This document shows, one piece after another, positions 1-64,000 of a DNA stretch of 64,000 bases. The notes under the pieces are model-generated. The model saw nothing but the letters and a program-made list of their open reading frames with translations. It had not been told where the DNA came from and made no database searches. Position numbers and translations under genes: made by a program. The stretch's first letter is position 1; each line of letters starts with the position of its first letter. Where the stretch lies: NCBI RefSeq assembly GCF_001281175.1, contig NZ_KQ440396.1:1-64000 (forward strand). The letters are read 5' to 3'. The DNA is from Apilactobacillus apinorum (GTDB lineage Bacteria; Bacillota; Bacilli; Lactobacillales; Lactobacillaceae).

Positions 1-12
1 ATAACTGGTCTT

Positions 13-104
13 GGAGAGTTGTCCGAGTTGGCCGAAGGAGCATCATTGGAAATGATGTAAACGGGTGAATGCCTGTTTCAAGGGTTCGAATCCCTTACTC
101 TCCG
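13..104 (+). tRNA. tRNA-Ser (anticodon GGA)
   Basis: The acceptor stem GGAGAGT/ACTCTCC pairs perfectly and the discriminator is G. The anticodon loop TTGGAAA gives GGA. A long variable arm follows, as expected for a serine tRNA. No CCA is encoded. It is the first gene of a ten-tRNA array. Confidence 0.96.
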
Positions 105-120
105 TACACCTTACAGTTAT

Positions 121-193
121 GACCCGTTGGTCAAGTGGTTTAAGACACTGCCCTTTCACGGCAGTAACATGGGTTCGAATCCCGTACGGGTCA
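121..193 (+). tRNA. tRNA-Glu (anticodon TTC)
   Basis: The acceptor stem GACCCGT/ACGGGTC is perfect and the discriminator is A. The loop CTTTCAC on stem CTGCC/GGCAG gives anticodon TTC. The T-loop is TTCGAAT. No CCA is encoded. Confidence 0.96.
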
Positions 194-202
194 TTTATAT
201 TT

Positions 203-275
203 GGAGGATTAGCTCAGTTGGGAGAGCATCTGCCTTACAAGCAGGAGGTCACAGGTTCGAGCCCTGTATCCTCCA
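203..275 (+). tRNA. tRNA-Val (anticodon TAC)
   Basis: The acceptor stem GGAGGAT/ATCCTCC is perfect and the discriminator is A. The loop CTTACAA gives anticodon TAC. The D-arm (AGCTCAGTTGGGAGAGC) and T-loop (TTCGAGC) are canonical. No CCA is encoded. Confidence 0.96.
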
Positions 276-294
276 TTCCAAATATTTTTGGACT

Positions 295-369
295 GGTTCG
301 TTGGTCTAGTCGGTTTAGGACGCCTGCCTGTCACGCAGGAGGTCACGAGTTCGAGTCTCGTACGAACCG
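295..369 (+). tRNA. tRNA-Asp (anticodon GTC)
   Basis: The acceptor stem GGTTCGT/ACGAACC is perfect and the discriminator is G. The loop CTGTCAC on stem CCTGC/GCAGG gives anticodon GTC. A 19-nt palindrome follows directly at 370-388. Confidence 0.96.
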
Positions 370-388
370 TTGTTGTCATTGACAACAA
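370..388 (+). repeat. Palindrome between tRNA-Asp and tRNA-Phe, overlapping a possible promoter
   Basis: TTGTTGTCA and TGACAACAA are perfectly complementary around a single T. There is no T-run, so it does not look like a terminator. TTGACA at 379-384 lies inside it and could be a -35 box for the downstream tRNAs, with TATAGC 18 nt further on, but that -10 is poor. It may instead be a processing hairpin at the end of tRNA-Asp. Confidence 0.5.
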
Positions 389-424
389 TAAATAAATAAT
401 TCTATAGCACAACATAAATGGTTT

Positions 425-497
425 GGCTCGGTAGCTCAGTTGGTAGAGCAACGGATTGAAGCTCCGTGTGTCGGCAGTTCGATTCTGTCCCGCGCCA
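425..497 (+). tRNA. tRNA-Phe (anticodon GAA) with a U-C mismatch in the acceptor stem
   Basis: Anticodon stem ACGGA/TCCGT with loop TTGAAGC gives GAA. The D- and T-arms are normal. The acceptor strands are GGCTCGG (425-431) and CCGCGCC (490-496). All pairs form except position 4 (T428) with position 69 (C493). The 3' strand expects a G at position 4, so a G-to-T change in the 5' strand is the simplest explanation. No CCA is encoded. Confidence 0.94.
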
Positions 498-502
498 TTT
501 AT

Positions 503-588
503 GGAGGGGTAGCGAAGTCTGGCTAAACGCGGCGGACTGTAAATCCGCTCCTTCGGGTTCGGTGGTTCGAATCCACTCCCCTCCACCA
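503..588 (+). tRNA. tRNA-Tyr (anticodon GTA), CCA encoded
   Basis: The acceptor stem GGAGGGG/CCCCTCC is perfect and the discriminator A is followed by a genomic CCA, the only one in this array. The loop CTGTAAA gives GTA. A long variable arm is present, as expected for bacterial tRNA-Tyr. Confidence 0.96.
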
Positions 589-589
589 T

Positions 590-660
590 AGGGATATAGT
601 TTAATGGTAGAACAACGGTCTCCAAAACCGTTGGTGTGGGTTCAACTCCTACTATCCCTG
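590..660 (+). tRNA. tRNA-Trp (anticodon CCA)
   Basis: The acceptor stem AGGGATA/TATCCCT is perfect and the discriminator is G, as is usual for bacterial tRNA-Trp. The loop CTCCAAA on stem ACGGT/ACCGT gives anticodon CCA. It starts one base after the encoded CCA of tRNA-Tyr. Confidence 0.96.
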
Positions 661-673
661 TTTATGATGCTAT

Positions 674-747
674 GGCGGTAGTGGTGAAGTGGTTAACACA
701 TCGGATTGTGGTTCCGACACGCGTGGGTTCGATTCCCACCTACCGCC
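674..747 (+). tRNA. tRNA-His (anticodon GTG), encoded G-1
   Basis: The loop TTGTGGT on stem TCGGA/TCCGA gives GTG. The seven-pair acceptor stem is 675-681 with 740-746. G674 is the extra -1 base and pairs with C73 (C747), the identity pair of histidine tRNAs, so it is encoded here. Confidence 0.96.
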
Positions 748-792
748 CTTTTTAATTGAGAAAATTATTCCTCAGTTGAATGCGACTTAAAT

Positions 793-863
<71 letters not shown>

Positions 864-883
864 TTGGCTTTTTATTTAAATAT

Positions 884-967
884 GCCGGAGTGGCGGAATT
901 GGCAGACGCGCTGGACTCAAAATCCAGTGATCGCAAGATCGTGTGGGTTCGAACCCCACCTCCGGTA
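884..967 (+). tRNA. tRNA-Leu (anticodon CAA)
   Basis: The acceptor strands GCCGGAG and CTCCGGT pair with a terminal G-U wobble and the discriminator is A. The loop CTCAAAA on stem CTGGA/TCCAG gives CAA. A long variable arm is present. It is the last gene of the array. Confidence 0.95.
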
Positions 968-975
968 CTAAGTTT

Positions 976-1002
976 AAAGACTACTTTTGGTAGTCTTTTT
1001 TT
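976..1002 (+). terminator. Intrinsic terminator of the tRNA array
   Basis: The hairpin AAGACTAC/GTAGTCTT is followed by a run of seven T, directly after tRNA-Leu. Confidence 0.88.
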
Positions 1003-1012
1003 GTATTTCTTA

Positions 1013-1040
1013 TTACTTTAAAAAAATTTTAAATTATGAT
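1013..1040 (+). promoter_or_regulatory. Probable metK promoter
   Basis: TTACTT (1013-1018) and TATGAT (1035-1040) are separated by 16 nt and lie just upstream of the riboswitch. Confidence 0.6.
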
Positions 1041-1060
1041 ATTATTTTAAGAGTTATAAG

Positions 1061-1124
1061 CGTATTCCCGATAGGATTCACCTTGATAGTGAAGATGCCT
1101 TGTAACCAAATGAATAGGGGGAAT
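1061..1124 (+). promoter_or_regulatory. SMK box (SAM-III) riboswitch controlling metK translation
   Basis: The leader carries the SMK-box core: TTCCCGATAGGAT at 1065-1077, a short hairpin, then AGATGCCTTGTAACC at 1093-1107 and the GGGGG Shine-Dalgarno at 1117-1121. In this family SAM binding pairs the Shine-Dalgarno with an upstream anti-SD and blocks ribosome loading. The position, with the GGGGG 10 nt before the metK ATG, fits that mechanism. No terminator hairpin is present, so control should be translational. Confidence 0.93.
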
Positions 1125-1131
1125 AAATAAA

Positions 1132-2319
1132 ATGCAAGAAAGACATTTATTTACATCAGAATCTGTTTCAGAAGGACATCCTGATAAAATTGCTGATCAA
1201 ATTAGTGATGCTATCTTAGATGAAATGTTGAAACAAGATCCTGATTCTAGAGTTGCTTGTGAATGTTCAGTAACTACTGGATTAGTTTTAGTTTTTGGTG
1301 AAATTACTACCAAGGCTTACGTTAACATTCAAAAAATCGTTAGAGATACAATCAAAGAAATCGGTTATGACAATGACCAATATGGTTTTGATGGAAACAC
1401 ATGTGCAGTTTTAGTTGCTATTGACGAACAATCACCAGATATTGCTCAAGGGGTTGACGATTCTCTTGAAACTCGTGATAGCAGTGAAGATGCACTTGAT
1501 AAAATTGGTGCTGGTGACCAAGGTTTAATGTTTGGTTACGCTGTTGATGAAACACCCGAACTAATGCCATTACCAATCTCATTAAGTCATAAACTAATGA
1601 GAAAAATTGCTGAATTAAGAAAAAATGGAACTATTTCATATTTAAGACCTGATGCTAAGGCTGAAGTTACTGTTGAATATGATGATAATAACAAACCATC
1701 ATCTGTTGAAACTGTTGTTTTAAGTACACAACATGATCCAGATGTTTCATTAGATCAAATTCGTGAAGATATCATCAATAAGGTTATTAAGGAAGTCATT
1801 CCTAGTGAATTATTAAATGATGATACTAAATTCTTCATTAATCCTACTGGTAGATTTGTAATCGGTGGACCACAAGGTGATGCCGGTTTGACTGGTAGAA
1901 AAATTATCGTGGATACCTACGGTGGGGCTGCTCATCATGGTGGTGGTGCTTTCTCTGGGAAAGATGCTACCAAAGTTGATAGATCAGCAAGTTACGCTGC
2001 TAGATATATTGCAAAGAACATCGTTGCTGCTAAATTAGCTACTAGAATTGAAGTTCAAGTAGCATATGCAATTGGGGTTGCTAAACCAGTTTCAATTTCT
2101 GTTAACACTTTTGGTACAGCAACTGTATCAGAAAATGACTTGATCAAAGCCATTCGTGAAATATTTGACTTAAGACCAGCCGGTATTATTGAAATGTTAG
2201 ATTTAAAGAGACCTATCTACAAAAATACTGCTGCTTATGGTCATTTTGGAAGAACAGATGTTGATTTACCTTGGGAACATACTGACAAGGTATCAGAACT
2301 ACAAAATTTCTTTAAATAG
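1132..2319 (+). CDS. metK: S-adenosylmethionine synthetase
   Basis: MetK makes S-adenosylmethionine from methionine and ATP in the cytosol. The 395-residue length is standard. The N-terminal ATP-site motif [16 protein letters not shown] lies at residues 15-30, the [12 protein letters not shown] signature near residue 126, and the C-terminal [18 protein letters not shown] segment is also present. The ATG lies 10 nt after the GGGGG that belongs to the SMK box, so this gene should be turned down when SAM is plentiful. It is flanked by terminators on both sides and appears to be monocistronic. Confidence 0.98.
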
Positions 2320-2332
2320 TATATTTAATGTA

Positions 2333-2374
2333 AAAAACGATTTATTTGTAGATTGATATAAATAAATCGTTTTT
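2333..2374 (+). terminator. Intrinsic terminator after metK
   Basis: The 15-bp stem AAAAACGATTTATTT/AAATAAATCGTTTTT with a 12-nt loop ends in T residues. It lies only a few bases before the ribosome-binding site of the next gene, so that gene has little room for its own promoter. Confidence 0.85.
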
Positions 2375-2392
2375 ATTTTGGAGGTAAATAGT

Positions 2393-3853
2393 ATTAAAAA
2401 ACAAGATAATAATGTATTAATCATCTCAATTGCTTTATTCATGGCAACTTTTATGAGTGCAATTGAAGGAACAATTGTTTCAACTGCGATGCCGACAATT
2501 GTAGGTGAATTACACGGAGTTTCAATTATGAATTGGGTTTTCTCAATTTATTTATTAACAACTGCAATTTCAACACCTATTTATGGTAAATTATCAGATC
2601 AATTTGGCCGAAAGAAAGTATTTATCTTTGGGATATCCATCTTTTTAATTGGTTCAATTTTATCTGGATTAGCTAACAGTATGAACGTATTGATTCTTTG
2701 GAGAGCAATTCAAGGAATTGGGGCAGGGGTAATAATGCCACTATCATACACAATTATTGCCGATATTTATTCTGATGAAAATCGAGGTAAAATTTTAGGC
2801 CTTAATGGTGCTGTATGGGGTATTGCTTCAATCATTGCGCCTTTATTAGGTGGTTACATTGTTGATAATTTAAGTTGGCATTGGATATTTTTCATTAATG
2901 TACCTTTGGGAATATTAGTCTTATTAGTATTCACTGTCTCGTTTAAAGAAACTAAAGCACTAGTTAAAAATTCTGTCGATTATTTAGGAATGATATATTT
3001 ATCATTATTGTTACTATTTTTGATGTATATTATTCAACTAATTAGTAATTTATCTAATAACTGGCAACCAATTTCATATTGTATCTTTTTATCGATTTTA
3101 TTATTGATTCTTTTTGTAAGAAGAGAACATTGTGCTGATAATCCAATTATTCCAATGAAATTAATGCATAATAGAACTTTTGTAGTTCAAAATATTATCG
3201 CGTTCTTAATTAGTGGTTTCTTAATGGGATTAGAAGTGTACCTACCAGTTTGGACACAAGGTATCTTCGGATATCCAGCAACCGCATCTGGTTTTGCGAT
3301 TACACCTACTTCAATTTTATGGATTCTAGGAGCCTTTGTTTCAGGATGGCTACTATCTCGTATGAAACCATTTTATGCAACTATGATAGGATTATTCTTT
3401 ATTTTAGTTGCGGCTATTTGGGTAGTGCTCTTACCATTTAACGTTTCATTTGGTTGGTTCTTTGCGATTGCTGCAATCTGCGGAATTGGATTTGGAATAA
3501 CTATTACAAACGGAACGGTTATTTCCCAAAACAGTGTTGATAAAGGCGATATTGGTGTAGCTACATCCTTTAATACCTTATGTCGAATTTTTGGTCAAAC
3601 ATTAATCGTGGCGGTTCTTGGAATTGTTATGAATAGACAACTAAAAATTGGTATTTTGCATACTGATGATTCCAATATGGGAATGATTAATAAGCTGGTT
3701 AATTTTAAGACTGCACATGAAATCCCTGCAAAATTATTAGAACCATTAAGAACGGTTTTATATAACTCATTGCATAAAGTGTTTTGGGTATGCTTAATAA
3801 TTATCATTATTGCTGTTTTAGTAAATCTATATGATCGATTATCTGAAAAGTAA
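2393..3853 (+). CDS. MFS multidrug efflux transporter, DHA2-like (14 TM), apparent AUU start
   Basis: This is a drug:H+ antiporter of the major facilitator superfamily. The first membrane segment carries the DHA-type pattern EGTIVSTAMPTIVGEL, and the loop between TM2 and TM3 reads GKLSDQFGRKKV (motif A). About 14 hydrophobic segments are visible, fitting the DHA2 branch. The substrate is unknown. The start is odd. A perfect GGAGG (2380-2384) is followed after 8 nt by ATT at 2393, giving a protein beginning (M)KKQDNNVLIIS. The only upstream in-frame alternative, TTG at 2378, overlaps the Shine-Dalgarno itself. The first in-frame ATG lies inside TM1. It has no promoter that I can separate from the metK terminator. 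Confidence 0.88.
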   Translation: MKKQDNNVLIISIALFMATFMSAIEGTIVSTAMPTIVGELHGVSIMNWVFSIYLLTTAISTPIYGKLSDQFGRKKVFIFGISIFLIGSILSGLANSMNVLILWRAIQGIGAGVIMPLSYTIIADIYSDENRGKILGLNGAVWGIASIIAPLLGGYIVDNLSWHWIFFINVPLGILVLLVFTVSFKETKALVKNSVDYLGMIYLSLLLLFLMYIIQLISNLSNNWQPISYCIFLSILLLILFVRREHCADNPIIPMKLMHNRTFVVQNIIAFLISGFLMGLEVYLPVWTQGIFGYPATASGFAITPTSILWILGAFVSGWLLSRMKPFYATMIGLFFILVAAIWVVLLPFNVSFGWFFAIAAICGIGFGITITNGTVISQNSVDKGDIGVATSFNTLCRIFGQTLIVAVLGIVMNRQLKIGILHTDDSNMGMINKLVNFKTAHEIPAKLLEPLRTVLYNSLHKVFWVCLIIIIIAVLVNLYDRLSEK

Positions 3854-3886
3854 AAAAATGACAACCTTAATGGTTGTCATTTTTTT
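3852..3886. terminator. Bidirectional terminator between the MFS gene and mnmM
   Basis: AATGACAACC and GGTTGTCATT form a hairpin flanked by an A-run on the left and a T-run on the right, so it can serve both convergent genes. The mnmM stop codon (3867-3869) lies in its loop. Confidence 0.85.
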
Positions 3887-4436
3887 GGATTGCGATAAGA
3901 ATAGGCGGACAATTGATTTGATTTATAAACTCGTATTTTAGAACCGCATATTGTTTTTGATTTAATGATTGAACAAAGGATAAGACTTTTTCTTTTTCAA
4001 TTTCACCGCCGGGGTGACCATAGTACAAAACAATAATTACGATTCCACCTATGCTTAGTAATGATAAACTGGATTGAATTGCTTTTAAAGTTGTTTCTGG
4101 AAGAGTAATAACTTCCTTGTTACCACCAGGTAAGTATCCTAAATTAAAGATAGCGGCTTGAATATTGTCATTAACATAATTACTGATGTTTTCATGTCCG
4201 TCATTGATTAATTTAACTTGATTATTTAAATTGTTTTGATTAATTCTTTCTTGAGTTTTTTGAATGGCTTCTTTTTGAATATCAAATCCATAAACTTTAC
4301 CTTGGTTACCAACTAGTCTGGCTAAAAATTCTGTGTCATTTCCTTTTCCAACGGTTCCATCTACCACTATATCATTTTCACTTACTACATTAGATAAAAG
4401 GGTATGACTATATGTAACTGATGGTTCTAACTTCAT
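3867..4436 (-). CDS. mnmM: tRNA 5-aminomethyl-2-thiouridine methyltransferase MnmM (YtqB family)
   Basis: This is a class I SAM-dependent methyltransferase of the YtqB / rRNA_methylase family, which has been identified as MnmM, the enzyme that completes mnm5s2U34 in tRNA. The SAM-binding motif DGTVGKGND lies at residues 26-34 and an acidic ribose-binding region (VYGFDIQKEA) follows. The family motif NLGYLPGGNK is in the middle. The length of 189 residues is typical. AAGGAAG precedes the ATG. It is monocistronic, convergent with the MFS gene and divergent from leuS. The function is assigned by family resemblance. Confidence 0.85.
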   Translation of the reverse strand: MKLEPSVTYSHTLLSNVVSENDIVVDGTVGKGNDTEFLARLVGNQGKVYGFDIQKEAIQKTQERINQNNLNNQVKLINDGHENISNYVNDNIQAAIFNLGYLPGGNKEVITLPETTLKAIQSSLSLLSIGGIVIIVLYYGHPGGEIEKEKVLSFVQSLNQKQYAVLKYEFINQINCPPILIAIQKNDNH

Positions 4437-4493
4437 AATAAACTTCCTTTTTTATATTAATTATTGTTATTCTAACACAAATGATAAATGTCC

Positions 4494-4522
4494 TTGCTTT
4501 TAATCTAATTCACTGGTATATT
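4494..4522 (+). promoter_or_regulatory. Probable leuS promoter
   Basis: TTGCTT (4494-4499) and TATATT (4517-4522) are separated by 17 nt and precede the T-box leader. Confidence 0.55.
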
Positions 4523-4529
4523 TAAGTTA

Positions 4530-4780
4530 ATTTAATAGTCGAAGTAAATTGTTGATACGAAGTATTAGATTAATTATATTTTTCAGAAACTAAATGGTTG
4601 TTGCGAATTTAGATTATGATTAATCGAACTAGTCGTTGAAATCTTAATTGAAATGGATAGTAGGTTAAGACGTATTCCGCGTTAAGGACTTAAGTTGCAT
4701 CTATATAAAAATAGATGAAAATTAGGTGGTACCGCGGTATATTCGTCCTATAAGCATATATAGCTTATAGGACTTTTTTT
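4530..4780 (+). promoter_or_regulatory. T-box leader of leuS
   Basis: The conserved T-box sequence AGGTGGTACCGCG is at 4724-4736. It is followed by the terminator hairpin GTCCTATAAGC/GCTTATAGGAC (4745-4772) and a T-run. A hairpin CATCTAT/ATAGATG lies before the T-box sequence. Uncharged tRNA-Leu should stabilise the antiterminator. A possible specifier codon is CTA at 4629-4631, but I could not fold Stem I with confidence. Confidence 0.92.
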
Positions 4781-4809
4781 ATTCGACAAAAATAAATGGA
4801 GGCATTATT

Positions 4810-7227
4810 ATGGCATACAATCACAGTAAGATTGAAACAAAATGGCAAAAGTATTGGGAAGAAAACAAAACTTTTAAGACTACAAATGATAAAAACAAAG
4901 ATAACTACTATGCACTAGATATGTTCCCATATCCATCAGGTCAAGGACTTCACGTTGGTCATCCTGAAGGATATACAGCAACAGATATCATGTCTAGATT
5001 TAAGAGAATGCAAGGTAAAAACGTATTACATCCAATTGGTTTTGACGCCTTTGGTTTACCTGCAGAACAATATGCGTTAAAGACAGGTAATCACCCAGGT
5101 TCATTTACACAAAAAAACATTGCTCACTTTAGAGAACAAATTAAATCACTTGGTTTTTCATATGATTGGGATAGAGAAGTAGACACTACTGATCCAGAAT
5201 ACTACAAGTGGACTCAATGGATTTTCGAACAACTATATAAAAAAGGTTTAGCTTATGAAGATGAAATTGAAGTAAACTGGGCTCCTGATTTTATGGGTGG
5301 TACAGTTGTTGCGAACGAAGAAGTTATTGATGGTAAAACAGAACGTGGTGGATACCCAGTATATCGTGTACCAATGAAACAATGGGTTTTAAAAATCACT
5401 GCTTATGCTGATAGACTTATCGATGATTTAGAAGAATTAGATTGGCCTGAAAGTATCAAAGAAATGCAAAGAAACTGGATTGGTCGTTCTAAGGGTGCAA
5501 GTGTATTCTTTGATGTTGATGGTCATGATGAAAAAATCGAAGTATTTACTACAAGACCTGATACTTTATTTGGTGCCTCATACATTGTTTTAGCTCCAGA
5601 TCATGACTTAGTTGATAAGATTGTTACTGATGATAAAAAGGATGCCATTGAAGCATACAGAAAAGAAGTTTCTACTAAGTCAGATCTAGAAAGAACTGAT
5701 TTGAACAAAGATAAATCTGGTGTATTTACAGGTGCATACGGAATTAATCCAATTAATGGCAAGCAAGTTCCAATTTGGATTGGTGACTACGTGCTTTCTT
5801 CATACGGTACAGGTGCAATTATGGCTGTGCCAGCTCATGATGATCGTGATTATGAATTCGCTAAGAAATTTGATTTACCAATCAATCCAGTTATTGAAGG
5901 TGGAAACATTGAGGAAGAAGCCTTTACTGGTGATGGTGTTCATATTAACTCTGACTTCTTAAACGGAATGAACAAGAAAGAAGCCATTGATGCAGTAATT
6001 AACTGGCTAGAAGAACATCATGCAGGTAATGCTAAAACTAACTACCGTTTACGTGATTGGATTTTCTCACGTCAAAGATACTGGGGTGAACCAATTCCAG
6101 TAATTCATTGGGAAGATGGCGAAACTACATTAGTTCCAGAAGATGAATTACCATTAGTATTGCCAGATACTGATAATATTGAACCATCTGGTACTGGTGA
6201 ATCACCATTAGCTAACATTGACGATTGGGTTAGTGTTGTTGATGAAAACGGTCGTAAAGGTAAGCGTGAAACTAACACAATGCCTCAATGGGCTGGTAGT
6301 TCATGGTACTACTTAAGATATATCGATGCTCACAATGATAAAGAATTAGCAGATCCAGAATTACTAAAAGAATGGTTACCTGTTGATTTATACATTGGTG
6401 GTGCAGAACACGCCGTTCTTCATTTACTATACGCAAGATTCTGGCACAAAGTTCTTTATGATTTAGGTGTTGTTCCAACTAAAGAACCTTTCCATAAGTT
6501 AGTTAACCAAGGGATGATTCTTGGAACTAACCATGAAAAGATGTCTAAGTCTAAGGGGAATGTTGTTAACCCTGACGATATCGTGGATGAATTCGGTGCG
6601 GATACATTAAGATTATATGAAATGTTCATGGGTCCATTAACTGAATCAAAACCTTGGAGTACTGAAGGATTAAATGGTTCAAATAAATGGGTTAACCGTG
6701 TTTGGAGATTATTAATTGATGACGATGACAATTTACGTGATCGTATTACTACAGTTAATGACCACAAACTAGATAAGATTTATAACCAAACAGTTAAAAA
6801 GGTAACTGACGACTTTGAAAATCTAAGATTTAACGTTGCTATTTCAAGTATGATGGTATTTGTTAATGAATGTTATAAACAAGACAGCTTATACCTAGAA
6901 TACATGGAAGGTTTTGTTAAATTACTTTCACCAATTATTCCACATATGGCTGAAGAACTATGGAGCAAGTTTGGTCATGATGAAACAATCACTTATGCTC
7001 AATGGCCTGAATTTGACGAATCTAAACTAGTAGATGATGAAGTTCAAGTTGTTGTCCAAGTTAACGGTAAAGTAAGATCACACATCAAAGTTGCTGCTGA
7101 TGCTTCTAAGGAAGATACCCAAGAAGTTGCAATGAATGATGAAAAGATTAAAGAATCAATTGAAGGTAAAACAGTTCGTAAGGTAATTGTTGTTCCTGGT
7201 AAAATTGTAAATATCGTTGCTAACTAA
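4810..7227 (+). CDS. leuS: Leucyl-tRNA synthetase
   Basis: LeuRS charges tRNA-Leu in the cytosol. The class I signature HVGH lies at residues 48-51 within [16 protein letters not shown], and KMSKS lies at about residues 577-581. The CP1 editing domain looks intact. The threonine-rich [12 protein letters not shown] and the [13 protein letters not shown] segment, which holds the catalytic aspartate, are both present. This contrasts with ThrRS in the same window. The 805-residue length is normal. The gene is expressed from a T-box-controlled leader and ended by its own terminator. Confidence 0.98.
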
Positions 7228-7228
7228 T

Positions 7229-7267
7229 AAAAAAAGAGAGATAATCTATGATTATCTCTCTTTTTTT
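7229..7267 (+). terminator. Intrinsic terminator after leuS
   Basis: GAGAGATAATC and its complement (ATTATCTCTC) form a strong hairpin flanked by A and T runs. Confidence 0.9.
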
Positions 7268-7289
7268 GTGGAATTAAGCACTATGAGAG

Positions 7290-7318
7290 TTGCTTACTAT
7301 TAAAATATTGATTAAAAT
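7290..7318 (+). promoter_or_regulatory. Probable promoter of the flippase gene
   Basis: TTGCTT (7290-7295) and TAAAAT (7313-7318) have a 17-nt spacer. A transcript from here would start near 7325, which excludes the upstream in-frame start codons at 7290 and 7317. Confidence 0.6.
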
Positions 7319-7355
7319 GGACAAGTTAGAGAAATTTGAAAGTGGGAATTGCGAT

Positions 7356-9008
7356 ATGCAAAATCAGGAAAACAATTTGAATGAAGATATAGCACAAGAT
7401 AAAATGCTTAAAGGTTCAGCATGGATGACTGCTGGAAGTGTTTTTTCAAGAATTTTAGGTGCGTTATACATAATCCCTTGGAACATGATTTTAGGGGGAC
7501 TTTATTTACAAGCTAATGCATTATACGTTCAAGGATATAATGTTTATAGTTTAATATTAATTATTTCAATTGCTGGAATTCCATCAGCAATTGCTAAACA
7601 AGTGGCACATTACAATGCGCTAAACGAATATGGTGTCAGTGTTAGGCTTTATAAACGTGGTGTTTTGTTATCTGTAATTATGGGAATACTTTGTGCATTG
7701 TTCTTATACTTTTTCAGTCCATTAATAGATAATGGTAATCCTGATTTAATTCCCGTTATGCGTTCATTATCTTGGGCCGTTTTAATTATTCCAACAATGA
7801 GTTTAACTCGTGGATATTTCCAAGGATTTCAAGATATGGCACCATCTGCTTTATCACAATTTGTAGAACAACTATTTAGAGTAATTTACATGCTAATTGC
7901 AGTGTTCTTTATTATTAAAGTTCTAAGAGGTAGTTGGGTAACAGCTGTATCACAATCTACTTTTGCTGCCTTTATCGGCGCTTTAGCTGGATTATTGATT
8001 TTAGCTTGGTATTACTTCAGACGACGTAAATATTATCGTAGTTTGGTCCGTAATAGTAATAACCAACTTCACGTAAATGCTAATAAATTATACTTAGAAA
8101 TTATTCAACAAGCCGTTCCTTTTGTTATTTTAGGAGCAGGGATTGCAATTTTCCAATTAATTGATCAATACACATTCTTTAATATCATGCATGTTGCTAC
8201 AAGTGCATCTAACAAAGTATTGGATCAATTGTATGCAATCTTTGCCGGAAATGCTAATAAACTAATCATGATTACAATTTCATTAGCATCTTCAGTTGCA
8301 ATAACGGTTGTGCCATTGTTATCAGAATCATATACACGAGGCAATAAAAAAGAAATTAGTCACCAAGTATCTGCTGGATTTGTTTTATTTTCATTTATTA
8401 TGATTCCAGCAGCTTTAGGGATGACTGCGATTGCAGGACCATTAAATAGATTATTTTATACCAATGTTAATGGGGCACTATCAGCAAATGTTTTAGCGTT
8501 CTCATCAATCGTTTCAATTTCATTCGGATTGTTTACTGTTTTATCTGCTATGATGCAAGGAATATCTCAAAACAAGGTTGCTGTTAAATACTTTGTATAT
8601 GGTGCTATTGCCAAAATCATCACTCAATTCCCTATGGTGTACTTCTTTAAGGAATTTGGACCATTATTATCATCAGCCATTGGATTCATGGTGGTTAACA
8701 TGTTAATCATTGGTTCATTAGACCGTCAATTTAAATTTAGAAATGACAAAATGTTATCTCAAATTAATTGGATTATTCTATTCTCTTTAGTAACTTATTT
8801 CGTTGCTATTACAGCTGTATACGCTGGTAATTTATTGGTTAGTTTAGGTATGAATCAATATGGCAGAATTGGTAGTGGAATTGTTGTTGCTTTTGCTTCA
8901 TTACTTGGTGGACTTGTATATGTTTACCTAACGTTGAAGAGTCGAATTGCAGACACAGTGCTTGGCCATAAGGCAGAAACACTTAGAAGAAAGTTACACA
9001 TTGGTTAG
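7356..9008 (+). CDS. Polysaccharide biosynthesis / lipid flippase-like membrane protein (YtgP/SpoVB group)
   Basis: This is a large integral membrane protein of about 14 segments from the MATE/MOP superfamily group that contains YtgP, SpoVB and MurJ-like flippases. Members move lipid-linked cell-wall or polysaccharide precursors across the membrane. The hallmark N-terminal region LKGSAWMTAGSVFSRILGALY follows a short hydrophilic tail. I chose ATG 7356 (550 residues) because the predicted promoter ends at 7318 and a GGGA lies 8 nt upstream of this ATG. Longer starts at 7290 or 7317 would lack a leader. Whether it moves lipid II or another carrier cannot be told from sequence. Confidence 0.85.
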   Translation: MQNQENNLNEDIAQDKMLKGSAWMTAGSVFSRILGALYIIPWNMILGGLYLQANALYVQGYNVYSLILIISIAGIPSAIAKQVAHYNALNEYGVSVRLYKRGVLLSVIMGILCALFLYFFSPLIDNGNPDLIPVMRSLSWAVLIIPTMSLTRGYFQGFQDMAPSALSQFVEQLFRVIYMLIAVFFIIKVLRGSWVTAVSQSTFAAFIGALAGLLILAWYYFRRRKYYRSLVRNSNNQLHVNANKLYLEIIQQAVPFVILGAGIAIFQLIDQYTFFNIMHVATSASNKVLDQLYAIFAGNANKLIMITISLASSVAITVVPLLSESYTRGNKKEISHQVSAGFVLFSFIMIPAALGMTAIAGPLNRLFYTNVNGALSANVLAFSSIVSISFGLFTVLSAMMQGISQNKVAVKYFVYGAIAKIITQFPMVYFFKEFGPLLSSAIGFMVVNMLIIGSLDRQFKFRNDKMLSQINWIILFSLVTYFVAITAVYAGNLLVSLGMNQYGRIGSGIVVAFASLLGGLVYVYLTLKSRIADTVLGHKAETLRRKLHIG

Positions 9009-9020
9009 GAGTAGATCAAT

Positions 9021-9686
9021 TTGAAACCTAAAGACTTATTCATGCATCCCTTCACCGCCATCTTACTAGCAATCATAAGTGGAAGCATTGATGCATATTC
9101 ATTCGTTGAACATGGTGGAGTATTCGCGGGATTGCAAACTGGTAATACTATTTTGTTAGGAATTAGTATCAGTCACTTAGACTTTGCAGCTATTATAAAG
9201 TATCTATTTTCAATTTTTCTTTTTGTGTTAGGGGTTGTCTTAATTAAACTGATACAAAGAAATTTGAAGGATGACTGGCTAAGAAAAACAATTATTATTG
9301 AATATGAAGTGGCTATTATTTTAGTGACTGGATTATTCGTAAACGAATTACCTGATGTATTGGTGGTTGGTTTACTATCATTGGTAGCTGCTGCCCAATT
9401 ACAAGAGTTTAAACTTCTAAAAGGAAATGCATTTAATCCTTTGATGATGACAGGTAATCTAGGAAAAATTGCCAATAATGTTTATTTAACAATTGTTGAT
9501 GGGAACGAAAAAGCAAAATCATTATTAATCGACACGATTATGATTTACGTTAGCTTTGTTTTAGGAGCAATTTTTATGGGAATATTAACAAATATTTTCC
9601 ATGAATACGCCGTGCTATTTATTTTAGTTCCATTATTAATGGTTTTAATATTTGGCTATGTATTTAAAAATAATGAAATAGATTAA
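9021..9686 (+). CDS. YoaK family (DUF1275) membrane protein
   Basis: The protein has 221 residues and about six membrane segments. The N-terminal signature SGSIDAYSFVEHGGVFAGLQTGNTILLG is characteristic of the YoaK/DUF1275 family, and the mid-protein NPLMMTGNLGKIANN is its second conserved stretch. The family has no established biochemical function. It starts with TTG at 9021, with AGGAG nine nt upstream. It follows the flippase gene by 12 nt, so the two are probably cotranscribed. Confidence 0.85.
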   Translation: MKPKDLFMHPFTAILLAIISGSIDAYSFVEHGGVFAGLQTGNTILLGISISHLDFAAIIKYLFSIFLFVLGVVLIKLIQRNLKDDWLRKTIIIEYEVAIILVTGLFVNELPDVLVVGLLSLVAAAQLQEFKLLKGNAFNPLMMTGNLGKIANNVYLTIVDGNEKAKSLLIDTIMIYVSFVLGAIFMGILTNIFHEYAVLFILVPLLMVLIFGYVFKNNEID

Positions 9687-9726
9687 GAAAAAACACTTTC
9701 GATGGAATATCATTGAAAGTGTTTTT
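9687..9726. terminator. Bidirectional terminator between yoaK-like gene and nnrD
   Basis: AAAAAACACTTTC and GAAAGTGTTTTTT form a hairpin with A and T runs on both sides, between two convergent genes. Confidence 0.88.
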
Positions 9727-9732
9727 TAGTGG

Positions 9733-10557
9733 TTAATTTTCGAATTTTTTCATAAATTGGGGGATATGATTGCTAATTTGAGTAGGCAAAACCACGTATT
9801 GATTTTTAGCTAATTTGTCAGCAATAAAACTATGTGCGAAGACGGCTGAAATAACGGCGTCTTCAATATTAGCAAATTGAGCTGTGAACCCAGCAATCAT
9901 TCCGGCAAGGGTATCACCCATACCACCGGTAGCTTGTGCTGGAGTGCCACCAGGATTAACCCAGATATGATTATTAGAATATACCTTGGTATGGTGAGAT
10001 TTTAATACTACAGTAGAATGGAGTGCATTCACTTTATTTTGATTATTTTTATCGTTTTGATCAGGAATTGCTATATCAGATAATCGTTGCCATTCCATTT
10101 GATGTGGAGTAAAGATGATATTAGCATCTGGTAGTGTTAAGTGATGATTGGCAACAATTGTAATAGCAGATCCATCAATGATTAAAATTTGGTGATTATT
10201 AATTTGTTGAAAGACTTGCTTTACAAGTGAAAGACTATAATCGTCAGTACCTAGTCCGGGACCAATTAAGATGACATCGAAACTATTAATCATTGATTTT
10301 AGTTTATTATCGTCGTGATAGTCGACAAACATTGCTTCAGGGATAATATTATGAAGGCTATTTAAATTAACGGGGTCTGTAAAAGTGGTAGTTAAGCCAG
10401 CACCAGAATAAACACAAGCCTTGCTGGCCATAATTGCTGCACCACCAAAGTTTTGATTGCCACCGATAATACATACTTTTCCGAAGGTTCCTTTATGACT
10501 ATTGTTAGGACGCTTACGAATTGTTCGTTTTACAATGTTAATTGATGAATTAAACAA
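9733..10557 (-). CDS. nnrD: ADP-dependent NAD(P)H-hydrate dehydratase
   Basis: This enzyme repairs hydrated NAD(P)H (NADHX/NADPHX). It corresponds to the C-terminal YjeF/carbohydrate-kinase-like domain and stands alone, without the epimerase domain. Visible motifs are GTFGKVCIIGGNQNFGGAA near the N-terminus, GPGLGTD, TPHQMEWQRL, and the nucleotide-site sequence ATGGMGDTLAGMIAGF near the C-terminus. I place the start at TTG 10557 because AAGGAGG (10572-10566) lies 8 nt before it. The longer form from 10614 has no ribosome-binding site and adds a non-conserved hydrophobic stretch. The resulting length is 274 residues. Confidence 0.9.
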   Translation of the reverse strand: MFNSSINIVKRTIRKRPNNSHKGTFGKVCIIGGNQNFGGAAIMASKACVYSGAGLTTTFTDPVNLNSLHNIIPEAMFVDYHDDNKLKSMINSFDVILIGPGLGTDDYSLSLVKQVFQQINNHQILIIDGSAITIVANHHLTLPDANIIFTPHQMEWQRLSDIAIPDQNDKNNQNKVNALHSTVVLKSHHTKVYSNNHIWVNPGGTPAQATGGMGDTLAGMIAGFTAQFANIEDAVISAVFAHSFIADKLAKNQYVVLPTQISNHIPQFMKKFEN

Positions 10558-10672
10558 TTTAGATTCCTCCTTAGATAACAAATTCAGTATATCACTAAAA
10601 AAAGTAAACATCATTGATGTCTTTTTTATATAGTATGCTAAAATAAATTAAAAGATAAGGGAGGATTTTCAA

Positions 10673-12082
10673 ATGACTAACTGGGATCAATTAGCAAAAG
10701 ATTACAAAGAAGATTATTTAAATGATCTAAAGGAATTAATCACAATCGATAGTGAACGTAATGATGCGGAAGCTACTGATGAATTTCCTTTAGGACCAGG
10801 TCCAGCAAAGGGATTATTAAAGTACTTAGAAATTGGTGAACGTGACGGTTTCAAAGTAAAGAACTTAGATAATTTAGTTGGATACATAGAATATGGGACT
10901 GGTGATAAGACATTTGCAATTTTAGTTCATGCTGATGTTATGCCAGCCGGTGAAGGTTGGAATACAGACCCATTTGAAATGACAATCAAAGATGGTAAGG
11001 TATACGGTCGTGGTACTTCTGATGATAAAGGACCAGGTCTAGCTGCATACTATGGTTTAAAGATGATGAAGGATCAAGGAATTGAACCAAATTGCAAGAT
11101 TCGTTTTATTATCGGTACTGATGAAGAAAGTAATTGGACAGGGATGAAACATTACTTCGAATTAGAACCAGAACCTGACTTTGGTTTCTCTCCTGACGGA
11201 CAATTCCCTGTTATTAATGGTGAAAAGGGTAATACTACTTTTGAAACTACCTTTGGAAACCAACAAGATGAAAGTGCTGATTACTTCTTAGCAGATTTCA
11301 ATGCTGGACTCAGAGAAAACATGGTTCCAAGAGATGCTTTTGCAGAAATCAAGACATCATTTAAGGATCAAATGGCTGAAGAATTCTCAACATTTATGCA
11401 AGACAGAAAGTTAGATGGTGGCTCAGAAATTACCGAAGATGGAATCAGATTACATCTAATTGGTAAATCTGCTCACGGAATGGAACCACGTAACGGTGTT
11501 AATGGTGGTACATTTATGGCTAACTTCCTAAGAGGCTATGATTTCTCTGGAGACGCTAAAAACTTCATCAAATTCGTTGCTGAATTCTTGCATGGGGATT
11601 CTAGAGCTAACCGTATCGGCGCAAGTCATACCGATGAAATTATGGGTGATTTGACTATGAATGTTGGTATTTTGAAGTTTAACCCAACTGATGGTGGATT
11701 TGTTAACACTAACTTCAGATATCCAAAGGGAATTACTGTAAAAGAAATTGGTGACCACTTATCACAAGCTGCTAAAGTGATGGATGGAACTGTTGAAAAT
11801 ACAGATGACATGGAAGCTCATTATGTTGATCCAAGTCAACCAATCGTTAATAAGTTATTAAATGTTTACAGAGAACGTACAGGTAAGACTGATGCTCAAC
11901 CAGGTGTTGTTGGTGGTGGAACTTACGGACGCTTAATGAAGTATGGAGTTGCGTTCGGTGCAGATTTCCCATGGACTGAAAACACAATGCACCAAGCTAA
12001 TGAATATCAAGTAATTGATGATTTATTACTAGCTATGGCTATTTATGGTCAATCAATTAACGAATTAGCAACATTAGAATAA
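10673..12082 (+). CDS. pepV: Dipeptidase PepV
   Basis: PepV is an M20-family zinc dipeptidase that hydrolyses a broad range of dipeptides in the cytosol of lactic acid bacteria, feeding amino acid supply. The first metal motif reads LVHADVMPAGEGW (H-x-D). GRGTSDDKGP supplies the bridging Asp region, and GTDEESNWTGMKHY the general-base Glu pair. The length of 469 residues is typical. GGGAGG precedes the ATG. It diverges from nnrD and is ended by its own terminator, so it is probably monocistronic. Confidence 0.95.
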   Translation: MTNWDQLAKDYKEDYLNDLKELITIDSERNDAEATDEFPLGPGPAKGLLKYLEIGERDGFKVKNLDNLVGYIEYGTGDKTFAILVHADVMPAGEGWNTDPFEMTIKDGKVYGRGTSDDKGPGLAAYYGLKMMKDQGIEPNCKIRFIIGTDEESNWTGMKHYFELEPEPDFGFSPDGQFPVINGEKGNTTFETTFGNQQDESADYFLADFNAGLRENMVPRDAFAEIKTSFKDQMAEEFSTFMQDRKLDGGSEITEDGIRLHLIGKSAHGMEPRNGVNGGTFMANFLRGYDFSGDAKNFIKFVAEFLHGDSRANRIGASHTDEIMGDLTMNVGILKFNPTDGGFVNTNFRYPKGITVKEIGDHLSQAAKVMDGTVENTDDMEAHYVDPSQPIVNKLLNVYRERTGKTDAQPGVVGGGTYGRLMKYGVAFGADFPWTENTMHQANEYQVIDDLLLAMAIYGQSINELATLE

Positions 12083-12087
12083 AAAAT

Positions 12088-12121
12088 AAAAGACCAATCA
12101 TAATTGTGATTGGTCTTTTTT
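12088..12121. terminator. Bidirectional terminator between pepV and the deoxynucleoside kinase
   Basis: AGACCAATCA and TGATTGGTCT form a hairpin flanked by A and T runs. Confidence 0.88.
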
Positions 12122-12122
12122 G

Positions 12123-12755
12123 TTATCTAATTTTTTTAAGTTCTTCGTCAATTTGTGCAAGCACAATATCAACATTCTTGTCATCAGATAAATCGTATTT
12201 TTGTAAGTCTAATTTCATTTTTGGACTTTTATCATATTCTTCATACCATTTCTTGTATGCTTCCCACATATGGAAATAGTATTCTTTTAGTTTTGGATCG
12301 TTATCAAACTGTTCATAATCTCTTCCACGTTTTTTAATACGGTGAAGGATAGTTTCAAAATCAGTTTCCGCATATACCATCAAATCAGGAGCCTTTTTAG
12401 GTAACTCATCTAATTCATCCATCATTTTATCTAGTAGTTCGAGATAAATTTTAAGTTCCATGTCTGAAATATTACCTTCAGCATTATTTTGCTTTGTGAA
12501 CAACGCATCTTCATAAATAGAACGGTCTAAAATGTTGTTATCATCTGATAACGCTTTTTTGATCATTGAAAAACGTTTATTTAAAAAATAGATTTGAAGT
12601 AAGAATCCATATTGTTCTGGGTTATTGTAATATAAAGGTAGAACAGGATTTTCTCCAACTGGTTCGTAAAAGGCGGTTGTGCCTAAATGTTCAGCAATCT
12701 TACCAGTTAAAGTAGTTTTTCCTACTCCAATCATTCCAGCTGTAATTATCACCAT
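12123..12755 (-). CDS. Deoxynucleoside kinase (deoxyadenosine/deoxyguanosine kinase type)
   Basis: The enzyme phosphorylates deoxynucleosides for dNTP salvage. The P-loop GMIGVGKTT lies at residues 7-15, the substrate-site region FYEPVGENP near residue 30, the DRS motif (DRSIYED) near residue 78, and a basic lid segment (RIKKRGRDYE) further on. The length of 210 residues is typical. Many lactobacilli carry two adjacent copies, but only one is present here. The nucleoside preference cannot be read from sequence. GAGGAG precedes the ATG. Confidence 0.92.
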   Translation of the reverse strand: MVIITAGMIGVGKTTLTGKIAEHLGTTAFYEPVGENPVLPLYYNNPEQYGFLLQIYFLNKRFSMIKKALSDDNNILDRSIYEDALFTKQNNAEGNISDMELKIYLELLDKMMDELDELPKKAPDLMVYAETDFETILHRIKKRGRDYEQFDNDPKLKEYYFHMWEAYKKWYEEYDKSPKMKLDLQKYDLSDDKNVDIVLAQIDEELKKIR

Positions 12756-12830
12756 ATTAACTCCTCATTTAGTAATTAGTAATAACTATTTTATCATATT
12801 TTAAGCATCAACTTAATATCAAAAAAATAA

Positions 12831-12858
12831 AACCTGCGTGAGAATATCACACAGGTTT
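12831..12858 (-). terminator. Intrinsic terminator after mscL
   Basis: Read on the minus strand, AAACCTGTGTGA and its partner form a hairpin next to a T-run between mscL and the kinase gene. Confidence 0.75.
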
Positions 12859-12862
12859 TTAA

Positions 12863-13234
12863 TTATTTATTATTTTGTTGGTCTTTTAATAGATCGCGAA
12901 TTTCTCCTAATAGAGTATCAGTCTTAGTGTCCTTAGGAGTAGTATCACGTTTTGCTAATCTATTATATGTTCTCACGATAAGGAAGACAACGAATGCGAT
13001 AATTAAGAAGTTAATTAAGTCGTTAATGAAACTTCCAACTAAGAACTTAGCTTTTCCGACAGTAATTACAAAACTAGATAAGCCAATTTGACCAGTAAAG
13101 ATACCAAGGATAGGGTTAATAAAATCAGCAGTAAATGATTTTACGATAGATGTAAAGGCGGAACCAATAATTACACCAACAGCTAGGTCCATAACATTTC
13201 CTTTAGCAATAAAATCTTTGAATTCTTTTAACAA
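12863..13234 (-). CDS. mscL: Large-conductance mechanosensitive channel
   Basis: MscL forms a homopentameric pore that opens under membrane tension and releases solutes on osmotic down-shock. The N-terminal signature FKDFIAKGNVMDLAVGVIIGSAF and TM1 are followed by a short periplasmic-type loop. TM2 (about residues 68-92) and a charged C-terminal helix come next. The 123-residue length is typical. It starts with TTG at 13234, with GGGAGG 8 nt upstream. It is transcribed away from the sedolisin gene. Confidence 0.96.
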   Translation of the reverse strand: MLKEFKDFIAKGNVMDLAVGVIIGSAFTSIVKSFTADFINPILGIFTGQIGLSSFVITVGKAKFLVGSFINDLINFLIIAFVVFLIVRTYNRLAKRDTTPKDTKTDTLLGEIRDLLKDQQNNK

Positions 13235-13358
13235 ATGATAAACCTCCCTTCAATTTATATCTATCACTAATCTTAACATAAAATTTCTAAAGAATTGTTT
13301 AAATTCGTATACTTAAGACTTTTTTAGGAATATCATTACCTCATAGGCGGTGAGATGA

Positions 13359-15101
13359 ATGAACTTGAAAAAGAGAATTTTTAGTTGTACTTTAATAATT
13401 TTTGCTATCGGGATGCTGTATATACAGGCAGTAAACCATGTTACAGCATTTGGTAAAGAAAATAAAAATAGTCAATCTAGTTTCACTATTGTTTTAAAAG
13501 ACAGAAATAATAATGATTTAATCAATTATGTAAATCAACCAAGAACTAAGTTTTTATCAACTAAAGAATTCTCCCGTAAATATGGACAATCAACTGCAAC
13601 AATAAATAAGATAAAACGATACTTGAATAAGCATCATTTAAAATCTCAAGTTTATCCGGGAAATCTAGTTATCAAAGTAACAGGATCACGTAATAATATT
13701 GAAACGGCATTTCATTTTAAGATAATCAAAGAAAAAATCAATAAAACTTATGTAACTAAACCTAATAAAACACCTAAAATGGCTAATAGTTTAGATGCAA
13801 AAATAAATGGGATAATTGGGCTAAGCAATTATGATCGTTTATCAAGTGATAGTAAATCCGGTAGTTTTGGGGTTAAAAGAGCACCGTCTGATTTTATTAA
13901 ACGTTATCATTTGAAAGATACGATTAATAATAAATCTAAAAAAGTAGCCAATATTGGGATTATTTCTTTTGGTGGATTTAGCAAAAATGATATCAAAACA
14001 TTTTGGCAAAAAATGGGAATCAAGAATTCATTGAATCGCATTCATGTCTATACAGACACAAATAAAGATAATCAAAAATTAAGTGATGAAACTACCATGG
14101 ATATTCAACAATCTAGTTCCATCGCTAATAATGCCAATATTAATGTTTATCTAGCACAACCCACGATATCCGGAATGATTAATAGTTTTGCTAATGCAAT
14201 TGGCAGTAATAAGTCAGATAGTATTTCCCTAAGTTGGGGAATCAGTGAAGCAGAAATTGAGCAAATGATTAATAATAAAATCCTTCCTGATAATTATAAT
14301 GACATCATGAACGAAATTTTACTTCAAGGAGCTTCACAAGGTATTAGTATCTTTAATTCAACAGGGGATAATGGGGCATATGATGGTATTCAAAGCGGGA
14401 TTACAAAACTAACCGTTGAAACTCCCGCATCATCACCATATATTACCGCTGTGGGTGCAACTACAGCACCAATTATGTATAAGGTTAATGGGCATGTTGT
14501 TAATGTTGATAAAGAAAGAGTTTGGTCTAATGATTTTCTTTACCCATACTTCAATTCTTTAAAATTATATAATGCAGATCAATCAACATTTTTGGAAAGT
14601 TATTTTGTTGGAAGTGGTGGTGGATTTAGTAAATTCAATGCCACACCAGATTATCAAAAAAATATTCCTGGTGTTAACTCATATCGAGCTATTCAACATT
14701 GGGATATGTCCAACGGAGTTGCTAATCAATTAGCCACTCCAAAAGTAGTAACAGGAACAAGTACCGGCAGAAACTTACCGGATATTGTTGCTAATGGGGA
14801 TCCGCAAACGGGATACTCTGTTTACTATAACGGTAAGTGGTTAATTGATGGTGGAACCAGTATTGTGGCTCCTCAAATAGCTGCAGTCAATGCGGTTTAT
14901 GTAAGCAAATTAAACCACCGATTAGGACTATGGAATCCAAGAATATATTCGGCAGCACAATCCAGTGATTCACCATTTGATCAGCTCTATGGTGATAATG
15001 CAACTAATATTTATTATTCAACCCAAAATAATAAAATATATAACCAAGCAACAGGACTGGGAACTGTTAACTACGATAAATTATTTAATTTAATAAAATA
15101 A
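13359..15101 (+). CDS. Secreted serine-carboxyl protease, S53 (sedolisin/kumamolisin) family
   Basis: This is a predicted exported protease. Residues 8-25 form a signal-peptide core. Residues about 40-165 match the Pro-kumamolisin activation domain, and the catalytic domain follows to the end at 580. The S53 catalytic set is visible: E244 and D248 in SDETTMDIQ, the oxyanion Asp D337 in STGDNG, and the nucleophile S501 in DGGTS. The C-terminus has the family's ATGLGTVNYDKLF ending. Family members act at acidic pH, which would suit an acid-producing bacterium, but this is inference. GGCGGTGAG precedes the ATG closely. No LPXTG or other anchor is visible, so it is probably released. Confidence 0.92.
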   Translation: MNLKKRIFSCTLIIFAIGMLYIQAVNHVTAFGKENKNSQSSFTIVLKDRNNNDLINYVNQPRTKFLSTKEFSRKYGQSTATINKIKRYLNKHHLKSQVYPGNLVIKVTGSRNNIETAFHFKIIKEKINKTYVTKPNKTPKMANSLDAKINGIIGLSNYDRLSSDSKSGSFGVKRAPSDFIKRYHLKDTINNKSKKVANIGIISFGGFSKNDIKTFWQKMGIKNSLNRIHVYTDTNKDNQKLSDETTMDIQQSSSIANNANINVYLAQPTISGMINSFANAIGSNKSDSISLSWGISEAEIEQMINNKILPDNYNDIMNEILLQGASQGISIFNSTGDNGAYDGIQSGITKLTVETPASSPYITAVGATTAPIMYKVNGHVVNVDKERVWSNDFLYPYFNSLKLYNADQSTFLESYFVGSGGGFSKFNATPDYQKNIPGVNSYRAIQHWDMSNGVANQLATPKVVTGTSTGRNLPDIVANGDPQTGYSVYYNGKWLIDGGTSIVAPQIAAVNAVYVSKLNHRLGLWNPRIYSAAQSSDSPFDQLYGDNATNIYYSTQNNKIYNQATGLGTVNYDKLFNLIK

Positions 15102-15132
15102 AAAAAGGACTTCTAAATGAAGTCCTTTTTTT
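15101..15132. terminator. Bidirectional terminator after the sedolisin gene
   Basis: AAGGACTTC and GAAGTCCTT form a hairpin flanked by A and T runs, between convergent genes. Confidence 0.88.
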
Positions 15133-15469
15133 AATCGACTGGTTCGCCGATTCTTTCAAGCATTTGTTTAGCGATTAATGCATGCTTTGAGTATTTCTTT
15201 AATTGATAAGTCATGATTTTAGTAGCAGTTAATTTTTCAAATGCAGCACTATAATCAATTGCCACTGTATCAGCAGGGATTTTAATTGGTTCTAGCATTC
15301 TCTTTTTAAAAGCTTGTCTTGATTCTTCATAAGCGGTGTGTAGCTTTTCAACTGTTTCTTCAAAGTTGTGAGAGATTAAAGACTTGGCAAATCTGAAGTC
15401 CTTGCCTTTATATTTATTACAGATAAACATTACTAAACATAGCATTTGTTCTTTCTTTGGTTCTGTCAT
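15131..15469 (-). CDS. Hypothetical protein, 112 residues
   Basis: I do not recognise this gene. The product is a soluble, mostly helical, charged protein with no signal peptide or membrane segment. It has a Lys/Glu-rich N-terminus, three cysteines or fewer, and a C-terminal part (TYQLKKYSKHALIAKQML) that could form an amphipathic helix. The start ATG at 15469 has only a weak purine-rich ribosome-binding site. It sits alone between a protease gene and a UvrA-like gene, sharing a terminator with the former. Codon use is like that of its neighbours. Confidence 0.7.
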   Translation of the reverse strand: MTEPKKEQMLCLVMFICNKYKGKDFRFAKSLISHNFEETVEKLHTAYEESRQAFKKRMLEPIKIPADTVAIDYSAAFEKLTATKIMTYQLKKYSKHALIAKQMLERIGEPVD

Positions 15470-15642
15470 AATTTCATCTTCTTTCTTTATAAGTTACGCT
15501 TGATTTCATTATAGTATTAAATTCAATTAATAAATTAATAATCTGTATAATTTTATAAATTCTTAACTATTAAACAAGATAAATGCAATTACATCTAATA
15601 ACTACTATAATGATTACCATCAGTGAATATAGGAGGATTGAA

Positions 15643-17904
15643 ATGTCAAAACAAGATTTTATCGAGGTTCACGACGCTTTTCAAAACAACTTAAAGCACT
15701 TAGATATTAGCATTAAAAAGCATGCTATTACTGTCTTTACTGGTTTATCAGGGGCAGGAAAATCATCGTTAGTATTTGATACAATCGCTGCAAACTCAAG
15801 AAGAGAGTTGAATGAAACTTTTCCTAGTTTTACACAACAATATCTTCCTAAATATGGAGCTCCGCATGTGGGCAGAATTGATAATTTACCAGTTGCAATT
15901 GTTATTCAACAAAAGAAAGTTGGTAAGAATCCAAGATCTACATTAGCTACATATACAGGTATTTACTCACTTCTTAGATTACTATTTTCAAGAATTGGGA
16001 AACCATTTGTAGGATATTCAGATACATTTTCATTTAACTTACCACAAGGAATGTGTGATCAATGCCAAGGTTTAGGATATGTCGATCATATTAATCCTGA
16101 TAAGGTAATTGATTATGATAAATCACTTAACGAAGGGGCAATCACTTTCGTTAGTTTTGGTCCTGGAACATGGCGTTGGAAGAGATACGCTTATACTGGA
16201 TTGTTTGATAATGATAAAAAGATAAAAGATTATAGTGATGAAGAATTGCATGATTTATTATATGCGCCACAACATCATTTAACTGATGCTCCAAAAGAAT
16301 GGAAGAAATCCATTTTATATGAAGGAGTTATTCCTAGAATTAAAAGATCTATTATTGAAAGCAAAGAAGGAGAACACCACAAAGAAGCTATTAGCGAAAT
16401 TGTTACTAGAACTGATTGTGATAAATGTCATGGGACCAAATTAAGACCAGAAGTTCTAACATGTTTAATTAACGATAACAATATAGCAGATGTTCTAAAA
16501 ATGGATTTAAATCATGTGATTGAATTTTTAGATAATATTGATGAATCACTAGTAGTTGATTTAATTAGAGAATTAAGAACTAAGATTGAATCATTAGTTG
16601 AATTAGGATTAGGATATTTAACACTTGATAGAAGTACTGATACTTTATCTGGTGGTGAAACACAAAGAATTAAGATTGCCAAATACATGAATAGTTCATT
16701 ATCCGATATGGTTTATATTCTAGATGAGCCCAGTGTAGGACTACATCCGGCAGATATAAAACTAATCAAGCATGCGCTTAAGAAGTTAAAAGAAAAAGGT
16801 AATACTGTCTTGGTGGTTGAACATAATCCTGAGTTAATTCCAATTGCTGATAACGTTGTTGAAATTGGCCCTAAACCTGGTAAAGATGGTGGAAACATTA
16901 CCTTTGAAGGAACTTATCAAGAGCTATTAAATAGTGATGCAATTACAGGAAAATTATTGAAAGAACCATTACATTTTAAACCGAAAAAGAAATTCTCTGA
17001 TTATCTAAAATTGGAAAATGTAAATATTCATAATTTAAAAAATGCGAATGTTGATATTCCATTAAAGGCACAAACAGTTATTTCGGGGGTAGCAGGTTCT
17101 GGAAAGAGTTCATTAATTCAGGCTGTAAAAGACCAATTATCAGATGATTTTATTGATTTAAGTCAAGATGCAGTAGGGGTTAATATTCGTTCTACACCCG
17201 CAACTTATTTAGACATACTAGATCGAATTAGAAAAATCTTCGGTGATAAAAATGATGTCTCCAGACAACTATTTAGTTATAACGGAAAAGGGAAATGTCC
17301 CTTATGTAAAGGTCGAGGAGTGCAAATTACTAATATGGCATTTATGGATCCGGTTATTCAAACTTGCGAAAAATGTCATGGTAAAAGATATAGTGATGAA
17401 GCACTTCAATACACTGTTAATGGATTAAACATCGCAGAAGTTTTAAATCTATCTATCAATGAAGCAATCAACTTTTTTGAAGACTATTCTGAAATCAGAG
17501 ATAGATTATTAAACATGAAAAAAGTAGGGCTTGATTACTTATCACTTGGACAATCATTAGATACATTGTCAGGTGGAGAAGTTCAAAGACTAAAACTGGC
17601 TTTACAATTAAACAAAACCGGAACGGTTTACTTATTAGATGAACCAACAGCAGGACTACACATGAATGATGTGTCTACGATGACTAATCTATTTAAAGAA
17701 TTAGTAGATAAGGGGAACACCTTAATCATCGTCGAACATAACTTAGCGGTGATCAGTCAAGCTGATTGGATGATAGATGTTGGTCCTAAAGCAGGTAGAT
17801 ATGGTGGAAAAATCCTTTATTCAGGAACACCTGAAGATGCTTTAAATGTAAAAGAGTCCATTACAGGTTCATCGATGGCTGAATATAATCAAGAAAGAAG
17901 ATAA
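15643..17904 (+). CDS. UvrA-like double ABC ATPase (short UvrA paralogue)
   Basis: The protein has the two ABC ATPase modules and zinc-finger cysteines of UvrA. Walker A motifs are GLSGAGKSS (near residue 34) and GVAGSGKSS (near residue 482). Signature motifs are LSGGETQR and LSGGEVQR, each followed by a Walker B with LDEP. CxxC pairs occur in CDQCQGLGY, CDKCHGTK, CPLCKGRG and CEKCHGKRY. At 753 residues it is about 200 shorter than canonical UvrA. This class of paralogue (UvrA2/DrrC-like) has been linked to drug tolerance, and its role here is unknown. I chose ATG 15643 because AGGAGG lies 6 nt upstream. The 5' extension from 15583 has no ribosome-binding site. Confidence 0.88.
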   Translation: MSKQDFIEVHDAFQNNLKHLDISIKKHAITVFTGLSGAGKSSLVFDTIAANSRRELNETFPSFTQQYLPKYGAPHVGRIDNLPVAIVIQQKKVGKNPRSTLATYTGIYSLLRLLFSRIGKPFVGYSDTFSFNLPQGMCDQCQGLGYVDHINPDKVIDYDKSLNEGAITFVSFGPGTWRWKRYAYTGLFDNDKKIKDYSDEELHDLLYAPQHHLTDAPKEWKKSILYEGVIPRIKRSIIESKEGEHHKEAISEIVTRTDCDKCHGTKLRPEVLTCLINDNNIADVLKMDLNHVIEFLDNIDESLVVDLIRELRTKIESLVELGLGYLTLDRSTDTLSGGETQRIKIAKYMNSSLSDMVYILDEPSVGLHPADIKLIKHALKKLKEKGNTVLVVEHNPELIPIADNVVEIGPKPGKDGGNITFEGTYQELLNSDAITGKLLKEPLHFKPKKKFSDYLKLENVNIHNLKNANVDIPLKAQTVISGVAGSGKSSLIQAVKDQLSDDFIDLSQDAVGVNIRSTPATYLDILDRIRKIFGDKNDVSRQLFSYNGKGKCPLCKGRGVQITNMAFMDPVIQTCEKCHGKRYSDEALQYTVNGLNIAEVLNLSINEAINFFEDYSEIRDRLLNMKKVGLDYLSLGQSLDTLSGGEVQRLKLALQLNKTGTVYLLDEPTAGLHMNDVSTMTNLFKELVDKGNTLIIVEHNLAVISQADWMIDVGPKAGRYGGKILYSGTPEDALNVKESITGSSMAEYNQERR

Positions 17905-17931
17905 AAAGAATGTTAAATACATTCTTTTTTT
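17903..17931 (+). terminator. Intrinsic terminator after the uvrA-like gene
   Basis: AAAAAGAATGT and ACATTCTTTTT form an 11-bp hairpin with a TAAAT loop, followed by T residues. Confidence 0.85.
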
Positions 17932-17950
17932 ATTTTTAGGAAGATTTTTC

Positions 17951-17978
17951 TGGACAGATAGTGTGATATGATTATACT
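17951..17978 (+). promoter_or_regulatory. Probable promoter of the peptidoglycan cross-bridge operon
   Basis: TGGACA (17951-17956) and TATACT (17973-17978) are separated by 16 nt. Transcription from here would give a leader of about 150 nt before asnB. The leader has no T-box sequence or terminator that I can see. A second TACAAT at 18061-18066 lacks a good -35 element. Confidence 0.5.
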
Positions 17979-18132
17979 TAATAATATTAGTTTGTGTACT
18001 AACTAATTTATTGTGGTGACTAAAGTGCCATTTTTATAGCCTAAATTAGTAATATTTTGGTACAATGAATTAAGTACAATAAAAAATAAATTAAACATTT
18101 AATAATAAAAAAGCTAAAGGGGAATTTAACTT

Positions 18133-20016
18133 ATGTGTGGATTTTGTGGATATGTAAACCAAAAAGACGTGCCTAACGACACAATCAGCAAGATGGCTGA
18201 TAGAATTAAGCATCGTGGTCCTGATGATGAAAAATACTTCCAAGATGATAAAGTATCAATGGGATTCCGTCGTTTATCAATTATTGATTTAGCACACGGT
18301 GGTCAACCTCTATACAGTAAGGATAAGAAAAAGGTTCTTACTTTCAACGGTGAAATTTACAACTACCAAGAAATTAGACAAGAATTAATTTCTGAAGGTT
18401 GGGAATTTGAAACTGATGTTGATTCAGAAGTTTTAATCAGAGGATACGAAGCATGGGGTCCTAAGTTACTAGATAAACTTCGTGGAATGTACGCATTTGT
18501 TATTTACGATAGTGCAAACAACGAAATCTTTGGTGCTCGCGATCATTTTGGTATCAAACCACTTTACTACTATGATGATGGTGACGCATTTATGTATGGT
18601 TCTGAACTAAAAGCATTTATGTCAAACCCAGCATTCAAAAAAGAATTGAATCTTAGTCTATTACCAATTCATTTAAGTTTCGAATTTATTCCATCAGCTG
18701 AAACTTTATTTAAGAACGTATTTAAAGTCCTTCCTGGAACTTACTTCGTTCACCATATCGATGAAAAGAAGACTGAAACTCACAGATACTACAAGTTTAA
18801 CTATGATCACATTGATAACAGCCAAACTGTAGAAGAAGATGCTGAAAAGATTGAAGCAATTGTTAAAGACTCAGTTAAAGCACATATGATTGCTGACGTT
18901 GAAGTTGGTAGTTTCTTATCAAGTGGTGTTGACTCAAGTTACGTTTTAAACGAAGCTTCAAAGTTAAAACCAATTAAATCCTTCTCACTAGGTTTTGATG
19001 ATCCTAAGTTTAGTGAACTTTCATGGTCAACTGACTTTGCTAACCAAATTGGTCAAAAGAATACACCAATTAAGATTACAGGTGAAGATTACTTTAACTT
19101 CTTACCTACAATGATGTATTACATGGATGAACCATTATCAAATCCTTCAGCTATTCAATTATTCTACTTAGCACAAGGTACTAGTAAAGAAGTTAAAGTT
19201 GCTTTATCTGGTGAAGGTGCTGATGAATTCTTTGGTGGATACAACACATACTTGGAAGCTATTCCATTTGAAAGATACCAAAAGTTTGTTCCATCATTCA
19301 TTAGACAAGCACTTGCTAAGATTGCAACTAAGATGCCTAGATTCCATGGTCGTCGTTTCTTGATTCGTGGTGCTCAACCATTGAGTGAAAGATACTACCG
19401 AGTTAACTATGTATTTAACTATGACGATAGAAACAAGCTACTAAAGGATCCATCATTAAACGTTGATTCTGGTGCATATTCTAAGTACATCTTTGATGAA
19501 GTAGCTGATAAAGATGAAATGACTCAAATGCAATACTTCGATATTAATACATGGTTACCTTTCGATATTTTACAAAAGGCTGACCGTATGAGTATGGCTA
19601 ACTCTCTAGAAGTTAGAACTCCACTTGTTGATAAAGAAGTGGCTGCATTTGCTTCAACAATGCCAATTAAGACTAGAATTAATAAAGAAGGAACTAAGAT
19701 TTCATTACGTAAAGCGGCTGAAAGAGCTCTTCCAGACAAGGTCGCAATGAAAGAAAAACTTGGTTTCCCATCACCAATTGCATCATGGATTAGACAACCA
19801 GAATTCCATGAACGAATTGTAGAAGCCTTTACATCAGATGTTGCTGAAAAATTCTTTAATACTGATGAATTATTAAGAATTTTAAAGGAACATGATGAAG
19901 GTAAGTCAAGTATGCAAAAGATTATGACTCCATACCTATTTATTTTATGGTATGAAGTATACTTCCCAGAAGATACTAATGCTGATACTATTAACAAAGT
20001 ACAACTACAAGCATAA
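18133..20016 (+). CDS. Asparagine synthase-type amidotransferase (AsnB/AsnH-like), probably amidating cross-bridge D-Asp
   Basis: It is a class II glutamine amidotransferase. The N-terminal nucleophile Cys2 is in MCGFCGYV, and the glutamine-site sequences HRGPDD and FNGEIYNY follow. The C-terminal synthetase domain has the ATP-pyrophosphatase loop SSGVDSS, then GEGADEFFGGY and the KADRMSMANSLEVRTPL segment. The 627-residue length matches lactic acid bacterial homologues. By sequence alone it could be an ordinary asparagine synthetase. Its position 32 nt before murE, with D-Asp ligase and Asp racemase following, instead suggests a role like lactococcal AsnH, which amidates D-Asp of the peptidoglycan cross-bridge to D-Asn. 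That role is inference. Confidence 0.9.
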   Translation: MCGFCGYVNQKDVPNDTISKMADRIKHRGPDDEKYFQDDKVSMGFRRLSIIDLAHGGQPLYSKDKKKVLTFNGEIYNYQEIRQELISEGWEFETDVDSEVLIRGYEAWGPKLLDKLRGMYAFVIYDSANNEIFGARDHFGIKPLYYYDDGDAFMYGSELKAFMSNPAFKKELNLSLLPIHLSFEFIPSAETLFKNVFKVLPGTYFVHHIDEKKTETHRYYKFNYDHIDNSQTVEEDAEKIEAIVKDSVKAHMIADVEVGSFLSSGVDSSYVLNEASKLKPIKSFSLGFDDPKFSELSWSTDFANQIGQKNTPIKITGEDYFNFLPTMMYYMDEPLSNPSAIQLFYLAQGTSKEVKVALSGEGADEFFGGYNTYLEAIPFERYQKFVPSFIRQALAKIATKMPRFHGRRFLIRGAQPLSERYYRVNYVFNYDDRNKLLKDPSLNVDSGAYSKYIFDEVADKDEMTQMQYFDINTWLPFDILQKADRMSMANSLEVRTPLVDKEVAAFASTMPIKTRINKEGTKISLRKAAERALPDKVAMKEKLGFPSPIASWIRQPEFHERIVEAFTSDVAEKFFNTDELLRILKEHDEGKSSMQKIMTPYLFILWYEVYFPEDTNADTINKVQLQA

Positions 20017-20048
20017 TTTTTAAATCTTGACGTTAGGAAGTTAAAATA

Positions 20049-21587
20049 ATGAATCTTGGAATTGATGAAATTAAAACAATACTATCTGAACATGGATTAT
20101 TAGAAAGTGTTACGGTAGGAAATAATACTTCATTTAATGAAGTGACTTACGATTCCAGAAATGTTAAGTCTAATACGCTATTCTTTTGCAAAGGTAACTT
20201 TAAACCAGAGTATTTAGCAATGGCGAAAAAGTCTGGTGCAACTGGATATATAGCTGAACAAAGCTATAGTGAAGGCGATGGATTAACAGAAATTATTGTA
20301 AATAACGTACAAAAGGCAATGTCTCTAGTAGGCGCTGCCTTTTACTGCTATCCTCAGAATAATCTATTTACAATTGCTTATACTGGAACTAAGGGAAAAA
20401 CAACATCTTCTTACTTTGCTAAAAGTATTTTAGATAAACATAATGACAATAAAACAGCTTTAATTTCAACAATTGATACTGTTGTTGGGAATGAACCATC
20501 ACAACGTTTTAAATCACACTTAACAACTCCTGAATCACTAGACTTATTTAAGTACATGAGAATGGCAGTTGATAACGGGATGGAAAGTGTTGTTATGGAA
20601 GTGTCTTCTCAAGCTTACAAAAAGCTAAGAGTATATGGCCTTCATTTTGATGTAGGAATATTTTTAAATATTTCTCCAGACCATATTGGACCTAACGAAC
20701 ATCCCAACTTCGAAGATTACTTACACTGCAAGGAACAATTAATGGTTAATTCTACTTACTGCATAATTGATGCGGATACAGATTATTTAACTGATGTTTA
20801 TGAAGCAACGAAAGCAACTACTGATCCTGATAAGATTTATCTATTCAGTCGTAAAGGTGCTAATGTCAATCAATATCAAATGGATTTTGTCTTTAATAGT
20901 ATTTCTGACACTGTTGATAAAAATGAAATTCAATTAGATAGTGTGACTGACAAAGCAACTAATTTAAATATGGATGGTAAATACTTCATAAATGTTGTTG
21001 GTGATTACAATGAAGCTAATGCAGTTTCTGCTATTATCGCAACTGCACTTGATGAAGCTACAAGCCAAGATGCTAAAGCAGGTTTAAGTGAAGTAGTTGT
21101 TCCGGGTAGAATGGAATCATATTCAGCAGATGAACATGGAATGGTCTACGTTGACTATGCACATAATTATGCAAGTATGCATGCATTGTTGAGTTTTTTA
21201 AAAACAAATAACAAAAACGGAAAAGTGATTGTTGTTGTTGGAAGTCCTGGAAATAAAGGAATTGATCGTCGAGAAGGTTTTGGAAAAGCATTATCTGAAA
21301 ATGCTGATATTGCATTTCTTACTACCGATGACCCAGCTTTTGAAGACCCTAAGGACATTATTAATGAAATTTACTCACATATTGATCATGAAAAAGTTAA
21401 AGTTGAAATTGAATTGGATCGTAAGGAAGCAATCAAAAAAGCTATTTACGCTGGAGATAAAAATGCTATCATAGTAGTTGCGGGTAAAGGGCGAGATTCT
21501 TACCAAAAAATCAACGGAGTAGATACACCATACGAAACAGATCCCGTTGTAGTTCAAAATGTTTTGAAAGGGATAAAACATGAATAA
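20049..21587 (+). CDS. murE: UDP-MurNAc-tripeptide synthetase MurE, probably L-lysine-adding
   Basis: MurE adds the third residue of the peptidoglycan stem peptide in the cytosol. The Mur-ligase P-loop GTKGKTTSS is near residue 115, and the conserved ISPDHIGPNEH and YVDYAHN segments follow. The specificity region reads TTDDPAFEDP. Enzymes that add meso-diaminopimelate carry DNPR at this place, whereas Lys-adding forms lack the Arg, so lysine is the likely substrate. The 512-residue length is typical. It overlaps the next gene by 8 nt, indicating translational coupling with the D-Asp ligase that acts on this same lysine. Confidence 0.93.
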   Translation: MNLGIDEIKTILSEHGLLESVTVGNNTSFNEVTYDSRNVKSNTLFFCKGNFKPEYLAMAKKSGATGYIAEQSYSEGDGLTEIIVNNVQKAMSLVGAAFYCYPQNNLFTIAYTGTKGKTTSSYFAKSILDKHNDNKTALISTIDTVVGNEPSQRFKSHLTTPESLDLFKYMRMAVDNGMESVVMEVSSQAYKKLRVYGLHFDVGIFLNISPDHIGPNEHPNFEDYLHCKEQLMVNSTYCIIDADTDYLTDVYEATKATTDPDKIYLFSRKGANVNQYQMDFVFNSISDTVDKNEIQLDSVTDKATNLNMDGKYFINVVGDYNEANAVSAIIATALDEATSQDAKAGLSEVVVPGRMESYSADEHGMVYVDYAHNYASMHALLSFLKTNNKNGKVIVVVGSPGNKGIDRREGFGKALSENADIAFLTTDDPAFEDPKDIINEIYSHIDHEKVKVEIELDRKEAIKKAIYAGDKNAIIVVAGKGRDSYQKINGVDTPYETDPVVVQNVLKGIKHE

Positions 21588-22830
21588 TTCAAAATTAGAC
21601 TTTACAGTCGTTTTATTAGGTAGTGATTTTAATGCCTATGGAATGGCTCGTTCATTATACGAAAAATATCAACAACCAGTAAAAGCTTATGCTGAAAGAA
21701 GCTTAGCTCCAACCAGATTTACAAAAATTATCGATTTAACACTAATTGATGGATTTAGTGAAGATCCTGTGTGGATCCAATCTATGTTAGAGCTAAAGAA
21801 AGAATATGCCACACATAGTGAACCGGTTATTTTGATTGGATGTGGGGATGGATATGCGGAATTAATTTCTAAGCATAAGGATGAATTAGAAGACGTATTT
21901 GTTTGTCCATATGTTGATTATGATTTAATTAAGCAATTAAACAGTAAAGAAAACTTTTACAAGTTATGTGAAAAGTTTGACCTACCATACCCAAAAACAA
22001 AGATTATTAGTAAAGCAGATTTCAAATCTAACGATACAATTGAACAACCATTTGGATACCCAGTGGCATTAAAGCCTACTAACAGTGTTGAATGGTTAGA
22101 TGTTCATTTTGAAGGTAGAAAAAAAGCATTTATTATTGAAAGTGAAGATGAATTCAATGATATTGTGAAGAAAGTCTATACTAATGGATATACATCAGAT
22201 TTAATTCTGCAAGACTACATTCCAGGTGACGACAGTAACATGCGTACTTTGAATGCATATGTTGATAAAAATCATAAAGTTAAGATGATGTGTTTGGGTC
22301 ATCCTTTGTTGGAAGATCCAACTCCTTCAAATATTGGTAACTATGTAGCTATTTTGCCAGAATATAATGAAAAACTATATTCTATGGTGCAAAGTTTCTT
22401 AGAAAATATCAATTATGTTGGTTATGCTAATTTCGACATGAAGTATGACACAAGAGATAATACCTTTAAGCTATTTGAAATTAACTTAAGACAAGGAAGA
22501 AGTAGTTTCTTTGTCAGCTTAAATGGATATAACTTATCTGATTGGGTAGTACAAGATTACGCATATGATAGTCTTGAAAATCAAGACGTAGTTTATGCAA
22601 ATCAAGATAAAAGCAAACGATACTTATGGTTAGGTCTTGGTAAAAACGTATTCAAAAAGTACGCAAAGTCTAATGCTGATAAAGACTTTGCTTTGGAACT
22701 AATTAAAAAAGGTCAATACGGAACTACTTTCTGGTATGACAAAGATAAGAGTTTCAAACGTTGGCTATTAGATGTTTGGATTAAGCATAATTATGCTAAG
22801 AATTTCAAACGATACTTTAGCGAAAAATAA
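21580..22830 (+). CDS. D-aspartate ligase, ATP-grasp (AslA/Asl-fm-like)
   Basis: This ATP-grasp ligase is predicted to attach the beta-carboxyl of D-Asp to the epsilon-amino group of the stem-peptide L-Lys. The N-terminus (VVLLGSDFNAYGMARSL) and the ISCGDGYAELI-like segment (IGCGDGYAELISKHKDEL) closely resemble the enterococcal D-aspartate ligase as I recall it. The ATP-grasp fold is visible in VALKPTNS, ILQDYIPGDDSNMRT and the metal-site region FKLFEINLRQGRSSFF. The length is 416 residues. It overlaps murE and is followed 10 nt later by an aspartate racemase, which would supply its D-Asp. Confidence 0.87.
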   Translation: MNNSKLDFTVVLLGSDFNAYGMARSLYEKYQQPVKAYAERSLAPTRFTKIIDLTLIDGFSEDPVWIQSMLELKKEYATHSEPVILIGCGDGYAELISKHKDELEDVFVCPYVDYDLIKQLNSKENFYKLCEKFDLPYPKTKIISKADFKSNDTIEQPFGYPVALKPTNSVEWLDVHFEGRKKAFIIESEDEFNDIVKKVYTNGYTSDLILQDYIPGDDSNMRTLNAYVDKNHKVKMMCLGHPLLEDPTPSNIGNYVAILPEYNEKLYSMVQSFLENINYVGYANFDMKYDTRDNTFKLFEINLRQGRSSFFVSLNGYNLSDWVVQDYAYDSLENQDVVYANQDKSKRYLWLGLGKNVFKKYAKSNADKDFALELIKKGQYGTTFWYDKDKSFKRWLLDVWIKHNYAKNFKRYFSEK

Positions 22831-22840
22831 GGATGATAAG

Positions 22841-23560
22841 ATGAGACACTTTTTCTCTATTATTGGTGGAATGGGAACGGAAGCAACTGAAAGTTATATT
22901 CATTTATTGAACGAAAGAACTCCCGCTTCTAATGACCAAGAATATTTAAATTATATTTTAGTTAATCATGCAACAGTTCCTGATAGAACTGATTACATTT
23001 TAGATAACAGTAAACCCAGTCCGTTAATTCCTTTAATGGATGATATTAAACAACAGTCACAATTGAATCCTGATTTTTTTGTGATTCCTTGTAATACTGC
23101 GCATTTTTTCTTTGAAGAGTTGCAAAATGCAACTAACGTGCCAATCTTGCATATGCCAAAGGAAGCAGTGAAAGAAATAAAAATTAAATATCCTAATGCT
23201 AAAAGGATTGGATTAATCGCAACCAATGGAACCATTTTTGACGGTATTTATGATCATGAAGTACAAGAAGCTGGATACGAAATTGTTAAACCAACTGAAC
23301 ATATTCAAGAAGAAACGATGGAATTGATTTATAAATATGTAAAAGAAAAAAATGAGGTTAATGCTGATTTATATCATCACATTTTAGATGAGATGCAAAA
23401 TGAATTAGACAGTGACGTTGTTATTCTTGGTTGTACAGAATTATCTGTAGCAGAAGAAAGGGCATATAATCATGACTTTAAAGTCATTGATGCCCAATCA
23501 GTACTGGTTGATCGTTCAATTGAAAGAGCGTTAGAAAATAGAAAAAAAGCCATCGATTAA
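22841..23560 (+). CDS. Aspartate racemase
   Basis: The enzyme belongs to the PLP-independent Asp/Glu racemase superfamily and should interconvert L- and D-aspartate. The two catalytic cysteines are C84 in VIPCNTAHFF and C198 in VILGCTELSV. The N-terminal GGMGTEAT motif is typical of aspartate racemases. The ATG at 22841 gives 239 residues, and AAGGATGA lies just upstream. The longer frame from 22772 runs back into the ligase gene and is not needed. It is the last gene of the asnB-murE-ligase-racemase unit. Confidence 0.9.
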   Translation: MRHFFSIIGGMGTEATESYIHLLNERTPASNDQEYLNYILVNHATVPDRTDYILDNSKPSPLIPLMDDIKQQSQLNPDFFVIPCNTAHFFFEELQNATNVPILHMPKEAVKEIKIKYPNAKRIGLIATNGTIFDGIYDHEVQEAGYEIVKPTEHIQEETMELIYKYVKEKNEVNADLYHHILDEMQNELDSDVVILGCTELSVAEERAYNHDFKVIDAQSVLVDRSIERALENRKKAID

Positions 23561-23577
23561 ATTCGATGACTTTTTTA
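23543..23577. terminator. Bidirectional terminator after the aspartate racemase gene
   Basis: AAAAAAGCCATCGA and TCGATGACTTTTTT form a hairpin with an ATTAAAT-type loop. It serves the operon and the convergent membrane-protein gene. Confidence 0.83.
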
Positions 23578-23913
23578 TTTTATATTGATGTTAGTGATGC
23601 ATATTAATGCTACAACGTTTGTTATTAGCATTAGTATATTGAAGCTATATAAGTTATTTCGTTGTTTATTACTATAGTTTAATTCTGTTAATCCACCCAG
23701 AACGATTGATAATCCATCTGTTATTAGACTTGATATTAAATGAGTATCAACAGTTCTAAATGTGATAACTATTTGGGTAACAATCACTACTATATATGAT
23801 AAACGACTAGCGATTAACCATTGAATCACACGTTTAGCTGAATATCTAGTTAAACCAATTGTGGTAACAACAATGTATATAAATAGCATTGCAATAGTTA
23901 AAGAAGCCCACAT
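23575..23913 (-). CDS. Hypothetical four-TM membrane protein, 112 residues
   Basis: I do not recognise this protein. It has four hydrophobic segments: WASLTIAMLFIYIVVTTIGL, IQWLIASRLSYIVVIVTQIVI, LISSLITDGLSIVLGG and FNILMLITNVVALICIT. These are joined by short loops with basic residues between the first two. The start ATG at 23913 has GGGAGG 7 nt upstream. The 12-residue extension to 23949 has no ribosome-binding site. It is a single gene, convergent with the cell-wall operon and divergent from the DUF2187 gene. It is too short for a known transporter fold, so a small regulatory or structural membrane protein is possible. Confidence 0.75.
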   Translation of the reverse strand: MWASLTIAMLFIYIVVTTIGLTRYSAKRVIQWLIASRLSYIVVIVTQIVITFRTVDTHLISSLITDGLSIVLGGLTELNYSNKQRNNLYSFNILMLITNVVALICITNINIK

Positions 23914-24069
23914 AATACCGCCTCCCGAAATCAATTTTATCACAAACATATTATTAACATTACTAATATTTTCTTTTTATAATTTCTTTTTAAAATGACG
24001 TCATAAACAGCCTTTTAAAGAGATTTTCATGAGAATAATTAATAATGAATGATAAATATAAAAAATATC

Positions 24070-24098
24070 TTGATATTAATAACACCATTTGATATTAT
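24070..24098 (+). promoter_or_regulatory. Promoter of the DUF2187 gene
   Basis: TTGATA (24070-24075) and TATTAT (24093-24098) are separated by 17 nt. A GATATT/AATATC inverted repeat overlaps the -10 element (24091-24105), and AATAAC/GTTATT encloses it, so the start region could form a hairpin. Confidence 0.65.
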
Positions 24099-24134
24099 CA
24101 ATATCGCGTTATTTTTTATTAAGGAGGCAAAAGG

Positions 24135-24359
24135 ATGGCTGAACCAAAAGAATTTGAAGTTGGCGACCACGTTTCTGCACCTAGATTTGGTTATTTAAAA
24201 CATGACTTTGCTGGAACCGTAGAAAAGGTTTATGAAAACTCTGTAATGGTATTTATCGATGAACACCATGAAGAAGACGGCATTGTTGTTAATGAATATA
24301 ATAAGCGTGCAATTGTTAGCAAGAAAGCTGCTAAGCCAGCTAAGAAAAAAACGGCTTAA
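24135..24359 (+). CDS. DUF2187 family protein (YkvS-like)
   Basis: This is a small basic-tailed cytosolic protein of 74 residues. The central part (FEVGDHVSAPRFGYLKHDFAGTVEKVYENSVMV) is a short SH3/KOW-like beta barrel pattern of the DUF2187 family, whose function is not established. The C-terminus is a Lys/Ala-rich tail (KKAAKPAKKK) that could bind nucleic acid or be disordered. AAGGAGG lies 8 nt upstream of the ATG. It is transcribed from its own promoter and is followed by the tRNA-Gly gene without an obvious terminator. Confidence 0.85.
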   Translation: MAEPKEFEVGDHVSAPRFGYLKHDFAGTVEKVYENSVMVFIDEHHEEDGIVVNEYNKRAIVSKKAAKPAKKKTA

Positions 24360-24365
24360 CATTTA

Positions 24366-24394
24366 TTACCAAAACTTAAATCGTGTGATATAAT
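24366..24394 (+). promoter_or_regulatory. Promoter of tRNA-Gly (and probably argS)
   Basis: TTACCA (24366-24371), a 17-nt spacer and a consensus TATAAT (24389-24394) with an upstream TG (extended -10). It starts immediately after the DUF2187 stop codon. Confidence 0.78.
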
Positions 24395-24407
24395 ATTGTT
24401 TGTATCT

Positions 24408-24478
24408 GCGGGTATAGTTTAGTGGTAAAATATGAGCTTCCCAAGCTTAAGTCGCGGGTCCGATTCCCGTTACCCGCT
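24408..24478 (+). tRNA. tRNA-Gly (anticodon CCC)
   Basis: The acceptor stem GCGGGTA/TACCCGC is perfect and the discriminator is T. The loop TTCCCAA on stem TGAGC/GCTTA gives anticodon CCC. No CCA is encoded. The flanks TGTATCT (24401-24407) and AGATACA (24486-24492) are complementary and would extend the acceptor stem in the precursor. Confidence 0.95.
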
Positions 24479-24489
24479 TACTAACAGAT

Positions 24490-24692
24490 ACAATTCAATG
24501 ATAAAAGACTAGTAAAAATATTCCATTTTAAGCGACATTGGGGCGGTGTAAGCCAATGACTAGGGTATTTTGAATCGCACTTTTTAGAATTAATAAGAAT
24601 TAAATACTAAAGCGGATATTTTATATCAAATAGAGTGGTACCGCGGGTTATTCCGTCTCTTACAATTAATTGGATTGTAAGGGATTTTTTTA
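24490..24692 (+). promoter_or_regulatory. T-box leader of argS
   Basis: The T-box sequence AGAGTGGTACCGCGGG is at about 24632-24646. It is followed by a terminator hairpin (CTTACAAT with ATTGTAAG, 24658-24682) and a T-run. A likely specifier codon is CGC (Arg) at 24576-24578, in the context GAATCGCACTTTTT, which resembles the thrS leader. No convincing promoter lies between the tRNA-Gly gene and this leader. Confidence 0.9.
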
Positions 24693-24712
24693 TATTTTGG
24701 AGGTTTTGGATA

Positions 24713-26404
24713 ATGGATAACAAAGATTTAGTTGCTAGTGCGTTAAGCAATGCACTGGATAATGAACTTTCAGTAGAAGATATTCTACCTAAAATTGAAA
24801 GACCAAAGGATTCAAAAATGGGAGATTTAGCATTTCCTACTTTTATTTTAGCTAAACAATTTAGAAAAGCTCCTCAACAAATTGCTAGTGATATTGTTGA
24901 AAAAATTAATCAAGATGAATTCGATCATGTTGAAGCTGCAGGTCCATATGTTAACTTCTTCTTAAACAAGTCTAATTTCAGTTCAGATGTTTTATCAGCT
25001 GTTCTAGAACAAAAAGAAAATTATGGACAAAATGAAGACGGTAAAGGTGGAAATGTTACCATCGATATGTCTTCACCAAATATCGCTAAACCAATTTCTA
25101 TGGGTCATTTAAGATCTACAGTTATTGGTAATTCAGTTGCTGAAATTTTACGTAAAAATGGTTACAATCCAATTAAGGATAACCATTTAGGTGACTGGGG
25201 TACTCAATTTGGTAAGTTAATTACTGCTTACCTAATGTGGGGAAATGAAGAAGATGTTAAGAAAGACCCAATCAATAATCTAGTTAAGTACTACGTTAAG
25301 TTCCATAAGATTGATAAAGAACAACCTGAATTAGATGACGTTGCCAGAGATTGGTTTAGAAAACTTGAAAATGGTGATGAACAAGCCACTGCTTTATGGA
25401 AATGGTTTAGAGAAGTTTCACTTGAAGCGTTTGGTGAAATTTACGACAAACTAGGTATTACTTTTGATACTTACAATGGTGAAGCTTTCTACAATGATAA
25501 ACTTCAAGATGTTGTTGATTCTCTACAAGAAAAGGGATTATTAAGTAAGTCACAAGGAGCAACTATTGTTGATCTTGAAAAATACGATTTAAACCCTGCC
25601 TTAATTCTTAAGAGTGATGGTGCATCACTATACATTACTAGAGATATTGCGACTGCAATTTACCGTGATCAAACATACCATCCTGCAATGAACTTATATG
25701 TTGTTGGTTCTGAACAAACTTATTACTTCAAACAACTTAAGGCTGTATTAATGGAAATGGGTATTCCTTCTGCTAAGAATTTACACCATATTCCATTCGG
25801 TTTAATCACTGTTGATGGTAAGAAGTTATCAACTCGTTCAGGAAGAATTATCTTACTTGATGAAGTTTTAAATGAATCAATTGATATCGCTAAGAAGCAA
25901 ATTGCAGAAAAGAATCCTGATTTACCAAACAAGGATGAAGTTGCTAAAGAAGTTGGGGTTGGAGCAATTGTTTTCGGTGATTTGAAGAACGAAAAGATTA
26001 ACAATATCGATTTCAACCTAGAGGATCAATTAAGATTTGAAGGTGAAACAGGACCTTACGTTCAATATGCTAGAGCTCGTGCTGAAAGTATTTTACGTAA
26101 AGCCGGAGATGTTGATTTAGAAAATGCTGACAAGACATTAAACGATGCTGAATCATGGAATGTAATCAAGTTACTAAATGATTTCCCAGCAAGAGTTAAG
26201 ATGGCTTGTGATGAATTTGAACCTTCAGTAATTGCAAAATACTCATTAAGATTGGCTAAAGCCTTTAATAAGTACTATGCTCATACTAAGATTTTACAAG
26301 ATGATGAAGAACGTGATGCAAGACTTGCATTGGTTAAGTCAGTTTCAATTGTTCTAAAAGAATCATTAAGATTACTTGGTGTTAAAGCACCAGACGAAAT
26401 GTAA
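24713..26404 (+). CDS. argS: Arginyl-tRNA synthetase
   Basis: ArgRS charges tRNA-Arg. The class I HIGH region reads SPNIAKPISMGHLRSTVIGNS, and the KMSKS-equivalent region reads VDGKKLSTRSG, a normal degenerate form for ArgRS. The C-terminal DALR anticodon-binding domain is present (GPYVQYARARAESIL onwards). The ATG at 24713 has GGAGG 9 nt upstream and gives 563 residues, the usual length. The longer reading from 24635 would begin inside the T-box sequence and is not a real start. A terminator follows. Confidence 0.97.
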   Translation: MDNKDLVASALSNALDNELSVEDILPKIERPKDSKMGDLAFPTFILAKQFRKAPQQIASDIVEKINQDEFDHVEAAGPYVNFFLNKSNFSSDVLSAVLEQKENYGQNEDGKGGNVTIDMSSPNIAKPISMGHLRSTVIGNSVAEILRKNGYNPIKDNHLGDWGTQFGKLITAYLMWGNEEDVKKDPINNLVKYYVKFHKIDKEQPELDDVARDWFRKLENGDEQATALWKWFREVSLEAFGEIYDKLGITFDTYNGEAFYNDKLQDVVDSLQEKGLLSKSQGATIVDLEKYDLNPALILKSDGASLYITRDIATAIYRDQTYHPAMNLYVVGSEQTYYFKQLKAVLMEMGIPSAKNLHHIPFGLITVDGKKLSTRSGRIILLDEVLNESIDIAKKQIAEKNPDLPNKDEVAKEVGVGAIVFGDLKNEKINNIDFNLEDQLRFEGETGPYVQYARARAESILRKAGDVDLENADKTLNDAESWNVIKLLNDFPARVKMACDEFEPSVIAKYSLRLAKAFNKYYAHTKILQDDEERDARLALVKSVSIVLKESLRLLGVKAPDEM

Positions 26405-26409
26405 TAAAC

Positions 26410-26445
26410 AAACAGATTTAACATTTAGTTAAATCTGTTTTTTAT
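26410..26445 (+). terminator. Intrinsic terminator after argS
   Basis: AAACAGATTTAAC and GTTAAATCTGTTT form a 13-bp hairpin followed by a T-run. Confidence 0.9.
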
Positions 26446-26516
26446 TTAAGCTTTTAAACTGATTTTGGGTTAAAATAGTAGTAATATCATCATCGGTGAA
26501 GGAGTAATAAAACTAG

Positions 26517-28610
26517 ATGAAAATTGACAGAAATAAAAGTGCCCTAAAACTTTTATGGCACCGTTACCAATTGACTAGATGGATAATTGTCGCTGTATTA
26601 ACGCTTATTTTTGTTATCAGTGCGTACTGTACATTTATTGCTAAAACAACACATGTCCAAAATCTACAATCATCATTGGAACAATCAACAGTTATATATG
26701 ATTCTAAAAATCAAAAAGCTGGTAAAATTTATTCCCAAAAAGGAACTTATGTTGGGTATAAAGATATATCAACTAATATTCCTAATGCAATTTTATCTAC
26801 TGAAGATCGTAACTTCTATAATGAACACGGATTCTCTGTGAAGGGATTCGGTAGAGCGATTTTATTAATGATCAAAAATAAAATTTTGCATCGAGAATAT
26901 ATTAGTGGTGGTGGAAGTACCTTAACCCAACAACTAGTTAAAAATGCATATTTAACTCAACAACAAACCTTTAGTCGAAAGCTAAAAGAGCTATTTTTAT
27001 CAATTCAGGTTGAAAATGTATATACTAAACAACAAATTTTAACTATGTACATGAATAACTCTTATTTTGGAAACGGTGTTTACGGTGTTGAAGATGCGTC
27101 TAGAAGATATTTCGGTATGAACGCTAAAGATTTACCAGTGCAAGATGCCGCAGTAATCGCTGGAATGCTAACTAATCCAAGTGCTTATAATCCAGTTGAC
27201 CATCCTAAGCTTGCATTAAAACGTAGAAACGTTGTGCTACAACTAATGGTTGAAAATAATAAGTTAAGTCAATCTGAAGCCAATAGATTGAAAAAGACAC
27301 CAATCGTTGTAAAAAACACTTATCAATATAAAGATGGGTACAAGTATCCATATTATTTTGATGCAGTAATTGACGAGGCTATTAACAAATACGGACTATC
27401 TGAATCAGATATTATGAACCGTGGCTATAAGATTTATACAACATTAAATCAAAGCCAACAAAATAGTCTTCAAGATGACTTCAAAAATGATAGCATGTTT
27501 CCTAGCAATGCAGCTGATGGAACAAAGGTGCAAGCTGCATCTATTGCGCTAGATCCTACAACTGGTGGAGTAACAGCCGTTGTTGGTGGACGTGGTCAAC
27601 ACGTATTTAGAGGATATAATCGCGCTACTCAAATCAAGCGTCAACCAGGTTCTACAATTAAACCGTTAGCAGTTTATGTGCCTGCTTTGGAAAATGGATA
27701 TAGTTATAATGATATCTTACAAAATAAAAAGATATCTTATGGATCAAACAAATACACACCGCAAAATTATAACAATGTATATACAGGAACCGTTCCAATG
27801 TATACAGCATTAGCACAAAGTATGAATGCACCTGCTGTTTGGCTATTGCATAAGATTGGTGTTGATAAAGGATATCAATCAGTTAAGTCATTCGGATTAC
27901 CTGTTCAAAAGAAAGATAAGAACCTTGCATTGGCTTTAGGTGGTTTATCTAGTGGGGTATCTCCTCAACAAATGGCTGGAGCATACACCGCGTTTGCTAA
28001 TGAAGGAAACATGACAACTCCGCATTATATTAGAAAAATCGTCGATTCTTCAGGAAAAGTGATTGTTGATAACGACACCACAACTTCTAAGAATGTGATG
28101 TCTAAGAAAGTTGCCGATGAGATGACTAGTATGATGCTAGGTGTCTTTGATAATGGTACTGGGGTATCTGCTAAGCCTAGTGGATATCAAGTTGCCGGAA
28201 AGACAGGAAGTACCGAAGCCGATAATACAGGTGATTCCGATGCAACTAGAGATAAATGGATTATCGGATATACTCCTAAAGTAGTTGTTGCAACATGGGA
28301 AGGATTTGATAATACTAATGCAGGTCACCATTTAGAGAACTTAAGTGGAACCGGTGTTGGTCCTTTATTTAAGGCCGAAATGCAACAAATATTACCAACT
28401 ACAGGTAATAATAGTTTTTCAGTTAAAGATGCTTCTTATTTGGATTCACATCAAGGACAAGGATCTTCTAGTTCAAGCGCTTCTGATTTTTGGAATGATG
28501 TAAAAAATGGTGCTAATGAGGTATCAAAAGACCTAGGTAAAGGTATTGATAACTTAAAGAAGAATGCGAATAATTGGTGGAATCAAGCTAAAAAATATGT
28601 TGGTAAGTAA
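26517..28610 (+). CDS. Class A penicillin-binding protein (glycosyltransferase plus transpeptidase, PBP1A family)
   Basis: This bifunctional enzyme polymerises glycan strands and cross-links peptides outside the membrane. A single N-terminal anchor covers residues 22-42. The GT51 domain has the catalytic Glu E96 in STEDRNFYNEHG and the motif GGSTLTQQLVKN (residues 132-143). The transpeptidase domain has S379-T-I-K, the SMN motif at 435-437 and KTGST near residue 563. The C-terminus carries a Ser-rich linker and a Lys/Asn/Trp-rich tail. The length of 697 residues is typical of lactobacillar PBP1A/2A proteins. AAGGAG lies about 12 nt before the ATG, a rather long spacing. Confidence 0.95.
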   Translation: MKIDRNKSALKLLWHRYQLTRWIIVAVLTLIFVISAYCTFIAKTTHVQNLQSSLEQSTVIYDSKNQKAGKIYSQKGTYVGYKDISTNIPNAILSTEDRNFYNEHGFSVKGFGRAILLMIKNKILHREYISGGGSTLTQQLVKNAYLTQQQTFSRKLKELFLSIQVENVYTKQQILTMYMNNSYFGNGVYGVEDASRRYFGMNAKDLPVQDAAVIAGMLTNPSAYNPVDHPKLALKRRNVVLQLMVENNKLSQSEANRLKKTPIVVKNTYQYKDGYKYPYYFDAVIDEAINKYGLSESDIMNRGYKIYTTLNQSQQNSLQDDFKNDSMFPSNAADGTKVQAASIALDPTTGGVTAVVGGRGQHVFRGYNRATQIKRQPGSTIKPLAVYVPALENGYSYNDILQNKKISYGSNKYTPQNYNNVYTGTVPMYTALAQSMNAPAVWLLHKIGVDKGYQSVKSFGLPVQKKDKNLALALGGLSSGVSPQQMAGAYTAFANEGNMTTPHYIRKIVDSSGKVIVDNDTTTSKNVMSKKVADEMTSMMLGVFDNGTGVSAKPSGYQVAGKTGSTEADNTGDSDATRDKWIIGYTPKVVVATWEGFDNTNAGHHLENLSGTGVGPLFKAEMQQILPTTGNNSFSVKDASYLDSHQGQGSSSSSASDFWNDVKNGANEVSKDLGKGIDNLKKNANNWWNQAKKYVGK

Positions 28611-28626
28611 ATTGACCAATTAATAT

Positions 28627-28667
28627 AAAACGTCGTATCATAGTTGTATGTGATACGACGTTTTTTA
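28627..28667 (+). terminator. Intrinsic terminator after the PBP gene
   Basis: AAAACGTCGTATCA and TGATACGACGTTTT form a 14-bp hairpin, followed by T residues. Confidence 0.92.
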
Positions 28668-28686
28668 CAAAAAGGGGTAGTTATTA

Positions 28687-29874
28687 GTGAAATTTATTCA
28701 TGCTGCAGATTTACATTTAGAGAGTCCTTTTCTAGGATTGAAAAACGATGAAACACCCAAAGAACTTTGGGATGAAATATATAATTCAACTTTTATATCA
28801 TTTCAAACGATTGTAAATGACGCTATTAATGAACAAGTTGACTTTATTTTATTAGCGGGAGATTTATTTGATCGTGATAATCAAACCCCAAAAACATACG
28901 ATTTTTTCCAAAGAGAAATGGAAAAGCTTAACGAAAATAATATTGATGTGTACATGATTTTTGGTAACCATGACTATTTTGACTTAAATAAAGATGTGAT
29001 TGGTTTTCCTAAAAATGTTCATGTTTTTTCTAATGATGTTGAAACCAAAACTTTGACTGTTAATGGCAAAAAAATAGCGATTACAGGCTTTAGCTATGCC
29101 AGTAAATGGATAAATGATAAAAAAATAGATGAATATCCAGTTAAAGGTAATGTTGATATTCATATAGGGATGTTACATGGTGGATTAGAACAGACTGGTG
29201 ATCATTATGCGCCATTTAGTGTTAATGACCTGACATCTAAAAATTATGACTATTGGGCATTAGGTCATATTCATAAAAGACAAGAGCTTAATCAAAATCC
29301 ACCAATCCTATACTCAGGTAATATACAAGGAAGACATAAAAATGAACTAGGGGATAAAGGGTATCTATTAGTAACAGATAATCTAAATAAGTTAGACGTT
29401 GAATTTAGACCAACTTCAGTTATTGACTGGAGTGATTTAAAGATGAACATTACTTTTAGCGATGTTGAATCAACATTAAACCAAGTTTTGGACGAACTAA
29501 AACAACAAAACTTTACTAAAATGCAACTTATTAATCTTGAATTATCTTTGAATGAAGCGCTATCTGATAGTAAGCAACAAGACTTTGTATATCGTTTAAA
29601 TAATGCATTACGAAATGAATATAGACAATTGAATGCATGGATTTATGAGGTTAAGTTTAAATTAAATAGTGGAGTTAAATTGTCTTCAATTGATCAAGAA
29701 ATATGGGATGAAGCTGAAGATAATGTGTTCTTAGAAGATAAAATTAATGATATAGCTAAAACTTTGAGAAAATATGACTTTATTGCAGATCATATTGATG
29801 AAAGTAGCGATGATTTAAAATCTTTAGCTAAGATGAAACTGATAAGCGGAAGGGAAGATATTAATGAAGATTAA
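28687..29874 (+). CDS. yhaO: Metallophosphoesterase / DNA repair exonuclease YhaO (SbcD-like)
   Basis: This is a calcineurin-like phosphoesterase of the SbcD/Mre11 group, expected to be the nuclease partner of YhaN. The metal motifs are visible: AADLHLES (D-x-H) at the N-terminus, LAGDLFDRDN (GD), FGNHDY (GNHD), a GMLHGGL segment and ALGHIHKRQ (GHxH). The start is GTG at 28687, with AAAGGGG upstream. It overlaps yhaN by 11 nt, so the two are translationally coupled. The pair next to prsA, hit and ecsAB repeats a Bacillus gene neighbourhood. Confidence 0.92.
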   Translation: MKFIHAADLHLESPFLGLKNDETPKELWDEIYNSTFISFQTIVNDAINEQVDFILLAGDLFDRDNQTPKTYDFFQREMEKLNENNIDVYMIFGNHDYFDLNKDVIGFPKNVHVFSNDVETKTLTVNGKKIAITGFSYASKWINDKKIDEYPVKGNVDIHIGMLHGGLEQTGDHYAPFSVNDLTSKNYDYWALGHIHKRQELNQNPPILYSGNIQGRHKNELGDKGYLLVTDNLNKLDVEFRPTSVIDWSDLKMNITFSDVESTLNQVLDELKQQNFTKMQLINLELSLNEALSDSKQQDFVYRLNNALRNEYRQLNAWIYEVKFKLNSGVKLSSIDQEIWDEAEDNVFLEDKINDIAKTLRKYDFIADHIDESSDDLKSLAKMKLISGREDINED

Positions 29875-32338
29875 TAAAGTTGATGTCCTAGGATACGGGA
29901 AATGGCATGATATTTCTTTTGATTTTAATCAGTCTAATCTACAAGTTATATTTGGGAACAATGAAGCGGGAAAAACAACCTTATTAAGTTTAATTGAAGG
30001 AATATTGTTTGGTTTTGTAGACGGGAGAACTGGTTCTTACGAACAATATAAACCACGAGAAACAAAAGCATATGGTGGTAAATTAACAATCACCACTGAA
30101 GATAATCGTCATTTTATTATTACCCGATTAGACGGGAAAAATGGTGGGGATGTTTCAATATATGATGTTGATAATGATATTGAAACAGCTCCTGATATAT
30201 TAGATAAGCTTTTAGGACCAATTGATCGTAGTACATTTGAACAATTATTTTACTTTGGTGATTTAGATATTAAGTCAATTTCCAAATTAAGTAAGGACGA
30301 ATTAGTAAATAGAATCCAAAGAGTTGGATTTGTTGGTAGTGATCAATGGCTGGAGCTTAGAGATAAAATTGAGAAGACATCTAAAGAATTGTACGCTCCA
30401 ACGGGTAGAAAGCCTGAACTAAACCAAAAACTAAAAGAGTATGATGCTTTAGTTGAGAAAGTGCAATTAAGTAAAGGTAACCTAGACAAGTACAATCAAT
30501 TAATTGAAGAAAAAAATCTAATCAGTAATAAAATTGATCAACAAAAAGCAGAACTACAAAAGACCGATAAAGAGTTAAATAACTTAATGCATTTAAGACA
30601 AGTATGGCCTGTATATTCTAAATTATCTCAAATAAACACCTCTAATGAACCAATTAGGAATGGATTTGATGAAGAAGATGTATCTAAGTTAAAAGAGCTA
30701 GAAAACGCATTATTTTTATCCTCAGAACAAATAAAAAACATTGACGAATCAATTAAAAGGTTGACTGTAAAAAAAGAAAATAATAGTGAACTTGAGATAT
30801 ACAATTGTAACCGTAACCAAATTGATCAATTGAGTCAGTCATTTTCTAAAGTAAACGAAATGATTAATGACTTAAAAATTAAAAAATCAATGATTGATGA
30901 AATTAATCATCAAAATGAACAAAAAAGCGTTGTTAGTGAAGATGAATTAAGCAGGGTTCAAAATCAGTTAGATGAGTTTAATGGTTCAAATAGCAAAAAA
31001 GATAATTCTAGTTTGATGACATTCTTACCATGGATCTTAGTAGGGGTATTAGCTGTTATCGCCTTGATAATACCAATGACTTTCTCAAGATTGATTGGTG
31101 GACTGCTAGTAGTTATTTTAGGATTGGCAGGGTTCATGAAGAGCAAATCTAAAAATAACAATGATTTAAGTGTTTTAGAATCGCAACTTAGTGATTATGC
31201 AACCAGAAATGGAATTACATTGAATGATTTACAGGGATGGATAAATGAGCAAAGATACTTCATTAATCATCCGAATAATAATCAAGTAATTCAATATGAA
31301 AATGATTACGAGAATATATCTAAAGATTTATCGGATTACTTTAAACATTGGAAAGAATATTTGACTGATTTAAATGCCGAAGATCAATTTACTTTTCAAC
31401 TAGATAAAGTTAGAACGTTTGTAAGTAAAATGAACGAGGAAAATAGTGTTAATATTCGTAATAATGAACAAATGAATGAACAATTAACGCAAAAATCTCA
31501 ATTAGTTGATAAACAAACTAGTATCAAGAATTCAATAAATGAATTTCTTCGCTCTCGTAATGTAGACAATCTTGATTCGTTTAAGGAAGCTGCTGAGAAG
31601 CAAAAACAACTTAAACTGAATAAAGAACAAAGAGATAGTATTAAAGATCAAATTACAGATGCTGATATAGCATTATTAAAACAATACAAAGATAATTCTG
31701 AGCTTGATGATAAGATTGATAAATTTAAAAATAACAGTGATGTTTTGAAAAACGAAATTTTATCTCAATCACAATCATTTGAAACTGTTAACTTTAATAT
31801 TAAGAAGTATATATCAGACGGGACATACAGTGAGTTAATCCAACAACAAAGTAATTTAGAATCTGAAATTAATGATCTAACTGATGAATGGTTATCAATG
31901 AAGTTAGCAGATGAATGGATTGATGAATCGTTAAATATTGCTACTGCTGATAGAATTCCATCCTTTGAAAAGAAAGCAGCGGAATTCTTTACGCTTTTAA
32001 CTGATAATAAATATGTTGGAATTAAGTACTTGAAAAAGAACATAAAGGTAACTAGAAATGATAAAGAGCAATTTGCTGCTGGTGAGCTTTCTCGTGGAAC
32101 AGTTGAACAGCTTTACTTATCAATGATTTTAGCTTTATCTGTTGTTTTTGGAAGAGACTATCATATTCCGATGATTATTGATGATGGTTTAACTGAGTTC
32201 GACTTTGAACGAACTCAAAATGCTATTAATCTGCTAAAGAATATTAGTGATAGTATTCAAGTGATTTATGTAACGTGTGATAATAGAATTCAAGAATACG
32301 TAGATGAAGAATATATTCTAAATTTAAACAATCGCTAA
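29864..32338 (+). CDS. yhaN: SMC/Rad50-like AAA ATPase YhaN
   Basis: YhaN is the ATPase partner of YhaO in a Mre11-Rad50-like pair of uncertain cellular role. The N-terminal Walker A is GNNEAGKTT (residues 32-40). The C-terminal end holds the ABC signature-like LSRGTVEQLYLSMILAL and Walker B region MIIDDGLTEFD. Long coiled-coil stretches lie between them. Unusually for an SMC-like protein, a strongly hydrophobic double segment sits in the middle (about residues 385-422), a feature of the YhaN family that should anchor the coiled-coil apex in the membrane. The length is 824 residues. Confidence 0.92.
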   Translation: MKINKVDVLGYGKWHDISFDFNQSNLQVIFGNNEAGKTTLLSLIEGILFGFVDGRTGSYEQYKPRETKAYGGKLTITTEDNRHFIITRLDGKNGGDVSIYDVDNDIETAPDILDKLLGPIDRSTFEQLFYFGDLDIKSISKLSKDELVNRIQRVGFVGSDQWLELRDKIEKTSKELYAPTGRKPELNQKLKEYDALVEKVQLSKGNLDKYNQLIEEKNLISNKIDQQKAELQKTDKELNNLMHLRQVWPVYSKLSQINTSNEPIRNGFDEEDVSKLKELENALFLSSEQIKNIDESIKRLTVKKENNSELEIYNCNRNQIDQLSQSFSKVNEMINDLKIKKSMIDEINHQNEQKSVVSEDELSRVQNQLDEFNGSNSKKDNSSLMTFLPWILVGVLAVIALIIPMTFSRLIGGLLVVILGLAGFMKSKSKNNNDLSVLESQLSDYATRNGITLNDLQGWINEQRYFINHPNNNQVIQYENDYENISKDLSDYFKHWKEYLTDLNAEDQFTFQLDKVRTFVSKMNEENSVNIRNNEQMNEQLTQKSQLVDKQTSIKNSINEFLRSRNVDNLDSFKEAAEKQKQLKLNKEQRDSIKDQITDADIALLKQYKDNSELDDKIDKFKNNSDVLKNEILSQSQSFETVNFNIKKYISDGTYSELIQQQSNLESEINDLTDEWLSMKLADEWIDESLNIATADRIPSFEKKAAEFFTLLTDNKYVGIKYLKKNIKVTRNDKEQFAAGELSRGTVEQLYLSMILALSVVFGRDYHIPMIIDDGLTEFDFERTQNAINLLKNISDSIQVIYVTCDNRIQEYVDEEYILNLNNR

Positions 32339-32341
32339 AAT

Positions 32342-32371
32342 TAAAGGACCTCAATTATTGAGGTCCTTTTT
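32342..32371 (+). terminator. Intrinsic terminator after yhaN
   Basis: AAAGGACCTCA and TGAGGTCCTTT form a hairpin with a five-base loop, followed by T residues. Confidence 0.9.
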
Positions 32372-32380
32372 GATTGCAAT

Positions 32381-32416
32381 AAAAAAGGCGTGGAATAAAA
32401 TATCCACGTCTTTTAT
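32381..32416 (-). terminator. Intrinsic terminator after prsA
   Basis: On the minus strand GACGTGGA and TCCACGCC form a hairpin followed by a T-run. It is adjacent to, but separate from, the yhaN terminator. Confidence 0.82.
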
Positions 32417-32422
32417 TATTAA

Positions 32423-33313
32423 TTATTTTTTGCTTGATGATGAACTGTCAGTTAAGTATGAAGATAAGATGTTTTGTAGGTCTTTATCTTTAATTTCAAC
32501 TCCACCATTCTTAAGAACTTTTGATACAACGTTCTTTAGAGTAGTGCTGTCGTTCAACTTAGAAGTAGCAATTTGATCCTTTAAGTCATTGATGTGGTCA
32601 GTGTATGAACCTTTCTTAGGGTGGTTAACCATTTGAATAACTTGGTATCCGTATTGAGTCTTAACAGGGGTCTTAGTGTATTCACCGTTTGATAACTTGT
32701 AAGCAGCTTTTCTAAATGCTGAATCAATGCTTGTATCAGTGTTATCAAATGCAGCTACACGGCCACCTTTGTTCTTGTTTGAAGTATCAGTTGAGTATTT
32801 CTTAGCTAAATCTGAGAACTTCTTACCATCTTTAAGTTCTGAAATAACTTTTTCAGCAGTCTTCTTGTCAGAAACTAGAATTTCGTTAACAGTAACTTTA
32901 GGTTGGTATGATTTGAATTGCTTCTTTAGAGCAGCAGTAGAGTAGCTAATGTTTGCTTTAACAGCAGCTTTTAGAAGTAAGTTAGATTTTAGTTGGTTCT
33001 TGAAACTTGAAGTAGTTAAACCTTGTTGTTCAAGTAAAGTTTCAAATTCTGAACCATATTGAGCTTTGTATTGGTTGTATTGAGCATTAACTTCTGATTG
33101 AGACACTTTATCTCCATATTCTTTGTTCAATACTTTGTCCAGAATCATTTGTTGAAGGACTTGCTTACCGTTTGAAGTGTTCTTCATACTACTGTAGTAT
33201 TGACTTTCTGTGATTTTACCACCGTTTGTAACGGCAACAGTTTTATCTCCACAGGCAACAAGTGAAACACTTAATAATGCACCTGCAAGACCAACTAGAA
33301 CTTTCTTGTTCAT
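32423..33313 (-). CDS. prsA: Foldase lipoprotein PrsA (parvulin-type peptidyl-prolyl isomerase)
   Basis: PrsA is a membrane-anchored foldase that helps exported proteins fold outside the cell. The lipoprotein signal [21 protein letters not shown] ends in a lipobox (LVAC). The parvulin domain lies at about residues 130-230, with [38 protein letters not shown] and [15 protein letters not shown] prefer ATG 33313, which gives a compact lipoprotein signal of 20 residues before the Cys. An in-frame ATG at 33331 would add six residues. The C-terminus is Ser-rich. It may help the sedolisin and PBP in this window to fold, which is inference. Confidence 0.94.
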
Positions 33314-33395
33314 AAAATAATACACATCCATTTCTTTTTTATTAAACCATCAAGGTTCGACGGTTATTAAGTTAACACAATTTAAATTCTATCAC

Positions 33396-33415
33396 AAAAT
33401 TTCTTAAGAAATTTT
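33396..33415. repeat. 20-bp perfect palindrome upstream of prsA
   Basis: AAAATTTCTTAAGAAATTTT reads the same on both strands. It lies just after the ytxH-like stop codon and just upstream of a likely prsA -10 element (TAGAAT with upstream TG, minus strand). It could be an operator or a weak terminator. Confidence 0.6.
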
Positions 33416-33421
33416 AAAATT

Positions 33422-33733
33422 TTATTTAGTCATGTTATTAATTCTTTGATTAATCAAATCTAAATGAGGTTTGATTTTAAATTGATATTCAGAAATATCA
33501 TGACTCATTGCATCAAGAGTGGGTTTAGATTTACTTAACTCATCTTGCATTTGAGTCAATTTTACTGAAAAATCATTCTTATGATCTAAAACGTTTGAAA
33601 AAGCTTGAAGCTTATCTTTGGTTGAATCATAAGTGGCTTTGGCAAATTCACTGGGCCTTCTATCAGATAGATAAAGGTATGCTGCTAATCCAGCAGCAGA
33701 TAAACCAACTAATTTTAAAGCAGTTTTAATCAT
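33422..33733 (-). CDS. YtxH/YhaH-like small membrane-anchored protein
   Basis: This 103-residue protein has one N-terminal hydrophobic segment (ALKLVGLSAAGLAAYLYLS) followed by a helical, charged, probably coiled-coil cytoplasmic domain, the plan of YtxH-type proteins. The function of the family is not established. It lies 2 nt after the HIT gene and is certainly in the same operon, upstream of prsA. A YtxH-like gene (yhaH) is found near hit and prsA in Bacillus too, which supports the identification. Confidence 0.75.
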   Translation of the reverse strand: MIKTALKLVGLSAAGLAAYLYLSDRRPSEFAKATYDSTKDKLQAFSNVLDHKNDFSVKLTQMQDELSKSKPTLDAMSHDISEYQFKIKPHLDLINQRINNMTK

Positions 33734-33735
33734 GA

Positions 33736-34164
33736 TTATGCCTCCAATGAGTTAATAATCTTGTTTTTAATTTGCTCAAAAGCTTCTTGATTGTACTTTT
33801 CTGAGTTGTCTTGAAAAGTCATTGAGAAACCATCTTTATTGCTATATCTTGGAATAAGGTGGAAATGAGAATGGAAAACAGATTGGTATGCTAATTCGCC
33901 ATTATTATTAACGATGTTCATCCCCAAGATATCAGGAGCAGATTGTTGAATTGCTCTTGCAATCTTTGGAATTCGTGAAAATACTTTTTCAGCAAGTTCT
34001 TCATCGTATTCATAAATGTTAGCAACGTGTTTCTTAGGAATAACCAAAGTGTGACCAGGTGTAGCCTGGGAAATATCCAAAAATGCTTTTACATATTCAT
34101 CTTCATAAATAGTATAGCTAGGAATTTGCCCATCAATTATTTTACAGAATACACAATCATTCAT
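33736..34164 (-). CDS. hit: HIT family nucleotide hydrolase
   Basis: This is a histidine-triad protein that hydrolyses or transfers nucleoside monophosphate from phosphoramidates or dinucleotides. The HIT motif is H98-S-H100-F-H102 (QSVFHSHFHLIPRY). The N-terminus has CVFCKIIDGQIPSY with the CxxC pair, as in many bacterial members, and HTLVIPKKH follows. The length of 142 residues is normal. It diverges from ecsA and is first in the hit-ytxH unit. The physiological substrate is not known. Confidence 0.94.
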   Translation of the reverse strand: MNDCVFCKIIDGQIPSYTIYEDEYVKAFLDISQATPGHTLVIPKKHVANIYEYDEELAEKVFSRIPKIARAIQQSAPDILGMNIVNNNGELAYQSVFHSHFHLIPRYSNKDGFSMTFQDNSEKYNQEAFEQIKNKIINSLEA

Positions 34165-34216
34165 ATTATTCTTCCTTTCTTTGATATTGCTGTAATTATA
34201 TACATAGTAACATAAA

Positions 34217-34243
34217 TTTATCTTAAAAGACTTATGATATAAT
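34217..34243 (+). promoter_or_regulatory. Probable ecsAB promoter (extended -10)
   Basis: A consensus TATAAT (34238-34243) is preceded by TG at the extended -10 position. The -35 region is weak (TTTATC at 34217-34222). Confidence 0.65.
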
Positions 34244-34275
34244 GTGATTTAAGAAAAAATAGAGAGGTGTTATCC

Positions 34276-35016
34276 GTGACTTTAGAAGTTAAAGATTTAG
34301 TAGGGGGATATTCAAGAATCCCTGTCTTAAAAGAAGTTAACTTTAAGATTAATAATGGTGAGTTAGTCGGATTAATCGGACTAAATGGAGCCGGTAAATC
34401 AACTACAATCAACCACATTATCGGATTACTAAAACCATTTTCTGGTGAAATTAAAATTAATGGTATATCAATTGATGATGACGTCAACGAATATAAAAAA
34501 CAAATTGCATACATCCCTGAAGTCCCAATTTTATACAAAGAATTGACGCTTAAGGAACATATTGAAACAACAATTTCAGCTTATGATTTGGACGAAAAAG
34601 AAGCTTGGAATAATGCTAATCGATTATTGAAAATGTTTAGATTAGATAAAAAGCTGGACTGGTTTCCAACAAACTTTTCTAAAGGGATGCGTCAAAAAGT
34701 GATGATTTTATGTGCATTTATTACAAATGCTAAATTATTTGTGATTGATGAACCATTTTTAGGATTAGATCCAGTTGCTGTAAATGATTTATTGAATTTA
34801 ATTGAAGAACAAAAGAAAAAAGGAAGCAGTATCTTAATGTCTACTCATGTATTAGATACAGCCGAAAGATTTTGTGATGAATTTGTTCTAATTCATAATG
34901 GGGAAGTTAGAACACAAGGAAATATTGAAAAATTACAAAAAGAATTTGGTATGGATGACAGCTCATTGAACGATATTTATCTTGAATTAGCTGAGGAAGA
35001 AAGTAGTCATGAATAA
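34276..35016 (+). CDS. ecsA: ABC transporter ATP-binding protein EcsA
   Basis: EcsA is the ATPase of the Ecs ABC transporter, which in Bacillus affects protein secretion, competence and the intramembrane protease RasP. The Walker A is GLNGAGKSTT, the signature is a degenerate FSKGMRQKVM, and Walker B is LFVIDEPFLGLDP. The start is GTG 34276, with AGAGAGGTG 6-7 nt upstream. The upstream reading from 34267 begins inside that ribosome-binding site. The product has 246 residues. It overlaps ecsB by 8 nt. Confidence 0.93.
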   Translation: MTLEVKDLVGGYSRIPVLKEVNFKINNGELVGLIGLNGAGKSTTINHIIGLLKPFSGEIKINGISIDDDVNEYKKQIAYIPEVPILYKELTLKEHIETTISAYDLDEKEAWNNANRLLKMFRLDKKLDWFPTNFSKGMRQKVMILCAFITNAKLFVIDEPFLGLDPVAVNDLLNLIEEQKKKGSSILMSTHVLDTAERFCDEFVLIHNGEVRTQGNIEKLQKEFGMDDSSLNDIYLELAEEESSHE

Positions 35017-36214
35017 TCTATTTAGTCAACGTTTGCAGTCCCATTTCACGCAAATGAGTAAATATTTAAAATATGTATTCAATGATTTTTTTGTAATTGC
35101 ATTAATGTTTATCATTGGTGGATTAGGCTATCAATATTCACAATTTATTAAAGGACTTACGCCACAATTATGGTGGGAAAAGCCAATTTTGATAGTTGTA
35201 TTCTTGTTCTCAATAACTTTGATAAAAGTAACTACCTTTGCTAAACAAGCTGACTACATTTTTTGGATGCCTAAAGAAAAAGCATTTTACAATTTCTTCA
35301 AGAAAGGGTTAATTTATAGTTCAATTATTGCTGTACTAGTACAAGTAATGATTTGGTTTATAACAATCCCATTCTTTGAAAAGAGCGCTAATACAACTAG
35401 TTTATTGGATGTTATTGTGCTTTTAATAACACTGATTTTTCTTAAAATATATGTATTAAATAATCAATTTCTTAATAACTATCATTCATCCAAAAAGAAT
35501 TATAAAACTCTATATCAAGTGATTGTTCCATTGATAACTTTGATGATCTTTATGTACTTAAACACATTTGTTGGTTTAATAATAGCGGTAATTATGTATG
35601 TTCTTAGTCAGTTGAATTTAAGAAAATTAAAAGAACAAAGTATTAATTGGAAAACCGTAATCGCAAATGAAGAAAGTCATGAAAACAGTTTGAATCGATT
35701 CTTTAATATGTTTACTGATGTCGATAATATGCAAGGAATCGTTAAGAGAAGAAAAGCACTTGATGGTATTTTTAAGTGGTTTAACAAAGATGTATATAGT
35801 CTTCTGTACTCCAGAGGATTAATTCGTGATAAAGAGATCAGTGGATTAGTCTTTAGATTAACAATTTTAGGCGGAGTGCTAATCGCTTTAATTGATAATC
35901 AAGTAGTCGGAATCATTGTTTCATTACTATTTGTTTACCTAATAGTATTTCAATTAATTCCATATTTTAATAACTTTAACGACAACGTGTTTATCGCAAT
36001 ATACCCAATTGATGGTGAACAAAGAATTAAATCTTTCATCAATGTGATTGCTAAAATTATGATTATTATAGTTATAATTTTCTTTATCGCATCGATAATA
36101 TCAACTAACATTATTGATTCAATTGAGCTGTTAGTTTTATTATTAATTGAATATTTTGTGTTAATTAAAATATATGTACCAAATAAAATAAAAAAAGCCC
36201 AATCAAATTACTAA
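35009..36214 (+). CDS. ecsB: ABC transporter permease EcsB
   Basis: EcsB is the membrane component paired with EcsA. The 401-residue protein has many hydrophobic segments grouped into two halves. The N-terminal half runs from VIALMFIIGGLGY onward, and the C-terminal half from LVFRLTILGGVLIALID. Between them is a charged cytoplasmic stretch of about 60 residues containing FNMFTDVDNMQGIVKRRKALDG. This layout is typical of the family. The start overlaps the ecsA end, so translation is coupled. The transported substrate is unknown. Confidence 0.92.
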   Translation: MNNLFSQRLQSHFTQMSKYLKYVFNDFFVIALMFIIGGLGYQYSQFIKGLTPQLWWEKPILIVVFLFSITLIKVTTFAKQADYIFWMPKEKAFYNFFKKGLIYSSIIAVLVQVMIWFITIPFFEKSANTTSLLDVIVLLITLIFLKIYVLNNQFLNNYHSSKKNYKTLYQVIVPLITLMIFMYLNTFVGLIIAVIMYVLSQLNLRKLKEQSINWKTVIANEESHENSLNRFFNMFTDVDNMQGIVKRRKALDGIFKWFNKDVYSLLYSRGLIRDKEISGLVFRLTILGGVLIALIDNQVVGIIVSLLFVYLIVFQLIPYFNNFNDNVFIAIYPIDGEQRIKSFINVIAKIMIIIVIIFFIASIISTNIIDSIELLVLLLIEYFVLIKIYVPNKIKKAQSNY

Positions 36215-36219
36215 TACGC

Positions 36220-36249
36220 TTGACGAAAGCATTGAAAACCCAGTAAAAT
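36220..36249 (+). promoter_or_regulatory. Probable trmB promoter
   Basis: TTGACG (36220-36225) and TAAAAT (36244-36249) are separated by 18 nt. Confidence 0.6.
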
Positions 36250-36286
36250 AAGCTTTAGTAATTATGAACAATTGGCAAAAAATAAT

Positions 36287-36317
36287 TAGTCAAAACTTTG
36301 TTTTGGCTATTTTTTAT
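36287..36317 (+). terminator. Hairpin with T-run between ecsB and trmB
   Basis: TAGTCAAAAC and GTTTTGGCTA form a hairpin with a three-base loop followed by six T. It ends the ecs operon or attenuates trmB, because a good promoter lies upstream of it and the trmB ribosome-binding site directly downstream. Confidence 0.75.
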
Positions 36318-36331
36318 GAGGAGGATAAATC

Positions 36332-36982
36332 ATGAGAGTTAGAAACAAACCTTGGGCTGATGATTTTATCAAAGAAAATGAAAAGTATATCGTTACTGAA
36401 CCAGAAAATTGGATTGGTAAATGGTCACAACGTTTTGAAAAAGAACAACCAATTCATATTGAAATTGGTACTGGAAAAGGTCAATTTATTGTTGAAATGG
36501 CCAAAAGACATCCAGAAGTTAACTTCTTAGGAATTGAAATTCAAAAAACTGTTATCGCGATTGCTCTTAAGAAAGTAGTTGAAGCAGACTTACCAAACTT
36601 GCAACTAGTTCATACTGATGGAGCAGGGGTAGATACATTTTTTGGTAAACATGAAATTGATACTGTTTATCTAAACTTCTCTGATCCATGGCCTAAATCT
36701 AGACATGCCAAGAGAAGACTTACTTCTCCAACATTTTTAGATAGTTATAAGACTATCCTAAAAGAAGATGCTCCAGTTGTATTTAAGACCGACAACCGTG
36801 GATTATTCGAATATTCAGTAGTTACATTTAACAATTACGGTATGTATTTTGATATGTTATCTCTAGATTTACACAATAGTGATTACATGGAAGATAACGT
36901 TGAAACTGAATATGAACACAAGTTTAGTAGCAAGGGACCTATTTACAAGATTGTTGCTTACTTTAATAAAAAAGAAGACTAG
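36332..36982 (+). CDS. trmB: tRNA (guanine-N7)-methyltransferase TrmB
   Basis: TrmB makes m7G46 in the variable loop of tRNAs using SAM. The SAM motif IEIGTGKGQFIVEMA is near residue 45, the FLGIEIQK segment follows, and the catalytic NFSDPWPKSRHAKRRLT motif lies in the middle. The length of 216 residues is normal. GAGGAGG lies 6-7 nt upstream of the ATG. A hairpin with a T-run precedes the gene, so it may be attenuated. Its end is convergent with an unknown minus-strand gene, and the two stop codons are separated by one base. Confidence 0.96.
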   Translation: MRVRNKPWADDFIKENEKYIVTEPENWIGKWSQRFEKEQPIHIEIGTGKGQFIVEMAKRHPEVNFLGIEIQKTVIAIALKKVVEADLPNLQLVHTDGAGVDTFFGKHEIDTVYLNFSDPWPKSRHAKRRLTSPTFLDSYKTILKEDAPVVFKTDNRGLFEYSVVTFNNYGMYFDMLSLDLHNSDYMEDNVETEYEHKFSSKGPIYKIVAYFNKKED

Positions 36983-36983
36983 A

Positions 36984-37298
36984 TTAATAGTCTTCTTGAA
37001 GTTCTGAAACCCATTTAAACTTATAGTTTGAACTGATTTCAAAATAGTGATCTTTTATGTTGTTGTTATTATCTAAAACGTTAATCGCTCCGATATAATC
37101 GTTTTCATTATTCTTTTTCATAATCCAGCTTCCACATACGTTGTTGGATGCTAATGTATCCTTCGCATGCTTTACTTGTAAATTAATTTTTTTGAGGTGC
37201 TGTTCTTCTTTTAATTTTTTTGCAACGTAAATACTTGCACCAACAATCCCAATAGTTAAACTAGACACAATTGCGTTATGCGCTCTAATATATACCAC
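36984..37298 (-). CDS. Hypothetical membrane-anchored protein, about 100 residues
   Basis: I do not recognise this protein. One N-terminal hydrophobic segment (AIVSSLTIGIVGASIYVA) is followed by a charged helix and a C-terminal part that looks like a small beta domain (CGSWIMKKNNENDYIGAINVLD, HYFEISSNYKFKWVSEL). The segment layout suggests a membrane-tethered cytoplasmic domain. The start is uncertain. GTG 37298 lies inside the only Shine-Dalgarno (AAGGAAGTGG). An in-frame ATT at 37289 has ideal spacing of 8 nt. GTG at 37268 has no clear ribosome-binding site. Confidence 0.7.
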   Translation of the reverse strand: MVYIRAHNAIVSSLTIGIVGASIYVAKKLKEEQHLKKINLQVKHAKDTLASNNVCGSWIMKKNNENDYIGAINVLDNNNNIKDHYFEISSNYKFKWVSELQEDY

Positions 37299-37408
37299 TT
37301 CCTTTTTCTTAATGTATATTATATAACACTAAAATTTATAATCAAACTGCATTATAATTTTGTCTAAATACGTTATAATAAAGGAAAATGACAATAGGAG
37401 AGATAATT

Positions 37409-37726
37409 ATGGAACAATTACCAACTATGAACTTAGAAGAACTAAAAACAAAATTAAGTGAGGGAAAATACATGTTATTCTTCACTGCTGGCTGGTGCCC
37501 AGATTGTGCATTCATTAAGCCTGCAATGCCAGAAATCGAAGCTGAATACCCAGATTACACTTTCATTACTGTAGATCGTGATGAAAATATCGACTTAGCT
37601 GCAGATATGGCTATTTTTGGAATTCCTAGCTTTGTTGCTTTTGAAAACGGTGAAGAAATTGGTCGTTTTGTAAACAAGGATAGAAAGACTAAGAAACAAG
37701 TTGAAGAATTTATCGATTCTCTATAA
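37409..37726 (+). CDS. Thioredoxin-like protein (YtpP type)
   Basis: This is a small thioredoxin-fold protein of 105 residues with the active-site pair C30-P-D-C33 in AGWCPDCAFIKP and the cis-proline in FGIPSFVAF. It is expected to reduce or oxidise dithiols in the cytosol. CPDC differs from the standard CGPC, so its redox potential may differ from that of the main thioredoxin. The ATG at 37409 has AGGAGA upstream. The upstream frame from 37388 has no ribosome-binding site. The order thioredoxin, ytpR, sftA, murC matches the Bacillus ytp cluster, without ytpQ. Confidence 0.9.
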   Translation: MEQLPTMNLEELKTKLSEGKYMLFFTAGWCPDCAFIKPAMPEIEAEYPDYTFITVDRDENIDLAADMAIFGIPSFVAFENGEEIGRFVNKDRKTKKQVEEFIDSL

Positions 37727-37750
37727 AAATAATTTGGAAGGTAAGATTTA

Positions 37751-38395
37751 ATGTTAATTGCAAGTTACAATCCTAAACAAACAGGTGACATCTTGGTCGT
37801 TATTTTAGGTGAAGATGCCAAAGAACAAAAAGTTGAATATAAAGATAGCGTGGTTAGAATTTCTGACGAAAACTCTGACCGTGTTACTGGTTTTAACTTT
37901 TTATCTGCTTCAGAAACATTACCAAGACTAAAAGATGTTGATGGTAAAGTTGAATTAACTCAAGATGATTTAAATTCATTAAATGAAGTATTAAAAAACA
38001 ATGGTCTTTCAGATACATTGGAATTAGATGAAGATCCTAAATTTGTTGTTGGGTATGTAAAATCTGTTAAAGAACATCCCAAGTCTGATCATTTGAAAAT
38101 TACAGAAACTGAAATTGACAATGGCAAAACTTTGCAAATTGTTAGTGGATCACCAAATATGCAAGAAAACATTAAGGTTGTTGTTGCTAAAGTTGGTGCA
38201 ATGATGCCAGATGGTCTTATTATTTGGCCTGGAGAATTAAAGGGTGAAGAAAGTATCGGTATGATTTGTTCAGGACGTGAATTATTAATCAAGAACGCCC
38301 CAAACCGTCCAGGAGCACTTATCTTACCTAATGATTACCAAGAAGTAGGAGAAGCTTTTGATTTTGCTAAATCAGAAACTTTATTTACAAAATAA
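37751..38395 (+). CDS. ytpR: YtpR family tRNA-binding protein
   Basis: The protein resembles the N-terminal tRNA-binding (EMAP/OB-fold) part of the phenylalanyl-tRNA synthetase beta chain, but stands alone. Residues about 95-195 form the OB-fold (VVGYVKSVKEHPKSDHLKITETEI, LQIVSGSPNMQENIKVVVAKVGAMMPDGLII, IGMICSGREL). The N-terminal 90 residues form a small extra domain typical of YtpR. The cellular role is not established, although RNA binding is likely. The length is 214 residues. It follows the thioredoxin gene by 24 nt and precedes sftA. Confidence 0.92.
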   Translation: MLIASYNPKQTGDILVVILGEDAKEQKVEYKDSVVRISDENSDRVTGFNFLSASETLPRLKDVDGKVELTQDDLNSLNEVLKNNGLSDTLELDEDPKFVVGYVKSVKEHPKSDHLKITETEIDNGKTLQIVSGSPNMQENIKVVVAKVGAMMPDGLIIWPGELKGEESIGMICSGRELLIKNAPNRPGALILPNDYQEVGEAFDFAKSETLFTK

Positions 38396-38447
38396 GAGAT
38401 AATCTCTCTTGTTATACATAAATTACAAAATTAAGGATGACGTTTGA

Positions 38448-40841
38448 ATGGAACACTATGATGGACCGGCTTTTTACAGAAAATATAATATAAAACATAA
38501 TGCGATAGAACCAACACATGCTAATAAGTCTGAACAAAGTTCATCCCATCAAACTATAGATACACCCAAAGAATCTAAACATAGCGTTGATGATGAAATA
38601 TTGACCAGAACAGAAAATCCAATTGCTAAAAGAGCAGCTGCATTTACTCCTACGCATAATAGTTCATCAGCAACAAAAGTACAATTTTATGAAAAATCAA
38701 GTTCAAGTAAGTACCAAAAACTAAAAGAGCAATTAACTAGGGATAATGAATCTTTAATGTTGATTACTGATGATTCAACTGATGCAATTAATTTATCCAA
38801 TCCAACCATTCCAGTTGAGGTTGATTTACAAGAAGATAAGTACGCAGTTGAAGAAGAAGTAAATGAAATTAGCCAATTTAATGACATAAAAGCAGATTCT
38901 TATGCAACTCCATACATTGAAAGCATGGCAAAGAAAGATGCAGAAATTAATGTCGCATCAGATATTGATGAATCAGATAATACTAATTTCGAAAGCAAAG
39001 CCAACTCTTCTTTTGATGAATTTATTAATAGAAGCACTCATCAAGATGAATCAGATGAAGACTTTAATAACGACATAGTTCAAAACAATAACGATAACAT
39101 TGAAGAAAATGATGATGATATCAAAGATGATTTGAACAATGATGATGAAGGCGATAGCTTCGCATCTATGAATGATGACGAAGAAGCTGATGATTTATAT
39201 GATAATCAACAAGCTGATAGTCAAAGCGATGATAGTCTAAGTCAGTCTGTTGCAGCACGTAAACCAATTGAACAACATGGACTAGGTAATTCTTTATCAT
39301 CAATCTTAAATCAAGAACATAATGTTCAAAAAGATTTATCTATCTTCAATGATCAACCAGATAAAGTTGAAGAAGAAGCTGAATACAGCCATGAAGAAAG
39401 TGTATCCGCTGACTATGATGATAGGGGATATCGTTTCCCATCAATGAGCTTATTATCACCCGCTGACACTTTTGAAGATGATAGCATGGATGATTGGATT
39501 ACATCACAAGCTGAAATCTTAGATGAAACGCTGCAAGCGTTTAATGTTGACGCTAGTGTTGTTGATTGGACTAATGGACCAACTGTTACGCAGTTCCAAA
39601 TCAAACTACAATTAGGGGTTAAAGTAAGTAAGATTACTAATTTAACAGATGATTTGAAGCTAGCGTTGGCAGCAAAAGATATTAGAATTGAAGCACCAAT
39701 TCCTGGAAAAACTACGGTTGGTATCGAAATTCCAAATCCTAAGCCAAGACCAGTGAAATTATCTGAGGTAATCAATACACCACAATTCATGAATACCGAC
39801 AAGCCACTAACAGTTGCGTTAGGTGTTGACTTAACGGGTAAACCACAAATGGCCGATTTAAGTAAGATGCCACATGGATTGATTGCTGGGGCTACAGGTT
39901 CAGGTAAGAGTGTGTTCTTAAATAGTTTATTGATTTCATTGCTATATAAGGCTACTCCTGCACAGTTAAAAATGATTTTGATTGATCCAAAAGCAGTAGA
40001 AATGGCTCCATATGATAAGTTGCCTCATCTATTATCTCCAGTTATATCAGATCCAAAACAAGCTTCTGCAGCTTTAAAATGGTCTGTTAAAGAGATGGAT
40101 GAACGTTATGAAAAATTGGCTGCTGCTGGGGCTAGAAACATTGAGCAATTCAATGAAATAGCTGAAAAGTCCGGTGAGTACACTAAAAAGATGCCTTATA
40201 TCTTAATTGTAATTGATGAGTTGGCTGATTTAATGATGGTCGCATCAAGTGAGGTACAAGACTACATTGTTAGAATTACTCAAAAGGCACGAGCAGCTGG
40301 TATTCATTTAATCGTCGCAACCCAAAGACCTAGTGTTGATATTATTACAGGTACAATTAAAAATAATATTCCTACTCGTGTTGCCTTTATGGTTTCAAGT
40401 CAAGTTGATTCAAGAACCATCATCGATACAGCAGGAGCTGAAAGACTATTAGGTAAGGGTGATATGTTATATCTTGGAAATGGAGCTAGTCAGTCTTCAC
40501 GTTTACAAGGTACTTTTGTAACAAACGATGAAATAGAACGAATTACCGACGAAGTTAGAAAACAAGGTCAACCTAAATATGCTTTCCAACCGGAATCATT
40601 ATTAAAATCAGTTAATCAAGTGGAGCAACAAGATGAATTGATGCCAGATGTTTTGGAATACATTTCTAGTGAGGAAACTGTTTCTACTTCTAAATTACAA
40701 AGAGTATTTTCCATTGGTTATAACCGAGCGGCTAGCTTGATTGATGATCTAGAACAGCATAACTACGTATCTGGACAACACGGTTCAAAACCAAGGGATG
40801 TTTATTTAACTGAGAGTGATTATCAAAAGTTAAATATTTAG
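38448..40841 (+). CDS. sftA: DNA translocase SftA (FtsK/SpoIIIE family, soluble form)
   Basis: This is an FtsK-type motor that pumps chromosomal DNA near the division site. The motor domain occupies about residues 345-725, with Walker A GATGSGKSV near residue 480 and Walker B LIVIDELADLMM. The C-terminal winged-helix gamma domain reads LQRVFSIGYNRAASLIDDLE. No N-terminal membrane segments are present, as in Bacillus SftA (YtpS). Residues about 1-330 are a low-complexity linker very rich in Asp, Glu, Asn and Ser. The thioredoxin-ytpR-sftA-murC order also supports SftA rather than SpoIIIE. The length is 797 residues. Confidence 0.93.
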   Translation: MEHYDGPAFYRKYNIKHNAIEPTHANKSEQSSSHQTIDTPKESKHSVDDEILTRTENPIAKRAAAFTPTHNSSSATKVQFYEKSSSSKYQKLKEQLTRDNESLMLITDDSTDAINLSNPTIPVEVDLQEDKYAVEEEVNEISQFNDIKADSYATPYIESMAKKDAEINVASDIDESDNTNFESKANSSFDEFINRSTHQDESDEDFNNDIVQNNNDNIEENDDDIKDDLNNDDEGDSFASMNDDEEADDLYDNQQADSQSDDSLSQSVAARKPIEQHGLGNSLSSILNQEHNVQKDLSIFNDQPDKVEEEAEYSHEESVSADYDDRGYRFPSMSLLSPADTFEDDSMDDWITSQAEILDETLQAFNVDASVVDWTNGPTVTQFQIKLQLGVKVSKITNLTDDLKLALAAKDIRIEAPIPGKTTVGIEIPNPKPRPVKLSEVINTPQFMNTDKPLTVALGVDLTGKPQMADLSKMPHGLIAGATGSGKSVFLNSLLISLLYKATPAQLKMILIDPKAVEMAPYDKLPHLLSPVISDPKQASAALKWSVKEMDERYEKLAAAGARNIEQFNEIAEKSGEYTKKMPYILIVIDELADLMMVASSEVQDYIVRITQKARAAGIHLIVATQRPSVDIITGTIKNNIPTRVAFMVSSQVDSRTIIDTAGAERLLGKGDMLYLGNGASQSSRLQGTFVTNDEIERITDEVRKQGQPKYAFQPESLLKSVNQVEQQDELMPDVLEYISSEETVSTSKLQRVFSIGYNRAASLIDDLEQHNYVSGQHGSKPRDVYLTESDYQKLNI

Positions 40842-40911
40842 AAAAAAAGAGAACATCTTTTGATAAATCTGCTATGATAGATTTATTGAGAGATAAAAGG
40901 AGCATTTAAAT

Positions 40912-42243
40912 ATGGATGCAAAGAAGATATATCATTTTGTCGGCATTAAAGGTACTGGAATGGCGGCAATGGCAAGAATTCTAAAAGATAGAGGATATGA
41001 AGTACAAGGTTCTGACATTGATAAATATACTTTTACTCAAGTAGGACTAGAACAAGCGGGTATTAAGGTACTTCCTTTTAATGTTGATAATATTAAAGAA
41101 GGACTAACCGTAATTGCTGGAAATGCATTTACAGACGATCAACCAGAAATCAAAAAATCAAGAGAAATGGGTCTAGAAGTATTTAGATATCATGAATTTC
41201 TTGGAGAAATGATTAAGGGACATACCAGTATTGGTGTTTGTGGTGCGCATGGTAAAACTAGTACCACAGGATTACTAGCACACGTATTATCTGGAATCGC
41301 TCCTACTGATTATTTAATTGGTGATGGAACAGGTAAAGGGGTTCCTGAAGCAAGGTTCTTTGCTTATGAAGCAGATGAATATCGTCGTCACTTCCTAGCA
41401 ACTAGTCCTGACTATGCAATCATGACTAATATTGACTTTGATCATCCTGATTACTATACAGGTATCGATGATGTTAAAAGTGCATTCCAATCATTTGCTA
41501 ACCAAACAAAGAAAGGTATCTTTGCATGGGGTGATGATGAAAATCTAAGAGATATTAAAGCTGATGTTCCAATTTATTACTATGGAACCAGAGAAGATGA
41601 TGATTTTAGAGCTGTTAACGTTGTTAAGAGTACTTCAGGATCAGAATTTGATGTTGAATACAAAGGTGAAAAAATTGGTCACTTCCAAATTCATTCATAT
41701 GGTGAACATAATGTTTTGAATGCCTTAGCAGTTATCGCTGTTTCATATTTTGAACATGATAATTTGGCAGAAGTCCAAAATGAATTTGATACATTTAAAG
41801 GTGTTAAGAGACGTTTTGCGCAAAGAAAAGTTGCCGATATGACAATTATCGATGACTATGCACATCATCCATCAGAAATTGATGCAACGATTGATGCAGC
41901 AAGACAAGAATATCCAAATAAGAAAATCATCGCTGTCTTCCAACCACATACATTTAGTAGAACTATCGCTTACTTAGATGATTTTGCTACTAGTTTGAAT
42001 AAGGCGGATGACGTATACATTACTAAGATTTACAGCTCACCTAGAGAAAAATCTGGAAATGTTTCTAGTGCTGATTTAGCTGCGAAGATTACTAAGAATG
42101 GTGGATTAATTGAAGCAGACAATATGTCACCATTGCTGGAATATCATGATGCAGTTGTTGTCTTCATGGGTGCTGGAGATATTCAAAATTATGAACGTAT
42201 TTATGAAAATCTTTTAAATGATGTTACAAATAATATGAATTAA
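40912..42243 (+). CDS. murC: UDP-N-acetylmuramate-L-alanine ligase
   Basis: MurC adds L-Ala, the first stem-peptide residue, to UDP-MurNAc. The N-terminal nucleotide-sugar motif [11 protein letters not shown] is at residues 12-22 and the Mur-ligase P-loop [10 protein letters not shown] near residue 111. The central motif EADEYRRHF, the DFDHPDYY segment and the C-terminal VDDYAHHP-equivalent ([12 protein letters not shown]) and FQPHTFSRT are all present. The length of 443 residues is normal. AAAAGGAG precedes the ATG, and it has about 70 nt to sftA. Confidence 0.97.
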
Positions 42244-42247
42244 ATTC

Positions 42248-42275
42248 TTGTAGTTTTTATTTAATCTGTTAAAAT
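42248..42275 (+). promoter_or_regulatory. Probable promoter of the Bax-inhibitor-type gene
   Basis: TTGTAG (42248-42253) and TAAAAT (42270-42275) are separated by 16 nt. An upstream TG (TGTTAAAAT) adds an extended -10. Confidence 0.6.
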
Positions 42276-42320
42276 GTTTCTAACCTATTAAAGGATTTTT
42301 TAGGAGGATTATAAAAAATT

Positions 42321-43016
42321 ATGAATAACTATGATCAATCAGAACGTAGATTAGTTAATGACGCATTCGGAATGAATAGATTTTTAACTAAGACTTACGG
42401 ATGGATGACCCTTTCAGTTTTAATTTCAGGCCTTGTTGCTTACCTAATGGGTGGAATGTACCATGTTACATTTAACGCCGGTGCTTCAATCGTAGGTCTT
42501 ATTCTCTGGATGGTATTAGCGTTCACAACACAAAATCTTGCATTGCGTAATGCTTTTGCAGGGTTCATTTCATTGATTGTTTTCTCTGCTTTAACAGGTG
42601 GATTGTTCTCATACATTTTTATGGCATACAGTTCAACTGCAATTGCAGAAGCCTTCCTAACAACAACAATTGATTTCGCTGTTATGGCATTAATTGGGGT
42701 TACTACAAAGAAGAGCTTGGATAAAGTTGGTACTCAAGCAATGGCAGCATTATTTGCGCTAATTATTGTAAGTATCATCAACATTTTCCTAGGCAACCCT
42801 CTATTTGATTTATTTATTTCATTTATTGCGGTTATTATTTTTACAGCCTTTACTGCATATGACAGTCAAAAGATTAAACAATCATTTAACGAATATGGTT
42901 CAGAAGTTTCTGAAAATGGTTTAGCAATAAGTGGGGCAATGATTCTATACATGGACTTCATTAACTTATTTATTCACTTACTAAGTATTTTTGGATTCGC
43001 AAATAACGATAGATAG
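42321..43016 (+). CDS. Bax inhibitor-1 / YccA family membrane protein
   Basis: This 231-residue protein has seven hydrophobic segments and belongs to the BI-1/YccA (UPF0005) family, whose bacterial members act as pH-sensitive calcium leak channels or modulate membrane proteases. The N-terminal NRFLTKTYGWMTLSVLISGLVAYLMGG and the C-terminal FTAFTAYDSQKIKQ followed by the last segment ILYMDFINLFIHLLSIFG are the family's conserved parts. The conserved Asp in TAYDSQ is one of the residues linked to pH gating. TAGGAGG lies upstream of the ATG. Confidence 0.93.
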   Translation: MNNYDQSERRLVNDAFGMNRFLTKTYGWMTLSVLISGLVAYLMGGMYHVTFNAGASIVGLILWMVLAFTTQNLALRNAFAGFISLIVFSALTGGLFSYIFMAYSSTAIAEAFLTTTIDFAVMALIGVTTKKSLDKVGTQAMAALFALIIVSIINIFLGNPLFDLFISFIAVIIFTAFTAYDSQKIKQSFNEYGSEVSENGLAISGAMILYMDFINLFIHLLSIFGFANNDR

Positions 43017-43017
43017 T

Positions 43018-43053
43018 AAAAAAAGATGGTGTTTCTACAACACCATCTTTTTT
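43018..43053 (+). terminator. Intrinsic terminator after the Bax-inhibitor-type gene
   Basis: AAAGATGGTGTT and AACACCATCTTT form a hairpin with a TCTAC loop and a T-run. Confidence 0.92.
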
Positions 43054-43121
43054 ATTTTTTATATAATAATAGTATATGTACATGTTAAAATTAAATTATC
43101 GAAAACGATAAGGAGAATTAT

Positions 43122-45770
43122 ATGTCTGAGAAAAGATTATTATTGATCGATGGAAACAGTATAACCTATAAAGCGTTTTTCGCTTTAATTAACCAGGTTA
43201 ACAGTTTCGTTAATAACGAAGGTATACATACTAATGCAGTTTTTGGTTTTAACAATATGTTAAATATCATGCTAGATAAATTTAAACCAACAAATGTTTT
43301 GGTTGCTTTTGATGCTGGTAAAACTACATTTAGAACAGAAATGTATGCTGATTATAAATCTGGACGAGATAAGACTCCGGATGAATTAAGAGAACAATTT
43401 GACTATGTAAAAGAACTACTTAAAAACCGTGGAATTAAATATTATCAATTAGATAACTACGAAGCCGATGATATTATTGGAACCTTATCCAAGGAAGCAG
43501 ATCAGCTAGGATTTGAAACAACTATTGTAACTGGTGATAATGATTTAACCCAATTATGTTCAGATAAAACAACTGTATCCATTTCAAATCGTGGAGTTTC
43601 TGGAGTTGTAAGATACGACACTGATTATGTTAAAGAAACAATGGGAATTACACCTGAACAAATTATTGATTGGAAAGCGCTAAAGGGTGATTCTTCTGAT
43701 AATTATTCTGGTGTAACTGGAGTCGGTGATAAGACAGCATTAAAATTAGTTACTCAATTTGGTAGTGTTGAAAATCTTTATGAACATTTAGATGAAGTTA
43801 GTGGTAAAAAGTTATTAGAACACTTAACTGAAGATAAAGAAAATGCTTTTTTAGCTAAAAAATTAGCTACTATCAACCGTAATGCACCGATTGAAATTAC
43901 AGTAGATGATACTGTTTATGACGGCGATCATATTAAAGAATTAATCAATTTCTATCGTGAAATGAACTTTAGAAAGTTTTTAAGCGAAATGAGCGCTGAT
44001 CAAGTTGAAACAATGGATAAAGTTGATTTTGTTGAATTAAATTCTGATAATGTAAATGACATTGATGTTAAAGATGGGTCAAATGTAAGTTTTTATCTTG
44101 GAATGGATGGAGATAATTATCACACTGCTGATTATATCGGTTTCGCATTGAAAATTGACGAAACTAACTACATTTCCAGAAACATCGAATTATTGATGGA
44201 TGATAATCTAAAAGCTTTACTTGAAAGCAATAAGATTAGTAAAAATGTATTTGATGGTAAGCGAACATATGTCGGATTAAACAGACTAGGCATCAAATTA
44301 AATAATGTCGACTTCGACTTGCTTTTGGCATCTTATTTACTAGATACTAACGATAATAGTTATGATTTAGGAAAAGTAGCAAATCGTCATGATTATTTTG
44401 ATGTTCAATCTGATGAGGACGTATATGGAAAAGGTGCTAAGAGAGCAATTCCTGATGATGATATTTTGTTTGATCATTTCGCTAGAAAAGTTAATGCTAT
44501 TAACAGTCTAAAAGATAAGCTATTTGATGAATTAAAAGAAAATAATCAAGTAGATTTATATAGGGATGTTGAACTACCTTTATCATTCGTATTGGCTAGA
44601 ATGGAAATTGCTGGAGTCGTTATTAATAAAGATATTTTAATTTCCATGAAATCTAAAATCTCTGAAAAATTGTTAGAAATCAAACAATCAATTTACAATG
44701 ATGCTGGTGAAGAATTCAATATTGCTTCTCCTAAACAATTAGGAGAAATCCTATTCGACAAGATGCAATTACCAGTAGTAAAGAAAACTAAAACGGGTTA
44801 TTCTACTGCTGTAGGTGTTTTAGAACAATTGGCACCAGATTATCCAATCGTAGAAAAAGTATTGGAATATCGTAAATACTCTAAAATCCTATCCACTTAT
44901 GTAGAAGGATTATTGTCAGATATTCACGTTGATAATAAAGTCCATACAAGATACTTGCAAACACTTACACAAACAGGTAGATTATCTTCTGTTGATCCTA
45001 ACTTACAAAACATTCCAGTTAGAACAGAAGAAGGACGTAAGATTAGACAAGCATTTATCCCTAGTGAAAGTAATTGGCAAATTTTTTCATCAGATTATTC
45101 TCAAATTGAGCTACGTGTATTGGCTTCCATTTCTGGTGATAAGAATATGCAAGACGAATTCATTCACAATGATGATATCCATGCTTCAACTGCTAGAAGA
45201 ATATTTGGTTTGTCAGATAATAGTGAAGTTACACCAGAGTATAGAAGACAAGCTAAGGCAGTTAACTTCGGAATTGTGTATGGAATTTCGGACTTTGGAT
45301 TATCTAAAAACACTGGAATTAGTAGAAATGATGCTAAAGAATTCATTGAAAAATATTTTGCTGAATATCCAGGAGTTAAGAAATACATGGAAGATAGTGT
45401 CAACAGTGCTAGAGAAAAAGGATATGTTGAAACTATCTTACATCGTCGAAGATATCTTCCAGATATCAATGCAAAGAATTTTAATTTAAGATCATTTGCA
45501 GAAAGAACTGCTATGAATTCACCAATTCAAGGTAGCGCTGCTGATATTATTAAAATTGCGATGATTAAAATGGAACAAGAACTAGAAAAACGTAATTTAA
45601 AAGCTAAGATGTTACTTCAAGTTCATGATGAATTGATTTTTGAAGCACCTAGCGAAGAAATTGAAATTTTAGAAGAGTTGGTTCCTAAAGTAATGGATTC
45701 TGCTGTGAAATTAAATGTCCCATTGAACGTAAAAAGTCATTATGGGAATAGTTGGTACAGCTTGAAATAA
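43122..45770 (+). CDS. polA: DNA polymerase I
   Basis: PolA fills gaps and removes RNA primers. The 882 residues comprise a 5'-3' exonuclease domain (to about residue 290, with GNSITYKAFFA, ADDIIGTL, TGDNDLTQL and KGDSSDNYSGVTGVGDKTA), a degenerate 3'-5' exonuclease-like domain, and the polymerase domain. Polymerase motifs A (DYSQIELRVLA), B (RRQAKAVNFGIVYG) and C (QVHDELIFE) are intact. The metal-binding acidic residues of the proofreading domain are not visible, which is common for Firmicute PolA. It begins a run of closely spaced genes up to dnaI. AAGGAG precedes the ATG. Confidence 0.97.
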   Translation: MSEKRLLLIDGNSITYKAFFALINQVNSFVNNEGIHTNAVFGFNNMLNIMLDKFKPTNVLVAFDAGKTTFRTEMYADYKSGRDKTPDELREQFDYVKELLKNRGIKYYQLDNYEADDIIGTLSKEADQLGFETTIVTGDNDLTQLCSDKTTVSISNRGVSGVVRYDTDYVKETMGITPEQIIDWKALKGDSSDNYSGVTGVGDKTALKLVTQFGSVENLYEHLDEVSGKKLLEHLTEDKENAFLAKKLATINRNAPIEITVDDTVYDGDHIKELINFYREMNFRKFLSEMSADQVETMDKVDFVELNSDNVNDIDVKDGSNVSFYLGMDGDNYHTADYIGFALKIDETNYISRNIELLMDDNLKALLESNKISKNVFDGKRTYVGLNRLGIKLNNVDFDLLLASYLLDTNDNSYDLGKVANRHDYFDVQSDEDVYGKGAKRAIPDDDILFDHFARKVNAINSLKDKLFDELKENNQVDLYRDVELPLSFVLARMEIAGVVINKDILISMKSKISEKLLEIKQSIYNDAGEEFNIASPKQLGEILFDKMQLPVVKKTKTGYSTAVGVLEQLAPDYPIVEKVLEYRKYSKILSTYVEGLLSDIHVDNKVHTRYLQTLTQTGRLSSVDPNLQNIPVRTEEGRKIRQAFIPSESNWQIFSSDYSQIELRVLASISGDKNMQDEFIHNDDIHASTARRIFGLSDNSEVTPEYRRQAKAVNFGIVYGISDFGLSKNTGISRNDAKEFIEKYFAEYPGVKKYMEDSVNSAREKGYVETILHRRRYLPDINAKNFNLRSFAERTAMNSPIQGSAADIIKIAMIKMEQELEKRNLKAKMLLQVHDELIFEAPSEEIEILEELVPKVMDSAVKLNVPLNVKSHYGNSWYSLK

Positions 45771-45789
45771 TTTAAGTGAGGTTAGAAAG

Positions 45790-46623
45790 ATGCCTGAATT
45801 ACCTGAAGTTGAAACTGTGAGAAGAGGACTTACCCAATTAGTAGAGGGTGCGAAAGTTAATACTATTGATGTTTTATATCCAAAGATGATTAATGTTTCT
45901 GAAAAGGAATTTAAAGAAGTACTACAAAAACATCAAATTATTAGAATTGATCGTCGTGGTAAATATCTATTATTTAGATTTGATAATGATATGACACTTG
46001 TTTCTCATTTGAGAATGGAAGGAAAGTATGACGTTGAACCAGACGGAACTGAGCCAACTAAACATACTCATATTATTTTCCATTTAGATGATAATCGTGA
46101 ACTAAGATATAAGGACAGTCGAAAATTTGGTCGTATGTATCTAGTCAAAAATGGGGATGAAAAGACATTATCCGGATTAGGTACTATTGGACCTGAACCA
46201 ACTGATGAAACCTTAACTTTTGATTACATGAAATCTATCATGAATAAAGCTAGAGGAAAAATTAAACCATTCCTATTAAATCAAAGTAATATTGCCGGAT
46301 TAGGTAATATTTACTGTGATGAAGTTCTTTGGTTAACATCAATTCATCCAGAAACACAAACTAACTTAATAACTGATGAAGAAATTGAAGCATTAAGAAA
46401 GAATATTATTGCTGAAATTAAAATGGCTATTAAGGGTCATGGAACTACTGTGCATTCATATTCCAATGCTTTTGGAGAAGCTGGACAGTTCCAAAATCAT
46501 TTGCATGTTTATGGACGTAAGGGAGAACCTTGTGAAAGATGTGATACACTATTGGAAAAGATAAAAGTTGCTCAAAGAGGAACAACTTACTGTCCAAATT
46601 GCCAAAGAAAAGTGGTTGAATAA
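45790..46623 (+). CDS. mutM: Formamidopyrimidine-DNA glycosylase
   Basis: MutM (Fpg) removes 8-oxoguanine and ring-opened purines from DNA and nicks abasic sites. The catalytic N-terminus is PELPEVETVRRGL, with the Pro nucleophile after removal of Met. The conserved basic residue region RRGKYLLF and the HTHIIFHLDD segment follow. The C-terminal zinc finger is complete (CERCDTLL and TTYCPNCQRK). The length of 277 residues is normal. It lies 19 nt after polA and 2 nt before coaE, in the same operon. Confidence 0.97.
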   Translation: MPELPEVETVRRGLTQLVEGAKVNTIDVLYPKMINVSEKEFKEVLQKHQIIRIDRRGKYLLFRFDNDMTLVSHLRMEGKYDVEPDGTEPTKHTHIIFHLDDNRELRYKDSRKFGRMYLVKNGDEKTLSGLGTIGPEPTDETLTFDYMKSIMNKARGKIKPFLLNQSNIAGLGNIYCDEVLWLTSIHPETQTNLITDEEIEALRKNIIAEIKMAIKGHGTTVHSYSNAFGEAGQFQNHLHVYGRKGEPCERCDTLLEKIKVAQRGTTYCPNCQRKVVE

Positions 46624-46625
46624 AT

Positions 46626-47210
46626 ATGACTAGAGTAATTGGATTAACTGGTGGGATTGCGACAGGTAAATCCACTGTTTCTCAATGCTTATTAGGTTGC
46701 GGATATCAAATTATTGATGCTGATTTAATTACTCACCATGTCCAATCAAAAGGCAGCGAAGGGCTAAAAGCTATTGCTGCCTTTTTTGGTCCAGATATCT
46801 TATTATCAAATGGTGAACTAGATCGAAAAAAATTAGCTGAAATTGTTTTTTCAGATAAGGAACAACTAGTCGAATTAACAAGAATTATTGATCCATTTAT
46901 CCGTGATGAAATATATAGTGAAATTAGTTCGTCAAAAGAAGCAATCGTAATTTTAGATGCACCCACTTTATTTGAAAATGGATATCATTTCATATGTGAC
47001 AGAATAATCACTGTTTCATGTGATCAAGACAAACAAATAGAGAGATTAATGAGTAGAGATAAATTAACCGAAGAAGAAGCGTTAAATAGAATTAATAGTC
47101 AATGGCCATTAAATATCAAAGAACAATTGTCTAATGATGTTATTGATAGTAACGGTAGTATTATGCAAACGCGCTCTCAAGTGGTAAAATTATTTAATAA
47201 TATAGATTAA
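46626..47210 (+). CDS. coaE: Dephospho-CoA kinase
   Basis: CoaE performs the last step of coenzyme A synthesis. The P-loop GGIATGKST is at residues 9-17, and the DADLITHHVQ segment (D-x-D substrate region) and DAPTLFENGYH follow. The lid-type RLMSRDKLTEEEALNRINSQW is present. The length of 194 residues is typical. It has no ribosome-binding site of its own that I can see, and the ATG lies 2 nt after the mutM stop, so it probably depends on translational coupling. Confidence 0.96.
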   Translation: MTRVIGLTGGIATGKSTVSQCLLGCGYQIIDADLITHHVQSKGSEGLKAIAAFFGPDILLSNGELDRKKLAEIVFSDKEQLVELTRIIDPFIRDEIYSEISSSKEAIVILDAPTLFENGYHFICDRIITVSCDQDKQIERLMSRDKLTEEEALNRINSQWPLNIKEQLSNDVIDSNGSIMQTRSQVVKLFNNID

Positions 47211-47227
47211 CTGAGGTGAACGATATT

Positions 47228-47698
47228 ATGCAATGTCCTCATTGTCATAAAAACTCTTCCAGAGTTGTTGATAGTCGACCAGCTGAAAACGGACAAGTAA
47301 TTAGACGTCGACGTGAATGTGAAAATTGTAATTACAGATATACAACATTTGAAAGAATCGAACAAACACCATTATTAGTAATCAAAAACAATGGTAATCG
47401 TGAAGAATTTAATCATGAAAAAATTTTACGTGGAATAATTAGATCTGCTGAAAAACGTCCCGTATCAATGGATGCAATGACATCTATTGCTGATAAAGTA
47501 GAAAATAAAATTAGATCATTGGGTGAAAATGAAGTATCTAGTCAATTAATTGGTGAATATGTAATGAAAGAACTAGTTAATGTTGATGATATCGCCTACA
47601 TTAGATTTGCTAGTGTTTATCGTCAATTTAAGGATATGACAGTTTTCTATAATGAATTAAAAGAAGTGCTAGATAAAGATCATAAAAATGAAAAGTAA
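47228..47698 (+). CDS. nrdR: Transcriptional repressor NrdR
   Basis: NrdR represses ribonucleotide reductase genes in response to nucleotide levels. The N-terminal zinc ribbon is MQCPHCHKNSSRVVDSRP with a second pair in CENCNYRYTTFE, and the ATP-cone domain follows (about residues 49-139). The start is ATG 47228, with GAGGTGA upstream. The upstream GTG at 47216 lies within the ribosome-binding site. The product has 156 residues. Its place before dnaB and dnaI is conserved in Firmicutes. Confidence 0.97.
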   Translation: MQCPHCHKNSSRVVDSRPAENGQVIRRRRECENCNYRYTTFERIEQTPLLVIKNNGNREEFNHEKILRGIIRSAEKRPVSMDAMTSIADKVENKIRSLGENEVSSQLIGEYVMKELVNVDDIAYIRFASVYRQFKDMTVFYNELKEVLDKDHKNEK

Positions 47699-47710
47699 TG
47701 GGGAATATGT

Positions 47711-49081
47711 ATGACTGAAAAGTGGTTAGAAATTAATCCGCAATCTAAATTCATACTAACTAACGACTCACAATTATCTGATACGCAAAGAGAATCATTA
47801 GATGTCTTGTATCAACCAATTGTGGGTTCTTTGGCATACACCTTAATTAATGTTTTATGGAGAATGAGCCAAGAGAAAGAAGCGACAAAAGAACATAATC
47901 ATGTCGAATTACTAACTTATTTAAACTCTGATATTAAATCAATCGTAGAAGCTAGAACCAAATTGGAAGCAGTTGGATTAATAAAAACATTTTTGAAAAG
48001 ACAAAATGACAGACAAAGTTTTGTATATCAATTAGTTAGCCCGTTAGAAGCTACCAAATTCTTCATGGATGATTTGTTGAGTGTTTCGCTATTGCAAATT
48101 ATCGGTGAGTACAGATACCTGGATATTTTTGAACAGTTAAAAACAGAAACTGTAAGTTTAGAAGGCTACGAAGATATTTCTCAGAACTTTCTTCAAGTTT
48201 TTAATATTAAAGATAGTGAAATTAAAGATACTCCGGACGTTATTAAAAATATCAAGAGTGATTTATCTTCAAATGTTGGTAGTGATGAGGTTATTGATTT
48301 ACCAAAGAGTAATGATTTTGACTTTAACTTGTTATTAGATATTTTGAGCCAATCATTTGTTAATATTACTGACGTAAAGAAGAATATTAATTTAATTAAC
48401 ACCGAACATGAATTGTTTGGCATTGATGAAATCACGACAGCTAGATTAATTGAACAATCTACCAATGTTGCTAATAACGTGTTTGATCCTAAGAAATTTA
48501 AGGTCATTGTTTCAAGACAATTCCAGAATAATTCTGCGGGTAGAAATCAAACAACAAGCAAATCTGATAATAGCAAACAAGCTTCCAATGTTAATCTAAA
48601 CGAAATGGAAAGTAAGCTTGTCAAATCAATGCGCCAATATTCACCAATGGAATTTTTAAATTCATTAAAACGTGCTAAGGGTGGTTATGTTCATAGCAAC
48701 GAGGAAAGAATCATAAGTAGTGTTGTTGAAAGACAAATTCTTAGCTCTGAAGTGATTAACATGATTACTTATCACATCTTAATTGATTTGGGTAATTCAG
48801 GACTTAATAGAAACCTATTCGAAGCGATTGCTGATGATTGGTCACAAAACAAAATTAAGAGTGCTGAACAAGCGCTACAATTTATAAAAGACCGCAATAA
48901 GAGTAATGCTACGCCTAAGTCGAATAAGAGATATCAACGTAAAAACGTTGTAAAAGAAACATTACCTGACTGGGCAAAAGAAGATAATAAACCCAAGGAT
49001 TATGGTAAAGTTAATGCAGATAAGAAAAAAGAATTACAAGAAAGAATTAAGCAAATGCAAAACAATAGAAATGAGGGTTAA
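47711..49081 (+). CDS. dnaB: Replication initiation / helicase-loading protein DnaB (Firmicutes type)
   Basis: This is the Firmicute DnaB primosome protein, not the replicative helicase. It helps DnaD and DnaI load the helicase at the origin and tethers it to the membrane. The N-terminal winged-helix part contains LDVLYQPIVGSLAYTLINVLW. The DnaB/DnaD C-terminal domain is at about residues 300-395 (YSPMEFLNSLKRAKGGYVHSNE, VINMITYHILIDLGN, WSQNKIKSAEQA). The C-terminal tail is basic and ends in a helical KKELQERIKQMQ segment. The length is 456 residues. It lies 2 nt before dnaI. Confidence 0.94.
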   Translation: MTEKWLEINPQSKFILTNDSQLSDTQRESLDVLYQPIVGSLAYTLINVLWRMSQEKEATKEHNHVELLTYLNSDIKSIVEARTKLEAVGLIKTFLKRQNDRQSFVYQLVSPLEATKFFMDDLLSVSLLQIIGEYRYLDIFEQLKTETVSLEGYEDISQNFLQVFNIKDSEIKDTPDVIKNIKSDLSSNVGSDEVIDLPKSNDFDFNLLLDILSQSFVNITDVKKNINLINTEHELFGIDEITTARLIEQSTNVANNVFDPKKFKVIVSRQFQNNSAGRNQTTSKSDNSKQASNVNLNEMESKLVKSMRQYSPMEFLNSLKRAKGGYVHSNEERIISSVVERQILSSEVINMITYHILIDLGNSGLNRNLFEAIADDWSQNKIKSAEQALQFIKDRNKSNATPKSNKRYQRKNVVKETLPDWAKEDNKPKDYGKVNADKKKELQERIKQMQNNRNEG

Positions 49082-49083
49082 TA

Positions 49084-50016
49084 ATGAGAAACTTAAGTGA
49101 AGAAATGAATAAGAAAATCAATGAACCTAAGTATCGTCAAAAATATGACCAATTAGTTTCTTTGGCTTTGCAAGATGATGAAGTAAAATCATTTTTGGAT
49201 GATAATGAAGATAAATTAGCAGAAAATGCGGTTAGAAAATCAATTTCTAAACTTTATGAATTTGTTCAACAAAAAAATAAGGTTAAGAACAATGAACCAA
49301 CTAATGTTCCTGGATACACACCTATCTTAGTGGTTTCTAAGGGATTAATTGATATATCATATGTTCCTACTAAAGAAAAAATCGAAAGCATGAAACAAAA
49401 CAAGATTTTGAAGCGAATTCATGCAGTTTCAATGCCTAAAAACATCAAAAATGTTAGTCTAAGTCAATTTGATTTGGATGAAAATGACTATCGTTTAGAT
49501 TCGATGGCTAAGGTAACTGATTTTATTAATGAATATAGTAATGATCCTAAGGGATGGCACCAAGGAATGTACTTATATGGAGAATTTGGTGTTGGAAAAA
49601 CATTCTTAATGGCTGCAATGGCAAATGAACTAGCTAAAAACGGTACAGAGGTTACCTTAGTACATTTTCCAAGTTTTGCTGTTGAAATGAAGAGTGCAAT
49701 TTCCAATAACATGGTATCCGACAAACTAGATACTATTAAGAAAACACCAGTATTAATCTTGGATGATATTGGTGCTGATTCAATGTCATCATGGGTTAGG
49801 GATGATATCTTAGGAGTTATTCTTGAATATCGTATGCAAAATGCGCTTAGCACATTCTTTACTTCAAACTTCTCAATGGATCAATTCGAAAAAGAACATC
49901 TTGCTGTAAATAACAAGGGTGAAGAAGAACCATTGAAGGCAAAGAGAATTATGCAAAGAGTTCGTTTCTTATCAAAAGAAGTATCTTTGTTTGGAAAAAA
50001 TAGAAGACCTCAATAG
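49084..50016 (+). CDS. dnaI: Primosomal protein DnaI (helicase loader)
   Basis: DnaI is the AAA+ ATPase that loads the replicative helicase. The N-terminal helicase-binding domain (about 1-110) is followed by a P-loop GEFGVGKTFL near residue 166 and Walker B PVLILDDIGAD. Sensor-type residues lie in FFTSNFSMDQFE, and an Arg-finger-like segment RIMQRVRFLSKEV ends the protein. The length of 310 residues is normal. It closes the polA-to-dnaI gene run. A new promoter and T-box leader follow. Confidence 0.96.
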   Translation: MRNLSEEMNKKINEPKYRQKYDQLVSLALQDDEVKSFLDDNEDKLAENAVRKSISKLYEFVQQKNKVKNNEPTNVPGYTPILVVSKGLIDISYVPTKEKIESMKQNKILKRIHAVSMPKNIKNVSLSQFDLDENDYRLDSMAKVTDFINEYSNDPKGWHQGMYLYGEFGVGKTFLMAAMANELAKNGTEVTLVHFPSFAVEMKSAISNNMVSDKLDTIKKTPVLILDDIGADSMSSWVRDDILGVILEYRMQNALSTFFTSNFSMDQFEKEHLAVNNKGEEEPLKAKRIMQRVRFLSKEVSLFGKNRRPQ

Positions 50017-50033
50017 AAAATAGTAATTTATTC

Positions 50034-50062
50034 TTGACAATTGTGGTCACAATATTGATAAT
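50034..50062 (+). promoter_or_regulatory. thrS promoter with an inverted repeat in the spacer
   Basis: TTGACA (50034-50039), a 17-nt spacer and GATAAT (50057-50062). The spacer contains ATTGTG-GT-CACAAT (50040-50053), a 6-bp inverted repeat that could be an operator. Confidence 0.75.
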
Positions 50063-50310
50063 AAAGACAGTTAATAAAAGACATGATTTTAATAATTAAC
50101 ATTCAGGGAGGAAGCACATTTGCTGGAAGTGTTTCTATGATTATTATTAAAGTTACCACTTTTATTCATTAGGCAGAGGAAAATTCTGACACGGGTTGTT
50201 TCGTTATCAACTTTTATGAGGCTCGTATATTGATGTATATGAGTAGAATTCGGGTGGAACCACGTTTATTTTGACGTCCCTAGTATCTTAGGATACTGGG
50301 GGCGTTTTTT
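50063..50310 (+). promoter_or_regulatory. T-box leader of thrS
   Basis: The T-box sequence GGGTGGAACCACG is at 50252-50264, and the terminator hairpin (GACGTCCC, AGTAT with ATACT, GGGGCG) with its T-run is at 50273-50310. The likely specifier codon is ACC (Thr) at 50155-50157, in the context AAGTTACCACTTTT. The leader together with its promoter fills the 330-nt gap between dnaI and thrS. Confidence 0.92.
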
Positions 50311-50347
50311 GTTTTCATTCGAAAATTAGACAAGGGAGTGCATAATT

Positions 50348-52291
50348 ATGGCAAAAATTTCATTTGAGTTTCCTGATGGAAGCATTAAAGAATTTGATCA
50401 AGGTGTAAATACAGAAGATATCGCTAAATCAATTTCAATTAGTTTAGCTAAAAAATCTGTAGCAGGTAAAATCGACGGAGAAATGGTTGATATTGATTTA
50501 CCTTTAGAAAAAGGTGGAAAAATTGAAATCGTTACAAAAGATTCTGAAGATGGTTTGAAGGTATTACGTCAAACTGCTGCTCAATTATTAAAAGCTGCCT
50601 TAGCAGATCAATTTAATAACATTCAATTTGGTGAAAGTACTGCAAATGACGATGGCTTCTTTGTTGATACAGATAAACGCGATAGCCAAGTTAGTGCTGA
50701 TGAATTACCACTAGCAGAAGAACGTATTAATAAGATGGTAAAAGACGACGTTAAAATTGAAAGAAAAGTATTATCACTAGATGATGCACTAAAACAAGTT
50801 GATGGAGATCCATACCAAGCTAAGTTAGTTAACGAAATGGCTAAAGATGGTGAAGTTGTATTCTACCAAATCGGTGATTACCTAGGTTTAGGTGAAGGGG
50901 TTGTATTACCTTCAGCTAAAGCAGTTAAAGAATACAAACTTCTTTCAGTTGCTGGTGCATACTGGGAAGGTAAATCTTCTAACCCAATGTTACAAAGAAT
51001 TTTTGCAACGGCATTCTTTAAGAAAGCTGATTTAGAAGAAGACCTAAACAGACGTCAAGAAGCCAAAGAAAGAGATCACAGAGTTATTGGTAACAAACTA
51101 GACCTATTCTTTGTTGATCCTAAAGTTGGTGCTGGTTTAGCTTACTGGATGCCAAACGGTGCTACTATCAGACGTGTTGTTGAAAGATACATTATCGATA
51201 AAGAATTAGCTAATGGATACCAACATGTTATTACACCAGTGCTAATGAACTTAGATGCATACAAAACTTCAGGTCACTGGCAACACTACCGTGAAGACAT
51301 GTTCCCACCAATGGACATGGGTGATGGTGAAGAACTTGAATTAAGACCAATGAACTGTCCAAGTCATATTCAAATCTTCAAACACCACATTCGATCATAC
51401 CGTGAACTACCAATGAGAATTGCTGAATTAGGAATGATGCACAGATATGAAAAATCTGGTGCTTTATCAGGACTACAACGTGTTCGTGAAATGACATTGA
51501 ATGATGGTCACACTTTCTTAACTCTAGAACAAATTCAAGATGAATTTAAGAAGGTTTTAGGTTTAATGGTTGAAGTATACAAAGACTTCGATATTAAGAA
51601 CTACCACTTCAGACTAAGTTACAGAGATCCTAAGAATACTGAAAAGTACTTTGATGATGAAGAAATGTGGAACAGATCACAATCAATGCTTAAAGGTGCT
51701 ATGGATGATTTAGGATTAGATTATGTTGAAGCAGAAGGTGAAGCCGCATTCTACGGTCCAAAGCTTGATGTTCAAACATACACTGCAATGGGTAATGAAG
51801 AAACACTATCAACTATTCAATTAGATTTCATGTTGCCTGAAAGATTTGGTTTAAGCTATGTTGGTGAAGATGGTCAAGAACACCGTCCAGTTATGATGCA
51901 CCGTGGATTAGTTTCAACTATGGAAAGATTTATTGCTTACCTAATTGAAGTATACAAGGGTGCATTCCCAACTTGGTTAGCTCCAAAACAAGTAAAAGTA
52001 ATTCCTGTTAGCATGGAAAAATACGGTGACTACGCTAAAGAAGTTAATGATAAGTTAGCATCTCTAGGTATCCGTACTAGTGTTGATGACAGAAATGAAA
52101 AAATGGGTTACTTAATCCGTGATGCTCAAACCAACAAGATTCCATACACAATCGTTGTTGGTGAAAATGAAAAGAATGCTAATGAAGTATCAGTTCGTAA
52201 ATATGGTGAACAAGATACTGTAAACATGAGCATTGATGATTTCGTAAAAGAAATTCAAGCAGACATTAATAACTACTCAAGAGAAAAATAA
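50348..52291 (+). CDS. thrS: Threonyl-tRNA synthetase with a degenerate editing site
   Basis: ThrRS charges tRNA-Thr. The domains are TGS (1-62), N2 editing-type (about 63-220), class II catalytic (240-535) and anticodon-binding (540-647). The catalytic core is intact, with [33 protein letters not shown] and [12 protein letters not shown]. The editing domain has normal length, but its signature residues are gone. The HxxxH motif reads Q75-T-A-A-Q79, and the CxxxH motif reads G182-E-G-V-V186. In E. coli ThrRS these are H73, H77, C182 and H186, needed to hydrolyse Ser-tRNA(Thr). The surrounding segments ([23 protein letters not shown]) are well conserved, so the domain is not missing, only stripped of catalysis. 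Confidence 0.97.
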
Positions 52292-52301
52292 TTAAATGTT
52301 G

Positions 52302-52330
52302 TTGACAAGTATCATATATCTTGATACTAT
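52302..52330 (+). promoter_or_regulatory. infC operon promoter with an inverted repeat
   Basis: Consensus TTGACA (52302-52307), a 17-nt spacer and TACTAT (52325-52330). AGTATCA (52308-52314) and TGATACT (52322-52328) form a perfect 7-bp inverted repeat that fills the spacer and overlaps the -10 box. Confidence 0.8.
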
Positions 52331-52334
52331 ATAA

Positions 52335-52479
52335 ATAACGAAAAAGCAGAAGCATCCCGCTTCTCGCCTGAGTTATCGTTTAAAGATGGCTAGGCATGAT
52401 ATCGGTTTAACCCTTAAAATGTTTTTAAGGGACCAAAAGCGGGTACTCAATTGTGGGCTCCCGCTTTTTTCTGCTTTTT
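52335..52479 (+). promoter_or_regulatory. infC-rpmI-rplT leader, attenuator of L20-leader type
   Basis: The leader ends in a terminator. AAGCGGG (52437-52443) pairs with CCCGCTT (52460-52466), followed by T residues. The same AAGCGGG can instead pair with an identical CCCGCTT at 52356-52362, and AAAAAGCAG (52341-52349) can pair with CTGCTTTTT (52471-52479). Leaders in this position in Firmicutes bind ribosomal protein L20 and terminate transcription. The assignment to that family is from position and layout. Confidence 0.82.
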
Positions 52480-52502
52480 AATAAACTTGGAGGTGAATTA
52501 CC

Positions 52503-53024
52503 ATAGCAAACGATATGATGGTTAATGATGGAATTCGAGCTCGTGAACTTCGTTTAATCGGTGCAAACGGTGATCAATTAGGAGTTAAGACAAAAGATGA
52601 AGCAATGCAAATTGCTGAAGCTGCTGGTCTTGACTTAGTAGTTGTTGCTCCTAAGGCTAAGCCAATGGTAGCAAAAGTACTTGATTACGGAAAATACCGT
52701 TTTGAACAACAAAAGAAAGCTCGTCTATCTCGTAAGAAGCAAAAAGTAGTTAGTGTTAAGGAAATTAGATTGAGTCCAACTATCGATACTAATGATTTCA
52801 ATACCAAACTAAAAAGAGCTAAGACCTTCATCGAAAAAGGTGAAAAAGTTAGGGTTTCAATTCGCTTTAAGGGACGTGCCATCACACATAAGGAAATTGG
52901 TCGTGATGTTTTAAACAGAATGGCAGATTCTACATCAGATGTTGCTAGCGTTACTCAACGAGCAAAGATGGATGGAAGAAGTATGTTCCTAATGCTCGCA
53001 CCTAAATCAAGCGATAAAAATTAG
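52503..53024 (+). CDS. infC: Translation initiation factor IF-3, AUA start
   Basis: IF-3 binds the 30S subunit and checks start-codon choice. The N-terminal signature [23 protein letters not shown] and the C-terminal domain ([37 protein letters not shown]) are intact. The Shine-Dalgarno GGAGG (52489-52493) lies 9 nt before ATA 52503, and the first ATG (52515) is too far at 21 nt. IF-3 genes are well known for non-canonical starts, usually AUU, that let IF-3 repress its own translation. Here the codon is AUA, giving 173 residues. It heads the infC-rpmI-rplT operon. Confidence 0.95.
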
Positions 53025-53071
53025 ATAGTATTTTATAATACTTAAAGTTAAATTAAGGGAGGATTTTTTCA

Positions 53072-53260
53072 ATGCCAAAGACTAAATCAAATCGTGCAAT
53101 TGCAAAGCGTTTCAAGAAGACTGCCAAAGGTGGTTTAAAGAGTGCTAACGCATTTACAAGTCACCGTTTCCACGGTAAGACTAAGAAGCAACGTCGTAAC
53201 CTACGTGGTACAAGCATGGTAAACGATACATTAGCAAGCAAATACACAAAGATGTTTTAA
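53072..53260 (+). CDS. rpmI: 50S ribosomal protein L35
   Basis: This 62-residue, highly basic protein begins [23 protein letters not shown] and has the family's [17 protein letters not shown] core. It is a large-subunit protein encoded between IF-3 and L20, as in almost all Firmicutes. GGGAGG lies 8 nt upstream of the ATG. Confidence 0.97.
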
Positions 53261-53302
53261 TTAAAACTTTTAAGTAAGACATACAATTAGGAGGATTTAA
53301 AT

Positions 53303-53659
53303 ATGCCAAGAGTTAAGGGTGGAACAGTTACTCACGCACGTCGTAAGCGTGTTTTAAAAGAAGCTAAAGGTTACCGTGAAGGTAAGCACAGTCTATTCAA
53401 GACTGCTAAAGATCAAGTTATGAAGTCACGTGAATATGCATTCCGTGATCGTAGAGCAAACAAGGGTAACTTCAGAAGATTATGGATTGCTCGTATCAAT
53501 GCTGCTGCTCGTATGAACGGTCTAAGTTACAGTAAATTAATGCACGGTTTGAAACTTTCAAACATTGAAATGAACCGTAAGATGTTAGCTGACTTAGCTG
53601 TTAACGACGAAAAAGCTTTTGCTTCATTAGCTGAAACTGCAAAGAAAGCTATTAAATAA
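53303..53659 (+). CDS. rplT: 50S ribosomal protein L20
   Basis: L20 is an early-assembly large-subunit protein and, in many bacteria, the repressor of its own operon through the leader RNA. The 118-residue basic protein begins [24 protein letters not shown] and contains [24 protein letters not shown], both family hallmarks. TTAGGAGG precedes the ATG. It is the last gene of the infC operon and is followed by a terminator. Confidence 0.98.
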
Positions 53660-53663
53660 TTTA

Positions 53664-53706
53664 TAAAAACTTTCACCACTTAAGGTAAGTAGGTGGGAGT
53701 TTTTTT
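53664..53706 (+). terminator. Intrinsic terminator after rplT
   Basis: AAAACTTTCACC and GGTGGGAGTTTT pair with two or three G-U wobbles around a 14-nt loop and end in a T-run. Confidence 0.8.
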
Positions 53707-53712
53707 CTTATA

Positions 53713-53734
53713 TGGGACACAAGTATTGTGCCCA
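53713..53734. repeat. Inverted repeat upstream of yqeG
   Basis: TGGGACACAA (53713-53722) and TTGTGCCCA (53726-53734) are complementary apart from one bulged A, with a GTA loop. There is no T-run. It lies between the rplT terminator and the yqeG ribosome-binding site and could be an operator or an mRNA hairpin. Confidence 0.55.
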
Positions 53735-53758
53735 TAATACATAAATTTGAGGAGTGTT

Positions 53759-54298
53759 ATGATGATAACTAAATTTAAACCAACTTGGATGATTCCAGTT
53801 ATATACAGTATTTCACCATCTAAATTGCAGGATATGGGCATTAAAGCTGTTTTTAGTGATTTAGATAATACATTGATTCCATGGAATAATCCAGATGGTA
53901 CTCCTCAACTAAGAGATTGGATTGATCAATTGAAAAAATATAATATCGAATTGATTGTAATCTCTAATAATAAACATAATAGAGTAAAGAGAGCTTTAGA
54001 AAGTTTAAAGCTCAACTTCATCTCTAGAGCTTGCAAACCACTACCTAGAGGTATTAAGCAGGCTTTAAAGAAATATAATTTAGATTCAAAACAGGTTATT
54101 ATGGTTGGCGATCAATTGTTAACTGATGTCTGGGCTTCAAATAATGCGAATGTAAGAAGTGTTTTGGTAAAACCATTAATTGAATCTGATGCGTGGAACA
54201 CCAAACCTAATCGTATGATTGAATCAGTAATATGGAAAAAGTTAAGAAAGAAGTTCAGTGATTTAGACTGGCAGGAGGATATTAATGACAGAAATTAA
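53759..54298 (+). CDS. yqeG: YqeG family HAD IIIA-type phosphatase
   Basis: This is a small HAD-superfamily phosphatase whose substrate is not firmly known. The catalytic motif is DLDNTLIPWNNPD (DxDxT form), followed by VISNNKHNRV and the acidic motif VGDQLLTDVWASN. The length of about 179 residues is typical. Two start codons are adjacent. ATG 53759 is 4 nt and ATG 53762 is 7 nt after GAGGAG, and the second is equally likely. It overlaps yqeH by 14 nt and heads the yqe operon of ribosome-assembly and cofactor genes. Confidence 0.92.
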   Translation: MMITKFKPTWMIPVIYSISPSKLQDMGIKAVFSDLDNTLIPWNNPDGTPQLRDWIDQLKKYNIELIVISNNKHNRVKRALESLKLNFISRACKPLPRGIKQALKKYNLDSKQVIMVGDQLLTDVWASNNANVRSVLVKPLIESDAWNTKPNRMIESVIWKKLRKKFSDLDWQEDINDRN

Positions 54299-55418
54299 TC
54301 AAATACAAGATGAAGAACTAAGATGTATAGGATGTGGAGCTGTAATTCAAACAGACGATCCACAAGGCTTAGGATTTACACCTAATTCTGCTCTTGAAAA
54401 AGGTAAAGAAACTGGTGAAATTTATTGTCAACGTTGCTTTAGATTAAGACACTATAATGAAATTTCACCTGTTAGTTTAACTGATGATGATTTCTTAAGA
54501 CTGTTAAATCAAATTCGTGATGCGGATGCATTAATAGTTTACTTAGTTGATGTATTTGATTTTAATGGTAGTTTAATTCCTGGATTACACAGATTCGTTG
54601 GTGACAATCCAATTATGTTAGTTGGTAACAAAGCTGATTTACTTCCAAATTCGCTTAAGAGAACTAAATTAAAAGACTGGCTACGTCAAAGAGCTAATGA
54701 AGCCGGAATTAGACCGATTGATGTTGAATTAGTATCAGCTAAGACAAATGAATCTGTTGATGATTTATTGGATAACATTAATAAGTTAAGAGAAGATAGA
54801 GACGTGTATGTTGTAGGTGTTACTAACGTTGGTAAGTCAACTTTAATTAACCAAATCATCCGTCAAAATACTGGAATTAAGGAATTGATTACAACTTCAA
54901 GATTCCCAGGTACTACTTTGGATAAAATAACAATTGATTTAGAAGATGGTCATGAGTTAGTTGATACACCAGGTATTATTCATAAGGAACAAATGGCGCA
55001 TTACTTAAATGGTAAGGACTTAAAAATCGTTCAACCACAAAAGCCAATTAAGCCTAAGGTATATCAACTGAATCCAGCACAAACACTATTCTTTGGTGGT
55101 GTTGCTAGATTTGATTACGTCCAAGGTGATAAAAAACACGGATTTACAGTTTATGTTGAAAACACCTTATTGATTCACCGTACCAAGTTAGAAAATGCTG
55201 ATGCGTTTTATGAAAAACATTTTGGTGAACTATTAACACCACCTAGTCCAGAATCAATTGAAGATTTTCCTGAACTAGTTAGATTTGAATTTAAAACTAA
55301 TCAAAAGTCTGATTTAGTTTTTGAAGGATTAGGTTGGATTACTGTTCCAGCTGATGTTGTAGTTGCTGGATGGGCACCAAAAGGTGTAGCAGTATTAATT
55401 AGAAAAGCAATGATTTAA
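54285..55418 (+). CDS. yqeH: Ribosome biogenesis GTPase YqeH
   Basis: YqeH is a circularly permuted GTPase needed for 30S subunit assembly. The N-terminal zinc finger is CIGCGAVIQ with CQRCFRLRHY. GTPase motifs come in permuted order: G4 VGNKADLL, G5 VSAK, G1 GVTNVGKST, then G3 DTPG. The C-terminal domain is the RNA-binding part. The length of 377 residues is normal. GGAGG lies 5 nt upstream of the ATG, within the end of yqeG. In Bacillus aroE lies after this gene, but it is absent here. Confidence 0.96.
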   Translation: MTEINQIQDEELRCIGCGAVIQTDDPQGLGFTPNSALEKGKETGEIYCQRCFRLRHYNEISPVSLTDDDFLRLLNQIRDADALIVYLVDVFDFNGSLIPGLHRFVGDNPIMLVGNKADLLPNSLKRTKLKDWLRQRANEAGIRPIDVELVSAKTNESVDDLLDNINKLREDRDVYVVGVTNVGKSTLINQIIRQNTGIKELITTSRFPGTTLDKITIDLEDGHELVDTPGIIHKEQMAHYLNGKDLKIVQPQKPIKPKVYQLNPAQTLFFGGVARFDYVQGDKKHGFTVYVENTLLIHRTKLENADAFYEKHFGELLTPPSPESIEDFPELVRFEFKTNQKSDLVFEGLGWITVPADVVVAGWAPKGVAVLIRKAMI

Positions 55419-55432
55419 AGAGGAGTAATAAT

Positions 55433-55744
55433 TTGAAACTTAGAGGAAAACAAAAAAGATATTTAAGATCTCAAGCTAATAGAATGAAACCACTTTTCTC
55501 AATCGGAAAAAATGGTTTAAATGAAACATGGTTGGAACAAGTTATTGATGCTCTTCACAGAAGAGAATTAATTAAAGTTAACATCCAACAAAACTCTGAC
55601 TTAGAAGTTGAGGATGTTCAAGAATACATTGAAAGCAACAGTAATATTAATGTTGTCCAAACCATTGGAAAGACATTACTTCTATTCTTGCCTGCAAGTA
55701 AAGAAAAATTCCAAATTTATTCTGTCGAAGTTAGAAATATGTAG
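55433..55744 (+). CDS. yhbY: Ribosome assembly RNA-binding protein YhbY (CRM domain)
   Basis: The protein is a stand-alone CRM domain that binds pre-50S particles. The N-terminal [28 protein letters not shown] with the GKNG loop is diagnostic. The length is 103 residues. The start is TTG 55433, with GAGGAG upstream. It lies in the yqe cluster between yqeH and nadD, as in other Firmicutes (yqeI). Confidence 0.95.
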
Positions 55745-55758
55745 AGGTGTTTTTAACC

Positions 55759-56376
55759 ATGCGTGATCAAAAAGTGCAAACAGTAACTCAAGTGAACGTA
55801 TCAAATCATAAAAGAAAAATTGGTATTATTGGGGGAACCTTTAATCCTATTCATAATGGTCATTTGTTTATTGCCGAACAAGTACGTAGTCAATTAGGTT
55901 TAGAAAAAGTGTATTTCATGCCCGATTTCATTCCGCCACACGTTGATCATAAAGAGGCAATTGATGCTACTGATAGAACAAACATGGTTAATGTTGCTAT
56001 AAATGACAATGATGATTTCGATATTGAAATGATTGAAATCATTAATCAAACAACCAGTTACACATATAACACTATGATAGAATTAAATAGGATACATCCC
56101 GATTATGAATATTACTTTATAATTGGTGGTGACATGGTTGAATACTTACCTAAATGGTATAAAGTAGATGAGCTTTTTAAATTAACTCATTTTGTTGGTG
56201 TCAGAAGAGAAAACTATCCAATGACTACTAAATATCCAGTAATTTGGGTAGATGTACCTAAGTTAGATATTTCTTCAACTATGGTCCGTAAATTAGTTAA
56301 GAACCGTCAATCAATTCGTTACTTGGTTCCGGATGCAGTCGCTAAATATATAAAGGAGCATAATTTATATGAATGA
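55759..56376 (+). CDS. nadD: Nicotinate-nucleotide adenylyltransferase
   Basis: NadD converts nicotinate mononucleotide and ATP to deamido-NAD. The nucleotidyltransferase signature [17 protein letters not shown] and the C-terminal [12 protein letters not shown] (ISSTxxR) motif are present. The start at ATG 55759 has AGAGGTG upstream and gives 205 residues. The upstream TTG at 55747 lies within that ribosome-binding site. It overlaps yqeK by 8 nt, so the two are translationally coupled. Confidence 0.96.
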
Positions 56377-56980
56377 TATTGATTTAACATACACAGGTAA
56401 ATATATTCCATTATCAAGAGAAGAATTAATCCAAAAACTTGATGATGCATTAACTCAATCTAGATTCGAACATGTTTTACGTGTTGAACAAATGGCAATT
56501 GAGTTAGCTAAGCGAAATGTAGAAGATATTGAAAAAGCTAGTGTTGCCGGATTATGTCATGATTATGCTAAACAAAGACCAGATGATGACTTTTTAGAGG
56601 TTATCAAAAAATATCATTTGGATGATTTACTATTGCATTATGGAAATGCCATCTGGCATGGAGAAGTAGGATACCTCTTAGTTCAAGATGAATTGGGAGT
56701 AACCGATATCGATATTCTTAATTCAATTAAGCACCATACAACAGGTGCTAAGTATATGTCTAAACTAGAACAAATCGTTTACATGGCCGATTATATTGAA
56801 ATGGGAAGAGATTTTCCCGGAGTAGAAGATGCCAGAAAGATAACATTTAACGATTTAGCTGATGGTGTTGCTTATCAAACTAAACACACATTAGAATTTT
56901 TAATCAGTGAAAATAAACCAGTTTATCCTAAAACAATTGATACGTACAATGCGTGGGTAAACGGATCAAATATCAAATAA
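56369..56980 (+). CDS. yqeK: YqeK family HD-domain hydrolase (symmetrical dinucleoside tetraphosphatase)
   Basis: YqeK proteins hydrolyse diadenosine tetraphosphate (Ap4A) to two ADP. The HD-domain metal ligands are visible: His in [10 protein letters not shown], the HD pair in LCHDYAKQ, His residues in [10 protein letters not shown] and IKHHTTG, and an Asp in [10 protein letters not shown]. The length is 203 residues. It overlaps the end of nadD and precedes rsfS, the standard order. KEHNLYE ends the nadD product inside the overlap. Confidence 0.93.
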
Positions 56981-56994
56981 TAAGGAGTTCAATA

Positions 56995-57351
56995 ATGAAC
57001 AGTAAAGAAAAATTAGAAGTACTTGTAAAAGCTGGAGACAGTAAAAGAGCACATAACATCGTAGCATTAGATGTACATGAAGTTAGTTTAATGGCAGATT
57101 ACTTTGTAATCATGGATGCAGCTTCAAATAGACAAGTAAAATCAATCTCAGAAGAAATTGCTGATAAAGCAGAAGAAGCTGGAATTAACGTGAAAGCTGT
57201 TGAAGGAAAAGATACAGCTAAATGGATCTTGTTGGATATGGGTGATGTTATTGTTCACGTATTCCAAGAAGATGAACGTGAATACTACAACCTAGAAAAA
57301 TTATGGTCTGATGCAGACTACGTTGATATCGACAGTTGGGTAAACGACTAA
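56995..57351 (+). CDS. rsfS: Ribosomal silencing factor RsfS
   Basis: RsfS binds L14 on the 50S subunit and blocks joining of the subunits in poor conditions. The 118-residue protein has the DUF143 pattern: HNIVALDVHEVSLMADYFVIMDAASNRQVKSI, then EGKDTAKWILLDMGDVIVHVFQEDEREYYNLEKLW. ATG 56995 has AAGGAG upstream, and the longer frame from 56953 starts inside yqeK without a ribosome-binding site. It lies 1 nt before the methyltransferase gene. Confidence 0.96.
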   Translation: MNSKEKLEVLVKAGDSKRAHNIVALDVHEVSLMADYFVIMDAASNRQVKSISEEIADKAEEAGINVKAVEGKDTAKWILLDMGDVIVHVFQEDEREYYNLEKLWSDADYVDIDSWVND

Positions 57352-57352
57352 T

Positions 57353-58087
57353 ATGATTTATCAAAAGTTTGCTAAATTCTATGATGAGTTATTTGATGAA
57401 ACAATGTATGATAAATGGTTATCATATGTTAAAGATAACGTAACTAAAGATGAATCTATCATGGATATGGCATGTGGTACAGGTAGACTATTATCATTCT
57501 TATCTGACGAAGGATATCAAGTTAGTGGAATGGATTTATCCGACGATATGCTTACATTAGCTGATGAAAGACTTAGAGATAAAGAAAATAAGGTTGAATT
57601 AATTCAAGGTGATATGACTGACTTATCTGACTTGCCTAATTTCAACGTTATTACGTGTTTTGACGATTCATTATGCTATTTACCAGATTTAGAAACATTA
57701 CAAACTACATTTGAAAATGTTTTAAATCATTTAAGTGACAATGGAACATTTTTATTTGACGTGATTACACCATATCAAACCGATGTTGTGTATCCTGGTT
57801 ATATGTATAACTATCATGATGATGAAAATGCTTTTCAATGGCAATCATACATTGGTGAATTTGATCATTCAGTTGAACATGATTTAGTATTTTTCACATA
57901 CAATGAAGATATTGATGCCTATGACCAGTTTAGTGAAACTCATTTCGAAAGAACGTATGAGTTACAAACATATTTAGATCTATTGAAAAAAGTTGGCTTT
58001 AGTTCAATTGAGGTATCTGCTAATTTTGGTCACGATGAGATTAGTGAAGATACAACTAGATGGTTCTTTAAATGTAAGAAGGGATAG
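57353..58087 (+). CDS. yqeM: Class I SAM-dependent methyltransferase (YqeM type)
   Basis: This is a 244-residue methyltransferase of unknown substrate. The SAM-binding motif I is IMDMACGTGRLLSFL near residue 36, followed by GMDLSDDMLTLADERL and VELIQGDMTDLSDL. The C-terminal half carries an inserted mixed domain rich in Tyr, Phe and acidic residues. Its place after rsfS is conserved in Firmicutes. It starts 1 nt after the rsfS stop and is followed after 5 nt by tmcAL. Confidence 0.9.
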   Translation: MIYQKFAKFYDELFDETMYDKWLSYVKDNVTKDESIMDMACGTGRLLSFLSDEGYQVSGMDLSDDMLTLADERLRDKENKVELIQGDMTDLSDLPNFNVITCFDDSLCYLPDLETLQTTFENVLNHLSDNGTFLFDVITPYQTDVVYPGYMYNYHDDENAFQWQSYIGEFDHSVEHDLVFFTYNEDIDAYDQFSETHFERTYELQTYLDLLKKVGFSSIEVSANFGHDEISEDTTRWFFKCKKG

Positions 58088-58092
58088 TTACT

Positions 58093-59220
58093 ATGAAGGC
58101 AGTCGGAATAATAGCTGAATATAATCCATTTCATAATGGTCATAAATATCAGATTCAACAAGCTAAACAAACGACTGGTGCTGATATAGTAATTATCGTC
58201 ATGTCTGGTAACTGGGTTCAAAGAGGACAACCAGCGATAATTGACAAATGGCAAAGAGCTGAAATTGCTTTGAATAATGGTGCTGATATAGTTATTGAAT
58301 TGCCGGTTCAAGCGGCGGTTCAAGCAGCAGATATATTTGCTAAAAAAGCCGTAGAAATTTTATCTAAATTCCACTGCGAATGGTTAGCATTTGGTAGTGA
58401 ACATCCAGAATTAGACTTTGAAGAACTAGCTAAAAAAGACTTAAGTAACTCCAATTTCATAAATAATGACTACAAAAAGTCTTACGCTAGTTTAATTAGA
58501 GAAGCCATTGGTGGGATAACTGGTAAGGATATTAGTGATCCTAATGATGTGTTAGCTTTAAATTACGCAATTGCTAATAATAAGATGGAACACCATATGA
58601 AGTTAGTACCAATTTTACGTAATGGTTCAAATCATCATGATAAGGATTTAAACCACGATATAAAAATTGCAAGCGCTTCTTCAATTAGGGATGCTATTGA
58701 AACAAATCGAATTGATGAAACTACTGATTTCCTACCAACTGGATATGATAAAACAGTATTTAATCAAATATGCTCATGGAATGATTTTTGGCCATTACTA
58801 AAGTATAAGGTTACAACCAGTTCAATTGATGAGCTGGAAAATATTTATCAAATGAATGAGGGCCTTGAATATCGATTTAAGAAATTTATTTATCAAGCAA
58901 ATACTTTTGATGAGTTTATTTCTTTAATTAAATCGAAAAGATATACCTATTCACGTCTTAGAAGATTATGTGTATACACATTATTAAATTGGAAAAAAGA
59001 TGATGATTTAGGCAGCCAATATGCCCGTATATTAGCTTTTAATAAATTTGGTAATGGTTATTTAAATCATATAAAAAAAGATATAAAATTACCTATTATT
59101 ACTAAAATTGATAAGCATTTATCCGAAAATGAACTAAAATTTGATGTAAATGCTGGTAAAATTTACGAAAGTATTAATAATAGAAAACAAGATGTAGGGA
59201 AACACCCAATTATTTATTAA
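58093..59220 (+). CDS. tmcAL: tRNA(Met) cytidine acetate ligase TmcAL
   Basis: TmcAL (YlbM) forms N4-acetylcytidine at the wobble base of elongator tRNA-Met, using acetate and ATP. The N-terminal nucleotidyltransferase-like signature GIIAEYNPFHNGHKYQI and the following VMSGNWVQRGQPAIIDKWQRAEIAL are diagnostic. The ASASSIRDAIE segment is the second conserved nucleotide-binding motif. The length of 375 residues is normal for the family. It closes the yqe operon, and a new promoter follows before yceD. Confidence 0.94.
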   Translation: MKAVGIIAEYNPFHNGHKYQIQQAKQTTGADIVIIVMSGNWVQRGQPAIIDKWQRAEIALNNGADIVIELPVQAAVQAADIFAKKAVEILSKFHCEWLAFGSEHPELDFEELAKKDLSNSNFINNDYKKSYASLIREAIGGITGKDISDPNDVLALNYAIANNKMEHHMKLVPILRNGSNHHDKDLNHDIKIASASSIRDAIETNRIDETTDFLPTGYDKTVFNQICSWNDFWPLLKYKVTTSSIDELENIYQMNEGLEYRFKKFIYQANTFDEFISLIKSKRYTYSRLRRLCVYTLLNWKKDDDLGSQYARILAFNKFGNGYLNHIKKDIKLPIITKIDKHLSENELKFDVNAGKIYESINNRKQDVGKHPIIY

Positions 59221-59248
59221 TAAAAGGGATGGTATCAAGGAAATGACC

Positions 59249-59278
59249 TTGACAAACTAACGTCTTAATATGTATAAT
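59249..59278 (+). promoter_or_regulatory. Promoter of yceD-rpmF
   Basis: Consensus TTGACA (59249-59254), an 18-nt spacer and consensus TATAAT (59273-59278). Confidence 0.85.
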
Positions 59279-59306
59279 AAACGCTGTTGCATTAGGAGGA
59301 ATAGAC

Positions 59307-59861
59307 ATGAAATGGTTCGTAAAAGAACTTTCCGAATACAAGAATCAACCACTATCAACTAGTGAAGACATTAATTTATCAGATGATATCATGAGTAGAT
59401 ATAGCAAGTATGTTATTTCTGCAGATGATGATATTCATGTTGAAGCACATGTCTTTTATGAAAAAGGTGATGTGATTGTTAACGCTCATGTAACAGGAAA
59501 GGTAGTTGTACCATCTTCTCGTTCTTTAAAGCCGGTTGATTTACCATTAAACTTCACAATTGATGAAGTTTATGTAGATACACAAGCTAGACTTAAAGAG
59601 CGTGAAAGAGAAGATGATGTTGCTTTTCTAGTAGATGATGATGGCTTAATTGATTTTGATCAATCTGTAGCCGATAACATCATTCTACAAATTCCAATGC
59701 ACATTTTGTCTCCGGATGAAATTGAAAGTAATGAAATGCCTGAAGGTAATGACTGGGCGGTAATTTCAGAAGATGATTTCGCTGAACAAGAGGCAAATGA
59801 TAAAAAAGTAGATCCACGTCTTGCTAAGTTAGAGAATTTCTTTAACGATAGTGATAACTAG
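59307..59861 (+). CDS. yceD: YceD family protein (DUF177)
   Basis: YceD proteins are linked to 23S rRNA accumulation or 50S assembly. Almost everywhere they are encoded just before rpmF, as here. The protein is acidic, with 184 residues. The conserved parts are VIVNAHVTGKVVVPSSRSLKPVDLPLNF and the C-terminal DGLIDFDQSVADNIILQIPMHIL. In this case the usual CxRC cysteines around the first motif are not visible. GGAGGA lies upstream of the ATG. Confidence 0.92.
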   Translation: MKWFVKELSEYKNQPLSTSEDINLSDDIMSRYSKYVISADDDIHVEAHVFYEKGDVIVNAHVTGKVVVPSSRSLKPVDLPLNFTIDEVYVDTQARLKEREREDDVAFLVDDDGLIDFDQSVADNIILQIPMHILSPDEIESNEMPEGNDWAVISEDDFAEQEANDKKVDPRLAKLENFFNDSDN

Positions 59862-59922
59862 TTGCAAGACTTAAAAATTTTTTCACTAGTGGATATTTTA
59901 TAATAAAAAGGGGGTTTTTGCA

Positions 59923-60102
59923 TTGGCTGTACCAGCAAGAAGAACTTCAAAAGCTAAGAAGGGTATGCGTCGTGGTCACATTAAGTTGGCTAACCCAAGT
60001 TTGAGTGCTTGCCCAAACTGTGGAGAATTACGTAAACCTCACATTGTATGTCCTAGTTGTGGATACTATGATGGAAAACAAGTTGTTAATGAAAACAACT
60101 AA
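59923..60102 (+). CDS. rpmF: 50S ribosomal protein L32, TTG start
   Basis: The 59-residue product reads (M)AVPARRTSKAKKGMRRGH..., followed by a four-cysteine zinc ribbon (CPNCGELRKPH, CPSCGYYDG). Having the zinc-binding cysteines marks it as the C+ form. The start is TTG 59923, preceded by AAAAGGGGG. It is cotranscribed with yceD and ended by a strong terminator. It is too short for a 60-residue cut-off, so automatic calls may miss it. Confidence 0.97.
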   Translation: MAVPARRTSKAKKGMRRGHIKLANPSLSACPNCGELRKPHIVCPSCGYYDGKQVVNENN

Positions 60103-60108
60103 TTAAAT

Positions 60109-60147
60109 AAAAGCTATCAGAACACCATGGGTTCTGATAGCTTTTTT
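60109..60147 (+). terminator. Intrinsic terminator after rpmF
   Basis: AAAAGCTATCAGAAC and GTTCTGATAGCTTTT form a 15-bp hairpin followed by a T-run. Confidence 0.94.
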
Positions 60148-60282
60148 ATTTTAAATATAAAATTATTTATTTATTATTAGTTTTATATTAAACTATAATC
60201 AATTAAACAAATCGATTTTTTATTTTATCCGACAATAGAGTCATTTTGGTGAGTTTTTAATAATAATATTCGGATTATGCTC

Positions 60283-60311
60283 TTCTATTATGAGAAAAAT
60301 TGTGATAAAAT
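60283..60311 (+). promoter_or_regulatory. Probable promoter of the two-component system
   Basis: TTCTAT (60283-60288), a 17-nt spacer and TAAAAT (60306-60311) with an upstream TG (extended -10). The AT-rich region 60148-60282 before it holds short inverted repeats (AGTTT/AAACT, ATCCG/CGGAT) but no gene. Confidence 0.55.
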
Positions 60312-60360
60312 ATACAAAGTAAGTTAAGATTTTCTAAAATAAATGGAGAGGTGTACTTAA

Positions 60361-61047
60361 ATGAGCCGAATTTTAATAATTGAAGACGAAAAAAGCTTAG
60401 CTAGATTTGTAGAGTTAGAATTAAAGCATGAAGGTTATGATACTGAAGTAGCTTTAGACGGTCGTGAAGGGCTAGAAGAAGCTCTTAATAACGATTATGA
60501 CGTTATTCTTTTAGACTTAATGTTACCTAAGTTAAACGGTATGGAAGTTGCTAGAAGACTTCGTGAAAAGAAAACTACTCCTATCATTATGATGACTGCC
60601 AGAGATTCTGTTATTGACCGTGTTTCTGGTTTTGATCACGGTGCTGACGACTACATTGTTAAGCCATTTGCTATTGAAGAATTATTAGCACGTGTTAGAG
60701 CTTTACTTCGTCGTATTGATATCGAAGGTGACGAAAGCGCTGAAGACCAAAAAGTAGTTTACTTTAAGGATATTACAGTAGAAAAGGAAAGTCGCATTGT
60801 TAAACGTGGCGATGACATCATTGATTTAACTAAACGTGAATATGAACTACTATTAACATTAATGGAAAACGTTAATGTTGTATTAGCTAGAGATGTTTTA
60901 TTAACTAAGGTATGGGGTTACGATTCAAGTGCAGAAACAAACGTTGTTGATGTTTACGTTCGTTACCTAAGAAACAAAATTGATAGACCAGATCAAAAGA
61001 GCTATATCCAAACTGTTAGAGGAACCGGTTACGTGATGAGATCATGA
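60361..61047 (+). CDS. OmpR-family response regulator (ArlR-like)
   Basis: This is a 228-residue DNA-binding response regulator. The receiver domain has acidic pocket residues E8 and D9, the phosphorylation site D52 in ILLDLMLPK, T79 and K101. The C-terminal winged helix (about 135-228) includes LTKREYELLLTLMEN and the recognition region NVVDVYVRYLRNKID. It overlaps the histidine kinase gene by 4 nt (ATGA), so the two form one translational unit. The closest named system I can suggest is ArlRS, but the regulon cannot be read from here. Confidence 0.93.
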   Translation: MSRILIIEDEKSLARFVELELKHEGYDTEVALDGREGLEEALNNDYDVILLDLMLPKLNGMEVARRLREKKTTPIIMMTARDSVIDRVSGFDHGADDYIVKPFAIEELLARVRALLRRIDIEGDESAEDQKVVYFKDITVEKESRIVKRGDDIIDLTKREYELLLTLMENVNVVLARDVLLTKVWGYDSSAETNVVDVYVRYLRNKIDRPDQKSYIQTVRGTGYVMRS

Positions 61048-62603
61048 TACCCCTCAATGATGATAAAGTATCAAAGACAGTAAGTAGTAATCGAAGATGG
61101 TTTTCTCTAAAGTGGAAATGGTCAATTGGTTCAGCAATTATAATTTTTGTTATCCTATCAATTTTTTCTTTTTTAATCTATAATCGATTTTCTGATGTTC
61201 TTTTGCATCAAGAAAACGCACGTACAGTTGAATCAGATGTAACAATCTCTAGTAGATTAAGTCATGTTAATCAACCTTTAGATTTCGAAAAAGTTAATGA
61301 CGTTTTAAGTCCTAACAATAATTTAAAGGATGCTAATCCTAATAATGGAATGGCAATGAATGTATATTCTGATTCTATTTACACTAATTTATTCAGTAAA
61401 GATATCGTTGTTAGTGTATACAATAATCAATCAGAACCAATCTTTTCATCAAAGAAGTCACCAAAAAAGATTTATAAATTTCAGCCTGTAGAATCAAGAA
61501 AATCTGTAATCACAAAAAGTGATGGTAAAACGGTTTTAGTTTTAGATTCACCAATTTATTCATCTGATAAGATGCATTCACTAATTGGGTATTTAAGAGT
61601 GGTTGATTCCATGTCAGATTACAATTTATATATCAATAAATTAGCTGGAATTTTGTTTGTTATTCTTATAATTGGTATCTTCTTCTCAGCTGCATTGTCA
61701 TACTTTTTATCATCGTATATGCTTCGACCAATTCGCATTATTTCTAACACAATTCATAGTGTTAAGGAATCTCCAGAAACGGATAGTCGTGTGCCTAAGT
61801 TAACTCAAAATGATGAGCTAACCGATTTAGGTGATTTATTCAATGATATGATTGACACTATGCAAAGATACATTGATCAACAACAACAATTCGTTGAAGA
61901 TGTGTCACATGAACTAAGAACCCCAGTTGCCGTAATTCAAGGACATTTAGATATGCTTTCTAGATGGGGGAAAGACGATCCAGAAGTTTTGGATGAATCA
62001 ATCAAATCATCTATTTATGAAATTAATAGAATGAAGAGTTTAGTTCAAGAAATGTTAGATTTATCAAGAGCTGAACAAGTCGAAATAAACTATGGTAATA
62101 AGACTACTGACGTACAAGACGTTGTTCATCAACAATACAATGATTTTAAGATGATCCATCCAGATTATGAGTTTATCTTAGATGATGATATTGATGAAGA
62201 AACAATTGTACAAATCTATCGAAATCATTTAGAACAAATCTTAATTATCCTATTGGATAACGCGGTTAAGTATTCTAAACAACGAAAAGAAATTCATATT
62301 TCTCTTTCTAGAAAGTATCGTTACGTAGATATTGCCGTTCAAGATTTTGGTGAAGGATTAAGTCAAGAAAGTATCAATAAGATATTTAATCGTTTCTACC
62401 GTGTAGATAAGGCTAGAAGCCGTAATCAAGGTGGAAATGGACTTGGATTATCAATCGCTAAACGTTTAGTAGAAGCATATAATGGGCAAATTAATGTTGA
62501 AAGTTCTGCAGGATATGGATCAATATTTACGATTTCATTCCCAATATTATCAAAAGATAAAGTAGAACATTTGAAACGATTAGATGCTAAAAACACAAAA
62601 TAA
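61044..62603 (+). CDS. HAMP-domain sensor histidine kinase (ArlS-like)
   Basis: This is the membrane sensor that pairs with the regulator before it. It has a first transmembrane segment at residues 28-47, an extracellular domain of about 150 residues, a second segment near 200-222 and a HAMP linker. The HisKA domain has H289 in VEDVSHELRTPVAVIQGH. The ATPase domain has the N box QILIILLDNAVKYSK, the G1 region QDFGEGLS, the F region FNRFYRVDKARS and G2 GGNGLGLSIAK. The length of 519 residues is typical of ArlS-like kinases. The signal is unknown. Confidence 0.93.
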   Translation: MIPLNDDKVSKTVSSNRRWFSLKWKWSIGSAIIIFVILSIFSFLIYNRFSDVLLHQENARTVESDVTISSRLSHVNQPLDFEKVNDVLSPNNNLKDANPNNGMAMNVYSDSIYTNLFSKDIVVSVYNNQSEPIFSSKKSPKKIYKFQPVESRKSVITKSDGKTVLVLDSPIYSSDKMHSLIGYLRVVDSMSDYNLYINKLAGILFVILIIGIFFSAALSYFLSSYMLRPIRIISNTIHSVKESPETDSRVPKLTQNDELTDLGDLFNDMIDTMQRYIDQQQQFVEDVSHELRTPVAVIQGHLDMLSRWGKDDPEVLDESIKSSIYEINRMKSLVQEMLDLSRAEQVEINYGNKTTDVQDVVHQQYNDFKMIHPDYEFILDDDIDEETIVQIYRNHLEQILIILLDNAVKYSKQRKEIHISLSRKYRYVDIAVQDFGEGLSQESINKIFNRFYRVDKARSRNQGGNGLGLSIAKRLVEAYNGQINVESSAGYGSIFTISFPILSKDKVEHLKRLDAKNTK

Positions 62604-62636
62604 AAAAGAGCTGTCATTGACAGCTCTTTTTATTTT
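62602..62636. terminator. Bidirectional terminator between the kinase gene and plsY
   Basis: AAAAAGAGCTGTCA and TGACAGCTCTTTTT form an almost perfect palindrome with A and T runs at either side, between convergent genes. Confidence 0.88.
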
Positions 62637-62638
62637 GT

Positions 62639-63247
62639 CTATTTATTACGACGTTTATACACAAGACCAAAAGGAACTAAGTTTTCATTTCCATTTTTAA
62701 TTCTTGTAATGTTGCTGCGATGTCTTACAAAGATAAAGACAGTTAAGATAATTCCGATTAACCCTAACCAATAGTCACCATCCATTAATATTAAGATGGT
62801 AATAAGTGGGAATGAAATCATGCTAGCAAGACTCACCATACTTGTTAAGTAAGTAAAAATAATTTCAAAAGCGAATGCACATAAGAATAAAATAGGGTGA
62901 ATTGCTAATAACATCCCTGCACTTGTTGCAACAGCTTTACCACCTTTAAAGTGAGCAAAAACTGAGAAAGTATGACCTAACACGGCAAATAAACCGAATA
63001 TAATAGGTGATACGTGTGAAATATTAAAGAATGCTGGAAGTAATGTAGCGATTGTTCCTTTTAGAATATCTAGAATCATTACAACTGCTCCGGCAGTCTT
63101 TCCTAATTCTCTAAATGTATTTGTGGTTCCCATATTTCCAGAACCTAATTTAGTGATATCTTTATTGAAAAATAACTTTCCAACCCAGATTCCACTAGGA
63201 AGTGCCCCTAATAAGTAAGCCACTATTAATAATATTATAAGTTTCAA
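62639..63247 (-). CDS. plsY: Glycerol-3-phosphate acyltransferase PlsY
   Basis: PlsY transfers the acyl group from acyl-phosphate to glycerol-3-phosphate, the first step of phospholipid synthesis, within the membrane. The motifs are AYLLGALPSGIWVGK, KLGSGNMGTTNTFRELGK and GHTFSVFAHFKGGKAVATSAG, the last with the KGGK catalytic region. About five to seven hydrophobic segments are present in 202 residues. The start is TTG 63247, with GGGGAGG upstream. It diverges from parE, a conserved Firmicute arrangement. Confidence 0.96.
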   Translation of the reverse strand: MKLIILLIVAYLLGALPSGIWVGKLFFNKDITKLGSGNMGTTNTFRELGKTAGAVVMILDILKGTIATLLPAFFNISHVSPIIFGLFAVLGHTFSVFAHFKGGKAVATSAGMLLAIHPILFLCAFAFEIIFTYLTSMVSLASMISFPLITILILMDGDYWLGLIGIILTVFIFVRHRSNITRIKNGNENLVPFGLVYKRRNK

Positions 63248-63280
63248 AAAACGTTCCTCCCCAAAAATAACTATCTATTA

Positions 63281-63308
63281 ATTTTACCATTTTTACTAAT
63301 TTAGACAA
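63281..63308 (-). promoter_or_regulatory. Probable plsY promoter
   Basis: On the minus strand TTGTCT (63308-63303) and TAAAAT (63286-63281) are separated by 16 nt, upstream of the plsY ribosome-binding site. Confidence 0.65.
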
Positions 63309-63394
63309 CCTGGTATCATAATTCCTAAATTAAAGCCCTTTCAAAACGTTTTTAAATAATGTAATATATTATATTGTATGAAAGGGAGTGCGTA

Positions 63395-64000
63395 ATGATG
63401 GCTAATAAGTCAGAAAACTATAATGATGACTCCATTCAAGTCCTTAAAGGATTGGAAGCAGTTAGAAAACGTCCTGGTATGTACATCGGGTCTACCGATA
63501 GTAAGGGATTACATCATTTGGTATACGAAATTGTGGATAATGCGGTCGATGAAGCATTAGCCGGTTATGGTGACGAAATTAACGTTACTATACATAATGA
63601 TAATAGTATTACAGTGGTGGATCACGGACGTGGAATGCCTGTAGGAATGCATTCATCTGGTAAACCCACTCCAGAAGTAATCCTAACTGTATTACATGCT
63701 GGTGGTAAGTTTACAGAAAATGGTGGATACAAGACCTCTGGTGGTTTGCACGGGGTAGGTTCCAGTGTTGTTAATGCACTTTCAAACAGTTTAAGTGTAA
63801 CTATTGTTAGAGATGGTTACAAATATGAAGAAGATTTCGAAAATGGTGGTCAACCAATTGGCACTCTTAAGAAAATAGGTAAAACAAATGAACATAGTGG
63901 AACTACTGTCACTTTCAAGCCTGATAGTAGTATTTTTACAACCACTATTTATAACTACGATATTTTAAGACAACGTTTAAGAGAATCAGCATTCTTATTG
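63395..64000 (+). CDS. parE: DNA topoisomerase IV subunit B, 5' part (runs off the window)
   Basis: The visible 202 codons encode the GHKL ATPase domain of a type II topoisomerase. The motifs are [15 protein letters not shown], the Mg/ATP-binding [13 protein letters not shown] (N box), [13 protein letters not shown] (G1), and [27 protein letters not shown] (ATP lid). I call it ParE rather than GyrB because it diverges from plsY, as parE does in Firmicutes, and because of the [20 protein letters not shown] stretch. GGGAG lies 6-9 nt upstream of two adjacent ATG codons (63395 and 63398). The 3' end lies beyond position 64000. Confidence 0.92.

Follow-up and report, generated by a model that had tools for sequence, protein, structure and literature searches.

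Replacement of the editing-site residues of threonyl-tRNA synthetase in Apilactobacillus apinorum and in most sampled Lactobacillaceae

Editing by threonyl-tRNA synthetase (ThrRS) is a textbook fidelity check. The thrS gene of Apilactobacillus apinorum, found in the stretch of 64,000 nucleotides analysed here (the window), encodes a ThrRS in which the residues that hydrolyse Ser-tRNA(Thr) appear to be replaced, and it raises the questions of whether the loss is genuine, how far it extends and how the cell deals with serine on tRNA(Thr). An earlier note on this DNA offered three possible consequences, namely tolerance of Ser-for-Thr mistranslation, a separate trans-editing protein, or a ThrRS with tighter discrimination at the activation site.

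The thrS Gene and Its Editing Site

In the window, thrS is preceded by dnaB and dnaI and followed by infC and rplT. The features of the locus are listed below.

50061..50284, + strand: T-box leader of thrS (54.4 bits, E 5.3e-11; under the Rfam gathering score of 93)
50348..52291, + strand: thrS, threonyl-tRNA synthetase, 647 aa, open frame (TIGR00418, 650.7 bits against a cut-off of 383.65)
50369..50536, + strand: TGS domain of ThrRS (residues 8-63), above cut-off
50540..51019, + strand: N2 editing domain of ThrRS, degenerate (residues 65-224, E. coli 63-224)
50570..50572, + strand: Q75 (codon CAA) replacing catalytic H73, global alignment with E. coli ThrRS
50582..50584, + strand: Q79 (codon CAA) replacing H77, same alignment
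50891..50893, + strand: G182 (codon GGT) replacing catalytic C182, same alignment
50903..50905, + strand: V186 (codon GTA) replacing H186, same alignment
50924..51019, + strand: C-terminal N2 segment (residues 193-224), conserved while other parts of N2 relax
51326..51955, + strand: class II synthetase core of ThrRS (residues 327-536), zinc residues C337, H388 and H518 present
51989..52261, + strand: anticodon-binding domain (HGTP) of ThrRS (residues 548-638), above cut-off

With its TGS, class II core and HGTP domains all above cut-off, the protein is a bacterial ThrRS, and its match to the tRNA_SAD model (PF07973) is 17.6 bits, under the 24-bit cut-off. The global alignment with ThrRS of E. 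coli K-12 has 230 identities in 636 aligned positions. Where an editing-proficient N2 domain carries HxxxH and CxxxH, the window ThrRS has QQ and GV. Further replacements (V106 for Y104, Q157 for K156 and G180 for D180) fall on positions that we take to be residues of the ThrRS editing site. The replacement of four catalytic N2 residues, claimed in the earlier note, is thus borne out, as a MAFFT alignment again gave H73Q, H77Q, C182G and H186V and the codons are the same. In E. coli ThrRS, the kcat of editing is reported to be 7000-fold lower in H73A, 70-fold lower in H186A and more than 500-fold lower in C182A/S (PMC4041444).

The source genome (1,460,240 bases in 9 contigs, 96.57% complete) holds one ThrRS at E <= 1e-90 and no second thrS, and at 96.6% completeness its sole ThrRS lacks the catalytic residues, as expected of a naturally editing-deficient enzyme. 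The QQGV combination is common to all 16 genomes of the genus of the window and to 10 loci titled Apilactobacillus, which come from overlapping genomes, and therefore it is no sequencing error. The identical residues in the 16 genomes, together with dN/dS values far below 1, also rule out a pseudogene.

Two other editing sites encoded in this genome are retained. As the earlier note stated, the editing motifs of LeuRS are still present in the window (VFTTRPDT and [17 protein letters not shown]), and AlaRS has HTATH and CGGNH. Other RNA features of the window include a cluster of ten tRNA genes (12-968) with a SAM-III riboswitch after it (1049-1134), a T-box upstream of leuS (4543-4753), and an L20 leader between thrS and infC (52338-52476), whose 58.7 bits are exactly the gathering score.

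Distribution and History in the Lactobacillaceae

ThrRS at E <= 1e-90 was found in 395 of the 397 family genomes searched, from which 126 ThrRS rows (125 genomes, 40 genera) were picked by rank and genus and read at the editing site. The site is degenerate in 98 of these rows (97 genomes, 32 of the 40 genera), and 93 of the 98 lack all four residues while the other five retain H73 alone. A second type of site, HHDL (H73, H77, D182 and L186), occurs in 25 rows from seven genera (g2, g7, g8, g31, g33, g43 and g53; loci L109-L111, L166-L180, L182-L184 and L188-L191). The intact HHCH site was seen in three rows, all of one genus (g34; L159, L162 and L164). Outside the family, HHCH is present in 16 of 16 genomes examined from eight other families of the same order and in 37 Streptococcaceae loci. 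All 43 named loci, several of which duplicate the coded genomes, are degenerate and belong to Apilactobacillus, Companilactobacillus, Dellaglioa, Lacticaseibacillus, Lentilactobacillus, Levilactobacillus, Loigolactobacillus, Paucilactobacillus, Pediococcus, Secundilactobacillus and Ca. Gallilactobacillus, and some are filed as Lactobacillus. Mapping the loss over the Lactobacillaceae, as the earlier note had proposed, therefore gave a family-wide pattern with two altered site types, and the loss is old and not peculiar to the organism of the window. Because one genus keeps HHCH and seven have a constrained altered site, editing is still of consequence to some members of the family.

Some ThrRS of the family also differ in domain layout. 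The TGS domain is missing from all nine rows of g3 (L102, L143, L149, L160 and L163) and g6 (L103, L154, L155 and L161), which are open frames of 600-625 aa in two degenerate genera. Two ThrRS at E <= 1e-90 (L149 and L160) were found in a single genome of the 397, G072, and both are degenerate and without TGS. In another g3 genome, G017, thrS has moved away from the dnaI-infC site.

The loss was also looked for outside the family. Searched with a profile of intact N2, which is blind to a change of the HHDL kind, 243 of 249 Bacilli had a best match at E <= 1.4e-66, and in a sample of the phylum 22 of 398 genomes had no match or an E worse than 1e-50. Re-inspection covered 29 poor or borderline genomes, made up of 17 of those 22 (five were left out) and 12 others; eight of them have HHCH, one has only the C and the H, six have fragments without N2, and 14 have no match at E <= 1e-30. 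Among genomes readable for N2, that is, aside from these 14, the six fragments and the five others, no second case of loss outside the Lactobacillaceae was found. Four genomes (G434, G486, G714 and G781) are 98-99% complete and have no ThrRS match at E <= 1e-30, which may reflect a gap in the assembly, masked sequence or divergence of the enzyme.

A single clade holds all degenerate rows in the tree of the ThrRS core (88/54; 92/89 in a second tree); it is sister to the HHDL genera plus g34, in agreement with a single ancient loss. The PolA+LeuRS tree, built on two markers, of which LeuRS is itself a synthetase, and with the long-branched G024 omitted, disagrees with that topology, since the HHDL genera and g34 are nested among degenerate genera and a degenerate clade is rejected (p-AU 0.014). 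The reverse topology test on ThrRS was borderline (p-AU 0.057), and g34 is grouped with the HHDL genera by both trees. Either the site was lost several times, or it was lost once and an ancestor of the HHDL genera and g34 received an intact gene. In most HHDL and HHCH members thrS lies distant from polA. Replacement of their gene at a new locus is unsupported by its location, since the HHDL genus g8 and the degenerate genera g52 and g44 have thrS in the same cluster (mutM-coaE-dnaB-dnaI-thrS-infC-rplT); the gene may have been replaced in place. From their place in the tree and from genome size, the seven HHDL genera are probably the former Leuconostocaceae.

The HHDL site is invariant in 17 rows at H73, H77, Y104, K156, D182, G184, G185 and L186, as would be expected if the site still functioned and aspartate had taken over from cysteine. 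Judged from sequence, this invariance would suit an oxidation-proof hydrolytic centre of two histidines and one aspartate, which may hold a metal and may edit. It is a tentative and rather doubtful suggestion that the proofreading site of the family met two fates, in which most genera gave it up and kept N2 as a scaffold and seven rebuilt a site free of cysteine.

State of the N2 Domain and the Fate of Ser-tRNA(Thr)

The earlier note described a selective loss of catalysis, not decay of the gene, between conserved flanking blocks. Catalysis does appear to be lost from an otherwise working gene, but most of N2 is relaxed. At comparable identity of the catalytic domain, N2 identity is 0.672 for 48 pairs of intact outgroups, 0.666 for the HHDL group and 0.385 for 67 pairs of the degenerate group. 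The motif blocks themselves have diverged in the degenerate group, with mean pairwise identities of 0.45 at positions 63-82 (0.77 in intact outgroups) and 0.28 at positions 178-192 (0.84 in intact outgroups). Only the last 32 positions of N2 (193-224) have held, with identities of 0.78-0.84, and escape the relaxation. Of 27 N2 columns conserved to at least 90% in the degenerate group, 20 lie at 194-223 and none at the listed editing-site positions, and the positions of Y104, K156 and D180 are variable. The dN/dS ratios, to be read with dS near saturation in several comparisons, are 0.06-0.15 for N2 and 0.02-0.06 for the core in three degenerate genera; with dS likewise close to saturation, they are 0.050 and 0.046 in Streptococcus and 0.06-0.10 for N2 in three HHDL genera.

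The AlphaFold model of residues 1-240 of the window ThrRS has a pLDDT of 94.2 and the fold of N2, with TM-scores of 0.89 to 1nyq and 0.88 to 1qf6 (both ThrRS) and 0.81 to the E. coli editing domain 1tje. Weaker Foldseek matches, at ranks 7-16, are chains of the mitochondrial ribosome (TM-score 0.70-0.75), presumably mL39, which we take to be homologous to the N-terminal region of ThrRS. This protein likewise has a ThrRS-type N-terminal fold without editing, but it is ribosomal and lacks a synthetase core. Judged from the sequences and the predicted model, the editing chemistry is gone and the N2 domain is retained. A reason may be that N2 contributes to aminoacylation, because yeast ThrRS without its editing domain is described as impaired in aminoacylation (PMC4267643).

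We consider it probable that post-transfer editing by N2 is gone from an active, sole housekeeping ThrRS, and that some Ser-tRNA(Thr) would be tolerated. The ThrRS would still activate some serine, the released Ser-tRNA(Thr) would escape hydrolysis in N2, and the cell would tolerate low-level serine at threonine codons. Such errors could be limited by the serine and threonine pools, by editing before transfer in the synthetic site and perhaps by EF-Tu, and N2 would be kept as a structural part, mainly in its C-terminal segment, that probably helps position the tRNA for charging. Both the missing hydrolysis and the tolerance are made plausible by editing mutants of E. coli (PMC4041444, PMC10057733); for C182A the growth defect is reported as small, and Thr-to-Ser exchange is called well tolerated (PMC10057733). 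Against tolerance counts the inference of PMC4787780 that selection removes a ThrRS prone to misacylation from the housekeeping role. By elimination and precedent, tolerance would be the likeliest of the three proposed consequences.

A rival account accepts the loss of N2 editing and places fidelity in the synthetic site, where Ser-AMP would be hydrolysed before transfer or serine would be discriminated against kinetically; little serine would then enter proteins, but this account seems unlikely. Yeast mitochondrial ThrRS, without N2, does have tRNA-dependent pre-transfer editing, but this by itself is reported not to prevent Ser-tRNA(Thr) (PMC4267643). The zinc triad (C334, H385 and H511 in E. 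coli numbering) is present in the window ThrRS and in all 223 rows. Across 72 degenerate, 17 HHDL and 19 outgroup rows, residues of the threonine pocket (M332, C334, R363, D383, H385, Y462, Q484, H511 and others) are identical between groups and no first-shell change was seen, which leaves the earlier idea of tighter discrimination at the activation site without an altered pocket. One nearby difference would favour this account, since the position two past the zinc cysteine is Ser in every compared Lactobacillaceae row, His in outgroups and Gly in E. coli; however, the genus that keeps HHCH has Ser too, and therefore the change is not tied to editing loss.

A deacylase acting in trans, be it a re-tooled YbaK, AlaRS or an unrecognised protein, might clear Ser-tRNA(Thr); ProXp-ST enzymes are described as hydrolysing Ser-tRNA (PMC11295145), and INS-family proteins occur in 41 of 41 genomes searched. 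The A. apinorum genome has two, ProRS and a free-standing protein that scores 155.5 bits on the YbaK Cys-tRNA(Pro) deacylase model, just above the cut-off of 153.25, whereas E. coli YeaK (ProXp-ST1) scores 45.5 bits; its PDB matches are the YbaK entries 2dxa and 1dbu, and it did not group with ProXp-ST rather than YbaK. Free-standing INS proteins also occur in outgroups with intact ThrRS. The tRNA_SAD model matches two proteins of the same genome, AlaRS and the remnant in thrS; no further tRNA_SAD protein and no AlaX, ThrRS-ed or ProXp-ST candidate was found there. Across 41 genomes, no ThrRS-ed (PF08915) scored above cut-off, and the only extra SAD match above cut-off lies outside the Lactobacillaceae (G034). 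The search that the earlier note proposed, for a second thrS or a free-standing ThrRS-ed- or AlaX-like protein, thus came out empty in A. apinorum, and its idea of a separate trans-editing protein is unsupported; we regard such a deacylase as quite improbable, and a factor may have been missed because the genome is 96.6% complete. Hydrolysis by other residues of the degenerate N2 would fit a domain that is predicted to fold, is under purifying selection and still gives a weak PF07973 match, but the absence of conserved columns at the editing site, with 20 of the 27 at 194-223, and the variation at Y104, K156 and D180 make it very improbable. The idea that cysteine-based editing is useless in peroxide-making bacteria is weakened by the HHCH site of Streptococcus and Lactococcus rows and by the cysteine kept in AlaRS.

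Known Cases and Meaning for the Family

Natural loss of ThrRS editing is already known from Mycoplasma, from yeast mitochondria and partly from Anabaena. Mycoplasma ThrRS is a bacterial case like the present one (PMC7373986, PMC4787780, PMC9976931), but in what are described as genome-reduced parasites, whereas the degenerate group here has 32 genera and genomes of up to 3.7 Mb. The minimalist ThrRS of yeast mitochondria also has no post-transfer editing and relies on pre-transfer editing only (PMC4267643), but its N2 is wholly absent, whereas that of Apilactobacillus is retained and predicted to fold. The T2 ThrRS of Anabaena is editing-impaired and produces Ser-tRNA(Thr); in contrast, it retains HxxxH and CRGPH, is impaired by an insert, and is served by an accurate second ThrRS that edits in trans (PMC4787780), whereas Apilactobacillus has one ThrRS and its editing residues are gone. 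In the open-licence literature searched, no account of ThrRS editing loss in Lactobacillaceae was found, although Melnikov 2018 and Li 2011 may list such species; within that literature, the scale of the loss and the paired HHDL fate look new.

Many Lactobacillaceae are cultivated food bacteria. Reviews associate a natural loss of ThrRS editing with bacteria that are host-restricted and have reduced genomes (PMC10057733, PMC7373986). A loss in 32 of 40 sampled genera would mean that post-transfer editing can be absent over long evolution from the only housekeeping ThrRS of a cell, and this would run counter to the inference of PMC4787780. The Lactobacillaceae would also be easy laboratory organisms for measuring the cost of Ser-for-Thr errors, with the HHCH and HHDL groups as natural controls. 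If the preferred reading of a lost and tolerated proofreading step is right, the proteins of these bacteria may contain some serine at threonine positions.
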